This document shows, piece after piece, positions 1 through 64,000 of a DNA stretch of 64,000 nucleotides. The DNA comes from an uncultured euryarchaeote. GTDB lineage: Archaea; Thermoplasmatota; Poseidoniia; Poseidoniales; Poseidoniaceae. The notes beneath the pieces are model-generated. The model had not been told where the DNA came from. It saw only the letters and a program-made list of their open reading frames with translations, and did not search any database. The stretch's first letter is position 1, and every line of letters begins with the position of its first letter. The position numbers were made by a program, and so were the translations under genes. The stretch covers positions 1 through 64,000 of the forward strand of contig CALBIL010000030.1 in NCBI GenBank assembly GCA_937892945.1. The letters are read 5' to 3'.

Positions 1-121
1 GACCTGATGGACCGCCTTTCGAGGGACCTGGTGGACCGCTCTTCTTTGGAGGACCACCTTTCGAGGGGCCTGGTGGACCGCTCTTCTTTGGAGGGCCACC
101 TTTCGAAGGACCCGGGGGACC
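1..121 (-). repeat. 42-bp in-frame tandem repeat coding for GPSKGGPPKKSGPP units
   Basis: Two near-identical 42-bp units (24-65 and 66-107) are flanked by diverged partial units. They encode a 14-residue Lys/Gly/Pro-rich repeat in the minus-strand zinc-ribbon protein. The array continues beyond the left edge, so the copy number is unknown. There are no spacers, which rules out CRISPR. Confidence 0.85.
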
Positions 122-1330
122 GCTTCGCTTGGGAGCACTACGTTTTGGAACTTCAACAACTTCTTCTTCCTCTTCTTCGAACATTGCACCACAATGAGGG
201 CATTCATTATCGGTCTCTTTGACCAAACCGTCACAGATTTCGCAAGCGAACATTTCAACACCGTCATCTTCGGAGTCTTCGTTGAGGTTTTCCACTTCTC
301 CGTCTTTTGAACGGGAGATTTTCAACTCGGTTGTGAAGTCAAACCCTTTGAGAGCAACTTCAGTTTGAATCGCATGTTGGAATGCTTGAGTAAGGGCTTC
401 AGGGGTATCAAGAACTCTCCCATCGTCAACATAGGTTACATTGACTTTCAAGGTATTCTCTTCAATTTTTGCCTGAGGGGTTTCAACTGCGACACCCCGC
501 TTCCGTGCAACTCGGCGCACTGCAACTTCACACATTCGGCGAAGTAAGGCTTCATTTGGGGCATCCGAAGGAGGCGGATTCGAGTCTATGCCTCGAAGAT
601 GTGAGGGCAGTTCAGTTCCAAGAGATGCGAGAACATTATTGGCAGGTGTTTGATTCATATCGAGCCATTGACTTCGGCGTTCATCTTTCATTGCCCGTTC
701 AGCTTCAGCCAATCGGTTCACCATTGCGTCTGTAGGAGAGGTTGCTGGATTATTGGCGACAACTGTGCCACCCGGTGTGTATGCAGAGATATTACTCACT
801 GGGTTTTGAGGAACTGCTCCGCTGGCGAGCGAAGGTCCACGCGCTTGCTGAGGGCGATCTGATTGGACATTTGGAAGTACATTCCCCTGTTGAGGAGGGT
901 GTTGAGGGATATTTTGAGGAGGTTGTTGCTGAGGCATGCCTTGAGGAGGAAGGTTACTCATCTGGTTGGGTGGGAAATTTGGCGGTGGATATTGACCCTG
1001 TTGATGGGGGGGGATATTCTGAGGAGGGATATTTTGAGGGGGGAATTGTCCAGGAGGAAGATTCGGTTGTTGTTGAATCCCCATAGCAATTTGCTGAAGG
1101 ATTTCTGGAGAGATATTTGTATTCCCGCCCATGGTCATGTCTCGTTGATGGCGAACAGCTTCACCCGAGACGACTCCGAAGTTACGGCCGCCTGAAACTT
1201 CTTGCCCACTTAGGCCAATTGAACCAGGGTTGGTAAAACCTCCAGCGCGTGACATTTCCTGTCGCGCACCACATTCAGGACAGAAGATACTATCATCCGG
1301 AATAAGTTCTGTACAAGAGCCACAATCCAT
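1..1330 (-). CDS. Double zinc-ribbon protein with Pro/Gln-rich linker and KGGPPKK repeats (partial)
   Basis: The reading frame is open to the left window edge, so the C-terminus is missing; about 443 codons are visible. It begins with a zinc ribbon (C3, C6, C17, C20, the last pair in FCPECGA). A low-complexity Pro/Gln/Asn region follows, with repeated PPQNIP motifs. Next is a folded-looking domain of about 130 residues, then a second zinc ribbon (CEIC and CPHC about 17 residues apart), an acidic EEEEEE stretch, and a tail of 14-residue SGPPGPSKGGPPKK repeats that runs off the edge. The ATG at 1330 follows GGTGAT at good Shine-Dalgarno spacing, with a TATA-like GATATG about 25 nt upstream. I do not recognise the family. 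Zinc ribbons plus disordered linkers suggest an adaptor or nucleic-acid-binding protein, but this is inference. Confidence 0.8.
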   Translation of the reverse strand, partial: MDCGSCTELIPDDSIFCPECGARQEMSRAGGFTNPGSIGLSGQEVSGGRNFGVVSGEAVRHQRDMTMGGNTNISPEILQQIAMGIQQQPNLPPGQFPPQNIPPQNIPPHQQGQYPPPNFPPNQMSNLPPQGMPQQQPPQNIPQHPPQQGNVLPNVQSDRPQQARGPSLASGAVPQNPVSNISAYTPGGTVVANNPATSPTDAMVNRLAEAERAMKDERRSQWLDMNQTPANNVLASLGTELPSHLRGIDSNPPPSDAPNEALLRRMCEVAVRRVARKRGVAVETPQAKIEENTLKVNVTYVDDGRVLDTPEALTQAFQHAIQTEVALKGFDFTTELKISRSKDGEVENLNEDSEDDGVEMFACEICDGLVKETDNECPHCGAMFEEEEEEVVEVPKRSAPKRSGPPGPSKGGPPKKSGPPGPSKGGPPKKSGPPGPSKGGPSG

Positions 1331-1622
1331 AACACATCACCCCGAAGGATTGGTGCTCGCATATCCCTCCCTAAAGCCTTACGACGAAATGCCACAGACA
1401 AAGGAGGGATTTTATGGAATCCTGTCGAGCCAAAGAAGCGTAGGATTGCGCAGTTCAAAGCCAAGACTTCGAATTGACATGCGGTATGGCAATATGGAGA
1501 TTAACGCCAAAAATACAGCTTTACACGAGGTAAGTCCTTCACTCGAAAAGTCACAAAGGAGCAAGACTTCCCTCCCACAGGGTCAAGAACAGAGAACAGT
1601 TCCGCCAAAACGAGGGGATGAG
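1331..1622. other. Intergenic region between divergent genes
   Basis: These 292 bp lie between the start of the minus-strand zinc-ribbon gene and the favoured start of the prenyl synthase. All frames were read. Only an unconserved upstream extension of the prenyl synthase frame and a short basic frame without a start codon were seen. It probably holds both promoters. No RNA gene was recognised. Confidence 0.5.
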
Positions 1623-2639
1623 ATGGCAGTACTCATCAATGCAAAAATCGATGCATTACTCGAAGCGACTTCTCGTTCGTTTTATCCAACTCTGAAGTAT
1701 CTTCCAAAGAAGATTCGTGGGCAAATTGGATTACTCTATCTCCTCGCTCGAGTCGCAGATACAATCGCTGACTCAAAGCATGGAGAGACTGAAGTTCTCC
1801 TGAAACTTCTTCGAGAGTACAATAATGTCGCCCAAGGTACGGCCTCATCCCTGCCAGATTTTACTGAACTTGCTGAAATCCAAACAAATCCAAACGAGGC
1901 AGAACTTCTTCGGAATGTTGCTGATGTGATTGATGGCCTCGAAGTCTATAGTAAGGTGGACCAGGGGCTGATGCTCGAATGCCTCGAGATAATTGTAAGT
2001 GGGCAGATACTCGACCTCGAAAGGTTTGGAGCCGCAAATGAGGGTGGAACGATTTCTGCGCTTAAGACCGATGAACAGATGGACGATTATGCATTCAGAG
2101 TTGCAGGCTCTGTCGGTGTTTTTTGGAGTAAAATGTCCCTTGAACATCTCTTTTCTTTACCTCCGGAAAAAGAACAGGAGTTCTTTGAGAAGGGAATCCG
2201 GTTTGGCAAATCACTCCAAATGATCAATATCCTGAGAGATATTCCTGAAGACTTACGTTTTGGCCGATGCTACATCCCAGAACAGGCGCTGAGTCGGTAC
2301 AACCTCAAGCCACAAGACTTGCTCGATGACAAAAAAATCGATCAATTCAGACCATTATATGATGAATATCTTGACTTGACGAATGAACATATTGATGCAG
2401 CCATTGAATACATTACGATGCTACCAGAAACGCAATTACGCCTCAAAGCATCTTGCATGCTCCCAGTCCTCATAGGACAGAAGACTGTTACTTTGTTGCG
2501 AACAGGTAATGTGTTGAATGCCGAAGAGCGAATAAAAGTCACTCGGGATGAAATCAAAACATATGCTCGTAAACTGCTTCGTGCCCTCATAATACCGGGT
2601 GGAGTGAATCGTCTTCTCCAAAAAAATAAAGGCAGTTGA
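1623..2639 (+). CDS. Squalene/phytoene synthase family head-to-head prenyltransferase
   Basis: A 338-residue all-alpha trans-isoprenyl synthase of the squalene/phytoene synthase family, which condenses two C15 or C20 prenyl diphosphates. Both aspartate-rich Mg-diphosphate motifs are intact: DTIAD at residues 46-50 and DIPED at 206-210, the latter followed by the RCYIP element. The SRSFYPTLKYLP start region is typical of squalene synthases. The frame is open back to 1230, but conserved sequence begins only after the ATG at 1623, which follows a GAGGGGATGAG purine stretch; ATG 1494 is a less likely start. It is followed 68 bp later by a second family member. Squalene versus presqualene or phytoene as product cannot be decided from the sequence. 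Confidence 0.82.
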   Translation: MAVLINAKIDALLEATSRSFYPTLKYLPKKIRGQIGLLYLLARVADTIADSKHGETEVLLKLLREYNNVAQGTASSLPDFTELAEIQTNPNEAELLRNVADVIDGLEVYSKVDQGLMLECLEIIVSGQILDLERFGAANEGGTISALKTDEQMDDYAFRVAGSVGVFWSKMSLEHLFSLPPEKEQEFFEKGIRFGKSLQMINILRDIPEDLRFGRCYIPEQALSRYNLKPQDLLDDKKIDQFRPLYDEYLDLTNEHIDAAIEYITMLPETQLRLKASCMLPVLIGQKTVTLLRTGNVLNAEERIKVTRDEIKTYARKLLRALIIPGGVNRLLQKNKGS

Positions 2640-2707
2640 AAAAAAATATTGCAGGCAATTAAGGGTAGACCTCAAAAAGGGAGAGGTATGAGGCCTAACT
2701 GGTCACA

Positions 2708-4006
2708 ATGCTTGAACGCCGAAAACCATTGGAATTGCTGTTCCCCTTGAAAGGGAATGCTACTTCAAGGGAAGAAGGTGCTGAAAAAAAGAGCATGAGC
2801 ACTCTTGACCACCTTCGAGCAGGTGTGATGCTGGCTCGAGATGCCGTGAAAGCAGTCAGTATGACCGCTATGGAAGCCCTTCGTGAAGGTGCGACATACA
2901 TTGGAATGGTCGGAGAAACCAACGAACTCGTTGACCCTTTTTCTCATCTTGATGCCCCAATCTGGTCGCAGCGACCACCTCAAGAACTCTCGAAATTGGC
3001 ATTCAGGTACTGTGAAGAACTCACGATTCGTGAAGCTGGTAATTTCTATCATTCATTCAAATACCTCCCAGACCAACAACGCCACGCCATGTGTGCAGTG
3101 TATGCGTTTTGCCGTAGAGCCGATGACATCGCAGACGGTGACTGGGCAGATCGATTCCCAGGTAGCAAGGGAGAAATGGATCCCGAAGCTGTTGCCTATC
3201 GAGAGCAACTTGAAAGTTTGCAGGACCAAGGAACAATTCTCGACCAAGAGGCTTACTTGAACAAAATCACACAATTATTTTTCTTCCGTAAGAAACTTTC
3301 AACTTGCTATTCAGATGTCTATTCTACCGACCCTGTGTTCCTTGCATTGAAAGAAACTGTTGAGATGTATTCAATTCCAAGAGAAGTTTTTGATGACTTG
3401 ATCTCAGGCATGGAAGATGACCTGTACAACAACAGATACCGCAGTTTTGATGAATTGTATGTCTATTGTTACCGAGTTGCTTCCGTAGTTGGATTGATGT
3501 GTATCGAAATTTACGGATATGAGGACCCACGAGCAAAGAAATTTGCCGAGTCTTGGGGGATTTTCATGCAACTTACCAATGTCTTAAGGGATGTTGGCGA
3601 AGATATCGAACGCGACCGAGTTTATCTCCCTCTTAACGAACTTGAAACCAATGGAATTGTTGAAAGTGAACTGGATGGAAAAGTTGTTCTCAACAAAAAT
3701 TGGGAACCCTATTGCCGAGAATACGCGCGTCGAGCACGTACCTATCTCGAAGAAGCACGTCAACTCCTCCCCTTACTCCCGCGCAGGACACGTTATTCTC
3801 CTGCGGCAATGATTGCCTTTTATGACAAAATCCTCCGTCAGATTGAGCGGCAACAAGGCGACGTCTTCACCAAGCGTGTCAAACTAAACAAAATTCAAAA
3901 AATCAGTTTGGCTGCAGCAGTGTACATGCGCCACAGATTACTCCCTGCATTCCTCGACCCAATTTGGTCTGGTCTTGCTCGATTCGGAATACTCCCCGCA
4001 GTCTGA
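2708..4006 (+). CDS. Phytoene/squalene synthase family protein with N-terminal extension
   Basis: A 432-residue member of the same fold as the preceding gene. The first aspartate motif is DDIAD (about residues 139-143, within CRRADDIADG); the second is DVGED near residue 295, followed by ERDRVYLP. This wording is closer to phytoene synthase (CrtB) and HpnD-type enzymes than the neighbour is. The family usually starts around the SFKYLP region, which here lies near residue 116. About 95 residues precede it, including a Met/Ala-rich, probably helical segment (about 32-65). Together with the upstream paralog it may form a heteromeric enzyme or make a second product, carotenoid versus squalene. 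No desaturase or cyclase gene is nearby. Confidence 0.8.
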   Translation: MLERRKPLELLFPLKGNATSREEGAEKKSMSTLDHLRAGVMLARDAVKAVSMTAMEALREGATYIGMVGETNELVDPFSHLDAPIWSQRPPQELSKLAFRYCEELTIREAGNFYHSFKYLPDQQRHAMCAVYAFCRRADDIADGDWADRFPGSKGEMDPEAVAYREQLESLQDQGTILDQEAYLNKITQLFFFRKKLSTCYSDVYSTDPVFLALKETVEMYSIPREVFDDLISGMEDDLYNNRYRSFDELYVYCYRVASVVGLMCIEIYGYEDPRAKKFAESWGIFMQLTNVLRDVGEDIERDRVYLPLNELETNGIVESELDGKVVLNKNWEPYCREYARRARTYLEEARQLLPLLPRRTRYSPAAMIAFYDKILRQIERQQGDVFTKRVKLNKIQKISLAAAVYMRHRLLPAFLDPIWSGLARFGILPAV

Positions 4007-4029
4007 TCTGACTTGTGGGTATTTTAGAC

Positions 4030-4047
4030 CAAGTTGTATTCAACTTG
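4030..4047 (+). terminator. Stem-loop downstream of the phytoene synthase-like gene
   Basis: A perfect 7-bp stem (CAAGTTG / CAACTTG) with a 4-nt TATT loop lies 24 nt after the stop codon, between two convergent genes. It may be a terminator or a 3'-end processing structure. Archaeal termination usually relies on oligo-T rather than hairpins, so the function is uncertain. Confidence 0.4.
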
Positions 4048-4079
4048 TAAGAAAGAAGAGTTGAACTCCAACGGTCGAA

Positions 4080-4277
4080 TCAGATTGGGCAGGTCGAATG
4101 ACCCCTCAACTTGTAAAACGGACAGAAACCAAATGCAGATGTCAATACACCCCAGCAACCAACGATTAACAGAAGAACATCCCAGTTGAGATTCGCCGCA
4201 TAGTCGACTGCAACCATGCTAAAACCTGCTGATAATCGGATAAGACGGTCGGTAACACTTAGATTCACATAAATCAA
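4080..4277 (-). CDS. DUF2892-like small membrane protein
   Basis: A 65-residue protein with two hydrophobic helices (about 19-34 and 33-52) and the characteristic ending CPFYKLRGHSTC. It starts with the VTDRLIRLSAG motif typical of the DUF2892 / YgaP membrane domain. In bacteria this domain often accompanies rhodanese or sulfur-handling proteins; here it stands alone and faces the end of the convergent phytoene synthase-like gene. The function is not known. Confidence 0.7.
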   Translation of the reverse strand: MIYVNLSVTDRLIRLSAGFSMVAVDYAANLNWDVLLLIVGCWGVLTSAFGFCPFYKLRGHSTCPI

Positions 4278-4352
4278 CTCTTGAACAATCTTGGTTCAAG
4301 TCTCAAGCATATAAAGCGCTGTTTTCCTCGTTTCATCAGAAAAGAGTGAGTT

Positions 4353-5528
4353 TCAGATGGTCCGAGTGAACGCCTGAATGCCTGTGATATACCGACCAAT
4401 AATCAAATTATGAATGTCGTGTGTACCTTCATAGGTTTTCACTGACTCAAGATTTGCCATGTGGCGCATTATTGGATATTCATCAAGGATTCCATTCGCC
4501 CCGTGGATATCTCGGGCGACACGAGCAATTTGAAGAGCAATGTCAACATTATTCATTTTGGCAAGAGATATTTGTTCAGGGAACCATGTTCCATCATCTT
4601 TCTTACGACCAAGATGGTATGCGAGGAGTTGTCCCTTGGTTATTTCTCGAAGCATCCAAGCCAATTTATCTTGAACCAATTGGTATGAAGCAATCGGGTG
4701 ATCGAATTGAATACGTGAAAGTGCATAGGTTTTGGAACTGTGGAAGCAGGACATAGCAGCACCCAATGCTCCCCAGGAAATCCCGAATCTTGCATTGTTA
4801 AGACATGAGAAAGGGCCTTTCAAGCCTTTGACGTTTGGTAGCATTCTGTCCTTCGGAATCTTGCAATCTTGGAAGACCAATTCACTGGTTACAGAGGCTT
4901 TGAGGGAATGCTTTCCTTTCATTTCTGGAGCGGAAAATCCTTCATCATTTTTCTCGACAATGAAGCCACGAATGTCGCCATCGAGTTTTGCCCAAACCAC
5001 TGCGACATCTGCAATAGTTCCGTTGGTAATCCACATTTTCGCTCCGTTCAAGAGGTAATGGTCGCCTTTGTCTTCAGCTTTGGTAATCATGTCGCCTGGG
5101 TTTGATCCGTAGTCTGGTTCGGTCAAACCAAAGCATCCAATCCATTCACCCGAGGTCATCTTTGGAAGATAGTAGTTCTTCTGATCCTCAGAACCGAATT
5201 CCCAGATTGGATACATTGCAAGTGAACCTTGCACGGATGCAAATGAACGGAGACCGGAATCTCCACGCTCGAGTTCTTGGCAAATTAAACCGTAGGCAAC
5301 ATAGGAAAGTCCTGGGCAGCCATAGCCCTTCAAAGGCGCACCGAGAACGCCCATTTCACCGAGAGCAACACGCCATTCATCCAAGAAAACGCCATCAGCA
5401 CATGCCTGTTCGATTTTTGGAAGTACTTCCTCATCGACCCATTCACGAACCATATCGCGTATCATGATTTCTTCTTCTGTAAGCAAGCTTTCAATATCGT
5501 AGAAATCGACTCCTTCGTAAGGCTCCAT
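4353..5528 (-). CDS. Acyl-CoA dehydrogenase, glutaryl-CoA dehydrogenase type
   Basis: A 391-residue FAD-dependent acyl-CoA dehydrogenase with full-length N-terminal, middle beta and C-terminal helical domains. The catalytic glutamate lies in the YEGTHDIH motif near the C-terminus, the arrangement and wording seen in glutaryl-CoA dehydrogenases. The middle domain carries GCFGLTEPDYGSNP and MWITNG, the flavin and substrate motifs of the family. It would oxidise an acyl-CoA such as glutaryl-CoA (lysine/tryptophan breakdown) and pass electrons to an electron-transfer flavoprotein, whose two subunits are encoded about 4 kb away. Substrate choice is inferred from motif resemblance only. Confidence 0.85.
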   Translation of the reverse strand: MEPYEGVDFYDIESLLTEEEIMIRDMVREWVDEEVLPKIEQACADGVFLDEWRVALGEMGVLGAPLKGYGCPGLSYVAYGLICQELERGDSGLRSFASVQGSLAMYPIWEFGSEDQKNYYLPKMTSGEWIGCFGLTEPDYGSNPGDMITKAEDKGDHYLLNGAKMWITNGTIADVAVVWAKLDGDIRGFIVEKNDEGFSAPEMKGKHSLKASVTSELVFQDCKIPKDRMLPNVKGLKGPFSCLNNARFGISWGALGAAMSCFHSSKTYALSRIQFDHPIASYQLVQDKLAWMLREITKGQLLAYHLGRKKDDGTWFPEQISLAKMNNVDIALQIARVARDIHGANGILDEYPIMRHMANLESVKTYEGTHDIHNLIIGRYITGIQAFTRTI

Positions 5529-5646
5529 ATTACCGTCTCATTATCGGGTCTACACGGGGCTTCAAGAACCTAACCCTCCCACCGCTAGATGAAAAGAATA
5601 CTTTGGCATGAACATCTTCACGAACCTTACTTGAGATGACCGATTA

Positions 5647-6825
5647 TTATTTCTTCTTTATTCCACGGAATTGCAAATATTTTCGCTGGAGATAGGGACT
5701 GTTCATGTAGATTAATCCCAATATGACGCCTGGAACCGATATCGTCACCGCAGCCATCACTAGAATTGACATGAGGCCCAGATCTTCACCAGAAACTCCT
5801 ATTCGTTCAAACGAAACAATATTGCCAAAAGAAGTGATAATGAATCCTTCTTGATGTGCATTCTCCCATACAACTTCGAGAGAACGGCCAGCAACTACAT
5901 CATCCCATGCTGTTGCATCCTTCGACACAATTTGGGCAAATGCTTGAGAAACCAACGGTTGTTGACGAATGGTTCCAAATGGTGCCATGTGAATCAATGT
6001 GGTTCCATCATGCCCTCGAGAGACCCCCGTGAAATCTCCTTCCAGTGAGGACAGTTGCATGGCTGCCCGGGTCGTTGATTCACTTGTATCTACCATATCC
6101 AAACGAATGGCTTGAGTTTTCAATCCGCTCGCAAATCCAACACATTCATTCAAGGTTGGATCTGCACAATCTACACCGACCCAAGTATCGCCACCGGTAC
6201 CGGAAAGAAACGTAAGTTGGTCGTTCGTAGAAAGAACAGCGAGGCCATCGTTCAATGTTGCTACCACACAGATATTTTGACTGCGGTGACAGGCAATGTC
6301 GCTTATTGGAGAACTTCGAGTTTCTACTATAGCAGTCATACCTGAGCCTTCATTAAATTTCCAAAGGCTTCCATCCGATGCTCCAAAGTAAGCATAATCA
6401 CCTGCAGGCCGCCATTCAACGGCAGTCATGTTGAGACCCATAATCGAACCGGAACCGTTCACAGTCGAAATAGCATGATTCTCAGTTGAATATCGCAGAG
6501 CAACCCCCAAATCTCCTGTGATCAAGGCTGTTTCCCCTCGTGGATGCCAAGAAACATCATGCAGTGCCGCATTTCTTCCGGTCATGAGTTCGACATCTTG
6601 ACTTCGGTCTTCAGCATGAAGTGCTGAGACGCGATGTGCATAGCCATTTTCTCCAACCAACAAGACCGACAAGCCATCAGGTGACATTTTTCCAGCATGA
6701 ATACCGATGTCAGAATCTTCGAGGGAATCTACTAATTTCAGTTCAATGAGCGATTCTGGCTCCGCAGGTACTGATGGCAAGAGGAGGATAAGGAGGCATA
6801 CGCCCAAGAAAATGTGCCTTCGCAT
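5647..6825 (-). CDS. Membrane-anchored beta-propeller-like surface protein
   Basis: From ATG 6825 the product is 392 residues. It has a signal peptide (hydrophobic stretch about 4-19), a long beta-rich region with repeated WRP/WHPRG blades resembling WD40 or YVTN propellers, and a C-terminal transmembrane helix (about 348-372) followed by a Lys/Arg-rich cytoplasmic tail. The predicted topology is propeller outside, anchored by the C-terminus. An upstream ATG at 6867 exists, but starting at MRRHIF gives a proper signal peptide. It is divergent from the DUF5611-like gene. A protein of similar plan is encoded at 27574. The function is unknown. Confidence 0.65.
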   Translation of the reverse strand: MRRHIFLGVCLLILLLPSVPAEPESLIELKLVDSLEDSDIGIHAGKMSPDGLSVLLVGENGYAHRVSALHAEDRSQDVELMTGRNAALHDVSWHPRGETALITGDLGVALRYSTENHAISTVNGSGSIMGLNMTAVEWRPAGDYAYFGASDGSLWKFNEGSGMTAIVETRSSPISDIACHRSQNICVVATLNDGLAVLSTNDQLTFLSGTGGDTWVGVDCADPTLNECVGFASGLKTQAIRLDMVDTSESTTRAAMQLSSLEGDFTGVSRGHDGTTLIHMAPFGTIRQQPLVSQAFAQIVSKDATAWDDVVAGRSLEVVWENAHQEGFIITSFGNIVSFERIGVSGEDLGLMSILVMAAVTISVPGVILGLIYMNSPYLQRKYLQFRGIKKK

Positions 6826-6931
6826 GATTTGCCCAAAGCCAACTACAAAAAAACCCCTCCTACGCATTCAAGAGGTTTTTCTCATTCTCGTCAACGGTGA
6901 GCCTTATGGCAAAGAGGCTCTTCCCCGATGT

Positions 6932-7456
6932 ATGGAGCGATTCGCAGTCAAGCGTGGTTTGGAGAAAAACATTGGTGGGAATGCAGGGCTTGCAGGTATT
7001 GCAGCGACCTATTTCGACAACATTCAAGTGGATGCTGAAGGCGTCTTTACCGGCTCTTTTGCCATTCTTACTCAAATCAATGGCCATTTCGGACCCGATG
7101 GAAAACTCGTCATGGATGTTCAACAAATGAAAGGAGAGGACCTCACCAATTTCTTATCTGCTGATGGTGGACGCGAAAATGCAATGCTCTCACGCCAGAA
7201 GTGGTCATCATTCCTCGATGAAGTCACAGGATACTCCCCCAAACAACGTGGAGACAAAGCGAAAGAAGATGCAAAGAAATTCTCCAAAGCCAAGTCGGCC
7301 ATTAAGATGGCTTACAAAATGATGGAAATGAGTAAGACGGTTGACCAAGCCACCATTGATACAGCCAATACCATGATTGCTGAATTACAAGCAATGATTG
7401 ATTCTGGAACTCCTCCTTCTGAAGGTAAGGTAAAGAAACTCAACGACTTAATTTGA
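6932..7456 (+). CDS. DUF5611-like archaeal protein
   Basis: A 174-residue soluble protein starting MERFAVKRG. The VKRG start, the central beta-rich region ending near FLDEVTGYSPKQR, and the Lys-rich helix after it resemble the euryarchaeal DUF5611 family. The C-terminal third is helical and charged. The frame is open upstream to 6707, but that part overlaps the divergent signal-peptide gene and lacks conservation signs, so ATG 6932 is preferred. It lies 13 bp upstream of the tyrosyl-tRNA synthetase gene, probably in the same transcript. The function is unknown. Confidence 0.6.
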   Translation: MERFAVKRGLEKNIGGNAGLAGIAATYFDNIQVDAEGVFTGSFAILTQINGHFGPDGKLVMDVQQMKGEDLTNFLSADGGRENAMLSRQKWSSFLDEVTGYSPKQRGDKAKEDAKKFSKAKSAIKMAYKMMEMSKTVDQATIDTANTMIAELQAMIDSGTPPSEGKVKKLNDLI

Positions 7457-7469
7457 AAGAAGTGGTAAC

Positions 7470-8615
7470 ATGGGCATTGATTCAGTTCTCGAATCCTTTG
7501 TCGAAGAGAACCCTCGCATCCTTGAATTGAATGAGCAACAACAACATCGTCTTGCACTGATGGTTGGCCAAGTTGAAGAGACCGTCGGCATTGGTCATCT
7601 CGTGAACTGCTTGGCAGATGAAACCAGCATGGCTGGAGATGGCGTGATACGCTGTTATGTTGGATTTGAACCGTCTGGAAAAGCACATATTGGTTGGAAA
7701 GTTATCTCGTTACAACTTCGAAGAATGTTAGAGGCCGATGCCAATGTACTCATCTTTTTAGCAGATTGGCACGCTTGGGTTAATGACAAGTTCAACGGAG
7801 TTATGGAAGATATTCAAACAACAGCCACCTACATGGAAGAAACATTCCGGGCTCTACTTGGCCATCCTGAAGAAGGTGATGGACCTGGACAACTTCGTTT
7901 CATTTGGGCATCTGAGATCATGAGTTCTGGCGACTATTGGGCACGAGTACTTCGATGTTCAAAGGGGGCAACGCTTGCCAAAGTCCGTAAAACATTCACC
8001 ATCATGGGCCGAGATGAGGCTTCATCTGACCATGACCTCTCCAAATTCTATTATCCAGCAATGCAAGCCAGTGACATCTTTGAAATGAAAGTTGATGTTG
8101 CTCTTGGTGGTATGGACCAACGTAAAGCTCACATGTTCATGCGAGATGTTGCAACTCGATGGAACTGGGGGAAACCGACTTGTTTACACACACCTATTCT
8201 TTCATCACTCAAAGCAGCAGGAGTACGAATGGAAAGTTTTGATCACAAGATGAGTAAGTCTGACCCTTCGGGTGCTATCTTACTGCATGATGAAGCGAAA
8301 GCACTTCGAAAGAAAATGCAAAAACATGCCTATTTGAATCCCGAAGACCCTCATTCACCTGTCTATGAACTGGCAGAGCATATCGTTTTACCGGAATGGG
8401 GAGAAATTGTTGTTACACCGAACCCAAAGTTTGGCGAACCCTCGACTTGGAATGACCTTGAAGCATTCAAAGCAGCCGTAGTCGATGGCACCCTTCATCC
8501 TCTTGATGCAAAACTTGGTGTGGCTGATGGCATTCTTCGAGGATTACAAAGTGTCTCGGAACATTTTGAAAAGAACCCTGAAACACTGGATGCTGTTTCA
8601 GCTCTACGAAAGTGA
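7470..8615 (+). CDS. tyrS: Tyrosyl-tRNA synthetase
   Basis: A class I aminoacyl-tRNA synthetase of 381 residues that charges tRNA-Tyr. The first catalytic signature appears as HIGW (73-76) after GFEPSGKA, the archaeal/eukaryotic TyrRS form. The second is KMSKS (about 260-264) followed by DPSGAI. The ADWHAWVNDKFNG segment shapes the tyrosine pocket in archaeal TyrRS. It has a roughly 60-residue helical N-terminal region before the catalytic core. Its 3' end overlaps the convergent MCM-like gene by 12 bp. Confidence 0.93.
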   Translation: MGIDSVLESFVEENPRILELNEQQQHRLALMVGQVEETVGIGHLVNCLADETSMAGDGVIRCYVGFEPSGKAHIGWKVISLQLRRMLEADANVLIFLADWHAWVNDKFNGVMEDIQTTATYMEETFRALLGHPEEGDGPGQLRFIWASEIMSSGDYWARVLRCSKGATLAKVRKTFTIMGRDEASSDHDLSKFYYPAMQASDIFEMKVDVALGGMDQRKAHMFMRDVATRWNWGKPTCLHTPILSSLKAAGVRMESFDHKMSKSDPSGAILLHDEAKALRKKMQKHAYLNPEDPHSPVYELAEHIVLPEWGEIVVTPNPKFGEPSTWNDLEAFKAAVVDGTLHPLDAKLGVADGILRGLQSVSEHFEKNPETLDAVSALRK

Positions 8616-9488
8616 TTGTTCTTCCAATGAGTCTATTTCGGCCTCGATGTGATGTGAAAAACCTTCTTCCACACTGTGAGCTCTCAAGAAAATCATTCGC
8701 CGTGTATCTCGAATAAAATCACGGTTAATCAACGGGTCAACTGCGACAACTGCATTGATGGTTAAGCAATCACCCTTGGTAAATTGACCAACATATTCAT
8801 CGAACACAACAACTTGGAAAACCTCACCATTCTCCGCCATACCATTTTCTAACATAAGTGGTGAGACAATTTCGAGGTACTGAACATCTTCATATTTGTT
8901 TTCTTCAGCCACCATAGAGATATCAGTTGGATCTTTGTGATAGGACTTCGGCTTCTTTGCATCCATATTGGAAAGTATGACATCAAGACAAGTTCGACAA
9001 TATTTCACTTTTTCACGTGGACGTGCTAAGCGCTCTTCAATCGTCCACTTCGAATCACAATCATTGCATTTGTGAACACTGGTTTTGAGCCAACCGATAC
9101 TTGGGCTTGTCGAAACAACAACAGCGTCAAAGGTGAGTATTCGTGTCCGGTCACGCATGCGTAGTTGACTTACTTCATAGGCTCGATTATCAGGAAGATT
9201 GATGACACGTATTACCGGCCGTGTCGACATGTTTCGGTCAGTATATTGCTCTTTAAGCACTTGATTACCACAAAAAAGAGTCGAATCCATGTTTTCCGAA
9301 AATTTCACTTGAAGGCCATCGTACTCCGCTAAATCATTCCATTCGACTTCAAACCCAAACACAGGATCTCCATTTCCAGGAAGTGCATCGAGGTCGTTTT
9401 TGTAGACCTCACTTTCAAACAAAAGTCTCCATGATTCAAGGGTACTTTGGGAATCTTCATCGGGTTCTGTAGGAGTTTTTTGCTTCAT
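8604..9488 (-). CDS. Stand-alone MCM N-terminal-domain-like protein (no AAA+ motor)
   Basis: A 294-residue protein that reads like the N-terminal half of an MCM replicative helicase. A helical N-terminal region is followed by RVINLPDNR (about 94-102). Next is an OB-fold-like strand block, a zinc finger C141-x2-C144 ... C164-x2-C167, and a block matching the MCM QExPE...G..P...v.v..dLV....pGD pattern (about 205-245, including FTKGDCL). It then stops: no Walker A, Walker B or arginine finger is present, and no helicase frame follows. MCM N-domains bind single-stranded DNA and form (double) hexamers. This copy could bind DNA or cap MCM, but the role is inference. Confidence 0.6.
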   Translation of the reverse strand: MKQKTPTEPDEDSQSTLESWRLLFESEVYKNDLDALPGNGDPVFGFEVEWNDLAEYDGLQVKFSENMDSTLFCGNQVLKEQYTDRNMSTRPVIRVINLPDNRAYEVSQLRMRDRTRILTFDAVVVSTSPSIGWLKTSVHKCNDCDSKWTIEERLARPREKVKYCRTCLDVILSNMDAKKPKSYHKDPTDISMVAEENKYEDVQYLEIVSPLMLENGMAENGEVFQVVVFDEYVGQFTKGDCLTINAVVAVDPLINRDFIRDTRRMIFLRAHSVEEGFSHHIEAEIDSLEEQSLS

Positions 9489-9673
9489 GGATTCTACGGG
9501 CAGTTACGACGGTTAAGAAACGTTTTGATTAGTCGCCATCTACTTACTTTCTCCAGTACAGTCAATGACATGCAATTCAACGAGTCACTGCGAGTGAAGA
9601 CCAATCAATTGGTGTGCAAACGTTCAAGAATCCCTTTGAGGTGGTAGAGATATCCCTTGGGAGTGTCTCTGCT

Positions 9674-10411
9674 ATGGCCAACATTATCGTTCTCGTTAAA
9701 CAAGTACCCGATACCAATGCTCGCATCGTCCTTTCTGGCGACCGAGTCGACCTTTCTGCTGTCAAGAAAGTGATGAGTCCTTACGATGAATTCGCTGTAG
9801 AAACGGCACTTCAACACCGTGAATCAAAAGGTGGAGAAGTAACGGCAATCACTGTCGGAGGCGCAGGGGCAGACAAAGTATTGAAGGATGCGAAAGCGAT
9901 TGGTGTTGACAATATTGTCCGTATTGATTGTGATACTCAACTCGATTCCAATGCACTTCAATCCATTCTTGCATCAGTCATCTCAAGCCTTGGCGCTGAA
10001 GTTGTCTATTGCGGAAAGTCTGCCGCCGACACAGGCGCAGGCTCCACTGGACCGGGATTGGCAGAACGACTTGGCTGGGCTTCGGTCTCAAACACAACAA
10101 GCGTTACTTTTGGAGAACAACTCTCCGTAGTCACTCCATCCGCTGGAGGAAACGCACGAATCGATGTACCTCTTCCAGCAGTCGTCTCCTGTGACAAAGG
10201 CAACATCAAGGTTCGAAAGCCAAATGTCAAAGGAATTATGCAAGCAAAGAAGGCTCAAGTCGATGTTCGTAGCGTTGATGTTCCTGCTTCGACCGTTTCG
10301 GTCGTAGCACACAGTATGCCCCCTGCAAAACCTGCAGGTAAATCTTACCAAGGTGGCGCAGCAGCAGCTGAAGTCGCACAACTCCTCCGAGATGAGGCAA
10401 ACGTAATTTGA
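9674..10411 (+). CDS. etfB: Electron transfer flavoprotein beta subunit
   Basis: A 245-residue ETF beta subunit, recognised from MANIIVLVKQVPDTNARI at the N-terminus, the AVETAL motif and the SAADTGAGSTGP loop that binds AMP/FAD in this family. It forms a heterodimer with EtfA, encoded 10 bp downstream, and accepts electrons from acyl-CoA dehydrogenases. The frame extends upstream to 9614, but ATG 9674 matches the family start. Confidence 0.92.
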   Translation: MANIIVLVKQVPDTNARIVLSGDRVDLSAVKKVMSPYDEFAVETALQHRESKGGEVTAITVGGAGADKVLKDAKAIGVDNIVRIDCDTQLDSNALQSILASVISSLGAEVVYCGKSAADTGAGSTGPGLAERLGWASVSNTTSVTFGEQLSVVTPSAGGNARIDVPLPAVVSCDKGNIKVRKPNVKGIMQAKKAQVDVRSVDVPASTVSVVAHSMPPAKPAGKSYQGGAAAAEVAQLLRDEANVI

Positions 10412-10421
10412 GGTGAAAGAA

Positions 10422-11354
10422 ATGACTGAAACTATAGTAATCGCTGAAATCGTCAAGGGTGCAGTCCACCCTACAACTGCTGAACTCATCACTGCGGCTC
10501 TCGCACTCGGATCACAGCCAGTTGTTATCGTTCCGTGCACTGATGCTAGCTTAGCAGATGGAGCAGCCCAATTCTCTGGTGCTGCACGTATTCTTGCTGC
10601 AAAGTCAAATGTGTTTGCCAACTATGATGCCGCAGGATGGGCATCGGCTCTTGATGCAGTGGCACCAGCAGGCATCCTCATCACCTCTGCCTCCCCACAA
10701 TCAAAAGACCTCGCTGCCCGTTTAGCCGCCCGTAGAGGCATCTCTGTTGTCCAAGATGTTGTTCAAATCGAAGACGGAAACTTGACCTCCCCAATTTATT
10801 CAGGCAAGGCTATGCAAACTGTTTCTCTCAGTGGAAATGCAGTTGTCACCGTTCGCCCGAATGTCTTTGCAGCAGTAGCCAGTGATGGTTCAACCGATGT
10901 ATCGGTGATCGACACGACCGGAAACGTCGCTACTGCTGTTCAAGAATTCATGGCTCGTGCATCAACACGACTTGATGTTGCTGAAGCAAACATCATCATC
11001 TCCGGTGGTAGAGGAATGGGCTCCCCAGACAATTTCACTCATTTAGAAGCGATTGCAGACACGTTGGGTGCTGCAGTTGGGGCATCACGTGCAGCAGTCG
11101 ACACATGGGATGACATCCCCCACTCGATGCAAGTCGGACAAACTGGAAAAACGGTCAACCCAAATCTCTACATCGCTGTCGGCATATCTGGCGCAATACA
11201 GCATTTGGCTGGAATGCGTTCATCCAAGTATATCGTCGCCATTAACAAAGATGCTGACGCACCTATATTCCAACATGCAGATTATGGAATTGTTGCGACT
11301 TGGGAAGAGGCATTACCTGTCCTTCAATCTACGCTTTCAACCATGATGGCGTGA
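10422..11354 (+). CDS. etfA: Electron transfer flavoprotein alpha subunit
   Basis: A 310-residue ETF alpha subunit. The N-terminal half is the variable Rossmann-like domain. The C-terminal FAD domain shows [34 protein letters not shown] and [12 protein letters not shown], ending in [12 protein letters not shown] 10422 is preceded by a GAGGTG Shine-Dalgarno; a GTG at 10413 lies inside that signal. It sits directly behind etfB as a two-gene operon. The redox partner on the dehydrogenase side may be the acyl-CoA dehydrogenase at 4353-5528. No ETF:quinone oxidoreductase is in the window. Confidence 0.92.
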
Positions 11355-12071
11355 TTAGGCATATCGCCCACGGCTGTAAACACCAGCACCAGCATCATCT
11401 CCAACAAAGGGGTTCGTTTGTTTTTCGTGACCAATTGTCGTCAATGGACCATGGCCAGGGTAAACGATGGTATCAGGTGCTAACGGCCAAAGTTGTGTAT
11501 GAATGGATTGCGCGAGTACAGTAAAATCTCCACCGGTATCTGGCAGGTCAGTACGGCCGACTGAGCCTGCAAACAATGTATCACCTACGAACAAATGGTC
11601 TGGACCATCATCAACGATTAATCGAAGACAACATCCACCAAGTGTGTGGCCTGGGGTGTGAAGGATTTCAAAGGCAAGTGCTCCAATCTCGAGCGTTTCA
11701 CCAGCGACTAAATCCACATCTGCTATTGCAGGCTCTGGAACTTCGAATCCGTATCGTTGAGCAGAAGAAGGCGCTAGAGTTTGCAAATAGGTATCGTCCG
11801 GATGCAGATACCATTGAACATCATAGCGCTTCAGTAGATCGGGGATATGCCCACTGTGATCAAAATGTGCATGGGTGTTGACTAAGGCAACCACCTTTCG
11901 AGGAGGAATGCTTTGCTGTACCATTTCATCGGCCGTTTGAGGTCCATTTGACCAATCTGGACCGTTGCCCGCAAATCCATCTACCCAATCGATAAGTCGT
12001 TCCGGTTCCCCGCCACCATCAATGATGATTGTATCACCTGTTGCTCGGTCAGTAACGATTGAACATCGCAT
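11355..12071 (-). CDS. Metallo-beta-lactamase-fold hydrolase (glyoxalase II-like)
   Basis: A 238-residue hydrolase with all metal motifs of the superfamily: THAHFDHSG (HxHxDH), HTPGHTLGG, GDTLF and the final GHGPLT histidine. The size and GDTLFAGSVGRTDLP resemble bacterial and archaeal hydroxyacylglutathione-hydrolase-like proteins. ATG 12071 follows AGGTG at suitable spacing; the longer frame to 12137 adds an unlikely hydrophobic leader. Its stop codon abuts that of convergent etfA. The natural thioester substrate is not evident. Confidence 0.85.
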   Translation of the reverse strand: MRCSIVTDRATGDTIIIDGGGEPERLIDWVDGFAGNGPDWSNGPQTADEMVQQSIPPRKVVALVNTHAHFDHSGHIPDLLKRYDVQWYLHPDDTYLQTLAPSSAQRYGFEVPEPAIADVDLVAGETLEIGALAFEILHTPGHTLGGCCLRLIVDDGPDHLFVGDTLFAGSVGRTDLPDTGGDFTVLAQSIHTQLWPLAPDTIVYPGHGPLTTIGHEKQTNPFVGDDAGAGVYSRGRYA

Positions 12072-12158
12072 CTGTAAAACACCTACAAAGAAGTATTCAA
12101 CCCACGGTTTACTCACGCCCATAACCCTGCCAAGCATCTCCCCTTCAAGAGACTAAGC

Positions 12159-13793
12159 CTATTCAATCAAGATATGCAATGAATCACTCGACCATTGACC
12201 ATCACGGTCACAGATGCGTAATTCAAAACGATGACTTCCGCGAGGAATACGAACACGAACCTTAGCAGAAGATGCGATTTCCTTGCCACTGCTCTCAATC
12301 CAAGACCAAGTTTGAATGCGTTCTTGGGGGTCGAAAGAAGATGAACCATCAAGCGTAACAATTGCGGAACCGTCAGCGTCAGCTAAGAGACGTTGATCTT
12401 CACCAGAAACCGCATGTGGGACAAGAATTTCTCCAATTTCAGTATTCAGTTCTTCAAGGAGGTCTTCGGAAGGCAAAAGGGCCATTGTAGTAATCGCATC
12501 ATCAAGTTGTGCAAGTAAGTCTTCTGTATTGATGTCAAGTGCTCCATCTTCAGTCACTTTTTGTGATTCGCCAAAGTCACCTTCAAGTGCGGAGTGCAAT
12601 GCTTCTAAACCGACATCGGCTGGTTGAGATTTTTGCATTGATTTCAATTCATCTTCCGAGAACAAGGCATTCATTTCATCATCCTCTCTATAGAGTTCTT
12701 CCGCAGATAATGGAAGTGTATCTTCAGTTTTTTCGAACCATAAATTGAGTTCAGATGCATCCGCTTCAAGAAGGTCTTCTTGGAAAGAAAACAACCCAAT
12801 CGGTTCTATTTCGGTCCAGTCGTTCTGATCTTCACCGGCAAACAAGCATATTGAACCGTCTTGAGACGCTTCCACAAAGTAAGGCATACCTTGATGTTCA
12901 AGTTTCCATTCATTCCCATCTGCGTTCAAACCCCAGATGTAAAACCATGAGGAGGCTGCAATACATCCATTGCGAAAGAGTAGTTTTTGAATCGGATAAG
13001 AGCACGAGATTCGAGATTCAGAGGAATAGGATGATTCACCTGTAATGTATTCGGTGACTTGGCCGTCATCAAATCCGCAGTAAAGACCATTCTTTGATGG
13101 AATTGCTTGTAATAACTGACTCTTCAAGTCCTCTCTATGAATCAAAACTTGCTGAGCAAGGTCCCATATCTCAATTTCGAGAACCTCTTCATCTCCTGAA
13201 ACAAGCGCATAACCTTCCCTCCCGATGACCAGATGTTGGTTGGCATCCGAACCAAGACATGTGATTGATTCGCCAGTTTCTCCGCGATGAGGTCTTGACC
13301 AAACTGTTTGCCCATTTTGAAGTGCTTGGACGTGGCCGCTTTCATGTGCAAGAATGAGGTATTCACCAATGGCTGTGAATCGAAGAATATCGACATATGC
13401 CTCATCTAAATCAAAAGGAGTACCGTCATATGCAAACAGATGCAAGCGGCCCAGTCCATCAATGACTGCAAGTTGTGAAGGTAATTGTTGTAATGCAAAA
13501 CCGCCCGCTCCAATTTCAACTTGCCAGAGTGGCTTACCTTCAAGATCTAAACAGGTAAGCCCATATTCATCATCTAAAATAAATATCTGATTACCACGCA
13601 ATATAGCTTTCCGAATCAATGCTGGTGCTTGCCATGAAGTCGATGGTGCGAGCACTCCATCGGAATTTTTGGCGATGAAGAGTTTACCATCTCCTTCAGC
13701 CCAAACAGCGACATCACCACTCATCGACAACGCTAACGAACTCACCTTTGCTTCAGGTTGGAATGCGATATGCACCGAATGGGTACTGAGCAT
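12159..13793 (-). CDS. Beta-propeller protein with acidic linker and C-terminal PKD-like domain
   Basis: A 544-residue protein in three parts. About 330 N-terminal residues are repeated beta blades (SLALSMSGDVAVWAEG, CLDLEGKPLWQV, CLGSDANQHLVIG) like PQQ or WD40 propellers. An Asp/Glu/Leu-rich, probably disordered or helical segment follows (about 340-450). The C-terminal domain, about 85 residues, carries VTLDGSSSFDPQERIQTWSW, the classic PKD fold signature. There is no signal peptide or transmembrane helix, which is unusual because PKD domains are mostly extracellular. A GTG at 13808 is an alternative start. It lies downstream of purF and the ThiI-like gene. The function is unknown. Confidence 0.65.
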   Translation of the reverse strand: MLSTHSVHIAFQPEAKVSSLALSMSGDVAVWAEGDGKLFIAKNSDGVLAPSTSWQAPALIRKAILRGNQIFILDDEYGLTCLDLEGKPLWQVEIGAGGFALQQLPSQLAVIDGLGRLHLFAYDGTPFDLDEAYVDILRFTAIGEYLILAHESGHVQALQNGQTVWSRPHRGETGESITCLGSDANQHLVIGREGYALVSGDEEVLEIEIWDLAQQVLIHREDLKSQLLQAIPSKNGLYCGFDDGQVTEYITGESSYSSESRISCSYPIQKLLFRNGCIAASSWFYIWGLNADGNEWKLEHQGMPYFVEASQDGSICLFAGEDQNDWTEIEPIGLFSFQEDLLEADASELNLWFEKTEDTLPLSAEELYREDDEMNALFSEDELKSMQKSQPADVGLEALHSALEGDFGESQKVTEDGALDINTEDLLAQLDDAITTMALLPSEDLLEELNTEIGEILVPHAVSGEDQRLLADADGSAIVTLDGSSSFDPQERIQTWSWIESSGKEIASSAKVRVRIPRGSHRFELRICDRDGQWSSDSLHILIE

Positions 13794-13848
13794 GCCTCGT
13801 AGAGGCACCTACCTCAATTAACCTCATCCCTTCCTTGAGTGGCAAGAC

Positions 13849-14778
13849 TCATTCAAACCAAGAAGTTGTATCTGGGTGGGGACGGTACTTACTTGGTGCA
13901 TTGATATGTTGCCACAACGAACTCTTTTCAGCCCCAGTCCACCCGCAGAGAGGTTCAAGCGTTGACAAAGGTGTTGTTTTAATGGCGGCATCTCGACGTT
14001 GAATGTGAGGCTTGGCTTGTTCAAGTGTAAGACCAACAACTCCCCACGCTGGTCGTTGAAACATGTAACCCGTATCATCTTTAGTCCGACTACGGATTCC
14101 AATAAAGGGATCCCATTTTGAAAGTAATTTGACGAATTCAGGCTTTGAATCAAGTATTGGGATTATTCTTGAACCGCGCCGCATGATGAGAAATGAACTC
14201 ATCGTATCTTCCTCTGTTTTCAATTGAACTAAAACATCGCCTTGAACACCTGTAGGCAATCCACCAGGACCTAGTATTCTTTTTTCAATCGAAGAGACAC
14301 TGGCAGATTCAAGAATAATTTTCACCCACCATTCTGGATTTGATAAGTCAACTGAAAGCGAGGGGTCCCGTTCAATCAATGCAGCACCAAGTGCGCGTGC
14401 ATACGATTGTGAATCCCATTCGCCTTTGACCCCAAGACGTTTGATCCGGACCCCAAACGTTCTCTCCTCACCTACACGGTCGTGACGTTCAAGTAAAAGC
14501 TGAGAAACAAGGCTAGGGTCCAGGTTTGTTGACAGTTCGACGACGCGGTCAATCGCCACAATTCCCAATCCATGGCACATTAAATCCTCTACCATTTCAG
14601 TAGGCGCACTGGAATAAATGACGTCAAAATCCCTCAACCGATCTCGAATGAGGGGGACAGAGGAGTCTTCAGCAAGTTGTATCAAGTTTTTACGCAATGA
14701 CCGCTTAAACGAACGCCGAACTACTTTGGATTTGAGACCTAATTCTCCGAAACGAAGAATCCAGGATTGTTGTGGCAT
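13849..14778 (-). CDS. ThiI-like protein: ferredoxin-like and THUMP domains, degenerate PP-loop
   Basis: A 309-residue relative of ThiI, the tRNA 4-thiouridine synthetase. The N-terminus LRFGELGLKSKVVRRSF matches the ThiI ferredoxin-like domain, followed by a THUMP-like region (about 65-170). GPGGLPTGVQGDVLV is the ThiI linker. At the position of the ATP-pyrophosphatase loop (LSGGIDS in ThiI) this protein reads LKTEEDT, so the SGGxDS signature is gone, and the rest is shorter than in full ThiI. It probably binds tRNA but cannot activate uridine the usual way. It starts 9 bp after purF and shares its transcript. Confidence 0.65.
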   Translation of the reverse strand: MPQQSWILRFGELGLKSKVVRRSFKRSLRKNLIQLAEDSSVPLIRDRLRDFDVIYSSAPTEMVEDLMCHGLGIVAIDRVVELSTNLDPSLVSQLLLERHDRVGEERTFGVRIKRLGVKGEWDSQSYARALGAALIERDPSLSVDLSNPEWWVKIILESASVSSIEKRILGPGGLPTGVQGDVLVQLKTEEDTMSSFLIMRRGSRIIPILDSKPEFVKLLSKWDPFIGIRSRTKDDTGYMFQRPAWGVVGLTLEQAKPHIQRRDAAIKTTPLSTLEPLCGWTGAEKSSLWQHINAPSKYRPHPDTTSWFE

Positions 14779-14787
14779 TGAAAAGCC

Positions 14788-16329
14788 TCATTCTGCTGTA
14801 TCATTGTGCATGTCAACAATTTCATCATCTTCACTGGATTCTTCCTTTGCCATATCATTACGAGAGTTGAACAGTTGTTCGAGATAGGCATCATCAATAT
14901 CTCCAGTAATGTATTCACCGTTGAAACAACTGGTATCAAATCGAGTAGGAGGGTTTTCGCCAATTGATGTGGCTTCAACCAAATCTTCCAGGGTTTGGTA
15001 AAAGAGACGGTCACTTCCAATGATGGTATTGATCTCATCAATCGTTTTTCCATTTGCAATAAATTCAGTGATTGCAGGCATATCGATTCCATAGACATTC
15101 GGATGGCGAACAGGAGGGGCAGCAGATGCAAAGTAGACTTTCTTAGCACCGACATCTCGCGCCATTTCAATAATTTGCGCACTGGTTGTTCCACGGACGA
15201 TTGAATCGTCTACAAGAAGAATATTTTTACCCGAAAACTCGTGTTCAATAGCATTGAGCTTGCGCCGAACAGATTTCTCCCTCAACGCCTGACCTGGCAT
15301 GATAAAAGTTCGACCAACGTATCGGTTTTTGACAAAACCTTCACGATAAGGCACATCTAATGCATCGGCCATTTGAAGGGCTGCAATACGGCCAGAGTCT
15401 GGCACTGGGATGACCGCATCAATGTCATGGTCTGGCCATTGTTCAAGAATTCGCTTAGCTAAGATATCACCTTGATTCAAACGAGCATGATAAACAGAAA
15501 TTCCATCGATCACTGAATCGGGTCGGGCGAAATAAACATGTTCAAAGATACAAGGTGAGGCTTCAACTTTCTCAGAGCATTGACGATGGAATAAATGGCC
15601 TGAGGTCGAAATGAAAATTGCTTCACCAGGTTGAACATCACGGACAACATCAAAGCCCAGTGCGGTGATAGCAACTGATTCACTGGCAACCATCCATTCT
15701 GTCTCATCACCAATTTCTCGCTTACCGAAAATGAGTGGGCGTATCCCATGCGGGTCACGGAATGCTAACAATCCGTAGCCAGAAATGATTGAGACGCACG
15801 CATAACTTCCCTTCACCCGCTTATGAAGATTTGAAACTGCACCAAAGACGGATTCAATATCTAAATGAGGTGCGCCTTCAATCGAAAGGTTCGAAGAATG
15901 AGATGCGAGTTCAACTGCAAGCATATTGAGTAATAATTCTGAATCGCTTGTCGTATTCATATGACGGTGGTGATTGTCGGTGAGTTGAATTTGAAGTTCT
16001 GAGGCATTGGTTAAGTTTCCATTATGGGCAAGGCCAAGGCCGTAGGGGGAATTGACATAGAATGGCTGTGCCTCGGAACGAGAAGATGAACCTGCTGTAG
16101 GATACCGAACATGACCAATTCCAATATGGCCTTGTAATCGGCGCATGTGCCGAGTGTAAAAAATATCTGAAACGAGACCTTTGGACTTCCGCAATCGGAA
16201 TTGACCTCCAATATCAGTCATGATACCAGCTGCATCTTGACCACGGTGCTGAAGAACAGTCAAGCCGTCATAGATCAATTGATTGACATGGACATTGTTA
16301 CGCCCAACGATTCCAATGATTCCACACAT
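14788..16329 (-). CDS. purF: Amidophosphoribosyltransferase
   Basis: A 513-residue glutamine PRPP amidotransferase, the first committed enzyme of purine synthesis. The N-terminal nucleophile class II amidotransferase domain starts MCGIIGIVG with Cys2 exposed after Met removal, so there is no propeptide. The C-terminal phosphoribosyltransferase domain shows VIPVPDSGR, the flexible [12 protein letters not shown] loop and the PRPP motif [13 protein letters not shown]. The acidic tail (SSEDDEIVD) is typical of this genome. It lies 70 bp downstream of L37e and is followed closely by the ThiI-like gene. Confidence 0.95.
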
Positions 16330-16399
16330 TGCTTTGCCTCAACTCCATCGAATACTCGACGCTTTGTAGCCATTGCGGCTTAGAAACATACCTTTAGCC

Positions 16400-16579
16400 T
16401 CAAGCCTTAGGACGGTGGGACTTCTTGGCCCAGTTGAACTTACGAATACGAGCTGTTTCGCCGTAACCACATGATGCACAAACAGACTTTTGCTTGTGAT
16501 ATGCATTACGACCACAGCGGCGGCAACGAATGTGGGTTGTCTTCTGACGTTTACCCATGGATGGCGTACCTTTCGACAT
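16400..16579 (-). CDS. rpl37e: Ribosomal protein L37e
   Basis: A 59-residue basic protein, [19 protein letters not shown] onward, with the two zinc-binding pairs CRRC (19-22) and CASC (34-37) and the ending [14 protein letters not shown] typical of L37e. It is a small zinc-ribbon component of the archaeal and eukaryotic large subunit. It sits upstream of purF on the same strand. An LSm gene, often next to L37e in other archaea, is absent here. Confidence 0.93.
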
Positions 16580-16657
16580 AGAAACACCTGTATAACCGCC
16601 CCACCAACATCCCCCTTATGAAACCGACGGCGAAGGTATTCGCTACTGAGTAGAAGA

Positions 16658-17134
16658 TTATTCTTCTTCCAATTCAAAACTACTTCGTTGTTTTTGGGAT
16701 GTAATAGCCGAAAACGTCACTCCTAGAGCAACACATGCTGCCATAAAAATGGCTCCAGAGGACACAAACATGTGAACGATGTTGTAGATTGCTTGACCTT
16801 GAACCGAACCATTGCCTTCCAGCAGCATTGGACCTTGCCCGATGAAGAAGACTGTTGCCAAGACTCCTAAACCAGTCGCCATACACATCCCAACCAATGG
16901 CGCCAATGGCCGATTTCTCGATTCACCATAAAAGAACAGATTACCAAGTAAAAAGAATGAGCATAGGGTAAAAGCTGTCAAAGTGGCATTGGCAAAACGT
17001 GTGAATGAAACACTCGAGTCAATGCCTTTGAATTCACCAAAGAAGGTCATTTCAACGGCCAGAATGAGCAAAGGTGGAAGGAAAAAGGCAAGTACAATCA
17101 TTCTCCAAGTAAATACGAGATGTGACTCCTTCAT
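16658..17134 (-). CDS. Four-helix membrane protein of unknown function
   Basis: A 158-residue protein with four predicted transmembrane helices (about 10-30, 46-66, 80-100 and 118-142), a short polar loop near residue 35 and an acidic cytoplasmic tail (SSFELEEE). Its start overlaps the stop of the upstream membrane gene in an ATGA junction, so the two are translationally coupled and probably act together. No family recognised. Confidence 0.7.
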   Translation of the reverse strand: MKESHLVFTWRMIVLAFFLPPLLILAVEMTFFGEFKGIDSSVSFTRFANATLTAFTLCSFFLLGNLFFYGESRNRPLAPLVGMCMATGLGVLATVFFIGQGPMLLEGNGSVQGQAIYNIVHMFVSSGAIFMAACVALGVTFSAITSQKQRSSFELEEE

Positions 17135-17940
17135 TCTTCTTCACCTCCCAGGTGTGTCGCTATGCGCATTGATACTTGTTTGAGTTCTGAATCGGAAGGA
17201 GGAGTGATTGATTCCGGTTCGGGTAAGTTTCGCTCATAGGTATAGATGACTAAAGCAAATACGAATATTGACAAGAGGCTTCCCGCTGCAATCCCCGCCA
17301 TGTCGGCGACAGCAAGCCAAAGATGCTCACGGAAGCGCTCACCAGTCACTAAAGGACCATCGATATTCAATCCTAACAGTAGAATGGTAAAGGAGAAAGC
17401 TGAAACGAGGAACATAATATTTGATTCTGATTTGCGACGTTCTCCGATCATCAACAAAGTTACCGCAGAACAGGAAGAAAGACAGGAAGTGAGCAAAAGG
17501 AATGTTGGCCAAAAAACATACCAATAGACGTTTACTTCATTTGGTGATAATTGTGGGGTAAGAATCCACCAATGCATACCTGCCAACCAAACAAATCCCA
17601 CTCCAGCCATCAAAACCCCAATTTTACGGTCACTCCGAGGTAATTTCCCTACTGGCACATTACCAGAAAAGGATACGAGATAAATTCCGATTATAATTAA
17701 CATACACGGGCCAATAACGGCGCCGAGTAAATGGCCGGCTGCCGTCGATGGTGACGACGGAACAGTCCATGGACTGAGACAAACTAGAACGATGCCACTA
17801 AACGCCAAAAATCGACCGCGTAATGGGGAAGATGTCAGTGAATACCAAAGCCCCAATGGCACCATGGACACGGGTATCCAAAACAATAAGAACGCTTGGA
17901 GCATCTCGTCCATGTCCCTGCTAAAGTCCCGAATGTTCAT
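17131..17940 (-). CDS. Polytopic membrane protein of unknown function
   Basis: From ATG 17940 the product is 269 residues with about seven hydrophobic helices spread over residues 13-235 and a charged C-terminal tail (PEPESITPPSD...GGEEE). The frame is open upstream to 18282, but that extension runs antisense through the L44e gene and is not credible. It is coupled by a 4-bp overlap to the next membrane gene. No catalytic motif was recognised. Confidence 0.7.
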   Translation of the reverse strand: MNIRDFSRDMDEMLQAFLLFWIPVSMVPLGLWYSLTSSPLRGRFLAFSGIVLVCLSPWTVPSSPSTAAGHLLGAVIGPCMLIIIGIYLVSFSGNVPVGKLPRSDRKIGVLMAGVGFVWLAGMHWWILTPQLSPNEVNVYWYVFWPTFLLLTSCLSSCSAVTLLMIGERRKSESNIMFLVSAFSFTILLLGLNIDGPLVTGERFREHLWLAVADMAGIAAGSLLSIFVFALVIYTYERNLPEPESITPPSDSELKQVSMRIATHLGGEEE

Positions 17941-18002
17941 TATATCTCCCCTTGTTTCACACGCAGTCCACCGAAAGTTGCTGGCGATTGAATGCGGCAC
18001 TC

Positions 18003-18043
18003 CTAAATACCCGTCTCTTGTGGGCCGAATGCTCAAGGTGCTA
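18003..18043 (+). promoter_or_regulatory. Promoter and ribosome binding site of the L44e cluster
   Basis: A TATA-like CTAAATAC (18003-18010) would place the transcription start near 18033. An AGGTG Shine-Dalgarno follows just before the ATG at 18046. This would drive the L44e-S27e-aIF2alpha-Nop10 transcript. Confidence 0.4.
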
Positions 18044-18045
18044 TC

Positions 18046-18330
18046 ATGGTCAAAATGCCACGTCAAGTCAAGCGTTACAGTCCATCGGCTGGTAAGCATA
18101 CAATGCACACAATTGAGCGAGTGAAGAAGAAGCGTGCTTCTGAACTTCGCTGGGGTCAACGACGTTTCCGCCGTGTTATGGCTGGATACCGTGGTTTCCC
18201 TCGTCCAAAGCCTGAAGGCCGTGAGAAGCCTACCAAGCGAGTGAATATTCTTTACCGATGCACAGAAACTGGCAAAGCGCATTACGCACCCTGCCAGCGT
18301 GCTAAGAAATTCGAATTAATCGACAAGTGA
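18046..18330 (+). CDS. rpl44e: Ribosomal protein L44e lacking its zinc-ribbon cysteines
   Basis: A 94-residue large-subunit protein recognised from MVKMPRQVKRYSPSAGKHT, the basic central region and the ending CQRAKKFELIDK. In most L44e proteins the N-terminal segment reads YCPxCKKHT and a second CxxC sits in CTECGK. Here the first pair is YSPSAGKHT and the second is CTETGK, so three of the four zinc ligands are replaced. The frame is intact and the gene heads the conserved ribosomal/translation cluster, so it is expected to be functional. Confidence 0.92.
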   Translation: MVKMPRQVKRYSPSAGKHTMHTIERVKKKRASELRWGQRRFRRVMAGYRGFPRPKPEGREKPTKRVNILYRCTETGKAHYAPCQRAKKFELIDK

Positions 18331-18340
18331 GTTGACAACT

Positions 18341-18511
18341 ATGGCAAAAAATTTCCTAAACGTATCCTGCAAAGATTGCAGTAATGAAACTACAATCTTC
18401 TCCCGAGCAACCTCCGTAATTTCTTGCGGTGTTTGCGGAGCAACCCTTACCAGCCCATCCGGCGGAAAGGCCGATTTAATCGGATGCACTGTTGTTGAAG
18501 CACTTGAATGA
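18341..18511 (+). CDS. rps27e: Ribosomal protein S27e
   Basis: A 56-residue small-subunit zinc-ribbon protein: CKDC (10-13) and CGVC (29-32) form the zinc site, and the ending GGKADLIGCTVVEALE is characteristic. It starts 10 bp after L44e and is followed 15 bp later by aIF2-alpha, the standard archaeal order. Confidence 0.94.
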   Translation: MAKNFLNVSCKDCSNETTIFSRATSVISCGVCGATLTSPSGGKADLIGCTVVEALE

Positions 18512-18526
18512 GGAGGCAGAGCCTCC

Positions 18527-19312
18527 ATGTCTGAAAAAACAAATACGCCAAATGAAGGCGAACTTGTTGTTGTCAGTGTTACCACCGTGAAACAAAACGG
18601 TTGTTATGTAAAACTCGATGAATTTGAAGGTGTTGAAGGATTTATTTTCATTGGTGAGATCGCAAGTGGATGGGTCAAAAACATTCGAGTCTTTGTCCGT
18701 GAAGGACAACGTCTCATCTGTAAAGTCATGCGAACCCGTAAAGATGGGACATCGCTGGAACTTTCACTCAAATCAGTTTCTGAAGAACGACGTCGTGAAC
18801 GTCTTCAAGAATGGAAGAATGAACAACGTGCACATCAATTGCTCAAAGTATTGGGTGAAAAGGTCGGTTGGACAAAAGATGACATCAAATCCTCCGGTGA
18901 CGAATTAATCGAGGCATACGGTGGACTTTACACTGCATTTGAAGAAGCAGCCATGAATGAAGGTTCGCTGGTCGATGCTGGCTTTGAAGGAGAATGGCTC
19001 AAGACATTCATCGAAATAGCAGTTGAAAACGTGATTCCTGCATTTGTAGAAATCAGAGGTGTATTCACTTTAAGTATTAACGGCACGAAAGGGGTTGAAG
19101 TTATTCAAAAAGCCCTCCTTGCCGCAGAAGCCTTATCTTCAGTGGAAGAAGAAATTGAAGTGACCTGTCACTACAATGGTGCACCAGAATATCGAATCGA
19201 ATTGAAAGCCCCAGACTTCAAAACTGCAGAATCAATTTGGGAAAATGCAACAAAGGCGACATTAGACCACGTCCTCGCCGCTGGCGGAGAAGCAACTTCA
19301 TACCGTCAATGA
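18527..19312 (+). CDS. eif2a: Translation initiation factor aIF2 subunit alpha
   Basis: A 261-residue alpha subunit of archaeal initiation factor 2, which with the beta and gamma subunits delivers Met-tRNAi to the ribosome. The N-terminal S1 OB domain (about 10-85) shows the VKLDEFEGVEGFIFIGEIA pattern, followed by a helical domain and a C-terminal alpha-beta domain (about 175-255). GGAGG precedes the ATG at normal spacing. Confidence 0.94.
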   Translation: MSEKTNTPNEGELVVVSVTTVKQNGCYVKLDEFEGVEGFIFIGEIASGWVKNIRVFVREGQRLICKVMRTRKDGTSLELSLKSVSEERRRERLQEWKNEQRAHQLLKVLGEKVGWTKDDIKSSGDELIEAYGGLYTAFEEAAMNEGSLVDAGFEGEWLKTFIEIAVENVIPAFVEIRGVFTLSINGTKGVEVIQKALLAAEALSSVEEEIEVTCHYNGAPEYRIELKAPDFKTAESIWENATKATLDHVLAAGGEATSYRQ

Positions 19313-19350
19313 GGCGTTGACTCATAAACGAGAATCTTACAGGTGATATT

Positions 19351-19596
19351 ATGGCACGACAACTGTTACAACAATGTCTCGAATGTGAGGCATGGACTTT
19401 AGCTACGACTTGCCCTTCTTGCGGAGCAAAAGCACAGGCTGCTGCTCCTCTCAAGTGGTCTCCAGAAGACCACCGAGCAGATATTCGAAGAAAAATGTAC
19501 AATGTTGCTGATCCAGCATGGGCAAAAGCCCTCGCCACCTTACCTTCGCTTGAAGAAATGAAAATAACTCAGCTCTCTGCCGAAGAAGAAGAGTGA
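19351..19596 (+). CDS. nop10: H/ACA RNP protein Nop10
   Basis: An 81-residue protein: a zinc ribbon with CLEC (9-12) and CPSC (21-24), then the linear segment RADIRRKMYN that contacts Cbf5 in the H/ACA pseudouridylation complex. An acidic tail extends it beyond the usual length of about 55-60 residues. Its place behind aIF2-alpha is conserved across archaea. Confidence 0.92.
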   Translation: MARQLLQQCLECEAWTLATTCPSCGAKAQAAAPLKWSPEDHRADIRRKMYNVADPAWAKALATLPSLEEMKITQLSAEEEE

Positions 19597-19652
19597 TGCA
19601 TTACTCTCAACTCCTCTCAATTCAACTTTTTTTCTTGTTTTGAATGTCAAAC

Positions 19653-19660
19653 ATTATAAC
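19653..19660 (+). promoter_or_regulatory. TATA-like box of the PAC2-family gene
   Basis: ATTATAAC is centred about 28 nt upstream of ATG 19685, where a TATA box would sit for a leaderless transcript. A T-rich run (19627-19640) just before it could end the Nop10 transcript. Confidence 0.5.
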
Positions 19661-19684
19661 GCGGCGGAAGACGATATCCCATCT

Positions 19685-20440
19685 ATGGGATTACATATTG
19701 AATGGAGAGGCTCTCATTCGGAACTTGGTGAACATGCCATTATGTTCTTTGCACTACCCGGTGTAGGGAACGTCGGTAAAGTTGCCATTGAAGGAATCAA
19801 CACTTCACATATCTGTCATGAAGTCGCTCGACTTCACCACACTGCATTGCCTCCATTGGCGACGCTCGATGAAGAGGGTTTGCTTTCACCACCGCACCTC
19901 ACACTATCCTCTATAGAATCGGTCACAGGGAGGCGAGTTCTGACGCTCACGGGCACATCTCAACCGTTGGAGTCTGAGCATCAAGGCATGATGGCTCGAG
20001 AGGTCCTTCAGTGGCTTGAACAGCAAGGTGTTCAATCACTCTATGTATTAGCCGGATTAATGGACATTCCAACCCGTAAAGAAACGTTTATGGTTGCCTC
20101 AAACGCATCGCATCGGATTGATCTCGAGGCACTTGGAGTTGATGTTCGCCGAGATGAACCCAAATCTGGTGCCATCGGTTTAGCCGCTCTCATCGCTTCG
20201 AATGGACCCTTGTTCAATATTAATTCTGCATGCGCCATTGCAACAACAGTTGGCTCAAGTGGAGATGTCTTTGCTTCGCAGCGCCTTCTTGAGTCACTCG
20301 ATGGGTGGTTTGACCTTGGAATCGCCTTACCAAGCGATATCCAATCAAAACTCACAGAAAAACTGTCGGTGCTTGCTCCTGGGAAATCCCCCGATTATGT
20401 CGGGGAGTTAACCGAGTCTCCTGATGCATTCTACATGTGA
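19685..20440 (+). CDS. PAC2-family protein (proteasome assembly chaperone-like)
   Basis: A 251-residue member of the archaeal PAC2 / COG2047 family, identified by FFALPGVGNVGKVAIEGI near the N-terminus and its conserved position after Nop10. Eukaryotic PAC2 helps assemble 20S proteasomes; the archaeal role is not settled. The frame could begin at TTG 19640, but a TATA box placed for a leaderless ATG at 19685 favours the shorter form. Confidence 0.85.
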   Translation: MGLHIEWRGSHSELGEHAIMFFALPGVGNVGKVAIEGINTSHICHEVARLHHTALPPLATLDEEGLLSPPHLTLSSIESVTGRRVLTLTGTSQPLESEHQGMMAREVLQWLEQQGVQSLYVLAGLMDIPTRKETFMVASNASHRIDLEALGVDVRRDEPKSGAIGLAALIASNGPLFNINSACAIATTVGSSGDVFASQRLLESLDGWFDLGIALPSDIQSKLTEKLSVLAPGKSPDYVGELTESPDAFYM

Positions 20441-20459
20441 GAGAATCTCTCAACTTGGA

Positions 20460-20888
20460 TTATCTCATGTTTTGGCGACGAACCAAATCTGGAATCAAGA
20501 ATAAATCGAGGAACCAGCCGAAGCCAAATAAGCCAAAGGTGAAAAGGTAAATTATTCCAACTCCAATATGATTTAGATAAAATCGATGTGCTCCAAAAAA
20601 GCCGAGGAAAAACCACAAGATGTAAGCCACCAAGGTGTCCTTTTGTGCCCCGTAGTACATCGGTTGAGCGCCATGTTGCTGGTAGAAATTTGAGTACATT
20701 GGTTGAGGTGCGACTTGGACGGGTTGTTGGTAAACCGGTTGTTGCGGCACCACCACTTGTTGAACTGGTTGTGCTTGTGGAGCTGCATGATAGTGATTAT
20801 GGACGACGGTCCCAGTGTGAATATCTCCCGAAACAACGCTGTCTTTGATGTTTGGAGATGAATCTGGCGCTGGTTGCATGTGACTCAC
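20460..20888 (-). CDS. TM2-domain membrane protein with His/Gln/Pro-rich N-terminus
   Basis: A 142-residue protein. Residues 1-80 are low complexity (HNHYH, repeated QQPVYQQPVQ motifs) and probably disordered. The C-terminal 60 residues form a TM2 domain: two helices around AYILWFFLGFFGAHRFYL and YLFTFGLFGFGWFLDLF, with the short connecting loop typical of the family. TM2 proteins are small membrane proteins of unclear function. ATG 20879 is an alternative start. Confidence 0.8.
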   Translation of the reverse strand: MSHMQPAPDSSPNIKDSVVSGDIHTGTVVHNHYHAAPQAQPVQQVVVPQQPVYQQPVQVAPQPMYSNFYQQHGAQPMYYGAQKDTLVAYILWFFLGFFGAHRFYLNHIGVGIIYLFTFGLFGFGWFLDLFLIPDLVRRQNMR

Positions 20889-20946
20889 TTAGCAACACGT
20901 AGAAGCCTTACCTAAAAAGCCCCTTGGATAACGAAAAGCTCTCCTT

Positions 20947-20991
20947 TCGGCGCCACTGAATAGAGTCATCACTTATTGAAAGTGGCGCCGA
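20947..20991 (-). repeat. Inverted copy of the tRNA-Ser 3' end
   Basis: An 11-bp perfect inverted repeat: 20947-20957 is the reverse complement of 20981-20991, separated by 23 nt. The second arm is the 3' acceptor strand, discriminator and CCA of tRNA-Ser, so the trailer could fold back onto the tRNA 3' end. Confidence 0.75.
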
Positions 20992-21068
20992 GAGAGAGAT
21001 TTGAACTCCCGCGTCCAAGGGACAGTGGATTTCGAATCCACCGCAATACCGGGCTATGCGATCTCGGC
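20983..21068 (-). tRNA. tRNA-Ser (anticodon CGA)
   Basis: An 86-nt type II tRNA with encoded CCA. The 7-bp acceptor (GCCGAGA/TCTCGGC) is perfect. The anticodon stem GTGGA/TCCAC encloses TTCGAAA with anticodon CGA. The long variable arm is GTCC-CTT-GGAC, the T-arm is GGGAG-TTCAAAT-CTCTC, and the discriminator base is G as in serine tRNAs. No intron. It decodes UCG. Confidence 0.96.
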
Positions 21069-21091
21069 CGTAGATGTCGGGTTTAGCGCCA

Positions 21092-21103
21092 CCGTCATAA
21101 GCA
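21092..21103. promoter_or_regulatory. Possible shared TATA element between tRNA-Ser and the ubiquitin-like gene
   Basis: The AT-rich element GTCATAAGC lies about 30 nt from the tRNA 5' end on one side and about 25 nt from ATG 21124 on the other. It could serve as a TATA box in both directions. The match to consensus is weak. Confidence 0.25.
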
Positions 21104-21123
21104 TGGCGTTGACTCGTAGTTGT

Positions 21124-21324
21124 ATGGAGATACACCTCAAGGGGCGTGACTATGATGTCAAAGTAGAGTTGGATGGTGAACAGACTGTCAGACAGGCGCT
21201 ACTTGAGGCTGGAATCCACCCCTCAACGGTGATTGTCAGTTACGATGGAACAATCTTGCCACACGCCACTGTACTGTCCCAATCAATTCAACTGTTGGTC
21301 ATCACCATTTCATCCGGTGGTTAA
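21124..21324 (+). CDS. Small ubiquitin-like modifier/sulfur carrier (MoaD/ThiS/SAMP type)
   Basis: A 66-residue beta-grasp protein (MEIHLKGRDYDVKVELDGEQ start) ending in SSGG, the exposed diglycine that is adenylated by E1-like enzymes. In archaea such proteins carry sulfur for tRNA thiolation or molybdopterin, or are conjugated to proteins (SAMPylation). The YDGTILPHATVL segment is typical of this small Ubl class. ATG 21103 would add seven residues. Its stop overlaps that of the convergent nuclease gene. It is not next to an E1 gene, so its partner is unknown. Confidence 0.8.
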   Translation: MEIHLKGRDYDVKVELDGEQTVRQALLEAGIHPSTVIVSYDGTILPHATVLSQSIQLLVITISSGG

Positions 21325-23165
21325 TCTCGTTGTACACGCTCGATAATCTGGAATTTCGTATTCTGTGAGATGTTGCCTCGGACTTCTACAGCCCAAGCGT
21401 CCAATCCGAGATTGGCAACAACAATCGTATCACCGATTTGGGCTAAATCATATTGAGCACCCCAATCATTGGCCCAACCTTCGATTTTCATAGCACCAGT
21501 TGCATCCAAAATCATGGCCCCTTTTCGATGCCATTCCTTCCCATTACGTCCAACTCCACGTTTTTCAAAGCGATAAATAAGGCGTCCAGCAACGTTCCAA
21601 CGTGCACGGAATTCCATCAAGTCAGATCCGACTTCATCATCTGAAGCAGGCACTATGCAAGCATGTGGGTCAACCTTGAGTTCAATTTCACCTTTCCAAT
21701 TTGCAGTTGGAATCACTTTGTCAAGTTTCACCCGATCTCCTTTTGCAATGTTTTGAGGCCACGATGGCTCACCATCTTGATGTTGGTCAACTAAGAGAAT
21801 AACCTTGGCGAAATGATTACCCTGTGAAATCGTAATTCGAGGTCTATGTCCTTCTTTGACTCCCATAACACTGAACACTTCGCCAACAAATGTCATCCGG
21901 GGGTCAAGTTCACCAAGTGGTGTAATATCAATATCAGTAGGGGTGCCTGGCAATCGAACGAGACCACCGACTGGAAGATCATCATCACCTTGCCCACCAG
22001 GGCATACAGACGCCCAGTCACAGCGAGTACATCGGACTTCATCTGGCGCCTCTATAGCGACCCCTCCATCCTTGAAACCTCGAACAGGTGATGGGTTCGG
22101 TGGACAGTCCTCAAGCATCGGCGTTGTTTCTCTAATTTGATGCCACATTGATTCTAGTTCAGATTCCATTCCAGCCATTTCTGAAACGGTTGGACATGCT
22201 ATTGATTTAATTGAATTCGCACCAAGGTACCAGATTTCGAGTGCATCAACCTGTTCCTTCTTTTCGTGAGTAATCCACCACAGCATAGCATACATACGCA
22301 ATTGTTCAACATAATTTCCAGAACGATCGCCCCGACCTACGCTGGCTTTCAAATCAACAATGTTGATTCGACCATCCCAACGATAAATCAAATCATATTC
22401 TCCCTGGAACCAATGTTCGGGATGAATTGCATTCATGGCAAACTTTCCTGCATTTGGGTCAACAAACCAAGGACGGGTTATTTCCCAAGCCTCAATCAAA
22501 GTGACATCTCCTTCCTGTTGTGAAAGTGGATGCTGATTGGAAAGTTTGTATCGGCGTGCATCAGGAGCTGGCCATTCCGGACGGGCCCCTTTACGCCATT
22601 CTTTGAGTCCGGGTCCACCGTTTTGATCGAGACAACGCTGAACTTCCCTCAAATGGAATTCGAGACCATTGACACACATTTTGAGACAATAATCGGGATT
22701 TACTGATTTCCAATCACCAGCCCTTCGTTCATCTTTCTTCCATTCTTCTTTCATGGAATTGAGTGCAAGATGAAGATGAACCTTCAACCGTCCAATAGCC
22801 CATTGGCGGAGACTTTCGAGATTCTGTGGTTGCAAGTTTTTCGGTAAGGCCAACAGACGTTCTGCTGGCCAAGGGTCGAGACTTGAACGGCTCGGCACAC
22901 CAGTCTCATCCAATGGAATAGCCGAAAGAGTATCTGATGAGGCCTTCGAAACCAAAAGGGCTGGAGATTCCATCAACATGCGACAAATCGCTTCTTCAAC
23001 GGCTCTACCGACGAATAATACTGGTATTTGTGGCATCTTAAAACGCCGGACTTTTTCGTAAAACCACAGGCGTGGGCACGCACGATAAGCGTTCACTTGG
23101 CTTGCCGAAAGTCGATTATATGGACCAACAGAATCTTCAGAGGGTGTGACAAGACTTACCGGCAT
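21321..23165 (-). CDS. Iron-sulfur PD-(D/E)XK nuclease with C-terminal OB-like domain, copy 2
   Basis: A 614-residue RecB/Cas4-type nuclease. C30 in RACPRLWFYEKV, followed by VGRAVEEAI, starts the fold. The catalytic block is GEYDLIYRWDGRINIVDLKA (about 255-274), supplying the Asp and the D-x-K. QLRMYAMLW is the QxxxY motif. A cysteine cluster CTRCDWASVC near residue 378 would complete a 4Fe-4S cluster with C30, as in Cas4 and AddB. The last 200 residues are beta-rich and look like OB folds (VAGRLIYRFEKRG...). It is paralogous to the gene immediately upstream, forming a probable pair. It probably acts on DNA ends. No helicase is fused or adjacent. Confidence 0.78.
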   Translation of the reverse strand: MPVSLVTPSEDSVGPYNRLSASQVNAYRACPRLWFYEKVRRFKMPQIPVLFVGRAVEEAICRMLMESPALLVSKASSDTLSAIPLDETGVPSRSSLDPWPAERLLALPKNLQPQNLESLRQWAIGRLKVHLHLALNSMKEEWKKDERRAGDWKSVNPDYCLKMCVNGLEFHLREVQRCLDQNGGPGLKEWRKGARPEWPAPDARRYKLSNQHPLSQQEGDVTLIEAWEITRPWFVDPNAGKFAMNAIHPEHWFQGEYDLIYRWDGRINIVDLKASVGRGDRSGNYVEQLRMYAMLWWITHEKKEQVDALEIWYLGANSIKSIACPTVSEMAGMESELESMWHQIRETTPMLEDCPPNPSPVRGFKDGGVAIEAPDEVRCTRCDWASVCPGGQGDDDLPVGGLVRLPGTPTDIDITPLGELDPRMTFVGEVFSVMGVKEGHRPRITISQGNHFAKVILLVDQHQDGEPSWPQNIAKGDRVKLDKVIPTANWKGEIELKVDPHACIVPASDDEVGSDLMEFRARWNVAGRLIYRFEKRGVGRNGKEWHRKGAMILDATGAMKIEGWANDWGAQYDLAQIGDTIVVANLGLDAWAVEVRGNISQNTKFQIIERVQRD

Positions 23166-23212
23166 ACCTGCGAGTGTTTTGTCGAATGTTCTTGAACCCT
23201 ACTCTCCGAAAT

Positions 23213-24976
23213 TTAATCCTTGACTTGGAGACGTGTTTTTCTTGAGTCGATGCGAAGTTGAGGCAATCCCGCTCTCCAACCCATTTCAGCAGCGAGTAAC
23301 TTGAGCGTCTGACCTGGCCGTAGTGCTTCCATTTGACCCGTAATACTCGAGCCAAAAGAAGCGACCTCAACGATTGAATTCCCATCCCAAAGGTGAACAT
23401 TAAGCATGGTCCATGGTTTTGCATCCAAGCGAATCCCGGACCGCTTGCGAACACTGAGAATCACTCCTTCGACGTTTGCTCTTGTCCGAAGTAAACCGAT
23501 ACGAGTTGTTCGTTCCGAAAGTGAAAGTGATGTCTGTTCGAATTCTTTGGCTGCTTGTGCAACTGGCATTATTCTGGTTCGTGAATCGACGTATAATCGG
23601 GGAGCTCCACGCCAGACACCTGGCAATGCATCCAAAATCACAAGTTCTCCATTCGGTTGATTGTGAAGGAGTGGATAGGAACCGGGTTCACTCTCTTCCA
23701 CTGTGATTTGTGCACCTCCAGCGACAAGCATTGCACCCAAAACGGGTTCTCCAAAGTGATTTGGCAATGGTCCCCAGGCACCGGTAAATTTCCCTTGTAC
23801 ACTTACTCGAACTGGGATTTTTGACAACGGTTCACTTGGAACAGTGAGAGGTATTTCTCTCAATGGAGTGATTTCCGAAAGTAATTCATCGCCAGACCAA
23901 TTCCCTTGTTCATCCCGGGTAAGGCTGCACCAATGGCATCCAGCAGCACTTCCATCGCAGGCTTCAGATGGAAGGACTGGCATACTTGCCGGCCCTGAAC
24001 CCATGTTTTGCATTTCTGTGTTGATTCGTGAAAACTCTGATGTCATTTTTGTGTACTCTGCAGCTTGAGGTGCTTCATACATCACACGATGCGGTCCATT
24101 GAGATACCAACCTTCCAAACCGTCGATGCATTCTCCATCATGAGTTTCATGCCAAAGCCAACCATAGAAGCGAAGTTGGTGTTGAAGAGATTCTGCAAAT
24201 TTAGAACTTGGGTCGCCGGATTTGATATCCACCAGACGAATTCGCCCATCCCATCGAAGCACAAGATCAAGCTCACCCGCAGCCCAACGTTCAGGGTGAA
24301 ACAAGCGCTGAGGTTGATGGACACGAGGGTCTTTGGTCCACGGTCGAGCGATTTCTAACGCTTCATTCCAAGTCACATCGGAACCTTGTGATTGCCATTG
24401 CATGGCTTGCCCTTCAATGGCCCACGAACGCAACTCATAATTCCGAACTTTATCAGGCACAGGGAAATACGGTTCATCACCCCAAGCAGGAGATGGAACA
24501 TCAAATGGGGATTCACCTGCCCTGTATAATTCCAAATATGGCCCGCCGTTTTCATTGTAGCACGATTCAATTTCTTCAAAGAGCAGCACTAAACCATGTT
24601 CTAAACGAGAGATAAAAGAATCGAGTTCGACATCATCCCATGAAGTTCCTGGTTCATACCAAATACCTTCATCCCAAAGAATACGCCCTGCGTCGAGGGC
24701 TTCTTGTGCAGCTTTAGGGAGTAATGTATGCATCCATTTTTTTAAGTCCAGCAGTGTTTCAATGTGCACTGTTGGACGTTGCATCATGACTCCACAAAAT
24801 GCATCTTCAAGTACAATTCCAATCACCTGAGATGGCCGAAGTGGACCTGATATTCCGACTTTCGATCCAAGAAACCACTGACGTTTGCAGCGAAGGAAAG
24901 TCGTCAAACCACTTGCTGAGATTCGTGAGCGAGAACGTCCTAACGGGCCGCCGAGTGGAGGGATTCCTACAGGCAT
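23213..24976 (-). CDS. Iron-sulfur PD-(D/E)XK nuclease with C-terminal OB-like domain, copy 1
   Basis: A 587-residue paralog of the following gene with the same plan: C30 in LRCKRQWFLGSKV, IGIVLEDAF, the catalytic block GELDLVLRWDGRIRLVDIKS (about 232-251), QLRFYGWLW, and a cysteine group CDGSAAGCHWC that would hold the rest of an iron-sulfur cluster. The C-terminal part (about 395-587) is beta-rich and OB-like, including VEGVILSVRKRSG. It begins 15 bp after the ABCE1 stop, so it is probably cotranscribed with ABCE1. Both paralogs keep the nuclease residues, which suggests a two-nuclease complex rather than an active/inactive pair. Confidence 0.78.
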   Translation of the reverse strand: MPVGIPPLGGPLGRSRSRISASGLTTFLRCKRQWFLGSKVGISGPLRPSQVIGIVLEDAFCGVMMQRPTVHIETLLDLKKWMHTLLPKAAQEALDAGRILWDEGIWYEPGTSWDDVELDSFISRLEHGLVLLFEEIESCYNENGGPYLELYRAGESPFDVPSPAWGDEPYFPVPDKVRNYELRSWAIEGQAMQWQSQGSDVTWNEALEIARPWTKDPRVHQPQRLFHPERWAAGELDLVLRWDGRIRLVDIKSGDPSSKFAESLQHQLRFYGWLWHETHDGECIDGLEGWYLNGPHRVMYEAPQAAEYTKMTSEFSRINTEMQNMGSGPASMPVLPSEACDGSAAGCHWCSLTRDEQGNWSGDELLSEITPLREIPLTVPSEPLSKIPVRVSVQGKFTGAWGPLPNHFGEPVLGAMLVAGGAQITVEESEPGSYPLLHNQPNGELVILDALPGVWRGAPRLYVDSRTRIMPVAQAAKEFEQTSLSLSERTTRIGLLRTRANVEGVILSVRKRSGIRLDAKPWTMLNVHLWDGNSIVEVASFGSSITGQMEALRPGQTLKLLAAEMGWRAGLPQLRIDSRKTRLQVKD

Positions 24977-24991
24977 TGTATCATAATCTCC

Positions 24992-26770
24992 TCAATGGTC
25001 AAACGAATAGAAATCTCCAACACCTCGTTGTTCTCTGTCTTTTCGACTTTCCAATTTGTTAATTCTTGGACGCTTCGAATCATGATCTCGACGGAAGGTG
25101 ACATTTACCCCTTCAAGGAAACGATTCATCCCCTCACGTAGTTTGAACGGGCCTTCAGCTTTACCATGGATTCCACCTTCGCCTTCAAAGACGAGAAGTG
25201 AATCACTTACGATATCAATGAAGTAAACATCGTGGTCGATGACGAACGCAGATTTCTCATTGGCTTCCATCGTTCTTCGAATTGCTTTAGCAGCCTCCAT
25301 TCGGGCGTTTGCATCAAGGTGGGCTGATGGCTCATCCAAGAGATAGAGGTCGGCTTCTCTACCAAGGCAAATGGCGATAGCAACTGCTTGACGTTCTCCA
25401 CCGGAGAGTTTCTTGACTCGCTTAGGGAGGAGTTCATCTACACCTAAAGCACGAATCACGTTGACATTGTATTCCCCTACTCGCCACTTTGGACCAATCT
25501 CGCTATCAAGCCACAATTGAACGCTGCAATCCATATCAACATCAATATGCTGAGGTTTGTATGAAATCGTAGCGTTTTCAGTGACCCAACCCTCATCATA
25601 GCCGTGTTCGCCTGCTAAGATTTTGATCATTGTTGATTTCCCTGTGCCGTTTGGGCCTACGACACCTACGACTTCGGAACGATGTACTGCACCTTCACCT
25701 GTTGTGAGTTGGAACTCACCGAGTTTCTTTGAAAGTCCACCCCAAGATACCACTTCAGCACCAAGTTCAGAGACTCGGTCACTGTGGTTAAGGAACTTGA
25801 TTGGTTTGTCTCGGATACGAACATTTTGTTCTGGTAAGAATCCATCGAGATAGGTGTTGATAGCTTGACGAGTTGTACGGGCAGGTGTGAATATTCCAAA
25901 AGCGCCTTTTTTGCCATAGACGATGTGCACCAAGTCGGCGAGTACATCGAGAACTGCAAGGTCGTGCTCAATAACAATCACTCGCTTTGTCTCTGCGAGT
26001 TTTTGGATGATTCTCACAATCCGCATCCGTTCGTGAATATCGAGATACGATGAGGGTTCGTCAAAGAAGTACACATCAACATCACGTAACAAGGTGGCGC
26101 AGATGGCCATGCGTTGTAATTCTCCACCCGAAAGTTGCTGTACCGTACGGTCAAGCAGGTGGTCGATTGCAAGTTCTTTCGTCATCTCTTCAAACATGCC
26201 CCTTTCGTCAACGCGTGTAAGTAAATCGCGAACTGTTCCTTGTATCTTCTTCGGTAAACGGTCCACATTTTGTGGTTTCAAAGCCACTTTAATGTCACCT
26301 TTTTCGACAGAAATGAAAAAGTCTCGTAATTCTCCACGCGGGAGTGATTCGATGATGTCATCCCAGTCCGCATCTTTGTTCAACCAGTCACCAAGGTTTG
26401 GTATCATTCGACCTGAAAGTGCATTGATGGCAGTCGATTTCCCCATGCCATTCGGACCCAGGATTCCGACGACACTTTCCTTCGAAGGAGTCGGTAAGCG
26501 AAACAGACGGAAACCATTCATTGAGTACCGATGAATCATATCGGTTTCGAGTTCACTCGGTAATTGTTCGATAATCAAAGCATCGTGTGGACATTTGTTA
26601 ATGCAAATACCGCAACCAATGCATAGGCTCTCCGAAATGTGAGGTTTGCCAGTTTTATCATCCATGATGATGCATTCTTGCCCGTTTCGAACCGGTGGGC
26701 AGAATGCTTGGCATTCATCGTTGCATTTCTTTGGTTGACAATGATCTTCCTTTAGAACTGCGACTCTCAT
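24992..26770 (-). CDS. abce1: Ribosome recycling ATPase ABCE1
   Basis: A 592-residue ABCE1/Rli1 protein that splits ribosomes after termination. The N-terminal iron-sulfur domain has cysteines 11, 16, 20, 24 and 50, 53, 56, 60 for two 4Fe-4S clusters. NBD1 has Walker A GPNGMGKST (105-113) and LSGGELQRMAI. NBD2 has GPNGTGKST and LSGGERQAVAI, with the linker hinge between. The ending is basic. It lies downstream of L10e and upstream of the paired nucleases. Confidence 0.96.
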   Translation of the reverse strand: MRVAVLKEDHCQPKKCNDECQAFCPPVRNGQECIIMDDKTGKPHISESLCIGCGICINKCPHDALIIEQLPSELETDMIHRYSMNGFRLFRLPTPSKESVVGILGPNGMGKSTAINALSGRMIPNLGDWLNKDADWDDIIESLPRGELRDFFISVEKGDIKVALKPQNVDRLPKKIQGTVRDLLTRVDERGMFEEMTKELAIDHLLDRTVQQLSGGELQRMAICATLLRDVDVYFFDEPSSYLDIHERMRIVRIIQKLAETKRVIVIEHDLAVLDVLADLVHIVYGKKGAFGIFTPARTTRQAINTYLDGFLPEQNVRIRDKPIKFLNHSDRVSELGAEVVSWGGLSKKLGEFQLTTGEGAVHRSEVVGVVGPNGTGKSTMIKILAGEHGYDEGWVTENATISYKPQHIDVDMDCSVQLWLDSEIGPKWRVGEYNVNVIRALGVDELLPKRVKKLSGGERQAVAIAICLGREADLYLLDEPSAHLDANARMEAAKAIRRTMEANEKSAFVIDHDVYFIDIVSDSLLVFEGEGGIHGKAEGPFKLREGMNRFLEGVNVTFRRDHDSKRPRINKLESRKDREQRGVGDFYSFDH

Positions 26771-26842
26771 TCATTCACCTCCTGTTTGCTTCAACGATTG
26801 CTTTTTGTTCAGACTTATGGAACTCGCGCCCAAATAGTCTCA

Positions 26843-26881
26843 ACAAATAGAGATTTGTCCGACATTGGGCTCAGCCCAATG
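26843..26881 (-). terminator. Two consecutive stem-loops after the L10e gene
   Basis: Just past the L10e stop, CATTGGGC-TCA-GCCCAATG (26863-26881) forms a perfect 8-bp stem. Further along the transcript, ACAAAT-AGAG-ATTTGT (26843-26858) forms a perfect 6-bp stem. They lie in the 115-bp spacer before ABCE1 and may be a terminator, an attenuator or an mRNA end-protecting structure. Confidence 0.45.
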
Positions 26882-26885
26882 GACT

Positions 26886-27425
26886 TCAAATGAGACCCTT
26901 GAGGTGCTCGTGACCTTGAATCAAGCGCACAGTACATGGAGTTGGGAACTTCATAGTTGCCTTACGAAGTGCATCTCGTGCAGTGAGATAATGCTCAGGA
27001 TTGACTTGCAAAGAAATGACACGTTGTCCACGCTTAACACGAGCGGCTGTTCCGACGTTCTTTCCAAAAGCACAACGCATTCCTTGAGAAACACGGTCAG
27101 CACCTGCACCAGTTGCTTGCTTGTTTTCACGAAGAATGTGGTGAGGGAAGGTGTGAACACGAAGAGCATAGCCTTGAGTTCCAGCAATCTTTCGGATTGT
27201 TGAGTTTGAAATAACACGAGCTGCTTCAAGAGCAGTATGACGAATTTGACAGTTGTTGTCAGCACGGAGTTCTATGATGACTTTGAACTGTCCCGTTTCA
27301 GCAGCAACACGGTTTCCAGCGTGGAATGACGTGATTCTGTTGTTCGGAACACCGCCGATGTACTTACGTCGAGTGTAGGCAGGGCCCTTAAGGCGGCGAT
27401 ACATAGATGCTGGTTTACGTGCCAT
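26886..27425 (-). CDS. rpl10e: Ribosomal protein L10e (uL16)
   Basis: A 179-residue large-subunit protein starting MARKPASMYRRLKGPAYTRR, with the FHAGN, AARVISNS and GADRVSQGMRCAFGK segments of archaeal L10e. It sits near the peptidyl-transferase centre. The frame is open to 27470, but ATG 27425 matches the family start. Confidence 0.95.
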   Translation of the reverse strand: MARKPASMYRRLKGPAYTRRKYIGGVPNNRITSFHAGNRVAAETGQFKVIIELRADNNCQIRHTALEAARVISNSTIRKIAGTQGYALRVHTFPHHILRENKQATGAGADRVSQGMRCAFGKNVGTAARVKRGQRVISLQVNPEHYLTARDALRKATMKFPTPCTVRLIQGHEHLKGLI

Positions 27426-27573
27426 GATACTCTCTCCAAGCACTCCTGCGACTAATATTCCCTTTATCATCTCTCCGCTTCAAGCCTTGGCGAGAGAAAC
27501 AGGTATCGGATAAATGAATCTCGGCTCTTTGTTCAATAAAAGGTTTCATGTGCTCGTTTCACATCCTGCAAGC

Positions 27574-28824
27574 ATGGCGAAGGGTTGGCGTAGTTTTCTT
27601 GAAGAGGAATCGGAACACCAATGGGTCGCTATTACTGGTTTTTTCGTATTTATTATTCTTGGTGCACTCGTCATTCAAGGCACTTCCACCCTCCCAGGGG
27701 TCAGCTATTCGAGCAATGGACTCGATGCAATCGATGGTCGGGTTTTGGATATCGTGTATGGAGATTCAGATACCTACACCGCTTTGATCTTAGGTGACGA
27801 AGGCGGAATGATATTCCATTATGATGATTCCGGCATCATCAATGATATAGGGACAGATTACGAAGATGTGCTCGGAATGACATTCATGACCGAACTCCAT
27901 GATGGCAGTATTGTTGTCTCGCCTTCAAACAATACGCTTGAAGTCATTCACGTCAATAATGAGAACTCACAGCGTACCATCATACCTCTTGTGAGCAACC
28001 AAGAAACATTTGATGTGCTCGATGTTGCCGAACAACGAAATGGTGATTCGTATCGCTGGTTAATGGTTACAGATGAAAACGATTCAACCAGCCTTCGTGG
28101 CTTTGGCACCATTAACTCACCCCTCGAATCAACCCAAGAGGCTTTTGGAAGCGCATCCTTGACCGCAGCAATGGTTAATTCGGGCAACATCGCTTGGAAC
28201 ATGGTTGAATCTCTTGATGATGGAACATGGATTGCCATTGGCTCGATGACCAATGCATTTGGTATCGATGAAGACAGCCCAGCATCGCCAACGAGGCATC
28301 CTGTTATTGGCTTCATTTCCTGGACAGAAGGACCTACTTCACCAATGCTTACCTCGATCGAGGAATTGGATAAAGGAGAAATCCATTCACTGATTCGCCT
28401 TGACAATGGTTCTTTACTTGCTGCTGGGACCGATTCTGCAGTTCATATTGCCAAGGACAGAGCAACAACCACCATAGACTTCTCCAGTGTTTCAGCAGCG
28501 CTTGATGACGATGGAGTTGTTTGGATGATTGGAAATCAAGGAAGTACCTCAGTTGTCCGTATGGTCGATGGTGTGGCTGAGAAAATGCCTTTAGCACAAC
28601 CCTTGCCTTTAGATGTTGAAACTTCTGATGTATCGAATGGCGTCCTGTATGCACATGGAACCAGTGCTAACGGAGAGCCTGCAACATACTCCATCGACAC
28701 CCTCGCAAGTGGTTCTATAGAGAGTGGCCGGGGATTCTTGAACTTCATGTTTGTTACTGCATCAAGTATCGTGATGGGCGTAATGATCTGGACTGCATTT
28801 AAGAGAATGCGGCAAAATCAATAA
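27574..28824 (+). CDS. Membrane protein with two terminal helices and a propeller-like ectodomain
   Basis: From ATG 27574 the product is 416 residues. A charged N-terminus (KGWRSFLEEESEHQW) is followed by a transmembrane helix (about 19-37). Then comes a long beta-rich region with repeated VVSPSNNT and LAAGTDSAVHIAK type blades, and a second transmembrane helix near 388-408 with a basic tail. Both ends are predicted in the cytoplasm and the propeller outside. The plan resembles the protein at 5647-6825, which has a cleaved signal peptide instead. ATG-like starts upstream to 27514 are possible. It is divergent from L10e. The function is unknown. Confidence 0.6.
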   Translation: MAKGWRSFLEEESEHQWVAITGFFVFIILGALVIQGTSTLPGVSYSSNGLDAIDGRVLDIVYGDSDTYTALILGDEGGMIFHYDDSGIINDIGTDYEDVLGMTFMTELHDGSIVVSPSNNTLEVIHVNNENSQRTIIPLVSNQETFDVLDVAEQRNGDSYRWLMVTDENDSTSLRGFGTINSPLESTQEAFGSASLTAAMVNSGNIAWNMVESLDDGTWIAIGSMTNAFGIDEDSPASPTRHPVIGFISWTEGPTSPMLTSIEELDKGEIHSLIRLDNGSLLAAGTDSAVHIAKDRATTTIDFSSVSAALDDDGVVWMIGNQGSTSVVRMVDGVAEKMPLAQPLPLDVETSDVSNGVLYAHGTSANGEPATYSIDTLASGSIESGRGFLNFMFVTASSIVMGVMIWTAFKRMRQNQ

Positions 28825-28932
28825 GTTTCAATAAACCCTTGAAAACAGCGGTTCTTTCCAACCTGCGCGATAACCTTCATGTGCTCTCTGCAACGACAGT
28901 AAACTCCAGCGAGAGCAAGGAGTGTAGTGTGT

Positions 28933-31587
28933 ATGACAAAAAGGGGTATGATGGACCAATTTATGGACATCAAAAAGGAACACCCCGATACAATTCTTTT
29001 CTTCCGGATGGGAGATTTCTATGAGTTGTTTCATGAAGATGCCGTCATTGGTTCTGAAGTCCTCGGTTTGGCACTCACTTCACGAGATAAAAAAGCAGAT
29101 AAACCAATTCAAATGGCTGGATTCCCGTGGCATGGGCTTGAAGATAATATTCGTGGCATGCTAAAAGCTGGACACAAGGTCACAGTTGCGGAGCAAGAAC
29201 AAGAACTGAGAGAAGGGGCGAAACTGCTTGAACGTATCGTCACTCGAGTCTACACGCCAGGAAGCCTGTATGAAGAATCGTTACTCGGAACCGATGAACG
29301 GTCTCTGCTTGTTTCTGTAACTCTTGGGAAGTCTGCCCTCGGCATCGGAATTGTTGATGCTTCAACTGGACAGGCATGGGCATCAAACTTGAACGGAGAT
29401 GATCGGTTTGCTCGAGCATTAGATGAGATTATGCGTTGGCGTCCAACTGAAATCGTAGTATCCCCACAAGATGCTGAAGATACTGAATTGTGTGCTCTTT
29501 TCTCCCACCTCGATAACGTTCTGGTTAGCCAGCACAGGGCGAGTGAAAACAAACGAAGAAAAAGACTTGAGAAAGTACTCAAAGTCGCAGACCTCGGACA
29601 TTTGGATTTAGATGACTCTCCTCTTGCTTTAGCTGCTGCTGGTTTAGCTGCTGACTATCTCGCAACCATGCACATTGCTGACGAAGTTCCCCTTCGGGAT
29701 ATCGAAGTCATCGATGAAGCCGGGCACCTTGTGCTTGACCAAACCACTTTGAAGAACTTAGAACTCACTTCGACACTTGCAGGCGAATTTGAAGGCAGTC
29801 TTCTTTCTACAATGAATGCATGCCGAAGTTCGATGGGAAGAAGACTTCTCAAAACTTGGGTTCTAAGACCCCTTTGCAACCTTGAAGCAATCAGTGCTCG
29901 TCATGAAGCAGTAGGTTCACTCTCTCGTTCAGCTCGTCGTCTTGATGCATTACGAGAAGCACTCCGTGGACTGCGAGACATGGAGCGATTAGCCACACAA
30001 CTCGCTTACAATCGTTCAAATGGTCGAGATTTAATTGCCGTATGTGATGCTCTCGAACGAATGCCAGCTATCATCAATATTTGCAACGAGACGGGAAACC
30101 CGTTGTTGGAACATCTTTCTCATGAATTGGATGCATTGAATGAACTGGCAGAAGATATTCGACGTACCTTAGTCGATGAACCACCCCTCAGCATCCGTGA
30201 TGGAAATCTCATCCGCTCTGGACTTCATTCAGCGATTGACGAACTACACGAAACTTCAGCATCTGGACATTCATGGTTCAGTGATTTAGAATCCAAATTA
30301 CGCACTGAATTAGAAATACCATCTTTGAAAGTGCGAATGAACCGACAAATTGGATGGTTTATTGAAGTCACAAAATTAAATGAAGCCAGAGTTCCTGAAG
30401 AGTGGCGAAGAAAGCAACAAATGACAAATGGTTCACGGTACGTCACTGAAGAATTAGCACAAAGGGATGACCTTCTGCTCACCGCAGATACAAAAGTGAA
30501 GGAATTGGAATATCGAGAATTCACTTCTCTCCGTGAACGGTGTCGGATACACGCACAAGAACTGGCAACTCTTGCTGGTCGAGTGGCTGCAATCGACGTG
30601 CTGCAATGTTTTGCTTCAATCGCACGTTCTCGTTCATGGACTCGACCAGAATTAACCGAAGGGCACCACCTCAAGGCAGAAGGTGCACGGCATCCAGCCC
30701 TCGAAATGCAATCTGGGTTTGTCCCCAATGATATCCAATTGCAAAAGAAACGAAACTTCTTGTTGATCACAGGTCCCAATATGGGTGGTAAATCGACCTA
30801 TCTTCGAACGACAGCACTCTTGACCATTCTCGCGCAAAGCGGTAGTTTTGTCCCTGCCAAGAAAGCAAGAATTGGGCTCGTAGACCGGATATTTACTCGA
30901 GTCGGTGCAAGTGATGACCTTCGCCGTGGCCGTTCAACATTTATGATGGAAATGATTGAAGTCGCTCATATACTTCGAAGGGCAACTTCGCAATCCCTCG
31001 TTTTACTCGATGAAATCGGACGTGGAACTTCAACATTTGATGGTTTGTCCATCGCATGGTCGGTAACTGAAGACATCTGTAAGAGAATCGGAGCACGGAC
31101 ATTATTTGCAACACATTATCATCAATTGATTGGATTAGAAGGCGAAGTCGAAGGGTTGGTCAATGTCCATGTCCAAGTTGCACAGGCTGATGGTGAACTC
31201 CGATTCCTTCACACGGTCGCAGATGGTCCATGTGATGATTCATATGGTGTCCAAGTTGCTGCTTTAGCAGGCTTGCCTCGTCCAGTTGTCGAACGAGCGA
31301 GTGATTTACTCGCTTTCCTTGAACATCAAGCACATGGGGCCAAGGCAGGAGAATCTGGAACACCTTCGGCTCGTGCAGAAGGACAATCCAGTTTGATGGG
31401 ATATTTTGCTGCTGCTGCAATGACACAAAAGAATGGAACGCCACAATCAGTCCCAAGCATCAGTTCCGAAGAGAAAGAAACCCTCAACTATCTTTCAAAT
31501 ATTGACGTAGATGAACTCACTCCACGCCAAGCGCATGATGCAATCTATAGACTAAAGAAACTTCTCGGAGGTGCTTCAGATGTCTGA
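28933..31587 (+). CDS. mutS: DNA mismatch repair protein MutS
   Basis: A full-length MutS1 of 884 residues. The mismatch-contacting F-x-E motif is present at 29-31 in RMGDFYELF. The core and clamp domains are complete. The ATPase has Walker A GPNMGGKST (near 615), STFMMEM and the Walker B region LLDEIGRGTST, and FATHYHQL follows. The C-terminal helix-turn-helix segment ends LTPRQAHDAIYRLKKLL as in bacterial MutS. ATG 28933 follows AAGGAG; a GTG two codons earlier is less well spaced. It is coupled to mutL by an 8-bp overlap. MutS1/MutL pairs are patchy in archaea and usually interpreted as acquired from bacteria. Confidence 0.96.
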   Translation: MTKRGMMDQFMDIKKEHPDTILFFRMGDFYELFHEDAVIGSEVLGLALTSRDKKADKPIQMAGFPWHGLEDNIRGMLKAGHKVTVAEQEQELREGAKLLERIVTRVYTPGSLYEESLLGTDERSLLVSVTLGKSALGIGIVDASTGQAWASNLNGDDRFARALDEIMRWRPTEIVVSPQDAEDTELCALFSHLDNVLVSQHRASENKRRKRLEKVLKVADLGHLDLDDSPLALAAAGLAADYLATMHIADEVPLRDIEVIDEAGHLVLDQTTLKNLELTSTLAGEFEGSLLSTMNACRSSMGRRLLKTWVLRPLCNLEAISARHEAVGSLSRSARRLDALREALRGLRDMERLATQLAYNRSNGRDLIAVCDALERMPAIINICNETGNPLLEHLSHELDALNELAEDIRRTLVDEPPLSIRDGNLIRSGLHSAIDELHETSASGHSWFSDLESKLRTELEIPSLKVRMNRQIGWFIEVTKLNEARVPEEWRRKQQMTNGSRYVTEELAQRDDLLLTADTKVKELEYREFTSLRERCRIHAQELATLAGRVAAIDVLQCFASIARSRSWTRPELTEGHHLKAEGARHPALEMQSGFVPNDIQLQKKRNFLLITGPNMGGKSTYLRTTALLTILAQSGSFVPAKKARIGLVDRIFTRVGASDDLRRGRSTFMMEMIEVAHILRRATSQSLVLLDEIGRGTSTFDGLSIAWSVTEDICKRIGARTLFATHYHQLIGLEGEVEGLVNVHVQVAQADGELRFLHTVADGPCDDSYGVQVAALAGLPRPVVERASDLLAFLEHQAHGAKAGESGTPSARAEGQSSLMGYFAAAAMTQKNGTPQSVPSISSEEKETLNYLSNIDVDELTPRQAHDAIYRLKKLLGGASDV

Positions 31588-33589
31588 ACCAAACCGAATC
31601 CAGCAACTCGATGAAAGAACCATTGGGCATATCGCGGCTGGGGAAGTGGTTGAACGACCTGCACAAGTGGTCAAAGAATTGCTCGAAAACAGTCTCGATG
31701 CTGGAGCAACACGTCTTGTAATAACTGTTGAACGTGGTGGTTTCGATCTGATTCGGATTGAAGATGACGGGAGTGGAATCGATGAACAAGACCTCCGTTT
31801 GGCATTAGACAGACACGCAACTTCAAAGTTAAAAAAAGCGGAAGATTTGAATTCGATTCATACGCTCGGATTCCGAGGTGAAGCATTAGCAAGTATCGGC
31901 ATGGTATCGCATCTTTCCATTTCCAGTCGCCCTTCAGGAAAAGAAGGGAAATCGATCGCAATGAAAAATGGAGAAAAAGGACTCGTAGAACCCTTTGGCA
32001 TGCAACTCGGCACCCGTGTTGATGTTGAGCACTTGTTTCGAAATACCCCCGCTCGCCTCGCATTCCAACGACGCCCTGCTACTGAAAACGCTCGTGTGGT
32101 TGATGTGGTCGTCGCTCATGCCATGGCCCATCAGTTGACTGGATTCCGATTAGTCATCGATGAACGAGTCATGCTCGACATCCCTCCTGCTGAATCCATG
32201 ATGGACCGACTGTTTGACTTACTCGGTGGCCAAGTTGAATCAATGCTTGAAATTACACCGCCTGAAAACGATGCGGAAGCACCTGGTCAAGAACAATGGA
32301 GTGGATGGATCAGTACCCCAGACATCACCCGTGGAAAAGGTGACGACATACATATTCTCATCAATGAACGACCGGTTGCTGCAGGACCGTTCCTTCAAGC
32401 CATACGTAGAGGCTACCGCACCCGTTTGATGCAAGGAAGGCATCCAATTGCTGTTCTTTCGCTTACTTTGCCACCAGAAGAAGTCGATGTCAATGTCCAC
32501 CCAACCAAACGCGAAGTTCGTCTTCGCCATTCATGGCGTGTTTTAGAGCGGCTTGAACGGGCCATTGCTCATACCCTCGAATCGGTCCCGACCCAACCTG
32601 ATGCTGCGGGAGGCATTCCCGGTCTACAAGGACTTGGGGTACAGAAAGTTACGCCAATTCAAGAACATCTTTCGACTGTGAAAGCGCCGACTGTCGACCC
32701 ATTGGATGCTGCTGCAGGAACCCCAACCCTCGTACTCCCCAGGGATACAAAAACTGAGACCCCTCCCGCATGGGCGATTGCAGCTGGTGCACAATTGAAC
32801 CTCCATGGAAAAGAGGCGTCTGAACCGGAGCCCAGTGAAAAGATGCGGCCACAATCTACGGCACCTGAAGCTCAAGAAACATTACCTGGGATGGATGCCA
32901 AGCCAACTGCACCGGCATTATCACCTGCAGAACGAACTCTTCACCGCCATGCTGGTTGCGGGCATAGAACTTCTCCGAATGAGGAGAAACCGCTTGAGGG
33001 TATCATCAATGAGTTGCCAGAGATGGAACCTCTCGCCCAATTCGCAGACTCGTACATCTTAGTACAAGCCGAGGGAGAATTACTGTTAATTGACCAACAT
33101 GCATTGCATGAACGTATTCGATACGAACGTTTGCGAAACGATGAATCATTATGGGAGAGTCAAGCGAAACTCGAACCTCTTCAATTAGACCTAGATGCCC
33201 GGCAATCAGCACGAATGTCTGCAGCGGTCGAAACATTGAGTGAAGTTGGATTTTCATTGCGTGAAGAGAAGAGTGGATGGGTTATTGACGCTGCACCTCA
33301 TCTACTTGAAGGTGAAGAACTGGTCCCATTCCTACTCGACCTACTGCAAGATACTGCTGAAGACGGTGCACCACTTGAAACGGTGGACAGACGTAAAGAT
33401 CACCTTGCCTTCCTCAATGCCTGTCGAGGTGCTGTGAAAGCAAATGAAAAATTGACCTTACCAGAAATGCGCAGATTAGTCGATGACATGCGCCGAATCA
33501 CAAATCCATGGGCTTGCGTGCATGGACGCCCAACTGCATTGCGACTTCCACTGAATTCTCTCGACCACCATTTCGGCCGCCATGGTTAA
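31580..33589 (+). CDS. mutL: DNA mismatch repair endonuclease MutL
   Basis: A 669-residue MutL. The N-terminal GHKL ATPase shows ELLENSLDAGA, EDDGSGID and GFRGEALASI. A proline/alanine-rich linker follows (about 345-470). The C-terminal domain carries DQHALHE (about 505-511), the DQHA-x2-E-x4-E nicking-endonuclease motif, with supporting ACRG and CVHGRPT elements that bind metal. It therefore nicks the strand itself, as in organisms without MutH. GGAGGTG lies before ATG 31580, which overlaps the end of mutS. Its stop overlaps that of convergent aroA. Confidence 0.95.
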   Translation: MSEPNRIQQLDERTIGHIAAGEVVERPAQVVKELLENSLDAGATRLVITVERGGFDLIRIEDDGSGIDEQDLRLALDRHATSKLKKAEDLNSIHTLGFRGEALASIGMVSHLSISSRPSGKEGKSIAMKNGEKGLVEPFGMQLGTRVDVEHLFRNTPARLAFQRRPATENARVVDVVVAHAMAHQLTGFRLVIDERVMLDIPPAESMMDRLFDLLGGQVESMLEITPPENDAEAPGQEQWSGWISTPDITRGKGDDIHILINERPVAAGPFLQAIRRGYRTRLMQGRHPIAVLSLTLPPEEVDVNVHPTKREVRLRHSWRVLERLERAIAHTLESVPTQPDAAGGIPGLQGLGVQKVTPIQEHLSTVKAPTVDPLDAAAGTPTLVLPRDTKTETPPAWAIAAGAQLNLHGKEASEPEPSEKMRPQSTAPEAQETLPGMDAKPTAPALSPAERTLHRHAGCGHRTSPNEEKPLEGIINELPEMEPLAQFADSYILVQAEGELLLIDQHALHERIRYERLRNDESLWESQAKLEPLQLDLDARQSARMSAAVETLSEVGFSLREEKSGWVIDAAPHLLEGEELVPFLLDLLQDTAEDGAPLETVDRRKDHLAFLNACRGAVKANEKLTLPEMRRLVDDMRRITNPWACVHGRPTALRLPLNSLDHHFGRHG

Positions 33590-35019
33590 TCTTCAAGCGA
33601 TGGTGTAGTCGTCGCTTCAATTCCGACACCAGCATCTTGTAAACGCTGTACAAAGGATTCATCTGCAACATGGTGAAGGGTTTGCCCAATCACTTCGCCA
33701 CCTGTTTTGGAGGCGAGAAGGACTGCTGTCATGAATAAACGATGGTCATCAAACGTCGGCACTGGTTGTTGAGGTTTGATTGGTTTTTGGTTGCCTTCTA
33801 CTTCAATTCCATCAGCCAATAATGTCGCTTGAATTCCAAAATAGCTGAGGACCTCAACTGTCCTCGATAAGCGGTTACTCTCTTTGTGAACAGCATGGGC
33901 TGCACCAATTATTCTCCCTCCAGCGCCGAGTGAAAGGAGCGCTGCAAGAGGAGGTAAGATATCGTTTGAATCAGTAACATCAAGCGTAACCGAAACCTTT
34001 GAATCTACATTGGACAAAATACCTCCATGCCACTTTATGCCGCACTCTATAGCAGAATCGAAGAGGATTTCATGGCCAATTGCTTGTTCAACTCCGGGCC
34101 ATCCATGCAATTCGATTTCGGCATCAAGACAATGAGTGGCCAAGAAAGCAAACGAAGTCATCGAAGCATCTCCTGGAACAGTATAGGCGCCCTCAAGTGA
34201 AGGAACCCAAGGTGAAAGAAGACATTGCTCGCCGTTTAGTTCGACTTTACCGCCGGTGAGTTGAATCATTTCCGCCGTTAATTTCGAATGTCGATTCGAG
34301 ACGCCTTTTCCATGTAGATTGAGTTCGACCTTGATAGGGAGTGATGCGGATGCCAACATCCATGATGAAAGTGGTTGACTCGAACGGCTGATATCAAGGT
34401 CAATTCCCTGTTTGAGTTGTTCTTCTTTCCAAGGGCCACTGAGGATCACTGGTAACCGTTCTTTTCCTTGACCAATCGAAACTTCAACACCAGCCTGTTT
34501 TAGTGAATCCCATAGAGCTTCTGAATCTCTTTGGCGCAATGAAAGATCTCCATCTAACATGGTCGGTCCTTCCATACGGGCAGCAATACCTGCCAAGAAT
34601 CGAAGAGCGGTCCCTGAATTAGCAGCATTAAGAACACTGGCTGGACGTTTGAAACCGAGTGGACCTACGCCGGTAAGGACCCACCGTACTGAATCTGGAT
34701 GCGGACCAAGGTCCATTGGATTTGTTTGGTGGAGCAGTTCGCCTGACCGGTTATAATCCGCAAAATGAACTCCCATTTGCGCCAGACTGCAACGCATGGC
34801 ACGGACATCGTCACCTGCAGAAGCAACGTTCTCTAAGGTGATTTGCTGTTCTGTTTGAGAAAACAAAGCAAGTGCACGAATTAAGTGACTCTTTGAAGGA
34901 GGGAGTTGCCATTGAATCCGGATTGATTCTGACCTCGGCGTGATTCGAAGAATTCGAAGGTCGTTACGGCGGTGGTCTTTGCCAGATGAGGTCCAGCGCT
35001 TCACCCAGCCTCTCGCCAT
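33586..35019 (-). CDS. aroA: 3-phosphoshikimate 1-carboxyvinyltransferase (EPSP synthase)
   Basis: A 477-residue EPSP synthase, the sixth step of the shikimate pathway. The motifs are LPPSKSHLIRA, NAANSGTALRFLAG, DGDLSLRQR, SSQPLSSWML, TDSNDILPPLAAL (the archaeal form of the catalytic-Asp block) and FDDHRLFM. The usual KESDR motif reads KESNR. The protein carries about 20 more N-terminal residues than typical, and no later Met exists before the conserved region. It is divergent from moaA across a 74-bp gap. Confidence 0.9.
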   Translation of the reverse strand: MARGWVKRWTSSGKDHRRNDLRILRITPRSESIRIQWQLPPSKSHLIRALALFSQTEQQITLENVASAGDDVRAMRCSLAQMGVHFADYNRSGELLHQTNPMDLGPHPDSVRWVLTGVGPLGFKRPASVLNAANSGTALRFLAGIAARMEGPTMLDGDLSLRQRDSEALWDSLKQAGVEVSIGQGKERLPVILSGPWKEEQLKQGIDLDISRSSQPLSSWMLASASLPIKVELNLHGKGVSNRHSKLTAEMIQLTGGKVELNGEQCLLSPWVPSLEGAYTVPGDASMTSFAFLATHCLDAEIELHGWPGVEQAIGHEILFDSAIECGIKWHGGILSNVDSKVSVTLDVTDSNDILPPLAALLSLGAGGRIIGAAHAVHKESNRLSRTVEVLSYFGIQATLLADGIEVEGNQKPIKPQQPVPTFDDHRLFMTAVLLASKTGGEVIGQTLHHVADESFVQRLQDAGVGIEATTTPSLED

Positions 35020-35062
35020 GACTGTCCCAGACTCCGAGCACCCATCAACCCTTGCTACACAG

Positions 35063-35070
35063 AATAAAAA
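35063..35070 (+). promoter_or_regulatory. TATA-like box of moaA
   Basis: AATAAAAA is centred about 27 nt upstream of ATG 35094, the spacing expected for a leaderless archaeal transcript. No Shine-Dalgarno precedes this ATG, consistent with leaderless translation. Confidence 0.45.
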
Positions 35071-35093
35071 GCCGAAGCCGCATAGCCTGCACG

Positions 35094-36098
35094 ATGCTGT
35101 TACAGGATTCACTCGGGCGCCCATTGAGGGACCTTCGAATCTCTATAACTGACCGATGTAATTTTCGTTGCACATATTGTATGCCAAGAGAGAACTTTGG
35201 GCCAGAACATGTCTTTTTGGCAAAGGAAGAAATCTTGAGTTATGAAGAAATGGCAAGCGTTGTAGCGTCGTTACTGCCTTTGGGACTTGCAAAAGTTCGA
35301 ATCACAGGCGGTGAGCCACTGCTACGAAGAGATTTGCCAGTGTTTATCGCCATGCTACGAGACCTTGATTCTGAACTTGACATCGCACTCACCACCAATG
35401 CCGTGCTTCTCGAGCGGCATGCAGAAGCACTGTTCAAGAGTGGACTTAACCGGATTACTGTCAGTCTTGATGCGGTTGACACCGATTTGTTTCAAGCCAT
35501 AACCGACAGTACAAATACGCCTGAAGAAATTTTCCGAGGTATTGAAACTGCACAACATGTTGGACTCCCTGTCAAAATCAATTGTGTCATTAAGAAAGGT
35601 GTGAACGATTCTCAAATCGTCCCATTAACGCAAGCCTGTATGGAGCGCAACATAACTCTTCGATTTATTGAATTCATGGATGTTGGAACGACCAATAATT
35701 GGAACTTGGATTCTGTAATGAGTGGAGATGAAATGAGAACAGTCTTGCATGACCATTTTGGACCACTTGAACCAAGAGATTCACTCCATCCATCTGATGT
35801 AGCCCGATTATGGCGTTTAGTGGATGGGTCAACGGTTGGTTTTATCGAATCAGTAACCAAACCATTCTGTGGAGATTGTTCTCGTGCTCGGCTTTCCGCA
35901 CATGGCTCGATCTACACATGCTTATTTTCGGAAAAAGGTTTTGACTTACGAGGAATCCTTCGTTTTGGTGCAGACAAGCAAGATATTGGTGGGATTATTC
36001 GAGATATTTGGACGAACCGAGATGACCGTTATTCAGAATTAAGAACTCAACTGAAAGACAAAAGACAGCCCGTAGAAATGTCCTTCATCGGTGGCTAA
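35094..36098 (+). CDS. moaA: GTP 3',8-cyclase MoaA
   Basis: A 334-residue radical SAM enzyme that starts molybdenum cofactor synthesis. The N-terminal cluster is CNFRCTYC (C22, C26, C29); TGGEPLLRRDL follows as the SAM motif. The C-terminal 4Fe-4S cluster is CGDCSRARLSAHGSIYTC. The protein ends SFIGG, the double glycine needed for catalysis. No other molybdopterin gene is adjacent, although the GG-ending Ubl at 21124 could be a MoaD. Confidence 0.94.
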   Translation: MLLQDSLGRPLRDLRISITDRCNFRCTYCMPRENFGPEHVFLAKEEILSYEEMASVVASLLPLGLAKVRITGGEPLLRRDLPVFIAMLRDLDSELDIALTTNAVLLERHAEALFKSGLNRITVSLDAVDTDLFQAITDSTNTPEEIFRGIETAQHVGLPVKINCVIKKGVNDSQIVPLTQACMERNITLRFIEFMDVGTTNNWNLDSVMSGDEMRTVLHDHFGPLEPRDSLHPSDVARLWRLVDGSTVGFIESVTKPFCGDCSRARLSAHGSIYTCLFSEKGFDLRGILRFGADKQDIGGIIRDIWTNRDDRYSELRTQLKDKRQPVEMSFIGG

Positions 36099-36596
36099 CT
36101 AAGATTCGATTGGTGGTAAGATTACATCAACCATAACTGAGTTGGTTGATAAATCTACAAGTTTGAATCGCCAAGTACCCGAATCAGAACCTACTGTTGT
36201 TGAATCAATGACAAAATAATCACCTTGACTTACTGAATATCCTGCATCACGATCATGGAACGATACATTCGCTCCAATAAGCCCGTAGACGCCTGGATCA
36301 CTTACTTTACCACGTATTGGATTACCGTCTTCAAAGTTTTCGGGAGACAGGTCGTATTGAATCTTGGCTGGATCAATTGTTTGGTCGAGAGTTGTCATAC
36401 GAATCACGTGGAAACCATTTGAGAGTCCACGAACACTGACGGTCGCCTGTGCTGCTGGTTTCTCGGTTGTTGTGAGTGCACCTTGCATCAACACAAACAC
36501 CATACTGGAAAGCATAACGGTAATCGCAAGCAGCAATACGGTAGCGATAACGGGGCTGACTGCCTCATTGTCAGATGACCTCCGCACGTTGCGCAT
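36099..36596 (-). CDS. Archaeal type IV pilin
   Basis: A 165-residue secreted pilin. A short charged leader (MRNVRRSSDNEA) precedes a hydrophobic helix (about 13-38, VSPVIATVLLLAITVMLSSMVF), the class III signal of archaeal type IV pilins processed by a prepilin peptidase. The rest is a beta-rich globular domain. It is a likely subunit of a filament assembled by a Tad/archaellum-like motor such as the one at 42581-45140. It stands alone behind geranylgeranyl reductase with its own promoter-like region. Confidence 0.82.
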   Translation of the reverse strand: MRNVRRSSDNEAVSPVIATVLLLAITVMLSSMVFVLMQGALTTTEKPAAQATVSVRGLSNGFHVIRMTTLDQTIDPAKIQYDLSPENFEDGNPIRGKVSDPGVYGLIGANVSFHDRDAGYSVSQGDYFVIDSTTVGSDSGTWRFKLVDLSTNSVMVDVILPPIES

Positions 36597-36621
36597 GAAA
36601 CCACTGAAGTATCGATAGGAC

Positions 36622-36646
36622 TTGAAACAACCGTTTCAAATAAAGG
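36622..36646 (-). promoter_or_regulatory. Palindrome and TATA-like box upstream of the pilin
   Basis: TTGAAAC-AACC-GTTTCAA (36622-36639) is a perfect 7-bp palindrome directly beside a TATA-like CTTTATTTG (minus strand, 36638-36646), about 26-50 nt upstream of the pilin start. It could be an operator for the pilin, or alternatively a 3' structure of the upstream geranylgeranyl reductase transcript. Confidence 0.4.
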
Positions 36647-36670
36647 TGAGAACGCCTGTTTTATGATGGG

Positions 36671-37816
36671 TCAGAAAAGCCACATCGGCTTATCGCATTC
36701 CATGGCCCGTTTGATTCCACCAATTGGACCAAGGATTCTCAATAAAGATTCAGTAACAAAATCTCCTTTGAAGAACGCATAACCCATATTCTTGGAACGA
36801 AGAGAATTCTTCAAGGCCCTCCCCATTGAGGAGCGTACTCGAGTCTCATACATGCTCAAGGATGTTCCATCTCGAAGATGGTCAAGAATTGTTTCAGCTG
36901 CAAAGCATCCAGAGATAATGGCTTGAGAAATACCCCCACCGTTACTTGGCATAACCAAGCCAGCCGCATCACCAATGGCCAAAGTAGTGCCATCAACCAT
37001 CGTTTTAACGGGGCCGCCCATTGGAATCCAACCGCCACCCCAAGAAAGAATTTCAAAACCTAAAGAAGCACAGAACTCAGTCAAATGGTCTTTCAAATTA
37101 CCTTCCAAATAGCCTGCACGTACCCCGAGACCAACATTGGCCGTATCGGGACCCTTGGGGATAATCCAAGCATAGCCAGAAGGCGCTACAGAACCCAAGA
37201 ACACATCAAATGTTTCGGGTACTTTCCCTTGCACTTGCGCATAAACCGTTGGGACTTGGTCTTGAGGTCTATAGCGTTCATCTGTGCCGTGGCGCAAACG
37301 AGCAACATGTGCCAAGGAACCACTTGCATCGATCAAGAAATCAAATGAATATCGGCCATGACTGGTAATCAAAAGGTCGCGGTCGAGTTTCGTTTGATGT
37401 TGAATCCGAGTCATTGCCTCGCCAGTATGAATTTCGGCACCTGCGTGAATCGCCTTATCACAAAGGAATCCATCAAAGTGTAAACGATGACCTGCGAAAG
37501 CATCTAAATCAAAATGGTATGCTTTTCCAGAAGGTAGGAAAACTCGCATGTTATCGAGGTCATGGAGTTTTAATCGGTCAGGGAATTCAAAATAATCTTT
37601 CAACCATTGATGGTCATCAAGGTCGGAAAAGGTACCAATAACTTCACCCCAATTCGGTATACATTCACCACACTGAGCCGGATTACCAACAATCTCGCGC
37701 CGTTCTATGATCAAAACATCGATGCCGTCTTCAGCAAGTCGTTGAGCACATGCAGAACCTGCAGGACCAGCGCCAATGACAATCACTTGACGATGTTCGA
37801 CTTCTTTGCGAGCCAT
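36671..37816 (-). CDS. Geranylgeranyl reductase family FAD enzyme
   Basis: A 381-residue flavoprotein of the family that saturates archaeal isoprenoid lipid chains. The dinucleotide motif is VIVIGAGPAGSACAQRLAEDG; CGECIPNWGEV follows, the conserved Cys region of the family. GDAAGLVMPSNGGGISQAI is the second FAD motif. It is the likely digeranylgeranylglycerophospholipid reductase or a prenyl-quinone reductase. It follows the polyprenyl synthase gene by 8 bp, which fits joint work on isoprenoids. ATG 37816 has GAGGG upstream; GTG 37828 is an alternative. Confidence 0.88.
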   Translation of the reverse strand: MARKEVEHRQVIVIGAGPAGSACAQRLAEDGIDVLIIERREIVGNPAQCGECIPNWGEVIGTFSDLDDHQWLKDYFEFPDRLKLHDLDNMRVFLPSGKAYHFDLDAFAGHRLHFDGFLCDKAIHAGAEIHTGEAMTRIQHQTKLDRDLLITSHGRYSFDFLIDASGSLAHVARLRHGTDERYRPQDQVPTVYAQVQGKVPETFDVFLGSVAPSGYAWIIPKGPDTANVGLGVRAGYLEGNLKDHLTEFCASLGFEILSWGGGWIPMGGPVKTMVDGTTLAIGDAAGLVMPSNGGGISQAIISGCFAAETILDHLRDGTSLSMYETRVRSSMGRALKNSLRSKNMGYAFFKGDFVTESLLRILGPIGGIKRAMECDKPMWLF

Positions 37817-37824
37817 CAAATCCC

Positions 37825-38808
37825 TCACACATGTCGTCGCATGACATAATCAGTGACATGGAGCATCAATGCTTTCGCATCACTTTCTGGAAAGATGTCA
37901 AGTTCAGCAATTGCTCGTTCCAAATGTGTACGAACTAAGATTTCAGCATAATGTAAACTGTCAGAAAGGTTGAGCAGCATCATCAATTCATCGAACGAGT
38001 CATCGGTAAAGTTTTCAATAATATGTGCTAAACGTTGTCGCTCTTTACCATGAGAGAGCGTCAATGCATGAATTAATGGAAGCGTCATTTTCCCTTCTAT
38101 GACGTCCGCTCCTCTTGGTTTACCCATTCGTTCATCGCCTCGCAGGTCAAGTAAATCATCGACCAGTTGGAAAGCAATTCCAAGTTCCATTCCAAAACGT
38201 TTCAGAGAAGATGCTTGTTGTTCAGAAAGCCCTGCGACTAAGCCTGCTGCATGACATCCGGCTGCAAATGGTCCGGCGGTTTTTCCTCGGACAATATTGA
38301 GGTAATCCTCTGGAGAAGTCGTAAGGTCGAGCACATGGTCGAGTTGTTCGAATTCGGCAACGGCGAGTTCTGCACAATATTGAGCCAGGATACGGACAAT
38401 AACCTCGTCGTATCGTCCACCGAGAGCGAAACCTTGTGAGAACAACCAATCCCCTGCTATAACCGCCTTGGGAAGTCCAACACGAGAATGGATTGTTTCG
38501 ATTCCTCGACGATGTGATGCTTCATCATTGATGTCATCATGAACAAGGGTTGCTGTATGAATCATTTCCGATGCGAGAGCGAGCGGCATAATTTCCTCAA
38601 TGTCTGTTCCTCCGGCAATTTCATGCGCCAGTAAAATCAACAAAGGGCGAAGGCGTTTACCGCCTGCAAGGAGTACTGAGCCACAGAGTTCTGCAACTTG
38701 TCCTGAACCGTTTTTGATTTCGTTTTCAATTAATGATTCAAGCTCAGCATCAACTAAAAGCCTCATCGATTCGAGGCGGTCACTGGCTTCTAACTCAACA
38801 CTCGCCAC
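37825..38808 (-). CDS. Polyprenyl diphosphate synthase (FPP/GGPP synthase type)
   Basis: A 327-residue trans-polyprenyl synthase that builds C15-C20 prenyl diphosphates. GGKRLRP, the first aspartate motif DDIND and the second motif DDLLD (in FQLVDDLLDLRGD) are all present, with GKMTLPLIHAL after it. The start is GTG 38808 with AGGAGG just upstream. Chain length cannot be read reliably. It supplies both the membrane lipids and the head-to-head synthases at 1.6-4 kb. Confidence 0.9.
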   Translation of the reverse strand: MASVELEASDRLESMRLLVDAELESLIENEIKNGSGQVAELCGSVLLAGGKRLRPLLILLAHEIAGGTDIEEIMPLALASEMIHTATLVHDDINDEASHRRGIETIHSRVGLPKAVIAGDWLFSQGFALGGRYDEVIVRILAQYCAELAVAEFEQLDHVLDLTTSPEDYLNIVRGKTAGPFAAGCHAAGLVAGLSEQQASSLKRFGMELGIAFQLVDDLLDLRGDERMGKPRGADVIEGKMTLPLIHALTLSHGKERQRLAHIIENFTDDSFDELMMLLNLSDSLHYAEILVRTHLERAIAELDIFPESDAKALMLHVTDYVMRRHV

Positions 38809-38889
38809 GAACCTCCTACAGGGGTGTCCTTCTTAACCCGTAGTCTCCGGCCTTGTAATGTGAGGATTCATCCTCGCCGAGGTGATGCG

Positions 38890-40074
38890 TTGTCAGAAAA
38901 GGTTCGACTGGAAGTACTAACCACTGCATCACGGCGTGATGGTGTTCGTCTTCAAATAGAGCGAACCATCGAACAAAACCGTAACAATTTTGATTTCAAG
39001 TTGCAGGAATTACCTCATATTGAATCGGCTGTAACAGCACTCCAAAATGGCACTGGCGACCTTGTTGCCATGAGCGCATTGGATTGGCGAAACCTCGATG
39101 TTGAGGGATTATCAATTGTCGGAATCCTACCACGTCGAGAACCTACATGGGTCCTTGTTTCAAACGATAAACCAGAGTACTTGTGCTCTAAGGCTGTTGT
39201 CGTATGTGACAACGAACTGTTACGACGACAAATGCGCCGCCTCCGTAGCGACCTCCTCTTACTAACCAGTGAACAATTTGCAGAACATATCGGGAAACTC
39301 GATGAATACCTCAAGTTGGATGAAGAAGATCGCATCCATTGGATTGAAGAATGTCGCCAAGATGAGGTCTTGGATGGTTTCGTCGTTTCACGCGGCGAAC
39401 ATTCAGCATTGAGGTTCAAATCACGCCGTCACACACTGGGATTACAACGCGAAAACCCTGAACGCACCCATTTCGTACCTCCACCGTTGTATGGATTCAC
39501 TCTACTGGTCAGCCGCACAGGATTCCCGAGTGCTACGGTTATCGCTATGTTTGATCCAAGCGCATACCTTGCTCACAGAATTGAAGCAGCACTGCTTGAT
39601 TCGCTCCCAGAAGAAATACATTCACTTGTTGGAATATTTGTTGAACAACGAAAGTTTAAGACGATTCTCAAAGAAGCTCAGCGTTCAAATGATGATTTTA
39701 CCAATGATTCATTCCTTGACTCAACTGAAACTCAAGGAAAGGTACTCGGAAAGAAACTGACGGGAAGTGCGAAATGGGAACGATCTGTTCCTAAGAAAGG
39801 CATATCGACAAGTCCCCGACTGGAAATCAGAGTCGAAACATTGAATTTTGCTGGAACAGTGACGGCGAGTGCAGAACGTGTATCAACGCTTGAGGAAAGC
39901 CACATGAGTATGGTGAATGTGCTTAAAGAATTCATGAATTTACTCGAAACTATGCAACTCGACCATGAAGAAATGGTTCGAAAATTCCCCGGACTTCCTG
40001 AGGAATACAGCCTTGCTCGGCCACCACTGATGGATCTCCATTCTGTTCAAGCATCTTCATCAGAAGAAGAATGA
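38890..40074 (+). CDS. Porphobilinogen deaminase-like protein lacking catalytic signatures
   Basis: A 394-residue protein. The first 220 residues follow the hydroxymethylbilane synthase (HemC) plan: VRLEVLTTASRRDGVRLQ where HemC has its IGTRxSxLALxQ start, PHIESAVTALQNGTGDLVAMSALDW for the VHSLKD region, and RRQMRRLRSDLLLL for the SLRR...RPD region. The VHSLKD lysine, the LRGNV.TRL motif and the cofactor-binding cysteine loop are not recognisable. The C-terminal 180 residues are unrelated to HemC, with a helical acidic end. The start is TTG 38890 behind GAGGTGAT; GTG 38824 is possible. It is probably not a heme enzyme. The 3' end overlaps the convergent gene by 28 bp. Confidence 0.5.
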   Translation: MSEKVRLEVLTTASRRDGVRLQIERTIEQNRNNFDFKLQELPHIESAVTALQNGTGDLVAMSALDWRNLDVEGLSIVGILPRREPTWVLVSNDKPEYLCSKAVVVCDNELLRRQMRRLRSDLLLLTSEQFAEHIGKLDEYLKLDEEDRIHWIEECRQDEVLDGFVVSRGEHSALRFKSRRHTLGLQRENPERTHFVPPPLYGFTLLVSRTGFPSATVIAMFDPSAYLAHRIEAALLDSLPEEIHSLVGIFVEQRKFKTILKEAQRSNDDFTNDSFLDSTETQGKVLGKKLTGSAKWERSVPKKGISTSPRLEIRVETLNFAGTVTASAERVSTLEESHMSMVNVLKEFMNLLETMQLDHEEMVRKFPGLPEEYSLARPPLMDLHSVQASSSEEE

Positions 40075-40631
40075 GCTGGTATTTCAACCAAGGCCTCGTA
40101 TCCTTGTTTGGTAATGAAGTGTTCGAATTCACCGAGTTCAGCGGGTTCATTATCATCACAGATCTCGTGTATTGATTCATCAATTCCACGACCATTACGC
40201 TCCCATGCCCCTGCAGAGCGCTGAAGGTCTGAGGCAAACTTTTCAACAATTTCAATGGCACTCAAATTTGGATTCAGTACAGATTTGAGTGATTCAACAA
40301 TCTGTTCATTGGCTTCTCTAAGACGAAAGATTCGACCCGTCAACTCAACTAAGAATTCACGCAAGTCTGCGATTTCATTTGAGCGTGAGAATCGACGTTG
40401 AGCGCGTTCAAGGTCCTTTCGCATCACTCCGATTCCTGCAATAATTGCTAGCCTTCCTTTCGTTGCCTCGAGGATTGCTTCTTCAGCATCGCTAATTCGT
40501 GACTGAAGCATTTCTTCAAACGCAGCATATTGGTTTTTCAAATCAATCCATACCAGTTCACGAAGCGATTCGACAAGCGTATCGGCCTCCTTAAGAGCGA
40601 CTTTGGTGGCCTTTACCGTTCTTGCCATCAT
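40047..40631 (-). CDS. Coiled-coil protein of unknown function
   Basis: A 194-residue mostly helical protein (VKATKVALKEADTLVESLREL, FEEMLQSRISDAEEAILEA, LREANEQIVESLKSVL) with an acidic, serine-rich tail (HSSSDEDA). No family recognised. The start is ATG 40631 or the adjacent ATG 40628 after GGTGAGG. Its 3' end overlaps the HemC-like gene by 28 bp tail to tail, an overlap that would be double-stranded in opposing mRNAs. Confidence 0.6.
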   Translation of the reverse strand: MMARTVKATKVALKEADTLVESLRELVWIDLKNQYAAFEEMLQSRISDAEEAILEATKGRLAIIAGIGVMRKDLERAQRRFSRSNEIADLREFLVELTGRIFRLREANEQIVESLKSVLNPNLSAIEIVEKFASDLQRSAGAWERNGRGIDESIHEICDDNEPAELGEFEHFITKQGYEALVEIPAHSSSDEDA

Positions 40632-40692
40632 TCCTCACCAGTGACTCATAGTCTTCAAACCATTGCCAGCAAACCGACGGAATTACATACAG

Positions 40693-40767
40693 ATGGAGTG
40701 GTCTAAACAGTCGAAGAACTGCCCTTTTTGTCATCTCGACACAGCGAAGACACATATACCCCTTTGA
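40693..40767 (+). other. Very short ORF with a CxxC motif in the promoter region
   Basis: A 24-codon frame (MEWSKQSKNCPFCHLDTAK onward) lies in the 162-bp gap before the SAP-like gene. It has no Shine-Dalgarno signal and overlaps the likely TATA region (CATATACC, 40753-40760) of the downstream gene, so it is probably chance. Confidence 0.15.
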
Positions 40768-40793
40768 ACCGAAAGTAAACGGTAGGTGAGATT

Positions 40794-42575
40794 GTGACTG
40801 CAAAAGGCGAACTCTTGAACGAACTCTATCAAGCCCGTTTTGATGGACTCAAAGAACTCGCTGTCACCTACAACTTATCAAAAAGCGGTTCGGTTGAAGT
40901 GGTCAGAGGACGTCTGATTCAACAACTCATCTTAGATGAATGGGACCTTTCTCCAACTGGAATTAAGAATCTCATGAACGCTGAAATTGGCGAGATCCTG
41001 GGAGTTTTTGGCATTAAGAAATCAGGCTCAGTTCGTGCTCGCCGCCAACGCTTGTACCTCCACCTCAATCATGACCCGAAACAATTCGTTCCGGAATCAC
41101 TTGATGCTATGACCCGTGATGAATTGCATGAGTTGTGTAAGATATTGGAACTGCCTCTCTCCGGAAATAAGCAGGCTCTACTTGTCCGTATCGCAGGCGT
41201 GTTAGCCTATCAACAAGGAGGATGGGGGAAAGTCAAGAAGAGCCTCCGCCGCCCACGCAGTGGAGATTCTGCCATCGAAATCCCGTCCCCATCCCAGGAT
41301 TCTAAGAATGAATCTCCAGTTGAAACTCACATTGAGGAACAAGACGTCATTCTGGAAACAGTTGAAACGTTTGTATCTCAACATCCGAAAGGATGGACGT
41401 TTGAAGAAGAGACAGAAATGCGAACTGAACTTGCACAAGAAGGAATCCCAATCTCACGAGCACCTCTTGCAGCCTCAATAGATGATGCTCTTCGAGCTGG
41501 GCAAGAACAAATTGCAGATGATGAGACACCGGCAATGGTCCAAAGTGCACATGTAGCAGAGGTTGTTGAACACAGTCTCGAAATAGAAGCGGTTTTACTC
41601 GAATTATCAGCCCGGTCTGCAGAAATTGAATCAGCGGGTAGAGATTACTTAGCCGTAAGTAGCACAAGTGATGGCGAAGACCTTGAAGCATTCATTCATA
41701 GCCTCTCCCGCCATGGTTTTGCGGTAGAAATACCTGCAGTAAGTGACGGCATTCGCAATGCATTGATGGAACTTGAATTCAGATCACAAAACGAAAAGGA
41801 TGCAGTCTTAGCAATGCCGAATTCTTGGAGTGAACGTGAAGCACTACGGAATTTTGAAAACGCTCGAGATGTTTTGCGAGATCAATTGACGAATACACTC
41901 GCTACTTCGGACGGAGATCTAGTACGGGCACGGATGTCGTTTGAGCAAATTGGCCATGATATGGGCCTTGACTTGCGCATTCCAAGTATCTCTGGAAGAC
42001 TTCATGCACTTTTCGACTTACATGTTGAGATTCATCAGGCTGAAGCACTACAAGACCCGTCGATTGCACGACGAAATCGTATTCTCCGTGTTCTTCAACA
42101 CGGTGCAGTTCATCTTTCGGATGGAGAACGAATGACTGTTGACCGACTTGAGCGAAACATTACTGCCTTTGAGGAATTAGTCGAAACGGTTCTTGAATCA
42201 AGTGAAGGGAGTTTCTCAGACGCACAGCAAGCCTTAGTGATTCGATTCCTCGAATCAAGAGGCTATGAGGTCAACACCGTCGACTTACGGCCACGTGTTC
42301 TTGCGTGTGCTGGAATCATAGGCGCTGAATTAGGATTTATATCTCCTTCAGAAATTCCTCGAATCGCTCCAGGGATTATGGTGTCGGATACTCAAGTCGA
42401 TGCTATTGTGACAGAACTCAAGGCACTCGCTGAAGCATTCAAACCAAAAACAGAGGAACAACCCGATATCGAAATGGTCGTTGCTGAATCAGTCAGTGAT
42501 GCCTCGGAGCGAGTTAATGCAGCCCGAGGGAAAATCGATGCTATTGATGATTTACTCGCCCGTCTTCGTGGTTAA
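40794..42575 (+). CDS. Large protein with three N-terminal SAP-like motifs
   Basis: A 593-residue protein. The first 145 residues hold three helix-turn-helix units of the SAP type: LKELAVTYNLSKSGSVEVVRGRL, IGEILGVFGIKKSGSVRARRQRL (each starting with a conserved hydrophobic helix) and LHELCKILELPLSGNKQALLVRI. SAP motifs bind AT-rich DNA or RNA. The remaining 440 residues are helical, acidic and repetitive, with HGFAVEIP, DMGLDLRIP and RGYEVNTVD recurring at similar spacing, so a repeated unknown domain is likely. The start is GTG after GGTGAG. It is tail to tail with the pilus ATPase, 5 bp apart. Confidence 0.65.
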   Translation: MTAKGELLNELYQARFDGLKELAVTYNLSKSGSVEVVRGRLIQQLILDEWDLSPTGIKNLMNAEIGEILGVFGIKKSGSVRARRQRLYLHLNHDPKQFVPESLDAMTRDELHELCKILELPLSGNKQALLVRIAGVLAYQQGGWGKVKKSLRRPRSGDSAIEIPSPSQDSKNESPVETHIEEQDVILETVETFVSQHPKGWTFEEETEMRTELAQEGIPISRAPLAASIDDALRAGQEQIADDETPAMVQSAHVAEVVEHSLEIEAVLLELSARSAEIESAGRDYLAVSSTSDGEDLEAFIHSLSRHGFAVEIPAVSDGIRNALMELEFRSQNEKDAVLAMPNSWSEREALRNFENARDVLRDQLTNTLATSDGDLVRARMSFEQIGHDMGLDLRIPSISGRLHALFDLHVEIHQAEALQDPSIARRNRILRVLQHGAVHLSDGERMTVDRLERNITAFEELVETVLESSEGSFSDAQQALVIRFLESRGYEVNTVDLRPRVLACAGIIGAELGFISPSEIPRIAPGIMVSDTQVDAIVTELKALAEAFKPKTEEQPDIEMVVAESVSDASERVNAARGKIDAIDDLLARLRG

Positions 42576-42580
42576 TCCAC

Positions 42581-43819
42581 TTAACGGGATGCGTAGAAGT
42601 TTTGGATGACTTGTGTTACCGTTTGGATATCATGGATATCACGGTGTGCCAAATCTTCGAGAATCTTTTGACGTTGAGAGACATGTCTTTCAAACACATC
42701 TGGCGAGACACCAGCAGCTGCACAAATTATTTCACGAAGCTTGGAAGGAATTCCTGTTTCTTCAATTTGGTCGGTGGCGGCATTGTACTTCCAGATGATG
42801 TTGAGACGGGGTTTGTCGCCTTCCATACCTGCAATCTCTGCAACTTCAGTAATTTTACGAGCAGTTTTACCATTGACGTGAAGACGTGCTTGAATAATGA
42901 TTAAATCAAGTCCACTCAGCATAATCGGTGGGACGTTCATTGGTGGATTAATCATACGGGTTACTGTTTCTTGAGCCGTGTTGGCGTGCAGTGAACCGAA
43001 TGAACCATCGTGGCCAGTGTTCATGGCTGTAAGCAATGTCGCTGCTTCAGGTCCACGAACTTCTCCAACAATAATTCGGTCAGGTCGCATACGAAGACTT
43101 GACTTGAGGCAGTCATTCATATCGATTTCAGAGGTTCCATCTGGGCGTTCCCGTCGTGTCTCCATCCGAAGCCAGTGGTCGTGGTAGACTTGTAACTCAG
43201 CTGTATCTTCAACAGTCAATAAGCGTCGGTCCCATGGAATAAACATTCCAAGACAGTTGAGTGTTGTTGTTTTACCAGAACCTGTACCACCTGCAATAAC
43301 AAAGTTGGCAGGGCGGCTGTCAAGACCTTCAATCCAAACCCACATCATTGCTGCAAGGCGAGAATTAACAGTACCAAACTTCACCAAGTCAATCATGGTC
43401 AATGGGTCTTCACGGAATTTACGGATGGTGAGAGTAGGACCATCGGGGGTCACAGGAGGTATTGTGCCGTTGACACGGGAACCATCGGGGAGTCGTCCAT
43501 CAAAGATTGGTACAAGACCTGGACCATCTCCAAGTGGAACATTGGTAAACGCTGCGATATTCTTGGCGATTTGAATACCTGAATCATCATCGATCCAAAT
43601 GTTTGTCCGACACATTCCATGGTCACGATGTGCGATTTTTACACATTGTGTCCCGCCATTATACATCACTTCTTCAAGAGCATCATCTTCCAAAAGTACG
43701 GCAAGGTCGCCGTAGGGGTTTGGCTCAACTGCTCCATCAACATAGTAAATTGGAGACGGATGATTTGCTTCAGTATAGATTGTTACTCGGCCGTATTGTG
43801 CTAAAACTGTATCACTCAT
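42581..43819 (-). CDS. Type II/IV secretion ATPase, TadA/CpaF-like pilus motor
   Basis: A 412-residue hexameric secretion ATPase that powers pilus assembly. Walker A is GGTGSGKTT (177-185). The Asp box is TVEDTAELQV, Walker B is RIIVGEVRGPEA, and the His box is GSFGSLHANT. RVNGTIPPVTPDGPTLTIRKF is typical of CpaF/TadA. It starts 3 bp after the gene for the second membrane partner, as the last gene of a four-gene operon. Confidence 0.9.
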   Translation of the reverse strand: MSDTVLAQYGRVTIYTEANHPSPIYYVDGAVEPNPYGDLAVLLEDDALEEVMYNGGTQCVKIAHRDHGMCRTNIWIDDDSGIQIAKNIAAFTNVPLGDGPGLVPIFDGRLPDGSRVNGTIPPVTPDGPTLTIRKFREDPLTMIDLVKFGTVNSRLAAMMWVWIEGLDSRPANFVIAGGTGSGKTTTLNCLGMFIPWDRRLLTVEDTAELQVYHDHWLRMETRRERPDGTSEIDMNDCLKSSLRMRPDRIIVGEVRGPEAATLLTAMNTGHDGSFGSLHANTAQETVTRMINPPMNVPPIMLSGLDLIIIQARLHVNGKTARKITEVAEIAGMEGDKPRLNIIWKYNAATDQIEETGIPSKLREIICAAAGVSPDVFERHVSQRQKILEDLAHRDIHDIQTVTQVIQNFYASR

Positions 43820-43822
43820 ATT

Positions 43823-44554
43823 TCATCCTCCAATCATTATGACTGCCCCAAGATAGAGACTCATCGAAAGTGCAATCCACCCTGGCATCCACCAAAGAGC
43901 ATCTTTGAATCGACCGAGCATTCGGCCTGAAACTCCAATCGCAATTGCGGATGCTGCTCCAAAGAAAAGGGAAAACGTAGTGTTGAAAGAATCGATCTGA
44001 AAACCCTTACTCGCTGGCGCAAATAATCCAACGATGAAGGCGATAAGAATTGGCAGACCAATACTGATGAAGAGAACAATGAGTATTCCTTTACCCAGCA
44101 ATTCTTCCTCACGCTTGTTCATTAAATCATTCAAGCGTTCATAATCCATTGCTAAATCAGAAAGTATCCCTTGGAGGGGTGAATCTTGTTCAATTGCAGT
44201 CTCGATTAACACCATGACCCGTTGAACTTGCGATGAACGAGTCTTTGCAGAAAAGGCTGCTAGTGCAGCATCAAATGAAGATGAGTGGCTTTCTTCGAGT
44301 GTTTCTTTTAGCAACTTCCCGAGCAGCCCAGGAAGCGTTCTGGATTGTTCCATCATCGCTTCTTGGATACCACGACCTGCACCAACAGAGTCTGAAAGTG
44401 ATTCGAGTAAAGAGGGAAGTGCGTTCTCTATAGAACGGCGTCTATTGCGCTCTAACATTGGAGGAATTCCACCAGCAGCACTGGCGATTCCAAAGACAAC
44501 AAGCACCAAAAGCAAGAGATTATCGTTGAATGTTTCAATGAGTCCGAAAATCAT
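43823..44554 (-). CDS. TadC-like pilus platform membrane protein
   Basis: A 243-residue membrane protein with one N-terminal helix (about 10-28), a cytoplasmic helical type II secretion F-like segment (SLSDSVGAGRGIQEAM, RVMVLIETAIEQDSPL) and three C-terminal helices (about 155-178, 190-210 and 220-242). It would form the platform for the ATPase together with the upstream protein. Spacing is 4 bp on one side and 3 bp on the other. Confidence 0.75.
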   Translation of the reverse strand: MIFGLIETFNDNLLLLVLVVFGIASAAGGIPPMLERNRRRSIENALPSLLESLSDSVGAGRGIQEAMMEQSRTLPGLLGKLLKETLEESHSSSFDAALAAFSAKTRSSQVQRVMVLIETAIEQDSPLQGILSDLAMDYERLNDLMNKREEELLGKGILIVLFISIGLPILIAFIVGLFAPASKGFQIDSFNTTFSLFFGAASAIAIGVSGRMLGRFKDALWWMPGWIALSMSLYLGAVIMIGG

Positions 44555-44558
44555 TAAA

Positions 44559-45140
44559 TCACAACCCCGGGTCCTTTGTATGGGCTTTCAAGCCAATCAT
44601 GAACATTCCAAATAAGGTCAAAGCGAGTCCTGCATTGACTACGAGATTGATGGTAGATGCAGGCGGTAGTTGCATGAAAGCACCCAAGTCACCACTCATC
44701 AATTGTGGCACGAGTCCGGCTATGGCTAAGATAATCGGACCAATCATACCAATGGAAAGAAGAGTTTCAGGCACTGAACCAAGTTCTTCGATGTATTTCT
44801 TTACCGACTCCGTACGTTCATTTTCCATACGTACGCCTTGCTTGCGAATGGTTTCAATGATGTCCGTGTTTTGTGTGACGTTGGTATACATTGTATTGAG
44901 AAGACGGCGATATCCTTCAGAATCTGCCTTGCCCATCATACTCTTCAATTCTGGTCCAAGTCCACGGCTGCTTCCTTTACGCAAACGGTTCATCATGCCC
45001 GAGAAATCTTCTGAGATGATCCCGTAACCACCGCTACCAATGGTGTGAATTGCAGCTTCTAGACCAACGCCTGAAGACATTAATACATCCAATGTTCGGA
45101 TGACATAGAGAACTTCTCTCTGCTCATCCAATTTACGCAT
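44559..45140 (-). CDS. TadB-like pilus platform membrane protein
   Basis: A 193-residue protein. The N-terminal cytoplasmic helical domain (VLYVIRTLDVLMSSGVGLEAAIHTI) matches the T2SSF domain of TadB/FlaJ proteins, followed by two transmembrane helices (about 127-148 and 164-184). The single-chain FlaJ of archaella corresponds to this and the next protein, so the platform is split as in Tad systems. It begins 9 bp after the small upstream gene. Confidence 0.7.
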   Translation of the reverse strand: MRKLDEQREVLYVIRTLDVLMSSGVGLEAAIHTIGSGGYGIISEDFSGMMNRLRKGSSRGLGPELKSMMGKADSEGYRRLLNTMYTNVTQNTDIIETIRKQGVRMENERTESVKKYIEELGSVPETLLSIGMIGPIILAIAGLVPQLMSGDLGAFMQLPPASTINLVVNAGLALTLFGMFMIGLKAHTKDPGL

Positions 45141-45149
45141 AATCTCACC

Positions 45150-45503
45150 TCAAACAATATCTTCGAGTAATTCAAATTTGAACATTTCATTCGCACCATC
45201 ATATTCCATCGAAGCAAAGATTACTTTGACATCTCGTTCTTCAAATGGGTCATGAATGAAAGGTTGCCCGGAGCGGAACATAGTCAAAACTCGCTTGTAA
45301 TCATCAAGCGTGATTTCTCCTGTAACGGTGTAAGCGGCTGATTCAGAGCCTTCGTCGTGCAAATCATCGCCTTCTTCACCACGAATAATTGTACGTGTGA
45401 GGCGACGAGTGAGGCGAACTTTCATGTCACAATTTGGAATACGAACCCAATCTGCACTCGTTGTTCCTGATGCGGGGCGAATAAAGAAATCCATGCCAGC
45501 CAT
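45150..45503 (-). CDS. Small beta-rich protein at the head of the pilus operon
   Basis: A 117-residue protein, not confidently assigned. No signal peptide or membrane helix. TRTIIRGEEGDDLHDEG..YTVTGEITLDDYKRVLTMF, then FIHDPF and VKVIFASMEYDGANEMFKFELLED reads like the N-terminal domain of phage tail DNA-circularisation / baseplate-hub adaptors, in which an HP-containing loop and a final aromatic-Leu-Glu strand are conserved. This is resemblance by eye only. It lies 9 bp before the TadB-like gene, so it may be a scaffold or base component of the pilus. Confidence 0.55.
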   Translation of the reverse strand: MAGMDFFIRPASGTTSADWVRIPNCDMKVRLTRRLTRTIIRGEEGDDLHDEGSESAAYTVTGEITLDDYKRVLTMFRSGQPFIHDPFEERDVKVIFASMEYDGANEMFKFELLEDIV

Positions 45504-45563
45504 ATGTCAACCTCTAATTTAACCACGCAGTGGTAAGGACTTCAATGTTGGGGATGGAAATCA

Positions 45564-46502
45564 TCACGCCACGATTCTAAACCAACCAAATCTTGGTTCG
45601 TGAAGAGTTCCTTCATTTGAAAGTTCATCGAGTTTTTCTTCTGCGAGTGTTCGATCAAAACCACGTGCAACTGTATTGGTGAGCACTGTCTCAAAATCAA
45701 CACCATCACCTTGGTCAAGTTGTTCGATGATTGATACGATTGTGTCCTTCACTTCGGTTTCGCCACCTGCGGCAGCATCCCCGCCATCCTCGTCTCCATC
45801 AGCACTTGGAACAGGTGCCGCAACAGGCTGACTGGCAGCCTCCATGCGACCTTCAGCAATATCCAAAGCTTGCATGATATTGAGTGTGTAATTTTCAATC
45901 TCAATGTCTCCGTAATGATTACGAGCAACAAGAAGTCCATCGATCATATGTTCTGGAATACCTGCAGCAACCAAGCCTTCTCGAGATGGTTCAGCAGATA
46001 ATGAATCTGTGAAATGCTTCATTCGTTGAAGTGTGTCCTCACATGTCCGAGTCAACCAAAGAGCATACTGTTGTGCATCAATTTCACAGGCTTCTTCGGG
46101 ACGAAGTGAGGTATAAATCGCTCCTTCGTCGGTTTGATACCATTTTGATTTGGCAACCATGAGAAGAAGGACTGGCTCACCTGCTTCGATTTTGTTCGAC
46201 AAAGTCAAGGTAAGTTCACGCATCGATTCACTTGCATAATCTCCAACAGAGAAGTAATGAACACCTGACGGGTCACGCATCTGTCCTTGATAGAGCGATG
46301 AACCATTGGAAGTTTCTCGAACCTCGAGTCGTTCCAAAAGCCCTGCTACGACGACTCGGTTGACTTTTGCACCAAGTTTCGTAATTACAAAGGAAGGATC
46401 GTATTCGCCCGAGCCTTTCTCATTGAGTGTAGCCTCACTAAATTCAGAGGCAAGTATGTGCCAAGCCGGTTGACGCTTTGCCCGTGTAGTTCCAGCTTGC
46501 AT
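45564..46502 (-). CDS. RPA-associated protein, COG3390 type
   Basis: A 312-residue partner of archaeal RPA. The N-terminal OB-fold region (ITKLGAKVNRVVVAGLLERLE) is followed by a helical segment, an acidic low-complexity stretch (DGDEDGGDAAAGG) and a C-terminal winged-helix-like domain (about 245-312). Its ATG overlaps the RPA stop by one base (TAATG), so translation is coupled. In haloarchaea such pairs act together in single-strand DNA binding. Confidence 0.8.
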   Translation of the reverse strand: MQAGTTRAKRQPAWHILASEFSEATLNEKGSGEYDPSFVITKLGAKVNRVVVAGLLERLEVRETSNGSSLYQGQMRDPSGVHYFSVGDYASESMRELTLTLSNKIEAGEPVLLLMVAKSKWYQTDEGAIYTSLRPEEACEIDAQQYALWLTRTCEDTLQRMKHFTDSLSAEPSREGLVAAGIPEHMIDGLLVARNHYGDIEIENYTLNIMQALDIAEGRMEAASQPVAAPVPSADGDEDGGDAAAGGETEVKDTIVSIIEQLDQGDGVDFETVLTNTVARGFDRTLAEEKLDELSNEGTLHEPRFGWFRIVA

Positions 46503-48199
46503 TAAGCAACCCTCCATTGAGCACGTATTTCAGTCGCCCGTAAACCGGCATCTTCCTCGACCATGGATGCTCCATCTGCAAGTAGCATGGCACCTTGTTC
46601 GTCGACGATACTACGGCCTGAAGCGTTCATTTTACGTCCGAGCATCTTTCCACGCAAGGATTGAACGAAAGCAACTTGTCCAACATCATCAATCGCACCT
46701 TGAAGTTCCGGTTCGGTCATTCCAAGAAGGCTCAATGTTGCCTCTTTGTTGGTCAACACGGATACGCTGGAAAGACCATTATCAATTGCTAAACGCAATC
46801 TCACGTCACTGTTGCCATCATTTGGACCATGGTCAGCACACACGCCTTCCCGGAGTACTCGTCGGCATTCCGTGCAACGTTGAATAAAACCAGAATCTTC
46901 TCGGACACTGACCACAATGGCACTGGTCGAGATTCCTACTCGACTTGCACCTGTAGAGAGTTCATGAAGAGCAACCTCAACAGTATGGTTTTTCAAATCC
47001 AATTCGCTGTCCCAAGGTGGGGCATCGAGTATTTCGACTTGGTCCGCATTATCAACAGTAATATCTGGTATTCCTTGCCAAGCACGAACTCGTACGCCTT
47101 TGAGGCGTACTGTCAACGGCAATTGGTCTTCAGTAATAGGAAGTTCATTCCATGCACTCATACGGCAACGACCGGTTGGATCGGCGATTTGACCAGACCA
47201 GAGGAAGCGTTCTTCACCATCCTTGGTAAACGTGCGTTTTGCCCATTCAGTGATCTGAACGATTGCATCGACATCTTTGGCTCCATCTCGAAGTTCTGAG
47301 AGAGTGAGCACTGTTTGTTCCGAGAGTGCATCAACATCAGCAAAATTCTTGTCGTGATAAACTTCGATTTTGGTTGTTCGTCCGAAATTGAGTTCAGGAG
47401 TATCTCTGAACGTTCGGACTTGTGCACCTTCAATTTTGAGAAGCGTTCCTACTTCGTGACCAAGTGGTTCCCATGAAAGGAAGCCAATCGTACCTGTTTC
47501 ATCAGCCAAACGGCCCCGTATGATATCAATCGAGCCGGAACCATCCTTACGGTGAATCTGGTCTGCGCGTGTGGTAAGAATTCGTCCAACAACACAGACA
47601 TAGCCATCAGAGGGCAAAGTCGAGATGTCTTGTGGCTCGCCTGGTGCCACTACAGGACCAGTACCTTCACGAATCACAGCGATACGTGTCGATTGATTGA
47701 TGTTAAGAGACATCTTTCCTTGGTATTCGTTGACCGATGCACCTTCAATTCGAACAACAGATCCGGGGGTAATGTTGGAGTTTGGACCCCAGTCTTTGAA
47801 CTCCCAACGAGTTTTCTCACCATTTTCTTCCCAAGGGTTATCTTCGAGAAGACCGAAAGCGATTTGCTTTTCTTCACCTCGAATCGTTTGGTTACGAATG
47901 TTATGGGAAATAATTTCAACTTCGATTTCGATTTCTCGGTCATCGCCTTTCAGTTCGCTTAATCGGCTTACTTTACGGGTTGACTTTGGTGCCGCTGAAG
48001 ATGAAGTGCCCGGAGTGTTTGCGGACGGCGTGGGTGTCGTTTCACCTTTGAAGCGTCGAAGAATCGAACGCATAGCATCTTGAGGTGGAATGAAAAATTC
48101 GGTTTCATATTTTGCAAAAGCTGCAGAAACGGCTTCAGGGTCAGCATCAGGGCATTCGGCAAGAATCGACTTGACGTGGGTTTCGTATTTTTCAGACAT
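46502..48199 (-). CDS. rpa: Replication protein A, multi-OB single-strand DNA-binding protein
   Basis: A 565-residue RPA with a helical N-terminal segment (1-50), a Pro/Ser/Thr-rich linker, three or more OB folds in series (about 75-190, 195-300 and 310-410), a zinc finger C-x2-C...C-x2-HG (CTECRRVLREGVCADHG, about 440-456) and a further C-terminal OB-like domain. It coats single-stranded DNA during replication and repair. ATG 48199 has GGAGGT at good spacing; the frame stays open to 48331 but runs through the promoter. Confidence 0.9.
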   Translation of the reverse strand: MSEKYETHVKSILAECPDADPEAVSAAFAKYETEFFIPPQDAMRSILRRFKGETTPTPSANTPGTSSSAAPKSTRKVSRLSELKGDDREIEIEVEIISHNIRNQTIRGEEKQIAFGLLEDNPWEENGEKTRWEFKDWGPNSNITPGSVVRIEGASVNEYQGKMSLNINQSTRIAVIREGTGPVVAPGEPQDISTLPSDGYVCVVGRILTTRADQIHRKDGSGSIDIIRGRLADETGTIGFLSWEPLGHEVGTLLKIEGAQVRTFRDTPELNFGRTTKIEVYHDKNFADVDALSEQTVLTLSELRDGAKDVDAIVQITEWAKRTFTKDGEERFLWSGQIADPTGRCRMSAWNELPITEDQLPLTVRLKGVRVRAWQGIPDITVDNADQVEILDAPPWDSELDLKNHTVEVALHELSTGASRVGISTSAIVVSVREDSGFIQRCTECRRVLREGVCADHGPNDGNSDVRLRLAIDNGLSSVSVLTNKEATLSLLGMTEPELQGAIDDVGQVAFVQSLRGKMLGRKMNASGRSIVDEQGAMLLADGASMVEEDAGLRATEIRAQWRVA

Positions 48200-48336
48200 T
48201 GCAATGACCTCCGCCAGGCGTGTTCGTTCGGGGCCTGTACGGAGAACAGGCTGCGGGCTTTCGTGCGGGTTGGTTGAGACTGTACACTCCCTTGACCTCC
48301 ATGGATAACTACAGGGGAGACGACAGGCCATAAAGA
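48192..48336 (-). promoter_or_regulatory. RPA promoter and leaderless upstream ORF overlapping the RPA start
   Basis: A TATA-like TCTTTATGG (48328-48336) sits about 29 nt before an ATG at 48302, the spacing for a leaderless transcript. That ATG opens a 36-codon ORF (MEVKGVYSLNQPARKPAAC onward) that ends in a TGA at 48192-48194, inside the RPA start (ATGTCTGA overlap). Translation of this ORF would deliver ribosomes to the RPA start. Confidence 0.4.
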
Positions 48337-48390
48337 ATGCCGTGAAGTTGGTTCCTTTGTGATGATTATCGAATCAAGTGACTGAGAGAC

Positions 48391-49800
48391 TTAGACGGGG
48401 TTGATTCGCAAGCCTTGCATCAACAGGACGTCGGGAAGGTGCATGTTGCCGGATGAATAAGAACCTTGGATACGAACGTCATCTCCGAGGTACACATTTT
48501 GAGAAAGCGCCTTAGACAGATTGCCAGACAAACCGGCTTGTTTGACCGGTCCAAGAATTTGTCCACCTTCAACGCGTAACAGTGTACTCGAGGTGACTGA
48601 AAAATCGCCACTGGTCGGATTTGCAGTATGCGCACCCATGACACTGTGAACGATGTAACCGTCTTCCATTCGTTCGAGAAGTGCATCTTGAGATGAACTT
48701 TTCAATGAAGAGACCATTTGTAAATCAGCACAACCTGTCCCTGGTGGGCTTTGATGGCTACCACGAACAGCACAGCCGTTGGTTTCTGCATGATCGATTC
48801 GACCTTCCGCTACTTGTTGAGCTGCGTCCCTTGTCGACCACAATGAACCAACAAGGCGCCCGTTTTCGATTAAGGTTTGGCGACGAGTTGGAACACCTTC
48901 TCCATCGCGAGAAGAAGAAGACCTACCGCCTTCCATCCTCCCATCGTCAATGAGTGAAAGATCACCAGCAAGCACAAGTTCTCCCTGCTTACCAGACCAG
49001 AAGGATTCATCTCGAGCCAATCGGTCACCACGAACAGCCGTAGGTACGACCATTGAGAATAACGGAGAAAAACCTTCACTGGTCATCAAAACAGGCGTAT
49101 CATGTGCCTCAGAATTTACTTCGATTGGGCCTCGTGTTTTCTGTGCCCAATCAACAGCAACCGCAATACAATCGGGAACATTTGGGAGACGTTGACAACT
49201 CGAATCACCTTCATACGAACTGGTTAATTCATCATCAGCATCGATGGAGACTTGAACTCCCATTCCATGAGAAGTCGTCACACCACTTGATTCGATTCCT
49301 TCGCTCGAATAAATGGCTGTAGCACTTGCACCAACGCCTAAGCCACCACCAGTCACTACGGCTCGTTCATCGAGTGAAGCGACTTCACTCAAGATGGCAT
49401 CAGCCTGTTCAAGTAAATCTTCAGGGCCAATACTGAGAATATTTTTGTCAAATAATCCACTTACTTTTTTCGCAGATTGTTCACTTGGAAGAACGAAACC
49501 CTTCACTGAAGGCGATACTTTAGCGATATCACGGGCTTGTTTAATGGCGTAATCTGCGGAACCTAAATCGACAAGGTAGGCATAACCAAATCGGCCATCT
49601 TCGACCACTCGGATTCCATATCCACCTTCACCGCCTCCGGCAGCAAGAGCAATTTTACCCGCTTCAATGTCGATACTGTGCCCGTAGGATTGTGTGGCCA
49701 CTATTTCCCATTGTTGAATTCCTTGAGTTTGACAGATTTTCCCGATGGTTCGGCAACCCTCAGTAATACGGTCTACTGCATCATCCGGTAACATCTTCAT
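48391..49800 (-). CDS. tldE: TldE/PmbA-like metalloprotease partner
   Basis: A 469-residue TldE (PmbA) subunit. The N-terminal domain has WEIVATQSYGHSIDIEAG; the C-terminal part ends GSYSSGNMHLPDVLLMQGLRI, a typical close. It lacks the metal-binding HExxxH of TldD and forms a heterodimer with it. The TldD/E protease degrades unfolded peptides and matures some modified peptides. It is joined to tldD by an ATGA overlap. Confidence 0.9.
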   Translation of the reverse strand: MKMLPDDAVDRITEGCRTIGKICQTQGIQQWEIVATQSYGHSIDIEAGKIALAAGGGEGGYGIRVVEDGRFGYAYLVDLGSADYAIKQARDIAKVSPSVKGFVLPSEQSAKKVSGLFDKNILSIGPEDLLEQADAILSEVASLDERAVVTGGGLGVGASATAIYSSEGIESSGVTTSHGMGVQVSIDADDELTSSYEGDSSCQRLPNVPDCIAVAVDWAQKTRGPIEVNSEAHDTPVLMTSEGFSPLFSMVVPTAVRGDRLARDESFWSGKQGELVLAGDLSLIDDGRMEGGRSSSSRDGEGVPTRRQTLIENGRLVGSLWSTRDAAQQVAEGRIDHAETNGCAVRGSHQSPPGTGCADLQMVSSLKSSSQDALLERMEDGYIVHSVMGAHTANPTSGDFSVTSSTLLRVEGGQILGPVKQAGLSGNLSKALSQNVYLGDDVRIQGSYSSGNMHLPDVLLMQGLRINPV

Positions 49801-51239
49801 CCCACCAAGGCTTGAGAAATTCGCATAATTGGACCGCCGTCACCAACTGGAACGGTTTGTCCTTTGCCACAGAAACCAGGTGCTGCAAGCCGAGCATCTC
49901 GAGTTAATCCGTCAACATCTTTGAGGATTTGAAGCGTCAAACCACTCACGCTTACATCTTTCAATGGACGGGTGATCTCTCCGTTTTCAATCAACCAGGC
50001 TTCTTGAGCTGCAAATTGGAATGAGCCTCGACCTGTATCGACTTGACCGCCTCGTGAACCGCACGCAAAAACACCATATTGAATGTCTTCCATCAATTCA
50101 TCAACGTCATTATGTGTTCCGCCTTTGATCAAGGTGTTCGACATACGAACAAGTGGGTGATGTAAGCCATCTTGGGCTCGAGCGCCAGCATTTGGTGTAA
50201 TTCCAAAATGATGTGCCGTTTCACGATGATTGAGGTATTCGGTAAGAACGCCTTTCTTGATGAGATTCTTCTCACGGGTATCGAGTCCTTCGTCATCGAT
50301 TGGATGAGCGCCATAGCCGCCTCGAATCGTTGGGTCATCAACAACGGATACAATGTCATTACCGATGGTTTGACCGAGTTTTCCTGCAAGACACGAATCT
50401 CCTGCTGCCACAAGGTCAGCCTCGCAAGGATGTCCAAGTGCTTCATGAATGTAGACACCGGTCAAATCGCGGTCGGCAATCAATGGCAACTTACCTGAAG
50501 GCGCTCGTTCTGCTTTGAGCAGACGTAAGGTCGCGATTCGAGCGGATTCACCGAGTTGCCCAAGGTCACATGCTTCAATGACTTCAAGTCCACCTTCGCC
50601 GCCATGCCTCGTTCTATAGGATACTACTTCGCCGCCGTCTCGACCAGTAACACTTGCATTGATGAGTGAACGTTGAAATGACCACACTCGATTCATTCCC
50701 TCACTGGTCATCAGTTCAGTATGGAGGTGCTCGTCACTCCAACCACAGGTCACCGAAATAATTCGATCATCGTCTGCAGCACTGTTATGAAGTGTGTTTA
50801 AATGGTCGATTTTGGTTTGTAAGTCGGTATTGCGGACATCTTGCTTTGGTTTCCAATGAATCTCGTCTTCCAAGATTGGAACTTCCGCCAACTGAACCGG
50901 ACGGTCTTTGGAAGAACGGCGAGCAGCAACTGCTTTTGCCAAACGAACTGTTGATTCGATTTGGGATGGCAAGGAGACTAAGTCGGTCGTCGAATGAACG
51001 CCCCATGCACCATCTGCCAAGATTCTCAATGTGACGCCAACCTCTTGACCTGGAATTGCTCGCTCAAGTTTGGCATCTCGAAGAGCAACACTCGAATCTG
51101 TAATTGCCATCAATCGGACTTCTGCATACGATGCACCAAGGTCTTGTGCTTGGTCAAGTGCAGCTTGTATTTTTGATTGATCAAGGTATCGACCGGTACT
51201 CGGCCTATGCTCATCTGTTGGACTTGCGCTCATCACCAT
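49797..51239 (-). CDS. tldD: TldD zinc metalloprotease
   Basis: A 480-residue TldD with the catalytic HEALGH (HExxxH) near residue 262, and the typical DLVAAGDSCLAGKLGQ and GFCGKGQTVPVGDGGP segments. Together with TldE it forms the protease chamber. ATG 51233 is an alternative start. No modified-peptide precursor was seen nearby, so a housekeeping role is more likely than natural-product maturation. Confidence 0.93.
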   Translation of the reverse strand: MVMSASPTDEHRPSTGRYLDQSKIQAALDQAQDLGASYAEVRLMAITDSSVALRDAKLERAIPGQEVGVTLRILADGAWGVHSTTDLVSLPSQIESTVRLAKAVAARRSSKDRPVQLAEVPILEDEIHWKPKQDVRNTDLQTKIDHLNTLHNSAADDDRIISVTCGWSDEHLHTELMTSEGMNRVWSFQRSLINASVTGRDGGEVVSYRTRHGGEGGLEVIEACDLGQLGESARIATLRLLKAERAPSGKLPLIADRDLTGVYIHEALGHPCEADLVAAGDSCLAGKLGQTIGNDIVSVVDDPTIRGGYGAHPIDDEGLDTREKNLIKKGVLTEYLNHRETAHHFGITPNAGARAQDGLHHPLVRMSNTLIKGGTHNDVDELMEDIQYGVFACGSRGGQVDTGRGSFQFAAQEAWLIENGEITRPLKDVSVSGLTLQILKDVDGLTRDARLAAPGFCGKGQTVPVGDGGPIMRISQALVG

Positions 51240-51290
51240 ACAGAGACCCTAGGTGCAAGGGTGTTTGAACTCTACTCTTTTTCGTGTTGC

Positions 51291-51848
51291 TCACGATGTA
51301 AATTCTGACGAGAGAATATGGCCTAAAAGTGCTGATTCGGTAAGGACTTCGTGTTCAAAGTCAAATTTCATTCCCAATCGTATGGCGCCTGTTTTCGAAA
51401 GAACAAAACCCTTCGTATCTGCTTCGAGTTGAAGTTGTGAAAACATGGATATCGCTTGATTTTTGACCTCTTCAAAGTCATATTCGGCTGCTTGGCAATC
51501 GATTTGAGCTTCATCTGTAGCGGTTGCTTCAGGTAAAAAAAGAACACATCCTGCAAGATCATCATTACGAACTCCTGCCCGTTTGAAAGCTTCCGATACA
51601 TGGTGAGTTCCTGAAAGATAGCGCAAAAACTCAGCGTCGAGTGAGCGAGCTAAGGAATTCTTACGAATCCATCGACGTGATGCACACACCCATGCAGTCC
51701 ACACTTGAAGATCGGATTGAATGCATCCATCACCAACCATTACCCATTGAGAATTTGGACGCAGTTCAAGAAATGCTTTCAAGAGTTTTTTGGCATCGAC
51801 TGGAGTCTCTGAACGCCAAGCAAAGCAGGGGAACGGAGGTTGTGCCAT
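51291..51848 (-). CDS. cgi121: KEOPS complex subunit Cgi121-like
   Basis: A 185-residue protein. VWTAWVCASRRW, SLARSLDAEFLRYLSGTHHV and SEAFKRAGV match the Cgi121/CGI-121 fold, with helical and strand elements in the expected order. Cgi121 recruits tRNA to the KEOPS complex for t6A37 synthesis. ATG 51848 is preferred; the frame upstream overlaps Hel308. Its position directly after the helicase gene fits a common archaeal arrangement. Confidence 0.75.
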   Translation of the reverse strand: MAQPPFPCFAWRSETPVDAKKLLKAFLELRPNSQWVMVGDGCIQSDLQVWTAWVCASRRWIRKNSLARSLDAEFLRYLSGTHHVSEAFKRAGVRNDDLAGCVLFLPEATATDEAQIDCQAAEYDFEEVKNQAISMFSQLQLEADTKGFVLSKTGAIRLGMKFDFEHEVLTESALLGHILSSEFTS

Positions 51849-51873
51849 GGTGAATCCAGAGGGGGATTCTCTT

Positions 51874-54465
51874 TCAATTATCCGATGAAGACTCATCCGA
51901 AAGGGGTACATCATCATCTCGATGTGAGACTCGTTTGTTCCGAGAGTCTGGCGAGTCTGGGCGTCGAAGAACTTTTTCAACTTCTTTGTGGATTTTTTCA
52001 AGTAAAAATGGTCCCCAGCCCCGTTTTGCTAAGAGTTGATTTCGAGTTGGCCGATCCATAGCCATAACATCTTTTGGAGTCCGAATGCCCATGCCAGCCA
52101 ATTCACGAGCACGAGCACGTCCAATATTTTTGATATTGACCAATTGCAACAAGTCGGGTTTACAACCGTGACGGATACGTTGCCGTAACATATCGAGAGT
52201 CGTAGCAATTTCTCCGATGATTGAGAGGTGTTCTTCCGTAAAGACATCATCCGTCAAAAGAACTTGCTGACCAGCAGCAAGAAGCCAACCCATGAGATCG
52301 ACACGATAGTTCACATCTCCTGGGCTTACATCCAGGTCACTTTCTATTGTACGCAATGTTTCTTCTTCCATCCATTTTTCGAGCATCCATGCCGACTTGA
52401 CTTTACCAAGTAATCGCTCTTCGAGTGTATCATCTGCGAGTAATTCATCTTCGACTGCATTGGTTTTGAGCCAAAGAGAAGAACTTCGTTCCATTTCAGA
52501 ATTCTTAGCCCAAAGTGGCAAGAAATCCGGCGTTGAAGTTGCTAAATGCATCAAACCAAACTCGGTCACTGAACCGTTTTGACGAACTTTACGACGAACT
52601 GCTCTTCGCAGACCAGTTCGCAAGATGGATGCGGAAAGTGGGTCGAGATAGAGTTGCGTGATACGCTCACCCATCAGGGTAGCCTCATATTCCATTGAAG
52701 AATGGTCATTGCCAGAAGGTGCAGACCAACCTCCGACTTGAGATAATTCTGAAGCAGAAGTAAATCCCAAAGACGCCTGTGTAAAAGCCGAAGATGACTT
52801 TTGTGGCGGGTGTTGTTCTGGTCGACTTGAACGTAATTCCACACCACCGGTTGATTGGGCAATGGAGGCCCAAATTGGCATTTCGTCATCCCAATTTTCT
52901 TCTTTCCCATCACCAACTTGTGCATCTGCACGACGTTGTGCATAGCCTTCATCGATTCCCTTTTTACGAATAAATCGCTCATCAACTAACCAATTGAGCA
53001 TTTCATCAAGCCGTTCATTGAGGAGCGTTTTGGAAATGGTAGCGCCGAGGAAAGTGGCTGCAAAGAAATCACCAATCTCACCTCGATGACGGAACCCTCC
53101 AGTTGCGATTGAAGCTAAAAGGTGAGCACGTAACGCTGGTTCACTTGCTAATTTGGAGGAAATAGATTCCACTGGTCCAAAGAAATAACGTTCGCTGACA
53201 TCATCAGCGATACCCCAGCCATCCGTTCCTTTACACAAAACCCATGCTTCTCCAAAACTGTCGTATTTTGGACGACCAGCCCTGCCAAGCATTTGACGCA
53301 CTTCCATTACAGGAAGTGGACGACTCATGCCATCATCCCAACGCTTGAGATCCCGAACCAAAACTCTTCGAGCAGGCAAATTGACACCTGCTGCAAGAGT
53401 GGGGGTTGCAGTTAATCCAATCAGTAAACCTTCTTTGAAAGCGCCTTCAATGGCCTTTCGTTGCCCATGGGTCAACCCTGCATGATGGAATGCAATACCA
53501 CCTCGAATGGATTCTGCAAGGCGTTCAGCCATAGCAGTTTGACTACGACCTTCCAGAGTAGAAGCAAAATGTTCTAAGCGTTTCAATCGGTCTGGATCTT
53601 CTTTCTTGAGGCGTTTTTCAACTCGTTTTGCAAGTTTTAACGCCTCTGATTGTGCGCTTCGCCGAGTTCCGACAAAAATCAACACTTGTCCATCTTGGTC
53701 GATTGTATCACTGACCACAACCCAACTTGGATGTGATTTTGGCCCTTCGAGGTCACGTGGAGGTTGAAGAACATCTGCTTCGGTCGACATTCCTGCCGAT
53801 TGAACGAGACGTGGCTCGAGATGAAGGTCGTGAAAGGTGCTGTATTCCAAAGCGACAGGTCTCCACGTAGAAAGAACGAGAGTCGCATCGAGCCATGCAG
53901 CGAGTTCTTCACAGTTGCCAACCGTAGCTGAAAGAGCGATGATTTGCGCCTTCGGGCGAAGATACCGCAACCGTGTGAGGTTTATTTCCAAGGTTGGCCC
54001 ACGTGTTGAATCGTTCATAAGATGAAATTCATCAGCGACAACAATCGATACATTCGCCATTAGTTCGGACCGATTTCGCATCAAGGAATCCAATTTCTCG
54101 GAAGTACACACAAGAATGTCACACTCATCGATTCGTTTTGCTTCACCCGATGCATCTCCAATACCAAGTCCAACAGTTAATCCGACCGATCCACCCAAGG
54201 CAACCAAATCTTCATGCTTCTCACTGGCAAGGGCTTTGAGAGGGACAATGTAGACGGCTTTTGAACCGGGGTCATCGACAAGAAGACGGCGCATGATACC
54301 AATGTAAGCAACTAACGACTTACCGCTTGCAGTTGGAATTGCGAGTAAGGTATTGGCCCCGGACATCACACTTGGCATGGCTTCATGTTGAGGCGGATGA
54401 AGGTGTTTAATCCCCCATGTATTCGTAAGGAATGAGAGAACCTTTGGAGGCAAATCTAAGGCCAT
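51874..54465 (-). CDS. hel308: Hel308-type superfamily 2 DNA helicase
   Basis: An 863-residue helicase. Q-motif-like PPQHEAM, Walker A PTASGKS (44-50), DEFH (145-148), SAT in ALSATVG, GRTHRRSA-type motif region VFVGTRRSAQSEA, motif VI MLGRAGRPKYD, then a winged helix, ratchet domain and a C-terminal helix-hairpin-helix (NIKNIGRARARELAGMGI). Hel308 remodels stalled forks with 3'-5' polarity. The ratchet region contains an inserted Ser/Pro-rich stretch (about 560-610). ATG 54465 matches the family start. Confidence 0.93.
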   Translation of the reverse strand: MALDLPPKVLSFLTNTWGIKHLHPPQHEAMPSVMSGANTLLAIPTASGKSLVAYIGIMRRLLVDDPGSKAVYIVPLKALASEKHEDLVALGGSVGLTVGLGIGDASGEAKRIDECDILVCTSEKLDSLMRNRSELMANVSIVVADEFHLMNDSTRGPTLEINLTRLRYLRPKAQIIALSATVGNCEELAAWLDATLVLSTWRPVALEYSTFHDLHLEPRLVQSAGMSTEADVLQPPRDLEGPKSHPSWVVVSDTIDQDGQVLIFVGTRRSAQSEALKLAKRVEKRLKKEDPDRLKRLEHFASTLEGRSQTAMAERLAESIRGGIAFHHAGLTHGQRKAIEGAFKEGLLIGLTATPTLAAGVNLPARRVLVRDLKRWDDGMSRPLPVMEVRQMLGRAGRPKYDSFGEAWVLCKGTDGWGIADDVSERYFFGPVESISSKLASEPALRAHLLASIATGGFRHRGEIGDFFAATFLGATISKTLLNERLDEMLNWLVDERFIRKKGIDEGYAQRRADAQVGDGKEENWDDEMPIWASIAQSTGGVELRSSRPEQHPPQKSSSAFTQASLGFTSASELSQVGGWSAPSGNDHSSMEYEATLMGERITQLYLDPLSASILRTGLRRAVRRKVRQNGSVTEFGLMHLATSTPDFLPLWAKNSEMERSSSLWLKTNAVEDELLADDTLEERLLGKVKSAWMLEKWMEEETLRTIESDLDVSPGDVNYRVDLMGWLLAAGQQVLLTDDVFTEEHLSIIGEIATTLDMLRQRIRHGCKPDLLQLVNIKNIGRARARELAGMGIRTPKDVMAMDRPTRNQLLAKRGWGPFLLEKIHKEVEKVLRRPDSPDSRNKRVSHRDDDVPLSDESSSDN

Positions 54466-54580
54466 CACACCCCGCTCGGTCTCCTCCATGCATTGACAGC
54501 CGCGCCAACAGTCCAAAAGGACAACGCTTGGAAAGTTTCAATCCGACACCCATAAGACCCCTCTTCCCATGTCCTGACAC

Positions 54581-55195
54581 ATGGGCGATGATGTTGAAAC
54601 AATGGTTGATGAACGACTTTCGGTATTTCAAGATGAACCAGATATGAATGACTGGGTCGAAGTTATGTGTGGAGCAGCTATGGCAGTCCTCGGTATTTTC
54701 CACCTTGTCGAGCCTTGGGAATTTGTCAATGCTGACGTCATGCGTTGGTTTGCTGCTGCTGTCATTGCAGCTGGTGCAGTTTGGGCTGGACACGGACTCA
54801 AAGACATGGCTGTGAAGGAAATGCGTCGCTCGATTGCTATTCTTGAAATGTCACAACGCGATGATGGTCCAAATCATGGCCTCATTCGAGATGTACTCGT
54901 CAATCCTGAAGCATACCGTTCTTTCCTTCTCGAATCCTATGAATCCGCATGGGAAGATGGAATCATTACCGAAGAAGAATTGGCTGAATTGAAATCATTC
55001 CAAGAGGCACTCGGCATCACTGATGAAGAGGCTGCGAAGATGAACATCGATGCCGTAGTTAAGTCTGCTTCCAAGGATGGAGAAATCTCTGAAAAGGAAG
55101 AAAAGAATATCAAAGAAGCTGCTGAGAAGGCAGGTATTGATTCAGATGAAGTCCTCAAGGATGCAAAGTCAAAAGCAAAGAAAGGAAAGAAGTGA
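54581..55195 (+). CDS. Membrane protein with TerB/EF-hand-like acidic domain
   Basis: A 204-residue protein. Two helices (about 26-44 and 52-72) form an N-terminal hairpin, followed by a soluble domain. The soluble part is acidic and helical with two similar units, WEDGIITEEELAELKSF and KDGEISEKEEKNIKEA, which resemble calcium-binding or TerB-like loops (D-G-x-I-x-x-x-E). A Lys-rich tail ends the protein. A CATAAGA TATA-like site lies about 28 nt upstream. The function is unknown. Confidence 0.6.
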   Translation: MGDDVETMVDERLSVFQDEPDMNDWVEVMCGAAMAVLGIFHLVEPWEFVNADVMRWFAAAVIAAGAVWAGHGLKDMAVKEMRRSIAILEMSQRDDGPNHGLIRDVLVNPEAYRSFLLESYESAWEDGIITEEELAELKSFQEALGITDEEAAKMNIDAVVKSASKDGEISEKEEKNIKEAAEKAGIDSDEVLKDAKSKAKKGKK

Positions 55196-55198
55196 ACT

Positions 55199-57253
55199 TT
55201 AAATCCGCTTTGAGCTTTGATCGAAGAACGTTGCAGCAAGTGCTCTCGCTTTGTTCCGACGTAGATATTCTGTTCGACTTGCAAATGCACAGAGAATGAG
55301 TCCCAGAAGGGCCACTGGTATTGAATAACTGATGAGGCCTGAAGCATTCTCAATGTTGATCTGTGAAGGGATATCTTTGATATCAAATCCTGGTGAATCT
55401 GTGAATCGGATTTCTAAAAGGTCAAAATCACAATCGCAAAGACTCACTGAAATTTGCTTTGGGAAGAGGCTCGCTTGAAGCAGAACCCAATCGTTAACAC
55501 TCACAGATGTTGGTCGTGTGGACCATGCTGGAACATTCACTGAACCAGATGCTGGAGCAGTAACCATCTCAAAATCTACATGGAAGATTGAAGACTTAGG
55601 AGGCGCATCGACAACCATCATTGCTTCAAGCATCAATAAATCCAGTAGAAGTGCGCGTCCTGCAAACAAAATGAAACGAACTGTCTGTTGTTCAAGCATA
55701 CCTTCATCGGTCGTTTGAACCCCACCACGGGCAACTTGCGAGAAGATTGCTTGGTCTAAACGCAGGTCTTGTAATTCAGGAATAATCAATTGCCAGCGGC
55801 CATCCGGGAGCGGCTGCGCCTCTTCGACAACGAGGCGAAGTTGCAAATTATCACCGTCTAACATGCCCCACGTAGCACCAAGATGAGTCGCAAGAACCTG
55901 TTCTGGGACACCTGGATAAGACACGTCCCATAACTGTTGAAGTCGCATCTCAAGTAAATCATCGAATTGTATTTCCGATTCGGTTTGAACTTCTTCTGCT
56001 AAAACCCACATTGGGTGGAATATCCCCCCTACGAGTAACAAAACCACACCAGGCGTAAAGAGGCCAAGACGAAGGAACTTAGAAGTAGAATTACGGAAAC
56101 TATCGACCATAAATCCAATCAATGCTAAAAAGGAAATAAAAAGAAGACCATAGCCGGATTGCGTGAGCGATATTGCTTCATCTTCATCGCCTAAGAGGGC
56201 GGTGCCAGCAGGGTAAAACGCCTTACCATCAAATTCGTATGGACTCAAAGGTCCGATCCCCTCAAATGCAAGTTGCCCGGTCCAAATATAAGGTTGAAAT
56301 TTACCTGCAGTCCCACCGATACAGAAGGTATAATCACCAACGGGTAAAGCTCGCCAACGGTAGGTCATTCGAGTGGATTCATCATCTTCTTTGATGATCA
56401 CTTCAGGCGCTTTTGAGAGGCGACCAGAGGGTTGAATCAAATCGGGCAAACCATGACTTTGTTGTATCTCAATTGGAACGCTTTCCCATTCCAAGTAGAT
56501 GTTTAACAGCTCGTGTTCTCCAATCTCAAAGGTCCAGCAATCTCGATCGTTTTCGAGTAAAGCACCATAGTGAATTGTTTCAAAATCGGTCGACTGTGGT
56601 TCAAGGTCACTTGATGGTTCATCTGTGTTGCGTGAATCCACATCTTCGGACCATGGAATATCTAAATTCAAGAAAGATGCACCGCGGAGATGTAATTCCC
56701 ATGTCCCTGGTCGGTCAAGAACAAAAGTCAATCGCAATCGTACGGTGTCTTCCGGCCACAGTAATCGGTCTCCATTCAAATTGAGTTCTTCGTTTTCCAA
56801 AGTATAGGGGTTGGAAGTGCCCCCCACTGGTACGATCTCTGCCTCAAAGTTCCACGTTGTTACGGTTGAACCAAGAATCAAGGAAATTTCAAGTTCAGGT
56901 TTATTGGCGCCTGAAATCTCACCAGTAAAACGTAAATCGAGTTCCATTGAAGCCAAAATACTCGGAAGTAAAGCCAATTCTTTTTGCTGCGGGTTCATTT
57001 CAAATTCTAGTGTGATTGAATCGGGTTGAGCAGGTGATGCAAAGACCGTATCGGAAATGATTTCCTCTCCACTGGCAACAGAAGTCAAGAAGCATTCATC
57101 ATCTTGAATGCAGGATAAAAAGAGTTCCCCGCCATCAATTGATTGGTTTAAATTGGCTTGAACTGCAGGCATGAGAAAGGACAGCAGCAGTACACTCAAG
57201 AGGAGAATCAATGGGCTTAAGGGTCGTTGTTCAACGACATGATAGTAGCCCAT
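55199..57253 (-). CDS. Large membrane-anchored extracellular protein
   Basis: A 684-residue protein with a signal peptide (about 14-34), a beta-rich ectodomain with repeated jelly-roll-like blocks (IWTGQLAFEGIGPL, DRPGTWELHLRGASFLNL), an internal membrane hairpin (about 360-415) and a C-terminal transmembrane helix (about 645-664) with a basic tail. Such plans are common among surface proteins of marine archaea. No enzymatic motif was seen. Confidence 0.6.
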   Translation of the reverse strand: MGYYHVVEQRPLSPLILLLSVLLLSFLMPAVQANLNQSIDGGELFLSCIQDDECFLTSVASGEEIISDTVFASPAQPDSITLEFEMNPQQKELALLPSILASMELDLRFTGEISGANKPELEISLILGSTVTTWNFEAEIVPVGGTSNPYTLENEELNLNGDRLLWPEDTVRLRLTFVLDRPGTWELHLRGASFLNLDIPWSEDVDSRNTDEPSSDLEPQSTDFETIHYGALLENDRDCWTFEIGEHELLNIYLEWESVPIEIQQSHGLPDLIQPSGRLSKAPEVIIKEDDESTRMTYRWRALPVGDYTFCIGGTAGKFQPYIWTGQLAFEGIGPLSPYEFDGKAFYPAGTALLGDEDEAISLTQSGYGLLFISFLALIGFMVDSFRNSTSKFLRLGLFTPGVVLLLVGGIFHPMWVLAEEVQTESEIQFDDLLEMRLQQLWDVSYPGVPEQVLATHLGATWGMLDGDNLQLRLVVEEAQPLPDGRWQLIIPELQDLRLDQAIFSQVARGGVQTTDEGMLEQQTVRFILFAGRALLLDLLMLEAMMVVDAPPKSSIFHVDFEMVTAPASGSVNVPAWSTRPTSVSVNDWVLLQASLFPKQISVSLCDCDFDLLEIRFTDSPGFDIKDIPSQINIENASGLISYSIPVALLGLILCAFASRTEYLRRNKARALAATFFDQSSKRI

Positions 57254-57283
57254 AAATTGCCGTACTCACCATCTCCCTTCAAT

Positions 57284-57859
57284 TCAATGGTTTGATGCTA
57301 AGCCAATACGGGGGTTTTTCTTATCAACGAGAATCGTATTGCATTTTCGACATCGATATCGCCTACGTGAAGGTTTTTGTCGTGGAAACTCTTGTTGACA
57401 ATCTGGACAGCACCACAGCCAAATCGCTTTTTCCAAACGAAGGTGTTCCGTAAATTGAATGCCTTGCTCTCCGGCTATTCGACCCGGCCAAGCCGCCTCA
57501 AGTTGTCTGAAAAGAGTATTATGAGCACGCAATCCGAGAGCATGAATGTATTCATGATGCAAGACAAAAGCAGAATATGCCCTCCACTGTGGATTCAACA
57601 TTTTGGGATGAATATCAATCACTTCGACGTCTTCTGGTTGGAGAGTATGGAGGTTCACACCTCGTTTCCAACGGGTAACTCCATGCCGTTGAGTTGCATT
57701 TCTTCGAAGAACACCTAAGGGGATCGAGCGTAAACGCTCAACCTTTGCATCAACCCATTCCGGCATGTCTCGCATAACTTCAATGACGAAATCACGCAAC
57801 TCATCTAAGAGTAGAATCTGTTCTTTACTTGGTTTTGCCATTGGCAGATTCAACTCCAT
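57284..57859 (-). CDS. SprT-like zinc metalloprotease
   Basis: A 191-residue SprT-family protein. The zinc-binding HEYIH (HExxH, 102-106) sits in LHHEYIHALGLRAH. The C-terminal zinc ribbon CPDCQQEFPRQKPSRRRYRC..C binds a second metal. Eukaryotic Spartan and archaeal SprT proteins cleave DNA-protein crosslinks; bacterial SprT is less well understood. Alternative start ATG 57841. It overlaps the end of the thioesterase gene by 10 bp if ATG 57859 is used. Confidence 0.82.
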   Translation of the reverse strand: MELNLPMAKPSKEQILLLDELRDFVIEVMRDMPEWVDAKVERLRSIPLGVLRRNATQRHGVTRWKRGVNLHTLQPEDVEVIDIHPKMLNPQWRAYSAFVLHHEYIHALGLRAHNTLFRQLEAAWPGRIAGEQGIQFTEHLRLEKAIWLWCCPDCQQEFPRQKPSRRRYRCRKCNTILVDKKNPRIGLASNH

Positions 57860-58317
57860 CGGTGAAAAGCAGGATGTCCCTCTTTCACCGCAACAAAGAG
57901 ACCACTCCCTGTTGCACAGACTTTGCCGTTGGCTTCCAAGAGTAATTCGACTTCAACTCGGTCCGCGCTCAATTCTTTGATTTGACTGGTTACTTTGAGG
58001 ATGACATCTGTTGGTGTAGGACGTCGTAATTGAACGGTATACGAGGCGGTCACAGTACAAGGTGGCTCTTCAAGTCCTTGCGAATCCATGAGTGCGACAG
58101 CTGCAGTCCAATTGCCATGGCAATCCAGAAGAGTACCAATGATCCCACCGTTAATCATGCCGGGAAAGGCTTGATGATGTGGTTCGGGAAGATATTCCAT
58201 TGAAAGTCCGTTTTCAATACGTATACTGTTGATTTGCAAACCTTGTTGATTCGCTGGACCGCAACCAAAACAGATCGAACTTGGAGCGTATTGACGTTGA
58301 ACACCGACTTCTTCCAT
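57850..58317 (-). CDS. Hotdog-fold thioesterase-like protein
   Basis: A 155-residue protein of the PaaI-like hotdog family. CFGCGPANQQGLQI at the N-terminus, then the HQAFPGMINGGIIGTLLDCHG active-site region (Asn/Gly-Gly and Asp) and VTASYTVQLRRPTP. It would hydrolyse an acyl-CoA or aryl-CoA thioester. Substrate not evident. Confidence 0.78.
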   Translation of the reverse strand: MEEVGVQRQYAPSSICFGCGPANQQGLQINSIRIENGLSMEYLPEPHHQAFPGMINGGIIGTLLDCHGNWTAAVALMDSQGLEEPPCTVTASYTVQLRRPTPTDVILKVTSQIKELSADRVEVELLLEANGKVCATGSGLFVAVKEGHPAFHRWS

Positions 58318-58408
58318 ACCCTAGGGATGACCTGTTAGCACTTGTTTTCTTTGCTTGTTTGTTTGAGAATATACGCATTCTTATTGAGTGGTGTTCACTG
58401 CCGTAACC

Positions 58409-59740
58409 ATGGCAGCAAAGAAACCACGGACGAAGTCCAAGATTCGGGTTGCTCATGAATTACCCAAGCGGAGAAGAAATGCCATTCAAGAAGCAATGGC
58501 GGCACATAAATTGGAAGATCGACCCGAATGGGATCGAAGTGCAAAATGGACCAATACTCGCTTCTATCGTAAAATCATCAAACCAGGGACAATGCGTACG
58601 GTTCATCTACCACTTTTGGAAACCGATCTTGGGGACTCATGGCCCATACCAGTCACCATTCTTCACGGCATTCGACCAGGCCCAACCATTACCATTCTCG
58701 GTGGTGTACATGGCGATGAATTAACTGGACCCTCAACATGCACACATCTCCTTTCAAACACATTTACTGACTCAGGAAAACCTCTCGACCCAATGCAGTT
58801 GGCGGGTACAATTCGAATTGTACCAATTGTGAATTTGCCAGGATACCGTTCGAAATCAAGGTATTTCCCTGATGGTCGTGACTTGAACCGAAATTTCCCA
58901 GGGGACATGAAAGGTTCCACTACCAGGCGAGTAGCTGCTCAAACATGGAAATATTTGTTCTCAGATGTTGATGCTATTGTCGATTTACACAGCGCAGGAA
59001 TAGGTCGTTCAAATATGCCTCAACTTCGTGCGAATTTAGCGCATGCTGGTTCAAATATTCTTGCAAAAGCATTTGGAATTGAAATCATACTCGATTCCAA
59101 ACCACCTTCTGGCTCGTTGCGTAAAGCAGCCATTGAACAGGATATTCCAGTCATTACCTACGAAGGCGGAGGAGCAAACTTACTCGACCATGGGGCAGTC
59201 AAAGTGGCTATGCATGGCGTGTTGAACGTACTTCGTTCACTGCGTATGATCGATGGCAATCCACATCGCCCACGGTTCCGAATGCTTGCAAGTGGCTCAC
59301 ATTGGCTGCGTGCAGGGGAAGGTGGATTATTGGATATGTTTGTCTCGGCAGGCTCAGTTATGCGTGAAGGAGAAGTCATCGCTACTATTTCCGACCCAGG
59401 AACTCCAGGAATTACTGTGGATGTTGTCGCACCTGAAGATGGATTACTGATTGGAGCAGCAACCAATCCTTTCACTGCAGCAGGAATGCCCGTTGGTCAT
59501 TTCTTACCGATTTCAAAACATCTCCATCTGTTGAATGACCAAATTGATGAGAACGGTCGATTCATCGTATGCGGTTCACAAAGTGAACCTGTTTGGCGAG
59601 AAGAAAATGATGTGGATGAAATCGCTGTTGATGGCGAATGGAGTGGCGGGTCTGTTGACCAAGAATGGACGGTCACAAAAGAAGTCAACGCCGAAAAAGG
59701 CGATACATTCACCGATAACGAAGAAGAGGCTGAGGCCTAA
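58409..59740 (+). CDS. Succinylglutamate desuccinylase/aspartoacylase family zinc hydrolase
   Basis: A 443-residue M14-type zinc hydrolase. LGGVHGDELTGP supplies the His and Glu zinc ligands, RDLNRNFPG binds substrate and VDLHSAG supplies the third ligand. An extra basic N-terminus (about 1-60) and an acidic C-terminus (DNEEEAEA) flank the domain. A biotin-carrier-like beta segment (IATISDPGTPGITVDVVAPEDG) follows, as in the AspA-like group that removes acyl groups from amino acids or amines. Substrate unknown. Confidence 0.8.
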   Translation: MAAKKPRTKSKIRVAHELPKRRRNAIQEAMAAHKLEDRPEWDRSAKWTNTRFYRKIIKPGTMRTVHLPLLETDLGDSWPIPVTILHGIRPGPTITILGGVHGDELTGPSTCTHLLSNTFTDSGKPLDPMQLAGTIRIVPIVNLPGYRSKSRYFPDGRDLNRNFPGDMKGSTTRRVAAQTWKYLFSDVDAIVDLHSAGIGRSNMPQLRANLAHAGSNILAKAFGIEIILDSKPPSGSLRKAAIEQDIPVITYEGGGANLLDHGAVKVAMHGVLNVLRSLRMIDGNPHRPRFRMLASGSHWLRAGEGGLLDMFVSAGSVMREGEVIATISDPGTPGITVDVVAPEDGLLIGAATNPFTAAGMPVGHFLPISKHLHLLNDQIDENGRFIVCGSQSEPVWREENDVDEIAVDGEWSGGSVDQEWTVTKEVNAEKGDTFTDNEEEAEA

Positions 59741-60997
59741 TCAAGCGTTAAGGAAAGCATCGACAACACTCTTCACTTCTTGGTCTTCCATATTTCGTCG
59801 TTGGCTTTTTGCCACTTCAAAAACATGGGCTACAAGGTCATCTGAATTTTCGTAGCCGTTTTGTTCAAGCCACCAGATGATGTTCGAACGACCTGCCATA
59901 TGCCCAATTCGAATGACTTGTTTGAGACCAAAGTCTCCTGCAGGAACACCCGAATAGACACGGTCTGCCAACCAATTGTCGCCTTTTCGCATAGCTTTGA
60001 TGACAGCTGATGCATGAACGCCCGTTCCAGTTTCAAAAGCATCCATTCCAAAGACAGGATAGTTACGAGGGAGAGGAACTTCGATGTATTCATTGGCTTT
60101 TTTCATGTAGGCATCCAATTGAGTAAGGTCGTTATCAATAACTCCGAGGAGTTTGAGGTTCACGAGAGTTTGATCGAGGGGAGCATTTCCTGCGCGTTCT
60201 CCGACACCGAGGGCAGTACCGTGAATAACATCAGCACCAGCTTCCACTGCAGCTATGTTGTTGGCAACACCCAAACCACGGTCTTGATGACCGTGCCAGT
60301 TGACTTCGATTTCTGAACGCTTGTAGCCTGCATCTTTGATGACTTCTTCATCGATGTATTGTAACAATTTTTTGACACCGTTTGGAGTAACGTGACCGCA
60401 TGTGTCACAAATACAGAGACGACGAACACCCATTTCCATTGCCCGTTGATAGATTGCTTTGATATCTTCAGGTTTGGAACGGGTTGTGTCTTCAGTAACA
60501 AACATGACTTGAACATCGTTATCAACAGCATAAGAAACTGCTTTTTCCATAGTGGAGAGAAGTTTTTCGATGGTCCATCCTTCTGTGTATTGGCGAATAG
60601 GACTGGTTCCTAAGAAAGCGCTTGCTTGAATTGGAGTACCGTGCTTGGCTTGTAAATCCACCAAGGGTTCAATGTCATTCATCAGTGTTCGAACTGCAGC
60701 CCCAGGTCGTATTTTGAAATCATTTTCTGTGATGTGCGACATCATTGCATCGATATGTTCCAAATGATAGGGGCCAGCACCTGGAAGACCAAGATCGACT
60801 TTCTGAATACCGAGATTTTCCATAAAGGTGAGTAATTCTATCTTTTCGTCAATCGTCGGGTTGCGAGCGCTTGGGCTTTGCAATCCATCCCGAAGAGTTT
60901 CATCATCAAACCAAACTCCATGGGGGTGGTTTGCGGGATTTCGGTTGAGTTCATACTCGACAGTATTCCAATCATAAATCAATGAGCGCTCATCCAT
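59741..60997 (-). CDS. Isopropylmalate/homocitrate synthase-family enzyme
   Basis: A 418-residue DRE-TIM metallolyase, an acyl-CoA-dependent Claisen condensing enzyme. RDGLQS (the DRDGxQ catalytic and metal motif reads TLRDGLQS), the WHGHQDRGLG metal-His motif, GTALGVGERAGNAPLD and a C-terminal helical region. The typical LeuA regulatory domain is absent, so homocitrate or citramalate synthase are alternatives to isopropylmalate synthase. ATG 60997 follows GGTGAT. It is followed by gyrA across 87 bp. Confidence 0.8.
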   Translation of the reverse strand: MDERSLIYDWNTVEYELNRNPANHPHGVWFDDETLRDGLQSPSARNPTIDEKIELLTFMENLGIQKVDLGLPGAGPYHLEHIDAMMSHITENDFKIRPGAAVRTLMNDIEPLVDLQAKHGTPIQASAFLGTSPIRQYTEGWTIEKLLSTMEKAVSYAVDNDVQVMFVTEDTTRSKPEDIKAIYQRAMEMGVRRLCICDTCGHVTPNGVKKLLQYIDEEVIKDAGYKRSEIEVNWHGHQDRGLGVANNIAAVEAGADVIHGTALGVGERAGNAPLDQTLVNLKLLGVIDNDLTQLDAYMKKANEYIEVPLPRNYPVFGMDAFETGTGVHASAVIKAMRKGDNWLADRVYSGVPAGDFGLKQVIRIGHMAGRSNIIWWLEQNGYENSDDLVAHVFEVAKSQRRNMEDQEVKSVVDAFLNA

Positions 60998-61084
60998 AAA
61001 AACATCACCGCGTCGACCGAAGGGGGCCGGTGCAAACACGCACAGTATGGAATCATGTTTGAAGGCGTCGCTTCAAGTGGAAGA

Positions 61085-63811
61085 TCACTCTTCTTCCGAA
61101 TTGCCTTCGGAATCATCATCCATTGAATCGTTTTCAACCAATTCCGCAGGAAGTCGAGCAGCGAAAATAATATGGTCTACAAAGCCTGTTCTCTTTGCAT
61201 TTCTCAATTCCATTACACGGGTTCCCTTTGATTTTTTATTCTTGGTTTCTTTTGTTTGGCCAGCATTAATCCGAATCATCATACCTTTCTTGGTCAACAA
61301 GAACACGTTGTCTTCAAGATTCGGGATCTGTCGAGCACTAATGATGTAATCACCGCTTTCATGGTCAAGATTCATTGTGTACGCGCCCTTAGCACCAGGT
61401 TTGGTCTTTCGGTAACCATCGTTTCGCATCTTACCTTCACCAGTTTCAGGATCGATTTTTTGAACACCTTCAGCGTTCATGTCAGGTATCTTTTCTGAAG
61501 TACCTAAGCGGCTTCTCTTAGCCATTCCATTTCGAGTGATGGTCAAGATTTGAGTATCGGTGTTCTCTGTCGACATCATAGCGACGACATGTCCACCATC
61601 GGCATTCTTTCGATTACCGGTCTTGATTCCATACACACCGGCAGAAACTCGGCCAGAGGAACGAATATCGGAACAAGCAAAGCGACTTGCAAAGCCAGTG
61701 CTTGAAATCATCACAACTGCAGACCCGTTGGTACCCGTTCGAACATTGACTAAACTGTCATTGTCGAGTTTGAAGCGAAGTGCGTACTTTCCATTTCGGT
61801 TGATACGGACATATTCTTCGAGTTTTGTTTTCTTGATGAGACCCAATCGAGTAGCAAACAGTAAGAAGTGACCATCTGGAGATTCGAGTAAATCACGGGT
61901 AATTGGCAAGATTGTGACAATGTTCTCATCATCCTGAATCTTTTCAATAACGTTACGGATGTGACTGCCACGTGCATGACGGCTCGCAAGAGGTGTCTCC
62001 CAAGCCTTGAGTCCATACACACGTCCTTTGTCAGTGAAGATCAACAAACGGTCTTTGCTGAAACATGTAACAATCAACTGAGGTGTATCTTCGTTCTTAG
62101 TGGCAACACCTTTGAGGCCTTTACCGCCACGGTTCTGGACACGGAACATTTCCACAGGCATGTGGCGAATGTAATTGTCTTCGCTCAGAGTAATGGCGAT
62201 AGCACGTTCTTCGATGAGGTCTTCACGGTCCATCGACAGTGGCATTGGGTCAATAGTCGAACGGCGTTCATCGCCATGGCGTTCGACCATCTCATCGAGT
62301 TCAGCCAGTAAGATGCTTAATCGGCGTGTACGGGAAGCGATAATGTCTTGCAAATCGGCGATTCGAAGTTGTAATTCTTGGAATTCATTCTGGACCTTAT
62401 CGACATCTAAACGGCTCAATTGGTAGAGACGACGTTCAGCGATAGCCTTGGCTTGAGCTTCTGTGAAACTGAATGCTGCAATACCTGGCATGGTTTCATT
62501 TCCTTGTAAAACCGCTTCGAACTGTTCACGGCTCGAACTTGCTTTACCGACTGAAACAATCTCATCGATTCGATCTTGAGCAATAAGAAGACCTTCGAGA
62601 ATGTGAGCTCTCGCCTGTGCCTTATTCAAATCAAATTGGGCTCGACGTTCGATGATTAATTCGCGGTGCGACACATAGGTGTGTAACATAACTGGGAGGG
62701 TCAAGAGGACTGGTCGTCCATCCAAAATACCCATCATGTTCGCAGAGTATGATTCTTGGAGGCGACTGGATTTGAACAATTGATTCAAAACAGCATGAGG
62801 GTCAGCATTGTTCTTGACTTCAATGACAACACGGATACCTTCTTTTGAAGATTCATCTCGGATGTCTCGAATCCCAATAAGAGAGCCCTTGGTCACCAAT
62901 TCAGCGATGTGAACAAGCATATCTGCTTTCTTGACTTGGTATGGAATCTCGTGAATAATGATTCGCTTACCTTTCGAATCATCGTGAACATCACACTTGG
63001 AACGGACATGGAATTTACCTTTTCCAGTGGTGTACATATCATAGATTCCATCGATTCCGTGAATGGATGCGCCGGTAGGGAAATCAGGCCCTTTAACATG
63101 CTCCATGTACTCATCTATAGAGATTTGAGGCATGCCTCGGTTCGCTTCCCCTTCCTCGAGAGTACGGCTTACATGCAAGTGAATTGCACCGGCAACTTCA
63201 GTCAAATTATGTGGAGGAATCCGGGTTGCCATTCCAACCGCAATACCGTCGCTTCCGTTCAGAAGCAGATTCGGCAAACGAGCTGGGAGGACCGTTGGCT
63301 CTTGTTCTGAGTCATCGAAGTTTGGTTGGAAATCAACTGTTTTCTTATCAATATCTTCGAGCATGTGCTTGGCGATTTTGTCGAGGCGACTTTCAGTATA
63401 ACGCATTGCTGCAGGCGGGTCACCGTCAATTGAACCAAAGTTTCCTTGGCCATCAACCAAGGGATAACGCAGTGAAAATTCTTGTGCCATACGAACCATA
63501 GTGTCGTAAATCGATTGGTCACCGTGTGGGTGATACTTACCCATGACTTCACCGACAGAACGTGCAGATTTACTGTATTTCTTCTCAGATGTGTGCCCAC
63601 CTTCGTACATACCGTAGAGAACACGGCGGTGAACAGGTTTCAATCCATCACGGGCATCTGGCAATGCACGACCAATAATGACCGACATTGCATAATTGAT
63701 GTACGATGTTTTCATTTCATCATTCAAGGGGTGGTTCAGAACGTTTTCCGTTGAAATCGTTTCATCGACTTCTTCCTCTTCTTGGTTTTCTTCAATATCA
63801 TCAGATGTCAA
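61085..63811 (-). CDS. gyrA: DNA gyrase subunit A
   Basis: A 908-residue type IIA topoisomerase subunit. The catalytic tyrosine is Y138 in AAMRYTE, after KYHPHGD and [11 protein letters not shown] coiled coil and the C-terminal beta-pinwheel follow. The GyrA box reads QNRGGKG in place of QRRGGKG (near residue 557). The tail is acidic. The start is TTG 63811, behind a strong GGAGGTGA, overlapping the gyrB stop by 11 bp. With GyrB it introduces negative supercoils. Confidence 0.95.
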
Positions 63812-64000
63812 GGTTGGTCACCTCCTTAGCGTGGCGTTCAATAAACGCCCTTCTGTCTGGAACATCCTCGCCCATGAGGATCTCAAACATTCGATCGGTT
63901 TCTTCAGCATCTTTGACGGTAACTTTGAGCATTGTACGAGTTGCTGGGTCCATGGTCGTCTCCCACAATTGTTCGGGATTCATTTCACCAAGACCCTTGT
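63801..64000 (-). CDS. gyrB: DNA gyrase subunit B (partial, C-terminal end)
   Basis: Only the last 66 codons are in the window; the frame runs off the right edge. [18 protein letters not shown] and the ending [16 protein letters not shown] are the conserved Toprim-adjacent C-terminal tail of GyrB. It is upstream of and overlaps gyrA. Confidence 0.94.

Follow-up and report, generated by a model that had tools for sequence, protein, structure and literature searches.

Two adjacent archaeal genes, designated here A and B, probably encode DNA nucleases that lack a helicase, belong to the Fe-S branch of the PD-(D/E)XK superfamily (Cas4/AddB/AdnA/Dna2/EXO5 type) and carry a pair of RPA-type OB folds as their C-terminal tail, and that would trim ends or flaps in overlapping or pathway-linked roles. 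This explanation draws on the fold class seen in sequence and models, on conserved residues, on the kinship of the tails with RPA and on synteny, together with a tree-supported duplication. Both genes lie in a window of 64,000 nucleotides, namely positions 1-64,000 of contig CALBIL010000030.1 (assembly GCA_937892945.1), from the Poseidoniales (Marine Group II), which the excerpts of the literature used here describe as abundant in the ocean and uncultured; a literature search for Poseidoniales end-processing enzymes found no paper. The ORF calls and the PDDEXK_1 matches agree with an earlier sequence-only reading, which had described two adjacent ORFs of the same plan. The features concerned are the following:

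21001-21324, plus strand: small ubiquitin-like (SAMP2-like) ORF ending in GG (PF21965, 14.2 bits, cut-off 27)
21321-23165, minus strand: gene A, ORF of 614 aa (PDDEXK_1 match of 56.4 bits), with a Fe-S-type PD-(D/E)XK nuclease at about residues 13-392 and two RPA-like OB folds at about residues 405-612
23213-24976, minus strand: gene B, ORF of 587 aa (PDDEXK_1 match of 46 bits), with a PD-(D/E)XK nuclease at about residues 14-351 and two RPA-like OB folds at about residues 378-587
24992-26770, minus strand: ABCE1, the RLI-type ribosome-recycling ATPase (ABC_tran, Fer4_RLI and Fer4 matches)
26886-27470, minus strand: ribosomal protein L16/L10e (uL16; PF00252, 98.4 bits)
46502-48331, minus strand, outside the A/B locus: the genome's own RPA-like ORF (PRK07218, 269 bits, cut-off 447), start codon position provisional

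ABCE1 is located directly upstream of B, 15 nt separating both ORFs, and uL16 follows upstream of ABCE1 as a flanking gene that the neighbourhood reading also places in several f1 relatives. The SAMP2-like ORF, likewise flanking only, converges on the end of A, and its relatives adjoin A in other genomes. The neighbours of A and B (ABCE1, uL16, aIF2-alpha) are translational rather than repair genes, a point against the DNA nuclease explanation.

Both proteins score above the curated cut-off of 22 bits of PF12705 (PDDEXK_1), which places them in the superfamily, and this family is matched by all 69 members of alignment A3 (E up to 0.1). The catalytic residues, E57, D258, D271, K273, Q288 and Y292 in A and E57, D237, D250, K252, Q267 and Y271 in B, are invariant in 55/55 and 43/43 rows, respectively, thereby bearing out the earlier claim that both nucleases retain them; Cys30, the GE(Y/L)D...D-x-K block and QxxxY, which had been pointed out at the same time, are present and conserved in these rows. 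The narrower families fit less well: the Cas4 model TIGR00372 gives 22 bits for A against a cut-off of 65 and no listed match for B, while in alignment A3 a Cas4 model matches weakly in 46 of the 69 rows and PF01930 in a single one (E up to 0.1). No helicase family is listed for A or B in the profile scan, which places neither protein in AddAB, RecB or AdnAB. Besides, comparison with PHROGs yields weak matches to exonuclease families, and a sequence search against solved structures gave no hit for B and, for A, a single row at chance level (E 0.89). A and B can be described as paralogous PD-(D/E)XK nucleases of the Fe-S branch, with a predicted activity.

The AlphaFold models, computed as single chains for A and B separately, are confident (pLDDT 92.6 and 91.6) and match Fe-S PD-(D/E)XK nucleases and OB folds, in line with what had been read from the motifs. 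Among the 50 matches listed, the nuclease part of A is closest to ACE1 (Z 15.3, 238 aligned, 3.5 Å), followed by AdnA, AddB and Dna2; among the 50 listed for B, its nuclease part matches AdnA, Dna2, ACE1, Cas4 and AddB, and MGME1 is found with a Z of 9.9. EXO5 is absent among the 50 listed for either protein. Both tails match archaeal RPA OB domains, among others in these lists, and the listed matches of the A tail include aspartyl-/asparaginyl-tRNA synthetases (Z 11.9, versus 12.2 for RPA), each such row aligning about one OB fold.

Sequence and models thus resolve the approximately 200 residues of OB-like sequence previously noticed into two OB folds. In alignment A3, an OB-fold family is matched in 35/69 rows and the ssDNA-binding PRK07218 in 32/69 rows, although A and B themselves reach only 11.9 and 10.9 bits with the latter, against a cut-off of 447. 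When the tail of the A profile was used as a query, an ORF of 417-561 aa was found in 12/12 other genomes of the phylum queried, and all ten of these proteins that were scanned match PRK07218 over most or nearly all of the length of that model (355-433 bits, cut-off 447). In the profile comparison with these 12 RPA-like proteins, the A tail scores 98.6% over 188 columns and the B tail 93.0% over 124 columns, versus 0.3 and 0.6% for the nuclease halves, the pairwise E-values being those of a single comparison and the set of 12, found with the A profile itself, being no independent sample. At the sequence level, the tails are kin of a part of RPA rather than an RPA, and this kinship is weaker for B than for A. 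Mean conservation in A is lower in the tail than in the nuclease half (0.44 versus 0.59), whereas in B it is not (0.61 versus 0.60). Since RPA is an ssDNA-binding protein, this relationship narrows the substrate, initially left as DNA or RNA, towards DNA. Nevertheless, the isolated OB domain of Dna2 shows no DNA binding in the portion of PMC4716839 drawn on here, so the tail of A and B could also be a protein-contact module.

The cysteines set the two paralogs apart. In nucleases of the Cas4/AddB/Dna2 type, one N-terminal cysteine is followed by C-x2-C-x5-C. In A, this four-cysteine pattern (the N-terminal Cys plus C379-x2-C382-x5-C388) is complete in 55/55 rows. The B protein of the window instead displays C340-x6-C347-x2-C350 without a later cysteine: within the window's family, the fourth cysteine of B lies upstream of the CxxC pair in 34 of the 36 rows, the two others, from one genus, lack any cluster cysteine, and the canonical order is found in none. 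In the sister family, B has the normal order in 7/7 rows. The downstream cysteine cluster announced for both proteins therefore holds for A, B being noncanonical in the window's family, and occupancy by an Fe-S cluster is a prediction in either case.

As ACE1, an Argonaute-associated protein of the Cas4 family, is the best structural match of A among the 50 listed, A and B might be anti-virus defence nucleases, either Cas4-like or ACE1-like, degrading invading ssDNA. This appears highly improbable: at least one of the two genes is present in 121 of 126 sampled genomes of the order, within a conserved housekeeping neighbourhood, no CRISPR-like array was detected in the 64-kb window (direct repeats of at least 23 nt within 120 nt), and the profile scan of the genome gave no match to Cas1. 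This last zero is soft, as are the other zeros of the scan, because the PF01930 genome scan missed a Cas4-like protein on another contig that hmmscan places above the cut-off (contig C76). Together with the sub-cut-off Cas4 score, these results discard A and B as the Cas4 of a CRISPR system. A viral origin was likewise rejected: viral contigs were scanned twice, once with alignment A1 and once with A2, and none of the 17 and 27 pattern-matching stretches encodes a relative, a result that also speaks against the defence reading. The absence of CRISPR, Cas1 and AddA from the vicinity was thus correctly noticed as far as these scans of window and genome reach, but the same genome has, besides the Cas4-like protein, an AddA/AddB-like gene pair on contig C98, where its three PF00580 matches fall in one frame. 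No PDDEXK_1 match other than A and B was found on their own contig.

The distribution of the genes bears on whether they form one machine. The tree places A and B on opposite sides of a branch with 100% SH-aLRT support, with both sampled families on each side; it supports the proposed duplication, as a single event predating the split of these families. In a profile scan of genome contigs, the best 80 of 260 relatives bear the titles Poseidoniales, Poseidoniaceae, Poseidonia or just Euryarchaeota, which falls short of proof that the family is restricted to this order. Among 126 sampled Poseidoniales genomes, 74 contain both genes, 40 A alone, 7 B alone and 5 neither, two of the single-gene genomes being contig-end cases (G235, counted as A alone, and G366, counted as B alone); the locus itself was inspected in 13 of the genomes with A alone and in 6 of those with B alone. 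In a tblastn table, in which some genomes are counted twice, A and B are adjacent and co-directional in all 96 loci, of the 117, that show the two genes, with 29-116 between the matches, except for 290 (L211) and 834 (L157). AddAB and AdnAB are two-nuclease systems, and by analogy A and B could form a dedicated heterodimer with one subunit per strand, or with one catalytic and one structural subunit. The frequent adjacency, the co-occurrence and the catalytic residues kept in both proteins speak for such a heterodimer, which the genomes with a single gene nevertheless make unlikely. The counts and the single-gene loci rule out an obligate pair, so the two-nuclease complex suggested by the sequence-only reading loses its support in that form; what this reading had named as refuting it, one gene occurring unpaired, is observed. 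Where B is missing, the gene preceding A was considered as a shortened B; it encodes a radical SAM protein in 6/6 A-only genomes scanned.

Linkage to ABCE1 raises another possibility, in which A and B would act on RNA or stalled translation by degrading mRNA or rRNA after ribosome splitting. B directly follows ABCE1 in all 94 loci, of the 117, that show both, uL16 and aIF2-alpha are nearby, and OB folds occur in RNA-binding proteins too. However, A without B lies away from ABCE1 in 13/13 loci with room upstream, synteny extends across a large part of the region in any case, the sequence relatives of the tails are RPA and ssDNA-binding proteins, and the structural neighbours of the nuclease part, among the matches listed, are DNA enzymes; action on RNA is therefore improbable. 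A linkage of A with ABCE1 in its own right was dismissed on the same 13 loci. Of the ABCE1 operon ascribed to the pair, one string of genes with A and B stands in this window, but the linkage belongs to B.

To return to the DNA nucleases proposed at the outset, in the most likely mechanism the tail would bind ssDNA, or pair with or displace RPA, where an end has been resected or at a gap or flap, and would thread the strand into the channel of the nuclease, with the iron-sulfur region bracing the channel entrance. The metal site, D258/D271/K273 in A and D237/D250/K252 in B, would then cleave the strand, and the proteins would thereby trim ends or flaps during repair or replication, as do Dna2 and EXO5 under RPA control. 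Activity, substrate and A-B contact are all predicted here. A and B would have diverged after the duplication, and as each can be lost, overlapping or pathway-linked roles are suggested rather than one obligate complex; a looser partnership may exist where both genes are present. A single chain uniting a ssDNA-binding module with a Fe-S nuclease would confine to one protein the hand-over between RPA and nuclease that is known from Dna2 and EXO5, and would make it accessible to purification and dissection. A bolder proposal, which we consider doubtful, is that A and B are a Poseidoniales-specific, helicase-free end-processing pair with RPA built in, a resection tool recognising RPA-coated DNA by mimicking RPA, in which the Fe-S site of B has been rewired in the window's family, its fourth cluster-binding cysteine having shifted from downstream to upstream of the CxxC pair, and, in one genus, lost while the active site was kept. 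If so, the single gene B would offer a natural series from canonical to rewired to cluster-free, and since the variants share an unchanged active site, the structural or functional role of the cluster could be tested by natural variation.

Compared with known systems, A resembles Cas4, solo-Cas4, the pfam12705 Cas4-like proteins and ACE1 through its weak TIGR00372 match and its best listed structural match, but A and B are about three times longer than Cas4, have their own tail and lack adjoining cas genes. In section 8 of PMC5704561, the arrangements described for Cas4-like proteins are UvrD fusions and associations with COG1205 helicases, an RPA-like tail not being among them. The nuclease domains of AddB, AdnA and Dna2 share with A and B the PD-(D/E)XK core, the motif-IV Gln and structure matches of Z 10-14, and with A the one N-terminal and three C-terminal cysteines; A and B differ by having no helicase and an RPA-like OB tail, and B of the window's family by its fourth Cys upstream of the CxxC pair. 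A precedent is provided by the Dna2 nuclease, which is under RPA control in the part of PMC4716839 used here. Human EXO5, a Fe-S ssDNA exonuclease directed by RPA according to the portion of PMC8710748 drawn on, is like A and B a helicase-less Fe-S nuclease with a link to RPA, but it is a single nuclease domain that meets RPA in trans, whereas in A and B folds of the RPA type are present in cis. Finally, the tails of A and B are homologous to two successive OB folds of archaeal RPA (PRK07218), which, unlike A and B, has no nuclease; the RPA-like ORF at 46502-48331 exists in this genome in addition to the two tails.

The two paralogous nucleases A and B lie in a minus-strand gene run on contig C30, which carries the window, in a draft genome of 2.03 Mb (100 contigs, completeness 93.87%). 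The features of interest are the following:

26886-27470, minus strand, uL16, first in minus-strand reading order
24992-26770, minus strand, ABCE1, second, after uL16
23213-24976, minus strand, B, third, after ABCE1
21321-23165, minus strand, A, fourth, after B
21001-21324, plus strand, small ubiquitin-like (SAMP2-like) ORF with GG at its end, converging on the 3' end of A
20983-21068, minus strand, tRNA-Ser, overlapping the listed start of the SAMP2-like ORF
46502-48331, the genome's own RPA-like ORF, in the same window as A and B

The intergenic ORF gaps amount to 15 nt between ABCE1 and B and to 47 nt between B and A. The SAMP2-like ORF, whose family match stays under the cut-off, was found again next to A in several relatives and, since the tRNA-Ser gene overlaps its listed start, its true start probably lies later. 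At the start of the window, a 42-nt repeat is present in three contiguous copies (9-134).

The association of B with ABCE1 was followed by a tblastn scan of 117 loci, in which some genomes are counted twice owing to duplicate records. Both genes were seen in 94 of these loci and were neighbours in all 94, with a gap between tblastn matches of 0-172 and one exception of 416. Each of the remaining 8 B-containing loci is cut off, by the end of the stretch or contig, at or inside B or ABCE1. Fifteen loci hold A without B. Two of them (L202 and L248) start at a contig end, and in the other 13 neither B nor ABCE1 was detected in the 2.0-7.6 kb upstream of A, the upstream gene encoding a radical SAM protein in the 6 of these 13 loci that were scanned for it (6/6). 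In genus g18 (loci L146 and L147), A is missing and a gene for a 279-aa protein directly follows B, in the place of A; in L146 (6619-7458) its product matches an RNase_T/DEDD-type exonuclease with 71 bits, and L147 has an ORF at the equivalent position (6556-7395).

Profiles of A and B were searched in a phylum sample of 389 genomes, 126 of which belong to the order: 71 from the family of the window (f1) and 55 from the other sampled family (f2), which we take to be Thalassarchaeaceae (Marine Group IIb). With A scored as present if its place differed from that of B, 74 of the 126 genomes contain both (63 f1, 11 f2), 40 contain A alone (1 f1, 39 f2), 7 contain B alone (6 f1, 1 f2) and 5 contain neither. 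The 121 genomes matching the B profile all fall within the order, none of the 8 genomes from a third family of the class matches either profile, and the best A-profile match outside the order (3.7e-11) lies in the tail region. As the genomes are drafts, absence in a single genome is weak evidence. Downstream of B, A was absent in all 6 loci read from the 7 B-alone genomes, and the seventh (G366) has a contig end at the expected place of A; the sole f1 genome with A alone (G235) is likewise a contig-end case, and A of G207, truncated by a contig end, was still scored as present. In genera g2, g3, g4, g6, g8, g10 and g20, every f2 genome with a match is A-only.

In a maximum-likelihood tree of 98 rows, a branch with an SH-aLRT of 100% parts A from B. 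Since f1 and f2 members are found on each side of it, the simplest account of these sequences is a single A/B duplication predating the f1-f2 split, and B would then have been lost in the main f2 clade and A repeatedly in f1. The tree is rooted at its midpoint and the placement of long branches is unsure; the f1 B rows of L146, L147 and L157 group with f2 B at 89%, and the A row of L157, also f1, joins three A rows of f2 (81%).

Regarding the nuclease half, PDDEXK_1 is matched above the cut-off by both window proteins and, at E up to 0.1, by 69/69 members of alignment A3 (55 A and 14 B rows). Alignment rows were selected among the fetched loci for a complete or almost complete frame, and genes that were partial or interrupted by stops were set aside before counting. 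In these rows the catalytic residues are invariant, both in A (55/55, A3) and in B (43/43, A4). Cysteines C30, C379, C382 and C388 of A are present in 55/55 rows, in the four-cysteine order of Cas4, AddB and Dna2. Of the 36 f1 B rows, 34 combine C30 with a cysteine that lies upstream of the CxxC pair and lack one downstream; this upstream cysteine is separated from CxxC by 4-6 intervening residues in 33 of the 34 rows, including B of the window, and by a single one in L157. A downstream cysteine is found in 7/7 f2 B rows. This rearrangement of the putative cluster cysteines in f1 B is a feature that the sequence-only reading, which gave both proteins the same downstream cluster, had missed. 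In the two g18 B rows (L146, L147), position 30 is Gly and no cluster cysteine is present, with the catalytic residues retained. An extra cysteine, C178 of A and C139 of B (same column), is invariant in 69/69 A3 and 57/57 A4 rows; it sits in a helical region and is also kept in both cluster-free g18 rows. An iron-sulfur cluster common to AddB and Dna2 is described in PMC4716839.

The kinship of the tail is indicated by the weak A-profile matches outside the order, which concern 129 genomes of the phylum sample (250 minus 121). Twelve of these, picked among low E-values, were queried again, and in 12/12 the match was to an ORF of 417-561 aa and fell within A-profile positions 414-609, namely the tail. 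PRK07218, a ssDNA-binding family, was matched by 10/10 scanned proteins out of these 12, at 355-433 bits, somewhat below the cut-off of 447. In profile-profile comparison with the 12 proteins, a sample that is not independent since it was found using the A profile, the tails reached 98.6% over 188 columns (A) and 93.0% over 124 (B), versus 0.3% (A) and 0.6% (B) for the nuclease halves. NCBIfam RPA and ssDNA-binding models also match A3 members directly, PRK07218 doing so in 32/69.

AlphaFold2 models of A and B (pLDDT 92.6 and 91.6, respectively; pTM 0.88 for both) were compared by VIA-align with the best 1000 Foldseek chains. The tails align with archaeal RPA OB domains (A, Z 12.2, 3dm3 and 8oej; B, Z 11.2, 8oej) and nearly equally with tRNA-synthetase OB domains (A, Z 11.9; B, Z 10.1), all these matches spanning 80-106 residues, about one OB fold. 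Foldseek's own top ranks are RPA and HIN-200 tandem OB chains, with low query-length TM-scores (0.10-0.16 among the rows listed).

Among the same 1000 chains, ACE1 comes nearest to the nuclease part of A (9iab; Z 15.3, 238 residues, 3.5 A), followed by AdnA (Z 14.0), AddB (Z 13.2) and Dna2 (Z 10.9); for B the order is AdnA (Z 13.6), Dna2 (Z 13.4), ACE1 (Z 12.9), Cas4 (Z 10.9) and AddB (Z 10.8). Contig C98 of the genome itself carries a gene pair whose products are AddB-like (1252 aa) and AddA-like (1649 aa), C76 encodes a Cas4-like protein and C6 another PDDEXK_1 protein, so that A and B are not the sole end-processing candidates. The AddB-like and AddA-like genes of this archaeal genome (G000:C98, L262:3590-12294) overlap by 4 nt. 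As for the literature, the terms 'OB-fold' and 'Marine Group' are absent from the main text of PMC5704561 (Cas4 phylogenomics), whose section 8 does not include a fusion of such a nuclease with an RPA-like tail, and 'ABC' and 'RNase L inhibitor' are absent from the searched text of PMC2643942. None of the titles listed describes the nuclease-RPA-like-tail arrangement, in a coverage lying mostly outside subscription journals, which is hence no proof of novelty. Taken together, A and B are real and conserved, and somewhat unusual as a pair; the enzyme class itself is not new and, as far as our searches reach, it is their domain arrangement that is new within this known class.

Follow-up and report, generated by a model that had tools for sequence, protein, structure and literature searches.

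Among the nanomachines of the cell surface, type IV filaments and phage-tail machines each make up a large class. In a 64,000-nucleotide stretch of DNA from an uncultured euryarchaeote (contig CALBIL010000030.1 of assembly GCA_937892945.1, positions 1 to 64,000; hereafter, "the window"), a small gene that we call P117 raises the question of whether a part of the second class has been taken into a machine of the first. P117 stands at the head of Tad-like platform and ATPase genes, and an earlier note, made from the letters of this DNA, had likened its product to a phage-tail protein. The machine, being Tad-like, is of a known kind; the tail-fold component is new to it, and in the literature searched, most subscription journals lying outside its scope, we found no type IV filament system described as having a part with the tail-tube fold. 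Our analysis suggests that a tail-type part, putatively a ring, was recruited into a pilus machine.

We began from the gene as the earlier note had described it. The interval given there for a 117-residue product is right, the strand, which was left unnamed, is minus (Table 1), and the motifs singled out in the product (GE.TLDDY, HDPF and FELLED) are all present in the translation. The open reading frame (ORF) runs from an ATG start to a TGA stop, which is separated by 9 bp from the ATG of the TadB-like gene at 45140; the ribosome-binding sequence of the latter, GAGGTGA, overlaps the P117 stop codon. This spacing, together with Pfam matches to T2SSF, T2SSF and T2SSE in the three genes that follow, agrees with the placement of P117 9 bp before TadB/TadC/TadA-like genes. 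Relatives in which P117 is 96% identical are Candidatus Poseidoniaceae (Marine Group II). P117 is under strong purifying selection, with dN of 0.02-0.16 versus dS of 0.4 to above 2 (dN/dS about 0.05). Because orthologues are found in two families of Poseidoniales, dN is low relative to dS, and positions 33-55 are nearly invariant, the ORF is a genuine gene and more than a chance reading frame.

Table 1. Features of the P117 locus, in coordinates of the window
Feature	Position	Strand	Description
RPA609	46502..48331	minus	609-aa RPA-like ssDNA-binding protein; upstream of RPA317
RPA317	45564..46517	minus	317-aa protein of the RPA gene pair; upstream of P117
Conserved non-coding element	45535..45552	minus	CCCAACATTGAAGTCCTT (CCAACA..TTSAAGTCC); upstream of P117
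P117	45150..45503	minus	117-aa tail-tube-fold protein heading the Tad-like unit; lacks transmembrane and signal segments
Hairpin of P117	45339..45407	minus	codons 33-55, beta2-beta3; most conserved region
TadB-like platform protein	44559..45140	minus	193 aa; one T2SSF domain (E 5e-8); two TM-like segments
TadC-like platform protein	43823..44554	minus	243 aa; one T2SSF domain (E 4e-8); TM-like segments
Motor ATPase	42581..43819	minus	412 aa; CpaF/TadA/FlaI-like, hexameric-type; T2SSE E 7.5e-42

Reading along the minus strand, the genes come in the order RPA609, RPA317, P117, the two T2SSF genes and the T2SSE ATPase. The ATPase is of the CpaF/TadA type within T2SSE, and its matches among PDB sequences include the archaeal T2SSE protein 2oap (E 5e-66) and CpaF (E 2e-63). 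Tad and archaeal Epd-like systems are described as having two contiguous genes with a single T2SSF domain each, followed by an ATPase (PMC6668835), and we find this arrangement at the P117 locus. Compared with those systems, however, the locus has an extra tail-fold gene at its head, its platform proteins are short, and no pilin, prepilin peptidase, TadZ or FlaH was recognised among the neighbouring genes scanned with Pfam. For these functions the module may draw on the archaellum locus and a second pilus locus of the same genome, which encodes four T2SSE ATPases: one in the archaellum locus, one in a second pilus-type locus, a shorter PilT-like protein with no platform genes beside it, and that of the P117 module (assignments made by reading the neighbouring genes). 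We therefore refer to a putative pilus, a designation drawn from the motor and platform genes only. Work on North Sea metagenome-assembled genomes reported additional flaI and tadC genes in MGIIa, and a P117-type gene goes unmentioned in the portion of that work consulted (PMC6864105). Adjoining the ATPase in the opposite orientation is a gene for a 593-aa SAP-domain protein (40794-42575, plus strand), which is conserved across both families.

The resemblance to phage tails can be examined on a structural model. The AlphaFold2 model of P117, built on an alignment of 40 homologues, has a mean pLDDT of 90.6 and consists of strands at residues 4-9, 20-39 and 46-63, a helix at 66-78, and strands at 82-85, 90-102 and 107-114. 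This order (E-E-E-H-E-E-E, or b1-b2-b3, helix, b4-b5-b6) is the topology of the tail-tube fold; the minimal major tail protein is described as a beta-sandwich with a flanking helix and a beta2-beta3 loop that reaches onto the next ring (PMC8718954). When the model was compared with the PDB, all 50 listed matches were parts of phage tails, tailocins, gene-transfer agents (GTA) or contractile systems, 20 of them at E <0.001, with TM-scores mostly of 0.5-0.7. They include a diffocin baseplate chain (8v3w_T, 3.8e-5), the monocin tail tube, the GTA tail tube, Hcp1, a lambda tail-tip chain of 109 aa (8iyk_E; TMt 0.67, rmsd 2.7) and a Mu baseplate chain (9ki1_0, E 3.9e-4), which a sequence search identified as the phage Mu "DNA circularization protein N" (gp43). 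Among the viral models of BFVD, the best matches were likewise phage tail-type proteins, namely DUF6046 phage proteins and TP901-1-type tail proteins, with a "DNA circulation, N-terminal" protein as match 5. A distant homologue (26% identical), which comes from another family of the phylum and was modelled separately on an alignment that overlaps that of P117, gave the same element order at a pLDDT of 88.7, and its best three fold matches were Mu gp43 and baseplate chains of phage Milano. The model thus shows P117 with a minimal phage tail-tube fold, and the likeness to the N-terminal domain of phage tail DNA-circularisation/baseplate proteins, which the earlier note had seen by eye, proves right at the level of fold, the search for a structural match to tail proteins having returned one in both the PDB and BFVD.

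Beyond the order of strands and helix, which is common to P117 and to the tube and tube-initiator proteins (the GTA tube, monocin, diffocin, lambda 8iyk_E, Hcp and Mu gp43), the lambda tail-tip chain and the GTA tube protein are also close to P117 in their single-domain size. Mu gp43, whose N-terminal domain is PF07157, differs in that it continues into a LysM/helical C-terminal part, whereas P117 ends after the domain, at 117 aa. In contrast to the tail-tube proteins, P117 is encoded beside a pilus motor instead of a tail, in a genome without sheath or gp25 domains (PF04984, PF04965). For the same reason, a contractile injection system in the source genome was rejected.

The highest hydropathy over 19 residues is 0.23, and P117 has neither a signal nor an N-terminal pilin-type helix; judged from its sequence, the protein is soluble, and its location is presumably the cytoplasm. 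These properties bear on the idea of a hybrid between tail tube and pilus, in which P117 would polymerise and the resulting tube or filament would be exported by the machine or form a core for it to build around. Such a polymer would fit the tail-tube fold, whose hairpin is suited to stacking, but the protein lacks any signal or pilin-type helix for export and the genome lacks the sheath and gp25 genes, and we regard this outcome as highly improbable.

At the level of sequence, the relation to phages is much fainter. Searched by sequence, P117 had no match above noise in the PDB, Pfam, NCBIfam, PHROGs, phage records or viral contigs, and it appears to represent an undescribed protein family, matching no Pfam, NCBIfam or PHROGs entry. 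The DNA_circ_N profile (PF07157) matched neither P117 nor any of 40 members at the curated cut-off, and none was found in the genome. Aligning the P117 profile to 13 phage DNA_circ_N domains with hhalign gave P 0.003 in the correct register, a borderline outcome in that 1 of 300 column shuffles scored higher (rank 2 of 301). The close relatives of Mu gp43 and P2 gpU in viral contigs were too alike among themselves for profile building. As sequence profiles do not reach the phage families, descent of P117 from a phage tail, which the modelled fold makes likely, is unproven at the sequence level. An RxxxR motif had raised the possibility of a PilZ protein; this identity was dropped, as there was no Pfam PilZ match and the fold search gave tail proteins only.

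We next asked whether P117 keeps its place beside the motor genes in relatives. Among 146 genomes of Poseidoniales, 88 carry an orthologue of the ATPase, and in 80 of these P117 lies within 2.6 kb of it on the same contig. The other eight are explained by contig ends: in six, P117 is on another contig and the block is split by contig breaks, and in two, P117 is absent and the contig breaks off inside the ATPase gene or shortly upstream of it. In the loci that we fetched, the block P117-T2SSF-T2SSF-ATPase is found in both families, unless the contig ends first. P117 adjoins the ATPase module in every Poseidoniales genome in which the contig allows this to be checked. Co-occurrence with the pilus operon in relatives, on which the earlier note had staked its case, is thus borne out. 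Its claim of a tail-like element in a pilus operon is supported at the level of fold and linkage.

Such strict linkage has to be set against the view that P117 was left behind by an injection system or by a tailed archaeal virus that had integrated, and was kept for some other use (e.g., as a viral decoy), with its place in the operon incidental. The tail fold, the existence of lone paralogues and a tail-sheath gene on a short contig in one genome of the order would all suit a remnant. However, no viral contig or phage record related to P117 was found, the genome has no sheath or gp25, and the gene is held in place over two families at a dN/dS that speaks for sustained constraint, which leaves this view with very little probability.

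The region ahead of P117 helps to define which genes it belongs with. The ATTSAA core of the upstream element lies 41-45 bp ahead of the P117 start codon in 105 of 105 orthologues, and several further positions of the element are invariant across 77 distinct genes in which third codon positions agree at 59% on average; its 17-mer has one exact copy in the genome. The element may be a promoter or operator of the P117 module. A scan for sigma-70 sites and terminators returned about as many as shuffled sequences did, the sigma-70 model being not applicable to archaea. According to gaps estimated from the fetched loci, the distance from P117 to TadB stays at 7-28 bp, and that from RPA317 to P117 ranges from about 54 to 374 bp. 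With a conserved element inside the latter gap, P117 appears to open a transcription unit of its own, and as that gap varies between genomes, the RPA pair is probably a separate unit.

In both families of the order, RPA609 and RPA317 lie ahead of P117, which could mean that P117 serves these genes in ssDNA handling, binding DNA or RPA in the manner of the DNA-circularising Mu gp43, and that the motor module is either a passenger downstream or a DNA-uptake machine. We consider this improbable: the wide and variable gap with its promoter-like element contrasts with the tight spacing to TadB, P117 is acidic (23 D/E, 14 K/R), and the reported DNA-circularising activity is that of full-length Mu gp43 rather than of the tube domain.

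Relatives of the platform and ATPase genes outside the order indicate when P117 joined them. We identified five such loci in a neighbouring family of the same class and three in three other families of the phylum; all eight have recognisable ATPase and TadC-like genes, and six have one that is TadB-like. No P117-like protein is encoded near any of these loci, nor did a profile search find one in their genomes. Since related loci outside the order carry the module genes without P117, P117 is a later arrival in an older three-gene module, acquired within Poseidoniales; and since the module is present without it in other lineages, P117 is not essential to this type of motor. Tandem Tad-like platform and ATPase genes without recognised pilins nearby are what these other genomes of the phylum carry, most of the loci with all three genes, and no description of their function was found in the searchable literature.

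The family also has members away from the pilus genes. Four distant homologues elsewhere in the phylum and paralogues within Poseidoniales have no stable partner, and some genomes without the module carry only an unlinked paralogue. The P117 tree separates these groups, with the pilus-linked copies of the second family near the base at moderate support. The existence of unlinked paralogues means that the tail fold of the P117 family is not confined to pili. A second set of tail-fold paralogues comprises lone genes with no stable neighbour and with the hairpin kept. Two distant homologues in another family of the phylum (L071, 6964-7305; L072, 6005-6325) both lie beside a long gene for a secreted-type subtilase.

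Conservation within P117 is concentrated in the beta2-beta3 hairpin: of the 19 positions that are invariant or nearly so in an alignment of 40 homologues, 12 fall there (R33, R34, R37, G42, E44, G45, D46, L48, D50, G52, E54 and S55). Because the lone paralogues away from pilus genes share this hairpin, it is not specific to a pilus role. In tail tubes, the same hairpin makes the ring-to-ring contact, and it is therefore a likely surface for self-assembly or docking in P117, where its tip loop is short relative to that of stacking tube proteins.

What P117 does at the motor can be framed from these observations. In tails, the tail-tube fold nearly always builds rings, and relatives of the CpaF-like motor ATPase are hexamers. 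We propose that P117, a soluble and presumably cytoplasmic protein made together with the Tad-like motor, would form a ring, probably a hexamer as in its tail counterparts, which would dock coaxially on the hexameric CpaF-like ATPase or on the platform and act as an adaptor or collar added to the older module. The chances of this proposal fall just short of even. Its more specific form, in which a hexameric collar of tail-tube type on the CpaF-like ATPase is a recruited phage-tail ring and the tail and type IV filament lineages of machines would have merged directly, is a tentative one that we would lean somewhat against. The ring, its hexameric state, its contacts and any effect on the filament are what we infer here. 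Two known assemblies offer precedents: the tube-like domains of Mu gp43 form a hexameric 24-stranded barrel (PMC11915804), and in the Tad machine of Caulobacter six CpaE dimers make a cytoplasmic ring around the CpaF hexamer (PMC13170226). P117 may sit where the CpaE/TadZ dimers do in bacterial Tad machines, as a cytoplasmic ring on a hexameric motor; this is an analogy only, as CpaE is a ParA/MinD-type ATPase whose fold is unrelated to that of P117.

The main competitor to the ring is a small protein that assists the Tad-like module as an adaptor or chaperone, binds one partner as a monomer or dimer, and has no more than the beta-sandwich topology in common with tail proteins. Lone paralogues without a stable neighbour are as expected of a general binding domain, and the short tip loop and the weak sequence link to phage families point the same way. 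However, the fold search matched ring-forming tail parts specifically and not beta-sandwiches in general, and conservation peaks in the very hairpin that makes ring contacts; we consider such an adaptor rather unlikely. If P117 does form a ring on the motor, a tail part would be re-usable in an unrelated machine, and the Marine Group II archaea, abundant in the surface ocean, would have a defined, testable component in a third type IV filament system.

Finally, a genome of the second family contains a 743-aa ORF with a phage tail-sheath domain (genome G001, contig C10, 1087-1608), carried on a 3.3-kb contig that may derive from a provirus or a contractile system.
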